From the NCBI GenBank assembly GCA_945876405.1, contig CAMCOJ010000015.1:1-15360 (forward strand): a DNA stretch of 15,360 nucleotides, in the 5' to 3' direction. This document shows positions 1-15,360 of this stretch, piece by piece. The DNA comes from an uncultured Ruminococcus sp. GTDB taxonomy: Bacteria > Bacillota > Clostridia > Oscillospirales > Ruminococcaceae. The notes beneath the pieces are model-generated. The model saw only the letters and a list, made by a program, of their open reading frames with translations. It was not told where the DNA came from and searched no databases. Position 1 is the stretch's first letter, and each line of letters begins with the position of its first letter. The translations under genes and the position numbers were made by a program.

Positions 1-45
1 GATTTCTGCCTGTCTCGTGGGCTCGGAGATGTGTATAAGAGACAG
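1..45 (+). other. Illumina Nextera adapter and index left in the assembly (artefact)
   Basis: This is synthetic sequence, not genome. Bases 1-3 match the end of the P7 primer. Bases 4-11 (TTCTGCCT) match the i7 index of Nextera primer N703 as it reads in the primer. Bases 12-26 (GTCTCGTGGGCTCGG) are the read-2 adapter, and 27-45 are the 19-bp Tn5 mosaic end, ending in GAGACAG. The order primer end, index, adapter, mosaic end is exactly that of a Nextera library molecule. The genomic insert therefore begins at 46, and anything upstream of the first gene is missing. Identification is from memory of the adapter sequences; the match is full length. Confidence 0.97.
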
Positions 46-914
46 GACAGAAAACCGGTGCTTTGACAGCCATAGGCAGTAACGATGGTATGAAGCTTGT
101 TAAGGCGCCTGAGAACAATGATATGTCAGAGGATTGGAGCAACAATGTTGCTTTCTATGACTATTATAAAGTACCAAAGCTTACGCCAGCTTCATCAAAT
201 ACAGGATCCGCTATATATACAACAAATGATGCCAACGGCGTAGGAAAGACCGTAAATGAGACAGGTAATTCTATCATAGGTACTGAGGGTATCTTAGAAT
301 TGCTTGCTGCAGGTGAGACAGCCGTTGTCGAGCCTGCAAGCTCTGCAGAGCGTGCGGATTATGTGGATTTCCCAGTATGGCTTCGTTCTTCCAGTATATC
401 GGATACAAACATCAGTATTAGAGCGACCGTAAAAGATGGTACAAACGATGGTGCTGTTAATGCCGCTGGAAACGGGGATACTTTGTACAAGGCTGCAAGA
501 GTTTCTGTTTTGACAGGGGCAGGTACTGATACGTCAGCAGGTGTAATTATTCCTTATGATGGTTCTGATCAAGGCTCGTATTATGTTTCAAATAAGGCTC
601 TGACCGCTGCGGGTGAATTGGGTACACAAGGAACAAGTGCTGCCTATGGTGTTGTAGATGCAGTTACTCAGAACACTGCTGCTGCAACCGGAGATGGTGA
701 AGTTATTTTTGTGGTTCCCGGTAGCAGTTCAAGTTTGTCAGCTGGAAGCAACTTTAGTAATGGTGCTGCAACTAAGTCTTCTAACAACTATGGTGAAGCA
801 GTTTGTGTAATCGTTAGAGTATGGCTTGAGGGCGAGGACGTAAACTGCTGGAACGCTACAGCTGGTCAGGACTTCCAGATTGCACTTGAGTTTACGAAGA
901 ACGAAACTCCCTGA
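46..914 (+). CDS. SipW-dependent TasA/camelysin-like secreted protein, 5' partial
   Basis: About 288 residues are visible. The reading frame is open back to the adapter junction, so the start codon and signal peptide are missing; the TTG at 63 is an internal Leu codon and not the start. The mature part is rich in Gly, Ser, Thr, Ala and Asn and has no membrane segment. Two segments recall SipW-dependent matrix proteins: DFPVWLRSS (around 365-391) and a C-terminal strand pair VCVIVRVWLEGED...NCW (around 803-850), where the R-[VI]-W-[LI]-E-G-x-D pattern is typical of TasA-like subunits of Clostridia. The two Cys flanking this strand could pair. It ends with TGA followed by a strong terminator, so it is transcribed separately from the downstream operon. 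A role as an abundant fibre or matrix subunit is inference; a general surface protein is the alternative. Confidence 0.75.
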
Positions 915-949
915 TTTCTCACACTTACAAATATCAATGAATTACAATC

Positions 950-981
950 CCCCTCCTCCCTACGAGGAGGGGTTAAATTTT
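950..981 (+). terminator. Rho-independent terminator after the TasA-like gene
   Basis: A perfect 9-bp GC-rich stem (CCCCTCCTC at 950-958 with GAGGAGGGG at 964-972) closes a 5-base loop, and is followed by a T-rich but A-interrupted tail (TTAAATTTT, 973-981). It lies 36 bases past the stop codon at 914. It separates the first gene from the operon promoter downstream. Confidence 0.85.
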
Positions 982-1035
982 ATATGATATGATGTCATAA
1001 CTTTGTGAAATTTAGCAGAAATCAGACGAAAATAC

Positions 1036-1064
1036 TTGAAATTTATATCTCTTTATAATATAAT
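1036..1064 (+). promoter_or_regulatory. Sigma-A-type promoter of the four-gene operon
   Basis: A -35 box TTGAAA (1036-1041) and a -10 box TATAAT (1059-1064) are separated by 17 bases, the optimal spacing. The surroundings are very AT-rich. Transcription would begin near 1071, giving a leader of about 42 bases before the ATG at 1113. A second overlapping TATAAT at 1054-1059 is only 12 bases from the -35 box and is less likely. No clear repressor operator is visible. Confidence 0.7.
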
Positions 1065-1097
1065 TATTTATATATATGTTCGGAATATTTATGCTAT

Positions 1098-1106
1098 AGG
1101 GGGTGA
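1098..1106 (+). promoter_or_regulatory. Ribosome binding site for the 370-aa protein
   Basis: AGGGGGTGA, a close variant of AGGAGGTGA, ends 6 bases before the ATG at 1113 and supports that start. Confidence 0.7.
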
Positions 1107-1112
1107 GGCAGG

Positions 1113-2225
1113 ATGAAGAACAGGCTTAATAGAAAAAACGCTTCTTCTGCCCTGACCAGAGATGAGTTAAAGAAAATACGGAAGAAATCTCTTATTAAAC
1201 TGGCAGCTATAGGGGTGTTTGTGGCAGCTATACTTGTATTTCGGTCGACTGCGTGGTTTACAAGTAATAAGGATGTAAGCGGAGATGGGATGCAGATGAC
1301 GGCGAGTGATACACTGTTTGAAATTGCAACAAAAGGCGAAAATGTCCGAAACAGTGAAATCATATCTCAGGCAGACAGCGAATATGGATCGGGCAGCAGA
1401 ACTGAGATTGACAGTACTACATATTACAAAACAGGAAGTACCGAGAAGCTCTTGCTGCGATTCGATACGGGAGACAGTGAGATCGGACCAGGCGACAGCG
1501 GAGAAGTAAGCCTTTATGTAATCCCTAAGCAGGATGGTGATCTGAATGTCAGGATCACACTTGATATAGTGGCTTATACCATGCTTGATAAAAAAGATTC
1601 TAACGGTAATATCATTTATCAAAAGGATGAAAATGGCAGCCCTGTACTGGACGAGTCAGGAAACAGTAAGCCTGAGCAGGTGCTTGCAAAGATCACAAAT
1701 GATATGGCAGATGACAACTATCTCACACCGTCTGAGGTGGCAGAATACACTGCTGCTGCCGATTACCTGAAAGGACATATCATGTTCTTTGGTGACGAGG
1801 GCGATACCGCTAATTCTGACGAAAACGAGCGGTATTACTATAAAACACCGTATACAGCAAGAGAGTTCACTGAAAAGTTTGTAAATGCGGAAACGGGAAA
1901 AGCTTACCGGATTCCGGTCTACTGGATGTGGCCAAACACCTTCGGACAGATTGCACTTCCCGATAACTCCACCGGTCAGCGGAGTGGATATCCTATTCTT
2001 AAGGATACTGACACAGAAAGCAAGACTCTCGTGGCGGACTATCTGAAAGCAAACAAATCGAGCGTATTCACCAATTACACAGAGATCACCGATACAATAC
2101 TCACAGCCCCGGATGAAAGCACCAATTTCAAGCTGCTTAGTGATGGATATAATCGGGCTGACTTCATAATTGGAACAAGTGTGTCTTATTTTATGATTGA
2201 GGTCAGTGTAGAGGCTGCAGAGTGA
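1113..2225 (+). CDS. SipW-type signal peptide protein, first gene of the operon
   Basis: This is an exported protein of 370 residues. A basic N-terminus (residues 1-29, rich in Lys and Arg) precedes one hydrophobic segment (about 30-43) and then S-T-A47-W48-F49-T-S-N. An A-[WY]-F-[TS] sequence directly after the hydrophobic core is the mark of proteins cleaved by SipW-like (ER-type) signal peptidases, such as TasA and camelysin. The mature part begins with VSGDGMQM and contains a beta-sandwich-like stretch, LLLRFDTGDSEIGPGDSG followed by VSLYVIPKQDG. It also has a conserved-looking IPVYWMWPNTFGQI segment around residues 268-281. There is no C-terminal anchor. It is first of four co-directional genes, with 22 bases between its stop and the next supported start. 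Its role is probably as a surface-fibre or matrix subunit or assembly partner; this is inferred from the signal peptide type and context. The specific family is not recognised. Confidence 0.8.
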   Translation: MKNRLNRKNASSALTRDELKKIRKKSLIKLAAIGVFVAAILVFRSTAWFTSNKDVSGDGMQMTASDTLFEIATKGENVRNSEIISQADSEYGSGSRTEIDSTTYYKTGSTEKLLLRFDTGDSEIGPGDSGEVSLYVIPKQDGDLNVRITLDIVAYTMLDKKDSNGNIIYQKDENGSPVLDESGNSKPEQVLAKITNDMADDNYLTPSEVAEYTAAADYLKGHIMFFGDEGDTANSDENERYYYKTPYTAREFTEKFVNAETGKAYRIPVYWMWPNTFGQIALPDNSTGQRSGYPILKDTDTESKTLVADYLKANKSSVFTNYTEITDTILTAPDESTNFKLLSDGYNRADFIIGTSVSYFMIEVSVEAAE

Positions 2226-2232
2226 TTCTATG

Positions 2233-2240
2233 AAAGGAGA
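2233..2240 (+). promoter_or_regulatory. Ribosome binding site that fixes the start of the 296-aa protein
   Basis: AAAGGAGA lies 7 bases before the ATG at 2248. It sits inside the reading frame that would start at the ATG at 2230, which itself has no Shine-Dalgarno. The site therefore decides for 2248. Confidence 0.75.
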
Positions 2241-2247
2241 ACGGCAA

Positions 2248-3138
2248 ATGAAGGATGCTATTAACAAAATCAAAATGCTGTCCGTTCATAAAAAGGTGCA
2301 GCTACTAACAGCGGCGATACTGACCATTTCCGTTTTCACAGCGATACCGGTATATGCATGGTTCAGCAACCAGCATAAGGCGGCAGAGATGTACAAGGTG
2401 GCATACCCCAATTCGCTGTATATTAATGCTGCACACAGAGAGGATAGAATGTATTTTGGACTTGATGCGGTTGATGTCAATGATTATGTCAGAGGTGAAG
2501 ATGGTATCCCTGTCAAAGATACAAATGGCAATATGATTCCAATTACCGAAAAAAAATATGTGTTTACTGTTTCTGGCAGCAATGCTGATAAATTTATACT
2601 GCAGGTAGCTCATACCAATAACAATCTGTTCAACTATAAAATATATGAGGCAAAGCAGTATGATTACCTTGAAGGCGAGGCACCTGAAGGTGCGGATTCT
2701 GATAAAATCGTTCCAGCCGGCACAAGCGATGTCAATGTCATTGAGTATAAGACAAATCCGGGTGGATATACTGAAAACCCGCTGGTATTTGCATCTGACC
2801 CTGTCAACAAAACATCTGAGGAAACTAAATATTACGTAATTGGAAATATGATTAACGGCAAATATCTCAACAATGAAAATAATAATAAACAGATTGGCGC
2901 CGATAACCTTGCCGCTAATAATGATAAATATTATACTGAGAACTACGGGGAGAACACGAATACAGAAGCTCATGCTGTTCCCTCCTACTGGCAGGCAGAA
3001 TTGTCTGCAAATCCTGACGCGAACAAGCAGTTCTGCAAGTACTTTGTTCTCAGAGTGACATGGAATACGACAGAACAAGACGCCAACAAAAAGAAGGAAA
3101 CTGACATGATCTATTTTTCGGTACTGAGAACCCAATGA
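2248..3138 (+). CDS. SipW-type signal peptide protein, second gene of the operon
   Basis: This is an exported protein of 296 residues from the ATG at 2248, preferred over the in-frame ATG at 2230 because of ribosome-site spacing. A basic start (KDAINKIKMLSVHKK) is followed by a hydrophobic core (about 19-36), then V-Y-A37-W38-F39-S-N, again the SipW-type pattern. The mature domain has strands such as YPNSLYINAA (about 54-63) and KKYVFTVSG. Its last fifth carries SYWQAEL, KYFVLRVTWN and KETDMIYFSV. The mature protein is polar, rich in Asn, Lys and Tyr, and has one Cys near the C-terminus. It shares the N-terminal plan of the preceding gene product but little obvious sequence beyond it, so the two are divergent partners and not a recent duplication. 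The exact function is unknown; a subunit or adaptor of an extracellular fibre is an inference. Confidence 0.78.
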   Translation: MKDAINKIKMLSVHKKVQLLTAAILTISVFTAIPVYAWFSNQHKAAEMYKVAYPNSLYINAAHREDRMYFGLDAVDVNDYVRGEDGIPVKDTNGNMIPITEKKYVFTVSGSNADKFILQVAHTNNNLFNYKIYEAKQYDYLEGEAPEGADSDKIVPAGTSDVNVIEYKTNPGGYTENPLVFASDPVNKTSEETKYYVIGNMINGKYLNNENNNKQIGADNLAANNDKYYTENYGENTNTEAHAVPSYWQAELSANPDANKQFCKYFVLRVTWNTTEQDANKKKETDMIYFSVLRTQ

Positions 3139-3158
3139 TTCGATTGCCAAATTTCAGG

Positions 3159-3165
3159 AAAGGAG
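3159..3165 (+). promoter_or_regulatory. Ribosome binding site for the 369-aa protein
   Basis: AAAGGAG lies 9 bases before the ATG at 3175 in the 36-base gap after the preceding stop codon. Confidence 0.7.
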
Positions 3166-3174
3166 CTGCTGAAA

Positions 3175-4284
3175 ATGAAAGACCGCGTTTACAACTTCAT
3201 AAAAAAGCGATGTCTGCTTCTTTGGACGATACTGGCAGCTCTGACGCTGACGAGCATGTATGTATCAGCTGAATATCTGGGAGAGAACAGTGTAATGAAG
3301 CGGGTGGTCATTGCAGATTCAGAGCAGAAAGCAATGTTCTCGTCAAATATACTTGAGGAAAACGGAGAAAAGGTCTATCAGCCCAAATATGTATCTGCCT
3401 TGTCCGAGGAGGATAAAGTGCAGGGAAAAGCATATGATATCAGCCTTCTTCTCTGGAATTACAGTCGTAATAACCCGTCAAAATGGTATTCGCAGGATAT
3501 CAAATATACGCTGACTGCTACGCTTGTAAAGCAGGACGGAACGCCGCTGATATCAGAGGGGCTCGATGAAAACAAAACCATCATGATTCTGAAAGATGGT
3601 GAAGAAAAATGTAAACTAAACAGTTTATCACTTTCCGGAAATTTTTCTGATACGTTGATTTATAAAACAAGCGGCACAACGGATAATACGTACACAATTA
3701 GGTTTTCTAATAATTGGAATTTACAGGATGATACGAACATTTGTGTACAGCTTATCGCCACACCTGACAAAGCCGGAAACGCTGATAAATATAAAGACAT
3801 CAGTAAGATAGGTGCAATCATCGGTCTGCGTGAGTTACAAAGCATGGGTTCATCCGGCTGGCAGGTTTATCTTAATGAACAAAGAAGCGGCGGCGATCCG
3901 AAAGACTATGATGCATATAATCTCGTTGTGACCGGTTCGGGTAACGCGGACATAATCCTGACGATCGATACAAATAAACTGGAATTCAACAAGTATTTCT
4001 ATGACGAAAATCTCAGAATAAAAAACTTTACAGCCGAAGAAGTTGTGTACACAAAACCGGATGAAAACGGGATTGCGACAATGAATATAAAAGCAGATGC
4101 AAGTAAAAACAGAGGAACAGAAGAAAAACCGGAGTACAGAAACAGATATGATATACAGCTTTATAAAAAATATGACAGCAATACTATCGATCCTGAGAAC
4201 TGGAGTTTCTTTGCAGAAGATAACGGCAGTGCAATGTCGGAAGGTGTGTGGCTGATTTACAAAGTTAACACAGATGAAAGCTGA
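3175..4284 (+). CDS. Secreted beta-rich protein, third gene of the operon
   Basis: This exported protein has 369 residues. Its N-terminus has basic residues (KDRVYNFIKKR), a hydrophobic core (about 13-30) and V-S-A32-E33-Y34, a plausible signal peptidase site that resembles the A-W-F sites of its two upstream neighbours but has E-Y instead. Features of the mature part are SVMKRVVIADSEQKAMFSSN just after the cleavage point, and YDISLLLWNYSRNNPSKWY (about 90-108). The last third, with the alternating pattern DIILTIDTNKLEFNKYF, looks like a beta-sandwich. It ends without an anchor at WLIYKVNTDES. No Cys remains after the signal peptide apart from a few scattered ones. It lies 31 bases before the start of the giant gene and is presumably co-translated and co-assembled with it. 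The function is not known; the family is not recognised by name. Confidence 0.78.
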   Translation: MKDRVYNFIKKRCLLLWTILAALTLTSMYVSAEYLGENSVMKRVVIADSEQKAMFSSNILEENGEKVYQPKYVSALSEEDKVQGKAYDISLLLWNYSRNNPSKWYSQDIKYTLTATLVKQDGTPLISEGLDENKTIMILKDGEEKCKLNSLSLSGNFSDTLIYKTSGTTDNTYTIRFSNNWNLQDDTNICVQLIATPDKAGNADKYKDISKIGAIIGLRELQSMGSSGWQVYLNEQRSGGDPKDYDAYNLVVTGSGNADIILTIDTNKLEFNKYFYDENLRIKNFTAEEVVYTKPDENGIATMNIKADASKNRGTEEKPEYRNRYDIQLYKKYDSNTIDPENWSFFAEDNGSAMSEGVWLIYKVNTDES

Positions 4285-4300
4285 CAGTACTTTTAATCAT

Positions 4301-4306
4301 TAGGAG
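4301..4306 (+). promoter_or_regulatory. Ribosome binding site that fixes the start of the giant protein
   Basis: TAGGAG is only 3 bases from the ATG at 4310 but 9 bases from the in-frame ATG at 4316, so translation most likely begins at 4316. Confidence 0.75.
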
Positions 4307-4315
4307 TAGATGCAA

Positions 4316-7300
4316 ATGAATAAATATATAAAGAAAATGACACAAAGCAAAGCATCTAAACGAATTATAAGCGGACTTACGGCATTTGTGATGCTGTCTG
4401 GTGCTTTGCCTGTGAATGATATGAGTAATATCGGTGATTTTTTTTCAGGATTCGGTTATTTTAGTCTCCTGCCTCTGATTGCTTCCGCGGCCGATCCGTC
4501 AGAAGCTGATGATCCGACATTTCAGCATAATCCTGATACATTTGAAATCACAGTAAAGAATTCTGAATTTGCAGACTATTCACGCAGTTGTCAGACTTAT
4601 GCAAAATACCATCAGCAGGACAAGATAACGATTACTGATCTGGATGATACATCGATTTCTGATGCCATTAATTTTGCGGGACTTGGTACAGCCGCATATC
4701 CGTTTGCCGGAAGTATTGCATTTGACGGTAACACAGATATTACGCTGAATCTTGATGGTCCCCTGTTCAATTATGTCTATGACACCGTAACAATTGAAAA
4801 TAACGGAAACCCGCTAAAGCTTTCGAGATATTATTACAGAGGTTCCAGTGCTTCTGATACCACACCTGTCCTTGCACAAAACGTACTTTCCGGAACAGGT
4901 ACGAAAGCTAAATGGGACATCAGTATCGTGAAGCCTACAAATAGTGATGATTATTATCTGAAACCTTTTGGTGGTCTGATTGGCAGAATGTGCAAGGGTG
5001 ATAACTCCGACACCGACTCTCTCTCGATTGAAGTAACAATGAACGCTGACGGTTCTGACAATGGTGCTGTCGAGATTAAAGGAACCACCGATATCGGATT
5101 GATATGCGGTTATATGGAAGAAGGTACATCGCTGACAGCCTCATTCTCTACAAACAGAGGCGGCGGCAAGGGTATCAGCAGTATTTCCACCAGTTCCGGA
5201 AACGCAGGCGGTCTGGTCGGTACAATGGAAAGAGGTGCTGCTCTGACCTATTCCGGCGACCAGTATCAGGCGGATGGTGAAGGGATTAAAACTGCCGACG
5301 GATATGCCGGAGGGATTGCAGGTAAAAACGAAGGAGGCACTATTACTCTGGAGGCTTCCCGTACAATCTCGCAGCACATTGAAGGCACACTTGGTTCCGG
5401 TAGTATTTACGGTTATTACAAGCCGGCTGTGAGCGTAAGGTTTGCTGTAACGGATTATACTATCACAAGTGGTTGTCAGGTCAACGGAAGCGGAAGCATT
5501 GGTGGTCTTTTTGGCGTACTTGAAAATAATTATGATATGGCTATCGAGGGAGCAGAAAACGGAACGTCTTTCACAGCAACCCATTCAGACGGTGCTGCCG
5601 ATGCATTCGGCGGTCTGATTGGTACATATCGCTCTGATAAACTTGCAAACTCACTGGTCATAAAAAATCTTTCCGTGACTCCATCCAGAGGAACGAGTAC
5701 ATTCTATGGCGGTGGCATTGCCGTCATTGATGACACTATTAATTCATCATATGTAAAATTTGAAAACTTTACTGTTACTAATGCAGCTGGTGCGAACGGA
5801 ATAACATTCGGCGGACTTGTTGCAAAAGCTGATAACAGTTTTGTTGAAGCCAGCAACACAACAATTTCGGTCGGCGGTAACTTTAGGGGCGGTGCAGCGG
5901 TTGGCAGCCTTGAAAACGGTGTACTGAAGTTAAGCGGGAAATTTGATATTTCAGGTGCTGCCCCAGGTTCACCGAACGATGATTACAGGGAAGGCAAGAT
6001 TGTTGGCTATCGTGATAATGCACTGATCTATGCTGATAACTGGACTTATTCCGGAAATGATGCTGAAGTTGATAATATCGGCTCCTGGGGAGATATCATT
6101 GTTTTTGACGATACAAAGCTGAAAAAAGCAGATGTACTAACCGAAAAAACTGATCATACAATTACGATAACTGAGCCGGGAGAATCTATAAATATCAATA
6201 GTGTGGCTGACTATGCTAAAACATCACTGGCTTTTCAGATAGATTCTCGAGATAATAAGGTGCTGACTAATGATAAAGCAGCTAAAAATTCCGGGGATAT
6301 TACATTTGGCTCAGACCAAACCGCTGTGACTATTGATCTTACCGGTACAGGGCTTCGGGGCATAACAAGAGACAATACTGAAAACGACAGGATTCCAGAG
6401 GAATCAGACAATGCTGATTACACTGGCACAATAACCGGAAACAACGCAACAATCATTCTGGATTTTGAGAATGTCGGTGGTCTGCCGGTCTGTCGTCACA
6501 AGTACAACGGTATGTTCGCCTTTGTTCATAATACAACTGTAAAAAATCTGAAATTCGAAGGTAAACTGAACCTGAATGCAGTGCAGGCTAATGTCCGAAT
6601 GTTTGGTGCTTCCTTCACGAGCGAAGCATATGGTACCTTTAATGCAGAAAATGTCGAGGTTAACACAGTGTTTACAACCGAAGGCAGCAAGGAGGTATGT
6701 GTTGGCGGATTACTGGGCTGGGGAGCTTCTTCTATAGGTGATATTACCGTTTCTGATAGTACCTTTTACTGTAATATTACTGACAACAATTCAAATAAAG
6801 ACAGTTGCTTCGGAGGTGTAATCGGAAGAATAAACCATTACAATAACACTTCCATTGAATGGGATTTCACTGAATTAAATATCACAGGCAGTATCAAAAG
6901 CAGCACGGGAAGCCCAAGCAGAATTGGCGGACTAATTGCTTCCATTGACCAGCATACCGGTGTAACACAACGCAGCTTGAACTTAACTGGTGTCAATGTG
7001 CAAAATCTTACTCTGACAGGTGCAGGCACATCTATGGGTGGTCTGCTCGGGTATTCGTGGCTGAATGTGAATACTAAATTCAATAATGTAACAGTTACTG
7101 GTTCAAGCATTTCTGACAGCACTGATAAATCCAGACTTGCAGGACTGGTATATTGCGGAACAGGTCACTGGGTTGTTGAAAAAGATACAGAAGATAACCC
7201 AGGGATAAATATCAACGGCCTGACTGTTGACGCCGACAAAGCAGAATCATTTGGAATGATTGTCAATCGGGGCAAAAACAATGAGGATTCAGCAATCTTC

Positions 7301-10300
7301 CTTGAAATAAAAAAAGATGCTTATGTTATTAGTTCTTCTACTCTTGATGGATTGAAGGCTGACTGCATATTTGACGAGATGGTAGCTTACAGTGCGAGCG
7401 ATGTCTGTGCAAACGGCCAGGGTGTGGTATCAATTAATGTTGGTGGCACAGACGGTGGTCTGACAATGGATGGCACAGGAGGAAGCAATACCTACAATGC
7501 ACAGACAGAAAGAGGAAAAATTGCCAACAGCAACACAAGGTATTATTACAATCTGGATACAATTAGGGGAAACACGAATCCAAGTAATGCCGAAAAACTC
7601 TTACTCTGGGCTCTGAATCGTTATGCTCATTCAAGTATTAATACTTATTTTAGCACAAAAGCTGGATGGAACTATCAGTGGGAAGAAAACTGGAAAGAGG
7701 ATATAATTCCTGATGGTATTTATGATATGAAGGGTTACAGCTGGTATCCGGTGGATGTAGGCGATACTGTGACTGTAAACGGTAAATTCACGTTCTATAA
7801 TAAAGGAATCGAGGACTGCGAGAAAGCAAAAACAGACACAAATAAATTCGTCCGGACATCACTCGGTGACAAAAACGCAGGTTATACCCAGCATCATCTG
7901 ATGCAGAACGGACTTTTCCGCGACGTAACAGGTACACTCAATGTGGGAACCGTCAGATTCAGCGGCAGCATCGGTACAGACGACTATGGCTCCGGTGCGT
8001 TGGTATGGGGGACCGTCAAGGGAAGTTCTGCTTCAAATATCGGTTCAGTCATTGTGACAGAGAGCGGAAGCATTACTCTTGATGGAATTTTTGTACATGA
8101 CCTTGCCAGCTACAATCCTCTGCTGATTAATCAGATAGGCTCATACTCGACGGTCTCGCTGAGCGATGTGTCTAACACAGAGGTATATAAAACCATTGAC
8201 GGAATAAATAAACCAGACGGATACCCCAAGGCAGCGACAAGCCTGATTGGTAAAGCTGGAAAAAGTGATGCTACCAATATCAATATTGGTTTTGAAAAAA
8301 TCAAGCTTGATGGCAGAACAGCACACACAAATACAAGTTTAGACACAGTTTATAACACAGAATGTTCACTGTTCACACGTGCTACATTACTGGAACATTT
8401 CCAGTACGATTCAGGTGCATCCGGAATTTATAATTATTCCTACGACGAGGACTGGGGTGCAGATGGTGAAACAACTCCGCCAAGAAACGTAACCTACGGC
8501 TATGAAATCAGTGATCCGGACAGTGAATACTATGGGCAGGAATTTTGGTATAATAATGAAGACCATGAAAACGGAAGATATACAATATACGATTCAGGAT
8601 TAACACCGAAAAACGGAAATGCTGAGACATATAAAAATCAGACTGCATTTAACTATAATAACTTTCTTCCTTATGTCGCAGTGAAAGATCCGTCCAATAA
8701 ACAACACCAGCTGAGTGTCAACCATGCGGCAGCAGGACTTTCCGGATGCGGAACTTATAATGACCCGTATCAGATACCAAATGCAGCTGTTCTGACAAAA
8801 ATAGTTGAATTGCTTAATGGCACAAACTCTTCTGATTTTATCATTAATCTGCCTACGCTTAAAACTGATGAAACTTTACAGTTCAAGTCTTGGGATACCG
8901 ACAGGCATTTAGAATATAAATGGGATAGTACTAATTCTTATTATGTTGATTCAGAAAACAGCAAAACCTATAATCAAGACGATATCCGAAAATATGTTGC
9001 TGGTGCATACTTTGAAATTACTGGAAGCTTTGAACTACCGCAGAATTATAAAGGACTCGGCAATACTCCGAACAATGAAGAATCAGTGTTCAGAGGTGTT
9101 ATTATAGGAAATAATAATACTATCACATTAACAGGAAGTAATCCGTTTATTTTTTCAAGCTATGGAAGTGTGGTAAAAGATTTGACCATCAAGGTTGATA
9201 CTGATATTACAATGACTAACAACACCGGTGGTGTTACTTTCACTCACAATAATAATAATACTAAAACCTATACCTATGGTGCTGTGATTGGCAGAGTCCT
9301 GGGCGGGGATAATATTATTGATAACGTTAGAGTCAATTTCCAGGATAAGAAGATCAAGTTAAGAACAACTGGAACGAATAAACAGAATAGACTCCTTCCT
9401 GTTGGCGGTTATGTAGGAGTAGCTGTGAAAGGCACGCTGATTTTCCGTAATATGGACTCTGTGCCGGAAGCTGATCGAATAGGATTAAAATCGGATACCG
9501 TTGTGGATTATGCTAATCCAGTCAATACTAATCTGGTAAATGATGATGGCTGGCTTTATGTCAACCCAATCATCGGAAGAGTCATCAACGCTGCTGTTTT
9601 TACTGAAAGTAATAAATATCGTCCGTTTGAAGATGGTACAAGAAAGTACTATGATAAAAACGGTAATGAACAGACTTATAAATGGCCTGATGGCGCAGTG
9701 ACCATGAAAAATGGTACAAAGGATTATTCTATTCCTGATATTGACAAGAATGGCGGAAGCTTTACTTTGACAGGGGCTGTCTCAGTAAAGGGAGATATCC
9801 GAACTGATTATAAGAATTATTCAAAATTAACTATGGAATTTCCAAATGCTCAATCTTTGTTTTTGATGTCAGAAATTACGCAGACAGGCATGAGCGAGTC
9901 AACGTACGGCTATCGAAAAACCGATACGCAGTATTGTGGAGATACAGATGCAAAGATTGGAGACATCAAACCGGTAGGAGGCTTCTACGAATCTGACCAC
10001 TGGGGAGTTGCTTCTTATCAAACATATCGCTCTGTTCACAATGCGGAATATGATAGAGTTGGTAGGGATCCTGCCGGAACAGAAGAACCAAATAGTACAT
10101 CAGATACATATACAGATTATGAACTCTCTAAGGCAGACGGCTACTGGGGGATAGAGGACGGAAGTGCAATCAAAAGAAAAAACCTTGTTCCGTATATAGT
10201 AAGGAAATATACCCCAAAGATTTCGGAATCAAAAGGTATTGATGGTGAAACATTACTCGGTGAAGGTTACATTGCCTTTGTTATGACGCATCAGTATAAC

Positions 10301-13300
10301 TATCTGTACATGAAATTCACTGATACCGCAAAGGTCGGAACATATTATCTGCCGGATGGTTTCAGAGGAATCGGAATGCTTGGTCACAAAAACGTGTTCG
10401 TTGGTACTAACTTTGATGGTGAGTATCGCGATATGATTCCTCATATATTTGGTATTGAGGGGAATTATGTAACAGTCAGCCTGAATATGAAACTACACAT
10501 GTATAATAGTGAAGATTCCTATGCAGTTACAGACAAGACATATATGGGCTTTGGATTTTTTGATTCAATGATACAAAATAAGGATGGTTCTGCAAATTCA
10601 ATAGATTTGACAAAAGAAGAATATCAAATCAAAGATTTTACTATTACCGGTTCTGTTTATCTCGATGCTATTGATATGTCCACAGGAAAAATTCCAGCCT
10701 ATACCGAAAGCATGGACAGTAATAGATATTATACAGTAGGGGGGCTCACAGGATCTACACCGGGTACCAGTGAAATATATCAGCTGAATTTGGTAAATGT
10801 TACACCATCTAATTTAAATGTGACTGGGGTAAGATATACAGGTGGTCTGATAGGATATAATGTGTCTAAGAATGAAAAAAAATCAAAGACTACTATTACT
10901 CATATTAAGCCAAAAAAGCTCAAAGTTTCTTCCGGCATATATGCAGGAGGTTTGATTGGCTATTCCACACAAACGGCGCTGGATATCAATGATGTTACAA
11001 TTGAAGAACCCGATATTATCAGCACCTATACGGGCTCAGTAAATAGTTATAAGAATGCTGTAGGCGGCATAGTTGGTTATGTAGATACAAATACTAAAAG
11101 CTATGGAGTTGAGCTAAAAAACATAACAATAGGAAATATAGATGCAGATAAAAGTACGAGTTTTGGTTATGAAAATCAAACAACTCAAGAAGTAACTGTT
11201 GTCGGCGGTCTGATTGGAAAAAATTACACCTATTCATCGCTCAGAATTAGTGATGGTTCAATTACTCATTCTACAAAGATAGAAGACTGTAACATCTACA
11301 ATGTGAACCTCAACGGTCACAGAGTAGGAGGTGTAATAGGAAGCAGTGAAAATAACAATTCCACAACATCAGTAGCCATTTACAATACGCATGTAATCAG
11401 CACGCTGGGATCATCAATAAAAGGTGTGTCAAATACGAATAATAACGACAGAGGCTGTGCCGGTTTCATAGGGTATTTCCGTACATCCAAAGATGATAAT
11501 GTAATAGACGGATGCAGTCTTGAAGGATACAACCTGTATTCTGCTCTGGAAACTGGTGCTGTATCCGGAAACACAGAAGGCGGTACAATTAATATCAGAA
11601 ATTTTAAGGTCGGTGATACTAATATTTATTCAAGCAAAAGTGTTGGCGGTCTCTATGGATGGAATAAGACAAGTATCTTAGGATACAATATCCTGATGAA
11701 TAATGTTTTGTTTTATAATTATGACTCTGATGAAGTCCCCACTACTGAATGTGGTTATTTATGCGGTAATTTTAACGATGGTGGTAGAAGAGTAAAAATA
11801 GCCGGTTTCTCCCGTAAAGGTACGATCAATTGTGAAAAAATGCTGGGAAACAAATCATCAGATTATGATTTCGGTACCGACGGCTATGTAATCTTCTCCG
11901 ACTACGAAGGTCTGTGCCTTACCAACAGTAAGAGCCAAGTATTCTCCGATATAAACGGAGAGTACAACGTCACAGATTACAACGGGGCAATAGTCACAGA
12001 TAACTCACCGTATATTACTTCCAGTCCGAAAAGGTTTATCAGCACCAGCCAGTTCCTGACTGGTGACGGAGTCAGTGCAGTTTCTTTCGCTCAGACACCG
12101 TTCATGAAGATTATAACCGACCGTGTGAATGATGTTGCAGGTGCATATAAAACATCGACTGAGCTTACAGATGAACAGATAGCAGCAATCAAAAACCAGT
12201 TTACCCACTCGCTGGAGGAATTTGACGCCTCAACCGGAGTTGACCATGATTTTCCACTCCTGATTGTCAACGACACAGATCCTACTGCAACCACAGATCT
12301 AATTAATAACTACCTGGGAACGCTGACAAATACAAAATATAATTTTGCTGACAATACCAAAAATGCGATATATGCTGTGGCACTAAACACCTGTATTTTT
12401 AATACGAAAACCGGCAAATTTGATATAATAAAAGACAAAGACGCCAATCTTTATCACAGTACTGTCGGCAATAACCAGCACTGTTTCCGAATGGATGCAA
12501 ATTCCGTCGATAACGGTCATGACTATGCACAGTTTACCCTGCTTGATGTTCAGTTCAAGGATCCGGCAGATACGAGCAAGGTTGCATATCATCTGTATGT
12601 TCCTGTGATTGTCAAAAAACTGCTCCAGTTTGAATTCAATGCCTCCATCGAATCCGGCACGAGCTATTATCCAGATGCATACAGCACTAAGAAAACGCTC
12701 TTTGAAAATCTCGGAAATCCGGCAACAATCAAGTTTGAATATACCTATGACAGGGATGCGGATGGCTGGATTAAGGCAATCAATGAAGGTGAAACCATGT
12801 CAGGCAATCTTAATAAGGCTCTTGCAGTGACATATTCAGGGGGTAAGTGGCCGGACAATACGAGACTTGTTCTTGTGGATGCCAGCAACAAAGATAAATT
12901 TTACTGCCTTGATACCCCAACACAAACAGCCAGTCTGCCGCTTTCCTCCTTTAAGGATGAAAAAGATAACGGCTATGTTCCTGTTCCATTAAACGACCTT
13001 ATGCAGATCACAATTACGCCTGACAGCAATGGTACGCTTATGCTCAACAATGATGAGAATGGTAACAACACAGCTGCAAATGCTACTGTAAAGGATAAAA
13101 ACGGTATCTACTACAGATATATCACATCAAATGATACACCGTCTCAGAAATACATGGCAACAAGTGTAACTGATATCCAGCCGGAGAGATACTATCTCAG
13201 TATCTTTACAAAAAAGAATGACAATGACGGCAGCATCTATCACATAGCACTTTCTTCATTGGATAAATTCAATGAAAATCAGGGATTAACAGGATGGAGA

Positions 13301-14605
13301 CCTAACAAGGTAATTAGTAATAAAAACCAGCCGGTTCATCTGGTTACCGGGATGCTCTATGAAACCAATTATAAACTGACTGCTTCATCCGCTACGAACT
13401 CACAAATTATGAGCAGTACCAATTCGCATCTTGATGTAACTATGAGTTCCACTATTTCACTTACAAAAAATGCGGTCAATAATGGTGTACCCGGAAATAT
13501 GAAAAGTGCAGGTTCATCAACCATCTATCAGACATTCCTTATGACATATGATACGATAAAAACAAAAGGAGAATCATCTGTAATCGGACTGAATGAAAAT
13601 GCTTACCCGTATACAAATGTTCGTTCCTATAAGATCTACAAAGGTAAAACAGTAACAGAGACAGAACCATACAAGGACATTCTCGGAGAAACGAATGGCT
13701 ATACTCCAGCTATCTCCGGCACAAATTTCATTGATCTATGGAATAAACAGAATCTGATCTCACTGCTCAGAGAATCATCAAACGGTTATTCTGTCACCCT
13801 CATAACCAACTTTTGGGTCGGCTATGAACCTGATGCGCTTGGATACCAGTTTCCAAAAAAGAATTCCGGTGAGTCCGATGTGGAGATTGGTGCAAAGGTA
13901 ATAGGCTATTCCAATATTTCTTCCGCACTGGCAAGCTTAAACTACAGCGAAAGCACATGGAGAGCTGAGGGAGATAAAAGATACTACACAGAGGATGATA
14001 GCAGTGCGACTCTGACCTATAATGCGGATACCACACCTGGCAGCAGTTCGGGGTTATACAGTTCACTGGGCATCAATTCAGTTGAACTGGGTGATACTAC
14101 ATCACACATCAGTTCTACAGCAGTTTATGATATCTCTGCGCTGAAATCATCAGGCGAGTATGTTGAATTCAATATCAGCCTTTCAAGCAGAAAGGCTGGC
14201 TACGAAAACAAATTGAAAATTGATCAGTATATTGAAAGCATGGAGATTAAGGGCATTTCGGAAGATCCATTGCTCAAGCTTGATCATGGAACACTAACGA
14301 CTACTAATGATAGTAATATCAAGGTCACCGGGAATGCGAACGGAACAGAGTATACACTCAGGGTGAAAAAGAATCTGCTCCCGACACTTGGGCAGGACAA
14401 GGTTTATACAGTCAGACTGACATATGATATCTATACAGGAAATACAAAGTTCAATCAGACTGGCTTGGCGTATTCCAATTACATGTTGACATTAAATGCT
14501 GCATTATATGACAGCATGAACAGTGAAAACTTTAGCCCATCCTCCAACAGTTCTGATCATATCATTTATACCAATGCAAGGGTACAATCAAAGGTAATGG
14601 ATTAA
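4316..14605 (+). CDS. Giant secreted beta-helix (GLUG-repeat-like) surface protein, 3,429 aa
   Basis: This is a very large exported protein of roughly 370 kDa (estimate from length). The leader is unusually long: KRIISGLTAFVML (15-27), then a second hydrophobic stretch SLLPLIASA (50-58), with probable cleavage at A-S-A near 58. The body is built of parallel beta-helix blocks marked by GG[LIV][IV]G turns. One cluster lies at about residues 219-500, a second at 797-908, and a third at 1655-2444 whose later turns (2142, 2176, 2211, 2250, 2297, 2338, 2382, 2444) come every 34-62 residues. This resembles the GLUG motif of bacterial adhesins. A G-x-G-T-x-x-x-P-Y-x-I cap lies near 1476. The region from about 950 to 1480 has few repeats, and the last 950 residues have none; the C-terminus is beta-strand-rich (SNYMLTLNAAL, DHIIYTNARVQ). 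There is no LPxTG, C-terminal membrane helix, dockerin or S-layer-homology repeat. Last gene of the operon. A role in adhesion or as the tip or scaffold of an extracellular structure is inferred; a carbohydrate-active beta-helix enzyme is less likely but not excluded. Confidence 0.85.
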   Translation: MNKYIKKMTQSKASKRIISGLTAFVMLSGALPVNDMSNIGDFFSGFGYFSLLPLIASAADPSEADDPTFQHNPDTFEITVKNSEFADYSRSCQTYAKYHQQDKITITDLDDTSISDAINFAGLGTAAYPFAGSIAFDGNTDITLNLDGPLFNYVYDTVTIENNGNPLKLSRYYYRGSSASDTTPVLAQNVLSGTGTKAKWDISIVKPTNSDDYYLKPFGGLIGRMCKGDNSDTDSLSIEVTMNADGSDNGAVEIKGTTDIGLICGYMEEGTSLTASFSTNRGGGKGISSISTSSGNAGGLVGTMERGAALTYSGDQYQADGEGIKTADGYAGGIAGKNEGGTITLEASRTISQHIEGTLGSGSIYGYYKPAVSVRFAVTDYTITSGCQVNGSGSIGGLFGVLENNYDMAIEGAENGTSFTATHSDGAADAFGGLIGTYRSDKLANSLVIKNLSVTPSRGTSTFYGGGIAVIDDTINSSYVKFENFTVTNAAGANGITFGGLVAKADNSFVEASNTTISVGGNFRGGAAVGSLENGVLKLSGKFDISGAAPGSPNDDYREGKIVGYRDNALIYADNWTYSGNDAEVDNIGSWGDIIVFDDTKLKKADVLTEKTDHTITITEPGESININSVADYAKTSLAFQIDSRDNKVLTNDKAAKNSGDITFGSDQTAVTIDLTGTGLRGITRDNTENDRIPEESDNADYTGTITGNNATIILDFENVGGLPVCRHKYNGMFAFVHNTTVKNLKFEGKLNLNAVQANVRMFGASFTSEAYGTFNAENVEVNTVFTTEGSKEVCVGGLLGWGASSIGDITVSDSTFYCNITDNNSNKDSCFGGVIGRINHYNNTSIEWDFTELNITGSIKSSTGSPSRIGGLIASIDQHTGVTQRSLNLTGVNVQNLTLTGAGTSMGGLLGYSWLNVNTKFNNVTVTGSSISDSTDKSRLAGLVYCGTGHWVVEKDTEDNPGININGLTVDADKAESFGMIVNRGKNNEDSAIFLEIKKDAYVISSSTLDGLKADCIFDEMVAYSASDVCANGQGVVSINVGGTDGGLTMDGTGGSNTYNAQTERGKIANSNTRYYYNLDTIRGNTNPSNAEKLLLWALNRYAHSSINTYFSTKAGWNYQWEENWKEDIIPDGIYDMKGYSWYPVDVGDTVTVNGKFTFYNKGIEDCEKAKTDTNKFVRTSLGDKNAGYTQHHLMQNGLFRDVTGTLNVGTVRFSGSIGTDDYGSGALVWGTVKGSSASNIGSVIVTESGSITLDGIFVHDLASYNPLLINQIGSYSTVSLSDVSNTEVYKTIDGINKPDGYPKAATSLIGKAGKSDATNINIGFEKIKLDGRTAHTNTSLDTVYNTECSLFTRATLLEHFQYDSGASGIYNYSYDEDWGADGETTPPRNVTYGYEISDPDSEYYGQEFWYNNEDHENGRYTIYDSGLTPKNGNAETYKNQTAFNYNNFLPYVAVKDPSNKQHQLSVNHAAAGLSGCGTYNDPYQIPNAAVLTKIVELLNGTNSSDFIINLPTLKTDETLQFKSWDTDRHLEYKWDSTNSYYVDSENSKTYNQDDIRKYVAGAYFEITGSFELPQNYKGLGNTPNNEESVFRGVIIGNNNTITLTGSNPFIFSSYGSVVKDLTIKVDTDITMTNNTGGVTFTHNNNNTKTYTYGAVIGRVLGGDNIIDNVRVNFQDKKIKLRTTGTNKQNRLLPVGGYVGVAVKGTLIFRNMDSVPEADRIGLKSDTVVDYANPVNTNLVNDDGWLYVNPIIGRVINAAVFTESNKYRPFEDGTRKYYDKNGNEQTYKWPDGAVTMKNGTKDYSIPDIDKNGGSFTLTGAVSVKGDIRTDYKNYSKLTMEFPNAQSLFLMSEITQTGMSESTYGYRKTDTQYCGDTDAKIGDIKPVGGFYESDHWGVASYQTYRSVHNAEYDRVGRDPAGTEEPNSTSDTYTDYELSKADGYWGIEDGSAIKRKNLVPYIVRKYTPKISESKGIDGETLLGEGYIAFVMTHQYNYLYMKFTDTAKVGTYYLPDGFRGIGMLGHKNVFVGTNFDGEYRDMIPHIFGIEGNYVTVSLNMKLHMYNSEDSYAVTDKTYMGFGFFDSMIQNKDGSANSIDLTKEEYQIKDFTITGSVYLDAIDMSTGKIPAYTESMDSNRYYTVGGLTGSTPGTSEIYQLNLVNVTPSNLNVTGVRYTGGLIGYNVSKNEKKSKTTITHIKPKKLKVSSGIYAGGLIGYSTQTALDINDVTIEEPDIISTYTGSVNSYKNAVGGIVGYVDTNTKSYGVELKNITIGNIDADKSTSFGYENQTTQEVTVVGGLIGKNYTYSSLRISDGSITHSTKIEDCNIYNVNLNGHRVGGVIGSSENNNSTTSVAIYNTHVISTLGSSIKGVSNTNNNDRGCAGFIGYFRTSKDDNVIDGCSLEGYNLYSALETGAVSGNTEGGTINIRNFKVGDTNIYSSKSVGGLYGWNKTSILGYNILMNNVLFYNYDSDEVPTTECGYLCGNFNDGGRRVKIAGFSRKGTINCEKMLGNKSSDYDFGTDGYVIFSDYEGLCLTNSKSQVFSDINGEYNVTDYNGAIVTDNSPYITSSPKRFISTSQFLTGDGVSAVSFAQTPFMKIITDRVNDVAGAYKTSTELTDEQIAAIKNQFTHSLEEFDASTGVDHDFPLLIVNDTDPTATTDLINNYLGTLTNTKYNFADNTKNAIYAVALNTCIFNTKTGKFDIIKDKDANLYHSTVGNNQHCFRMDANSVDNGHDYAQFTLLDVQFKDPADTSKVAYHLYVPVIVKKLLQFEFNASIESGTSYYPDAYSTKKTLFENLGNPATIKFEYTYDRDADGWIKAINEGETMSGNLNKALAVTYSGGKWPDNTRLVLVDASNKDKFYCLDTPTQTASLPLSSFKDEKDNGYVPVPLNDLMQITITPDSNGTLMLNNDENGNNTAANATVKDKNGIYYRYITSNDTPSQKYMATSVTDIQPERYYLSIFTKKNDNDGSIYHIALSSLDKFNENQGLTGWRPNKVISNKNQPVHLVTGMLYETNYKLTASSATNSQIMSSTNSHLDVTMSSTISLTKNAVNNGVPGNMKSAGSSTIYQTFLMTYDTIKTKGESSVIGLNENAYPYTNVRSYKIYKGKTVTETEPYKDILGETNGYTPAISGTNFIDLWNKQNLISLLRESSNGYSVTLITNFWVGYEPDALGYQFPKKNSGESDVEIGAKVIGYSNISSALASLNYSESTWRAEGDKRYYTEDDSSATLTYNADTTPGSSSGLYSSLGINSVELGDTTSHISSTAVYDISALKSSGEYVEFNISLSSRKAGYENKLKIDQYIESMEIKGISEDPLLKLDHGTLTTTNDSNIKVTGNANGTEYTLRVKKNLLPTLGQDKVYTVRLTYDIYTGNTKFNQTGLAYSNYMLTLNAALYDSMNSENFSPSSNSSDHIIYTNARVQSKVMD
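4967..5830 (+). repeat. First beta-helix repeat cluster in the giant protein
   Basis: This stretch codes for residues about 218-505. Repeated turns read FGGLIGR, IGLICGY, AGGLVGT, AGGIAGK, IGGLFGV, FGGLIGT and FGGLVAK, at residues near 219, 260, 298, 332, 396, 432 and 499. The basic step is about 34-40 residues, with some turns lacking a recognisable motif. The repeats are protein-level; the DNA copies are strongly diverged. Confidence 0.8.
6695..7150 (+). repeat. Second beta-helix repeat cluster in the giant protein
   Basis: This stretch codes for residues about 794-945. The turns VGGLLGW, FGGVIGR, IGGLIAS, MGGLLGY and a degenerate LAGLVYC are spaced close to 37 residues apart. An upstream entry segment, YTGTITGNN...ILDF with VKNLKFEG (residues about 700-750), resembles those leading into the other blocks. 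Confidence 0.8.
9280..11665 (+). repeat. Third and longest beta-helix repeat cluster in the giant protein
   Basis: This stretch codes for residues about 1655-2450. It begins with YGAVIGR and VGGYVGV, is broken by a non-repetitive insert (about 1710-2130), then runs through VGGLTGS, TGGLIGY, AGGLIGY, VGGIVGY, VGGLIGK, VGGVIGS, CAGFIGY and VGGLYGW. This is the most regular part of the protein. Confidence 0.8.
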
Positions 14606-14633
14606 GCATAACAAAAGGCAAATAGAAAAAAAC

Positions 14634-14687
14634 AACGGCTGTGAACGGTAGAATCACTCTACTACTCACAGCCGTTCTTCTTTTATT
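14634..14687 (+). terminator. Compound hairpin terminator at the end of the operon
   Basis: An 11-bp perfect outer stem (AACGGCTGTGA at 14634-14644 with TCACAGCCGTT at 14666-14676) encloses an inner 5-bp stem (GTAGA at 14648-14652 with TCTAC at 14658-14662). It is followed by a T-rich tail (CTTCTTTTATT, 14677-14687) and preceded by a run of seven A (14625-14631). It lies 28 bases past the giant gene's stop. The A-run would give a U-tract in the other direction as well, so it may act both ways, although no minus-strand gene is visible. Confidence 0.9.
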
Positions 14688-14874
14688 CCTGTACTTTACC
14701 GTGTGCTGTATCCAGCAAAAAAATCATTACGTATCAGAATGTATATTACACAGAGAAACAAATCAAACATACATTACGTTTATCTGAAAAGAGTATGTAA
14801 TATAATTTAAGATTTTGCAGTATTGTTGATATTGTCGTTTCGTAATATATTTTCATCAAACCCACTCCAATCTC

Positions 14875-14903
14875 TTGCAATTTTGCTAACTTTGGAGTAT
14901 AAT
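14875..14903 (+). promoter_or_regulatory. Sigma-A-type promoter of the AAA-ATPase gene
   Basis: TTGCAA (14875-14880) and a consensus TATAAT (14898-14903) are separated by 17 bases. Transcription would start near 14910, about 39 bases before the ATG. Confidence 0.75.
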
Positions 14904-14935
14904 AAAATGGAAGGTCTGTAATGTTTCGTCATCAC

Positions 14936-14940
14936 GGAGG
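14936..14940 (+). promoter_or_regulatory. Ribosome binding site for the AAA-ATPase gene
   Basis: GGAGG, within CGGAGGTGAT, lies 8 bases before the ATG at 14949 and is nearly perfect. Confidence 0.8.
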
Positions 14941-14948
14941 TGATTCTG

Positions 14949-15360
14949 ATGGGAACATATCTGAACCCCGGTAACAGTAGTTTTGGAAGAATACTGAAAA
15001 CCGATTATATTGATAAAACGGGATTGATTGCGCTCATCAACGAGAGAGTTGATACCGAAGAAAGCCTGATTTGTATCAGCCGTCCCCGCCGCTTTGGAAA
15101 ATCTTATGCTGCACGGATGTTATGTGCATATTACGATCACACCTGTGATTCCCATAAATTATTTGAGAAATTAAAGATCAGTAAAGATATAAGTTACGAG
15201 GAACACATCAACAAATATAATGTGATATATCTTGACGTTGCCTCATTTATGTCGGAACTGAAACGGCAGAAGCACAGTATAAAAGATGTGGCAAATGATA
15301 TAGCAGAAACTATAAGAAGTGAACTGGTTGCTGATAAACCCGAACTTTCTGAAATATCCA
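14949..15360 (+). CDS. AAA-ATPase-like protein (PF09820 type), 3' partial
   Basis: The first 137 codons are present and the frame is open to the window end. The protein starts MGTYLNPGNSSFGRILKTDY and continues with YIDKTGLIALIN (20-31). The Walker-A-like loop is SRPRRFGKS (about 46-54). A beta-strand NVIYLDVASF (about 94-103) follows, in the right place for the next core strand of the ATPase fold. This order is characteristic of the AAA-ATPase-like family often paired with a C-terminal PD-(D/E)XK nuclease-like domain, with full lengths usually near 500-600 residues; that C-terminal part is outside the window. These genes occur in many copies in gut Clostridia and Bacteroidetes, and their biological role is not settled. 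It has its own promoter and lies beyond a strong terminator, so it is not part of the surface-protein operon. Confidence 0.88.
   Translation, partial: MGTYLNPGNSSFGRILKTDYIDKTGLIALINERVDTEESLICISRPRRFGKSYAARMLCAYYDHTCDSHKLFEKLKISKDISYEEHINKYNVIYLDVASFMSELKRQKHSIKDVANDIAETIRSELVADKPELSEIS

What the first reader, a model, noticed from the sequence alone, without database searches (positions are those of the whole stretch)
1036..14687. Operon of three SipW-type secreted proteins and one giant beta-helix protein: candidate surface-fibre or matrix system
One promoter, short gaps, strong ribosome sites and one terminator bind four export-signal genes into a unit. Three mid-sized proteins share a basic N-terminus, one hydrophobic core and an A-W-F or A-E-Y site, as in TasA/camelysin-type matrix proteins, but differ strongly afterwards. 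The fourth is a 3,429-residue beta-helix protein. With the TasA-like gene just upstream, the layout suggests a major subunit, specialised minor subunits and a giant adhesin or scaffold made together. I know of no characterised system with this exact set.
Basis: partly seen in the sequence, partly recalled or inferred. Interest (0 to 1): 0.75.

Follow-up and report, generated by a model that had tools for sequence, protein, structure and literature searches.

The report
Swappable surface-fibre operon with SipW machinery
A bacterium related to Ruminococcus carries a conserved four-gene set for three mid-sized exported proteins and one giant repeat protein, probably a surface fibre, whose genes appear to have been swapped between relatives while the neighbouring export machinery stayed almost unchanged.

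Summary
Four tight co-directional genes (g1 370 aa, g2 about 296, g3 369, giant about 3,430) lie between a good promoter and a strong terminator. I found the set in 13 genomes; 12 keep g1-g2-g3-giant in order (the 13th contig ends after g2). In a draw of 394 genomes of the order, the 10 with strong g2 are the 10 with long g1 matches, and all 10 carry a McrB-like AAA+ protein (36 of the other 384 do). That protein lies beside a DUF2357 (McrC-type) protein and SipW-type peptidases: a module named CoCoPALM in print, not characterised. In one genome of another order, module and operon are contiguous. New here: the operon behaves as an exchangeable cassette. Against a congeneric genome the McrB-like protein is 529/530 identical and the flank 97%, yet g1/g2/g3 are 36/32/21% identical and group with another order (AU p 3.7e-5). 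Best reading: SipW-processed surface-fibre cargo of CoCoPALM under diversifying exchange. Not shown: folds, secretion, fibres. The three mid-sized proteins show no detectable homology to each other or to the TasA-like neighbour beyond the leader; structure prediction never ran.

The parts
12..45 (+). sequencing-adapter residue at the contig end (artefact)
   Evidence: read directly; adapter motif recalled
48..914 (+). 3' part of a TasA-like SipW-type gene (putative major subunit), truncated by the contig end
   Evidence: 38% identity to the full gene at the same place in G007; TasA-like C-terminus matches that of the module protein wleg
950..972 (+). terminator-like hairpin after the TasA-like gene
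   Evidence: z -3.8
1036..1064 (+). promoter-like site of the operon
   Evidence: 11 of 12 matches
1113..2225 (+). g1, 370 aa, AWF leader
   Evidence: homologues in 13 genomes
2248..3138 (+). g2, about 296 aa, AWF leader (ORF opens at 2230)
3175..4284 (+). g3, 369 aa, AEY leader
4310..14605 (+). giant, about 3,430 aa, conventional export signal (by eye), GLUG-like repeats, conserved C-terminal IYTN end
4970..5623 (+). first block of GG-x-x-G repeats in the giant (aa 221-438)
10841..11659 (+). last block of GG-x-x-G repeats in the giant (aa 2178-2450)
14634..14676 (+). terminator hairpin followed by CTTCTTTT
14626..15360 (+). conserved flank, 97% identical to G007 and single-copy in both genomes: downstream edge of the exchanged stretch
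14940..15360 (+). AAA-ATPase_like (PF09820) gene, truncated; not counted as part of the system

Best explanation
The four genes encode the outer parts of a cell-surface fibre or scaffold. SipW-type (Ser-His) signal peptidases cut the three mid-sized subunits after the Ala of A-W-F / A-E-Y, as they cut TasA; the freed N-terminal strand may then link subunits (inferred, by analogy with TasA donor-strand exchange). The giant leaves by an ordinary export signal and forms the long repeat scaffold or tip (inferred). Assembly is run by a neighbouring or distant CoCoPALM module: wleg membrane protein, SipW1, membrane-anchored McrB-like AAA+ protein (p530), DUF2357 protein, SipW2. The module stays constant while the operon is replaced as an allelic cassette between lineages, as expected for an exposed structure under pressure from phages, protists or neighbours. 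Shown: gene order, co-occurrence, SipW signatures, the module's composition, the discordant divergence. Inferred: secretion, folds, fibre formation, the role of nucleotide hydrolysis, the selective pressure.
For: Order g1-g2-g3-giant in 12 of 13 genomes, the 13th cut by a contig end. Order draw of 394: long g1 matches in 10, strong g2 in the same 10; p530 in 46, including all 10; Fisher p 1.8e-10 (shared ancestry not corrected, the 10 fall in 7 families). Contiguous wleg-SipW1-p530-DUF2357-SipW2-g1-g2-g3-giant in G675, another order; p530-DUF2357-SipW2-g1-g2-g3-giant in G413; module downstream in G007. Of the 30 best p530 loci (46 genomes positive), 30 have DUF2357 beside p530 and 26 have SipW1. 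SipW1 of G007 is over the TIGR02228 cut-off (82.6 of 51.85 bits) and matches the Bacillus SipW model at E 7e-31, though below that model's own cut-off (107 of 190 bits); both peptidases of G000 and of G675 have SDSM or TGSM and a THRI histidine. 23 of 32 short leader-only hits lie within 17.3 kb of p530. SipW2 is fused to DUF2357 in R. flavefaciens. Exchange.
Against: No profile homology among g1, g2, g3 and the TasA-like protein once the leader is removed (best E 0.025, probability 1.9%); no convincing PDB match; no PF12389 match. No structure prediction could be run. Close linkage of module and operon is seen in 4 of 13 genomes (G007, G413, G675, and G314 only across a contig break), is likely in G000, and in the other 8 they lie on different contigs. 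36 of 384 operon-free genomes of the draw have p530, so the module does not need this operon. No LPXTG wall anchor was found in the six giants scanned except one internal LPYTG in G080.
Confidence: 0.6

Rival explanations
1. Giant adhesin with dedicated helpers: the giant alone is the surface structure and g1-g3 are its membrane or wall anchors and chaperones, with no polymeric fibre.
For: The giant keeps length (3,330-3,954 aa) and 15-16 repeat motifs in 6 of 6 complete giants counted, so it looks like a fixed-shape body; g1-g3 share no detectable homology beyond the leader, unlike repeated pilin subunits.
Against: g1-g3 carry the leader type of polymerising TasA-class proteins, and AWF-leader genes sit beside the module or the operon in many loci.
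Confidence: 0.2
2. Defence or antagonism device: the McrBC-like module is a defence system and the operon is its cell-surface sensor or a contact-dependent weapon.
For: p530 resembles McrB (PDB 6hz4, E 7e-4) and a PADLOC candidate-defence model (PDC-M26A, E 1e-36); cassette exchange would also fit phage receptors or immunity loci.
Against: Pfam found DUF2357 but no nuclease domain at E <= 0.1 in the G007 partner protein; the giant's C-terminus is conserved rather than a variable toxin tip; two signal peptidases and export leaders fit assembly better.
Confidence: 0.1
3. An ordinary sipW-tasA-type biofilm matrix operon with one large extra protein; the co-occurrence only reflects lineages rich in SipW systems.
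For: sipW-bsaABCRSD in C. perfringens and tapA-sipW-tasA in B. subtilis are known; p530 also occurs without the operon.
Against: All-or-none occurrence of the operon, 10 of 10 with p530, contiguity in two orders, rarity (10 of 394 in the order draw, 3 of 341 in the class draw, 1 of 393 in the phylum draw).
Confidence: 0.1

Closest known systems
[quoted passage not shown]
   Same: McrB-like NxD domain behind a membrane and coiled-coil stretch, DUF2357 partner, signal-peptidase genes; here the module that goes with the operon.
   Different: The passages I read give the name and the signal-peptidase link and defer details to a later paper; exported cargo such as g1-g2-g3-giant and its exchange are not in those passages (supplements and figures not seen).
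Clostridium perfringens sipW-bsaABCRSD (PMC7395162, passages read)
   Same: SipW peptidase with several putative secreted proteins in one operon; BsaA forms filaments.
   Different: The whole operon is a 7.3-kb transcript, so no giant fits; the genes named are a peptidase, secreted proteins and a two-component system, none McrBC-like.
Bacillus subtilis tapA-sipW-tasA (PMC9674648, passages read)
   Same: SipW-cleaved leader; minor subunit TapA proposed to start the fibre.
   Different: No detectable family match of g1-g3; three genes, no giant, no AAA+ module.
Bacillus cereus TasA/CalY/CapP (PMC13082335, abstract and outline read)
   Same: Several exported proteins making sortase-independent filaments.
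   Different: Three components; the abstract names no giant protein or McrBC-like module.
GLUG-repeat proteins (PF07581)
   Same: GG-x-x-G repeats; the only two PF07581 places in the genome at E<=10 are in the giant.
   Different: Best score 17.1 bits, below the 20.5 cut-off.

Membership tests
CoCoPALM (module on G000:C109, outside the window) | McrB-like GTPase with the NxD signature | tested here: met
   A-N-N-D-D invariant in 5 of 5 aligned; PDB match McrB, E 7e-4
CoCoPALM (module on G000:C109, outside the window) | N-terminal membrane plus coiled-coil (FtsB-like) domain fused to the GTPase | tested here: inconclusive
   hydrophobic span about residues 55-80 then a coiled-coil-like stretch, read by eye; no membrane, coiled-coil or FtsB profile test
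CoCoPALM (module on G000:C109, outside the window) | McrC-type DUF2357 partner | tested here: met
   PF09823 E 4.5e-8 in the G007 protein; relative adjacent to p530 in 30 of the 30 best loci
CoCoPALM (module on G000:C109, outside the window) | associated signal peptidases | tested here: met
CoCoPALM (module on G000:C109, outside the window) | position in the CoCoPALM clade of the McrB tree | not tested
   reference alignment not held
TasA/camelysin (PF12389) for g1-g3 | family profile match | tested here: not met
   0 matches in G000 at E <= 0.001, B. subtilis control rings; none at E <= 1 for g1-g3
TasA/camelysin (PF12389) for g1-g3 | SipW-type leader | tested here: met
   38 of 38 sequences (with alignments); motif definition from memory and the TasA paper
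TasA/camelysin (PF12389) for g1-g3 | jelly-roll fold and donor-strand fibre | not tested
   Structure prediction queue full at every attempt
SipW peptidase (C109) | SipW-type signal peptidase profile and Ser-His residues | tested here: met
   two over the TIGR02228 cut-off in G000:C109; residues read; the Bacillus-specific SipW model NF046067 matches below its cut-off
GLUG (PF07581) for the giant | score above curated cut-off | tested here: not met
   17.1 of 20.5 bits

The most novel reading that the evidence does not exclude
CoCoPALM is an energised, membrane-bound McrBC-derived fibre-assembly machine, and g1-g2-g3-giant is one exchangeable fibre cassette for it: a constant engine with horizontally swapped surface appendages, a new class of Gram-positive surface assembly system.
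Probability: 0.3. Interest if true: 0.85.

Novelty: new variant of a known kind. Interest (0 to 1): 0.62.

Why it matters
SipW/TasA-type fibres are known to me mostly from Bacillus. This links a giant repeat protein and three exported proteins to an uncharacterised McrBC-like membrane module in relatives of Ruminococcus, including R. flavefaciens, and so gives CoCoPALM a concrete candidate cargo and a test. The discordant divergence suggests that the structure is exposed and under diversifying pressure. Relatives of restriction enzymes driving surface assembly would be unexpected.

Tried and rejected
Family searches gave nothing above a cut-off for g1-g3, giant, wleg or TasA-like (truncated copy; full copies); a few chance-like matches at E 0.008 to 1 are listed there. 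PDB profile searches gave no convincing hit: g1 none; g2 best E 0.027 (a viral envelope fragment); g3 best E 0.48; giants best E 0.029 (PduA); TasA-like and wleg none. The apparent g1/TasA-like and g2/g3 similarity vanished once leaders were trimmed, so I do not claim homology among g1-g3. Foreign base composition of the operon: rejected, 41.0% G+C against 40.2-41.6% in four other stretches of the genome. Two different loci rather than one exchanged locus: not favoured, the downstream flank is single-copy in both genomes. A contig chimera is not excluded by reads, but in both genomes the shared flank begins about 20 bp after the giant's stop, and the 1003-1310 stretch is 86% alike. GLUG membership: below cut-off. 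A contact-toxin reading of the giant: not favoured, conserved C-terminus. Papers: the searches listed no paper that, by title and start of abstract, describes this operon; lists were capped (for example 20 of 205, 12 of 28, 12 of 215). 'CoCoPALM' gave 10 papers, of which by title only the eLife paper and its preprint concern it. Only open-licence PMC full texts were searched.

Full report
What is there. The window is a whole contig (G000:C15; genome 2.5 Mb in 434 contigs, 88% complete). Its first 45 bases include adapter, so the TasA-like ORF (48-914) lacks its start. After a hairpin (950-972), a promoter-like site (11 of 12 matches) opens a unit of four + strand genes with gaps of 4-36 bp, closed by a strong hairpin at 14634-14676. 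The g1, g3 and giant starts follow purine-rich ribosome-site-like runs; the site before 2230 is weak.

Is it a unit? Yes. Homologues came from one contig scan (2 loci) and from genome draws. Thirteen genomes have g1 and g2: G000, G007 (the genome of locus L001), G061 (R. flavefaciens MA2007, L002), G039, G065, G080, G081, G311, G314, G366, G410, G413 and G675. In 12 of them g1-g2-g3-giant follow in that order on one strand; in G311 the contig ends after g2. Seven giants are complete, 3,330-3,954 aa; five run off a contig or fetched stretch. Tallies: 2 of 11 genomes of the genus; 3 of 61 relatives; order draw of 394, 29 with any g1-profile match, of which 10 cover most of the profile in one or two pieces, and 13 with any g2 match, of which 10 are strong and are the same ten, the other three at E above 1e-4; class draw 3 of 341 at 1e-10; phylum draw 1 of 393, the window's own genome. 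The draws overlap. The operon is rare and, in these draws, all-or-none.

Leaders and homology. g1 has [AG]WF in 13 of 13, g2 AWF in 13 of 13, g3 A[E/A/I][Y/F] in 12 of 12, each after a hydrophobic stretch with basic residues before it (three rows read by eye). After removing the leader, hhalign finds no relation among g1, g2, g3 and the TasA-like protein (best E 0.025). The TasA-like C-terminus does match that of wleg, a membrane protein of the module below, over 34 columns (E 5e-5, probability 68%).

The machinery. G000 has two SipW-class peptidases above the TIGR02228 cut-off, both on contig C109; G007, G039 and R. flavefaciens also have two or more (4 of 4 genomes searched). Around them lies a module: wleg, SipW1, a 530-aa protein (p530), a DUF2357 protein, SipW2. 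p530 has a hydrophobic span and a coiled-coil-like stretch (by eye) and a domain matching McrB (PDB 6hz4, E 7e-4) with an invariant A-N-N-D-D, that is, the NxD signature. This fits the CoCoPALM systems named in PMC11090510 (passages read), where associated signal peptidases were proposed as pilus assembly factors and details were left to a later paper. In R. flavefaciens SipW2 is fused to DUF2357, which supports joint function. Of the 30 best p530 loci (one from each of 30 of the 46 positive genomes), 30 have DUF2357 next to p530 and 26 have SipW1 within the fetched 1.5 kb; of the other four, three lie at contig ends and one (L113) shows none. The 16 weaker genomes were not examined this way.

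Operon and module go together. p530 is in 46 of 394 genomes of the order draw at E <= 1e-40, including 10 of 10 operon genomes and 36 of 384 others (Fisher p 1.8e-10, without correction for ancestry). The three operon genomes outside that draw also have it (G007, G061; G675). In G675, of another order, wleg-SipW1-p530-DUF2357-SipW2-g1-g2-g3-giant lie together on one strand; in G413, p530-DUF2357-SipW2-g1-g2-g3-giant; in G007 the module is downstream of the giant behind the AAA-ATPase_like gene; in G314 the same is likely across a contig break. G000 is likely like G007, its two contigs being near-identical to that stretch. In the other eight operon genomes they lie on different contigs; some of these contigs are short. 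Of 32 short leader-only hits of the g1 profile (15 of the 47 rows, belonging to the ten long matches, were set aside), 23 lie within 17.3 kb of p530, in 19 genomes (the 18-kb limit was chosen after seeing the list).

Cassette exchange. G000 and G007 are of one genus; one 20-kb background stretch is 91-94% identical in its five main blocks. C109 is 98.7-99.4% identical to G007, and the flank after the giant 97.0% from position 14626, single-copy in both genomes. p530 is identical at 529 of 530 residues. Yet g1, g2 and g3 are 36, 32 and 21% identical between these genomes, against 39, 46 and 37% to G675 of another order (three-sequence alignments with another counting gave 41, 36 and 28% to G007). 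The TasA-like gene is 38% and the giant 48% overall. A tree of g1-g3 joins G000 with G675 and G007 with R. flavefaciens (100/100 each) and rejects G000 with G007 (p-AU 3.7e-5; this pair was named after a first tree had been seen), while p530 joins G000 with G007 (100/99). The giant is mosaic: residues 451-1500 are 59-76% identical to G007, residues 2851-3300 only 26-29%, where G675 is at 41-46%; its first 1,150 residues place G000 with G007, not G675, so the giant does not share the history of g1-g3 throughout. Upstream, the only stretch with a blastn match at 1e-10 to the G007 stretches compared is 1003-1310, from before the promoter to about 17 residues past the g1 leader (86%). Composition does not differ from the genome, so donors would be of similar G+C. 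Exchange is the best reading; very fast divergence in place is less likely given the tree.

Mechanism. Shown: a conserved gene set, SipW leaders, a SipW/McrBC-like module, and discordant divergence. Inferred: SipW1 and SipW2 process g1-g3 and the TasA-like protein; wleg anchors the base; the TasA-like protein is the main subunit; g1-g3 start, join or cap the fibre; the giant, with fixed repeat number (15-16 motifs in 6 of 6 counted) and conserved C-terminus, is a scaffold or tip; p530 and DUF2357 drive or gate assembly. Rivals are a helper-dependent adhesin, a defence or antagonism device, and an ordinary matrix operon.

Verdict. Observation confirmed, interpretation partly supported and extended. 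Membership of g1-g3 in TasA/camelysin is not met by sequence; the module meets the CoCoPALM criteria tested, one being inconclusive and one untested. New, as far as the searches above show, is the conserved and exchanged cargo of an uncharacterised module.

Noticed in passing
window 1-45: Sequencing-adapter sequence at the contig end; G000:C109 also ends in what looks like adapter-derived translation (L028 end; recalled).
   Followed up: no
L008:1725-2492 and L030:10608-11366: EAL-domain genes directly upstream of wleg in G007 and R. flavefaciens look degenerate (no E-A-L or DDFG by eye), so perhaps a c-di-GMP sensor rather than an enzyme.
   Followed up: partly
L030:4372-7326: SipW2 is fused to the DUF2357 protein in R. 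flavefaciens MA2007.
   Followed up: partly
L129 and L126 (G410): Two p530 modules, each beside an array of four or more AWF- or similar-leader genes.
   Followed up: no
window 14940-15360; L008:2559-4175: AAA-ATPase_like gene (with PDDEXK_9 in the full copy) lies between giant and module in G007, and starts at the same place after the giant in G000.
   Followed up: partly
L130:14600-14760: A short repeat matching dozens of places in G007.
   Followed up: no
L124:11720-15973; L128:1466-7021: Large GWF/AWF-leader ORFs (1,417 and 1,851 aa) near the module in G081 and G065.
   Followed up: no
L001:1665-4724; L002:6008-7696: GGDEF/EAL or EAL-like genes lie a few kb upstream of the operon in both named loci (the L002 one named by eye).
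   Followed up: no
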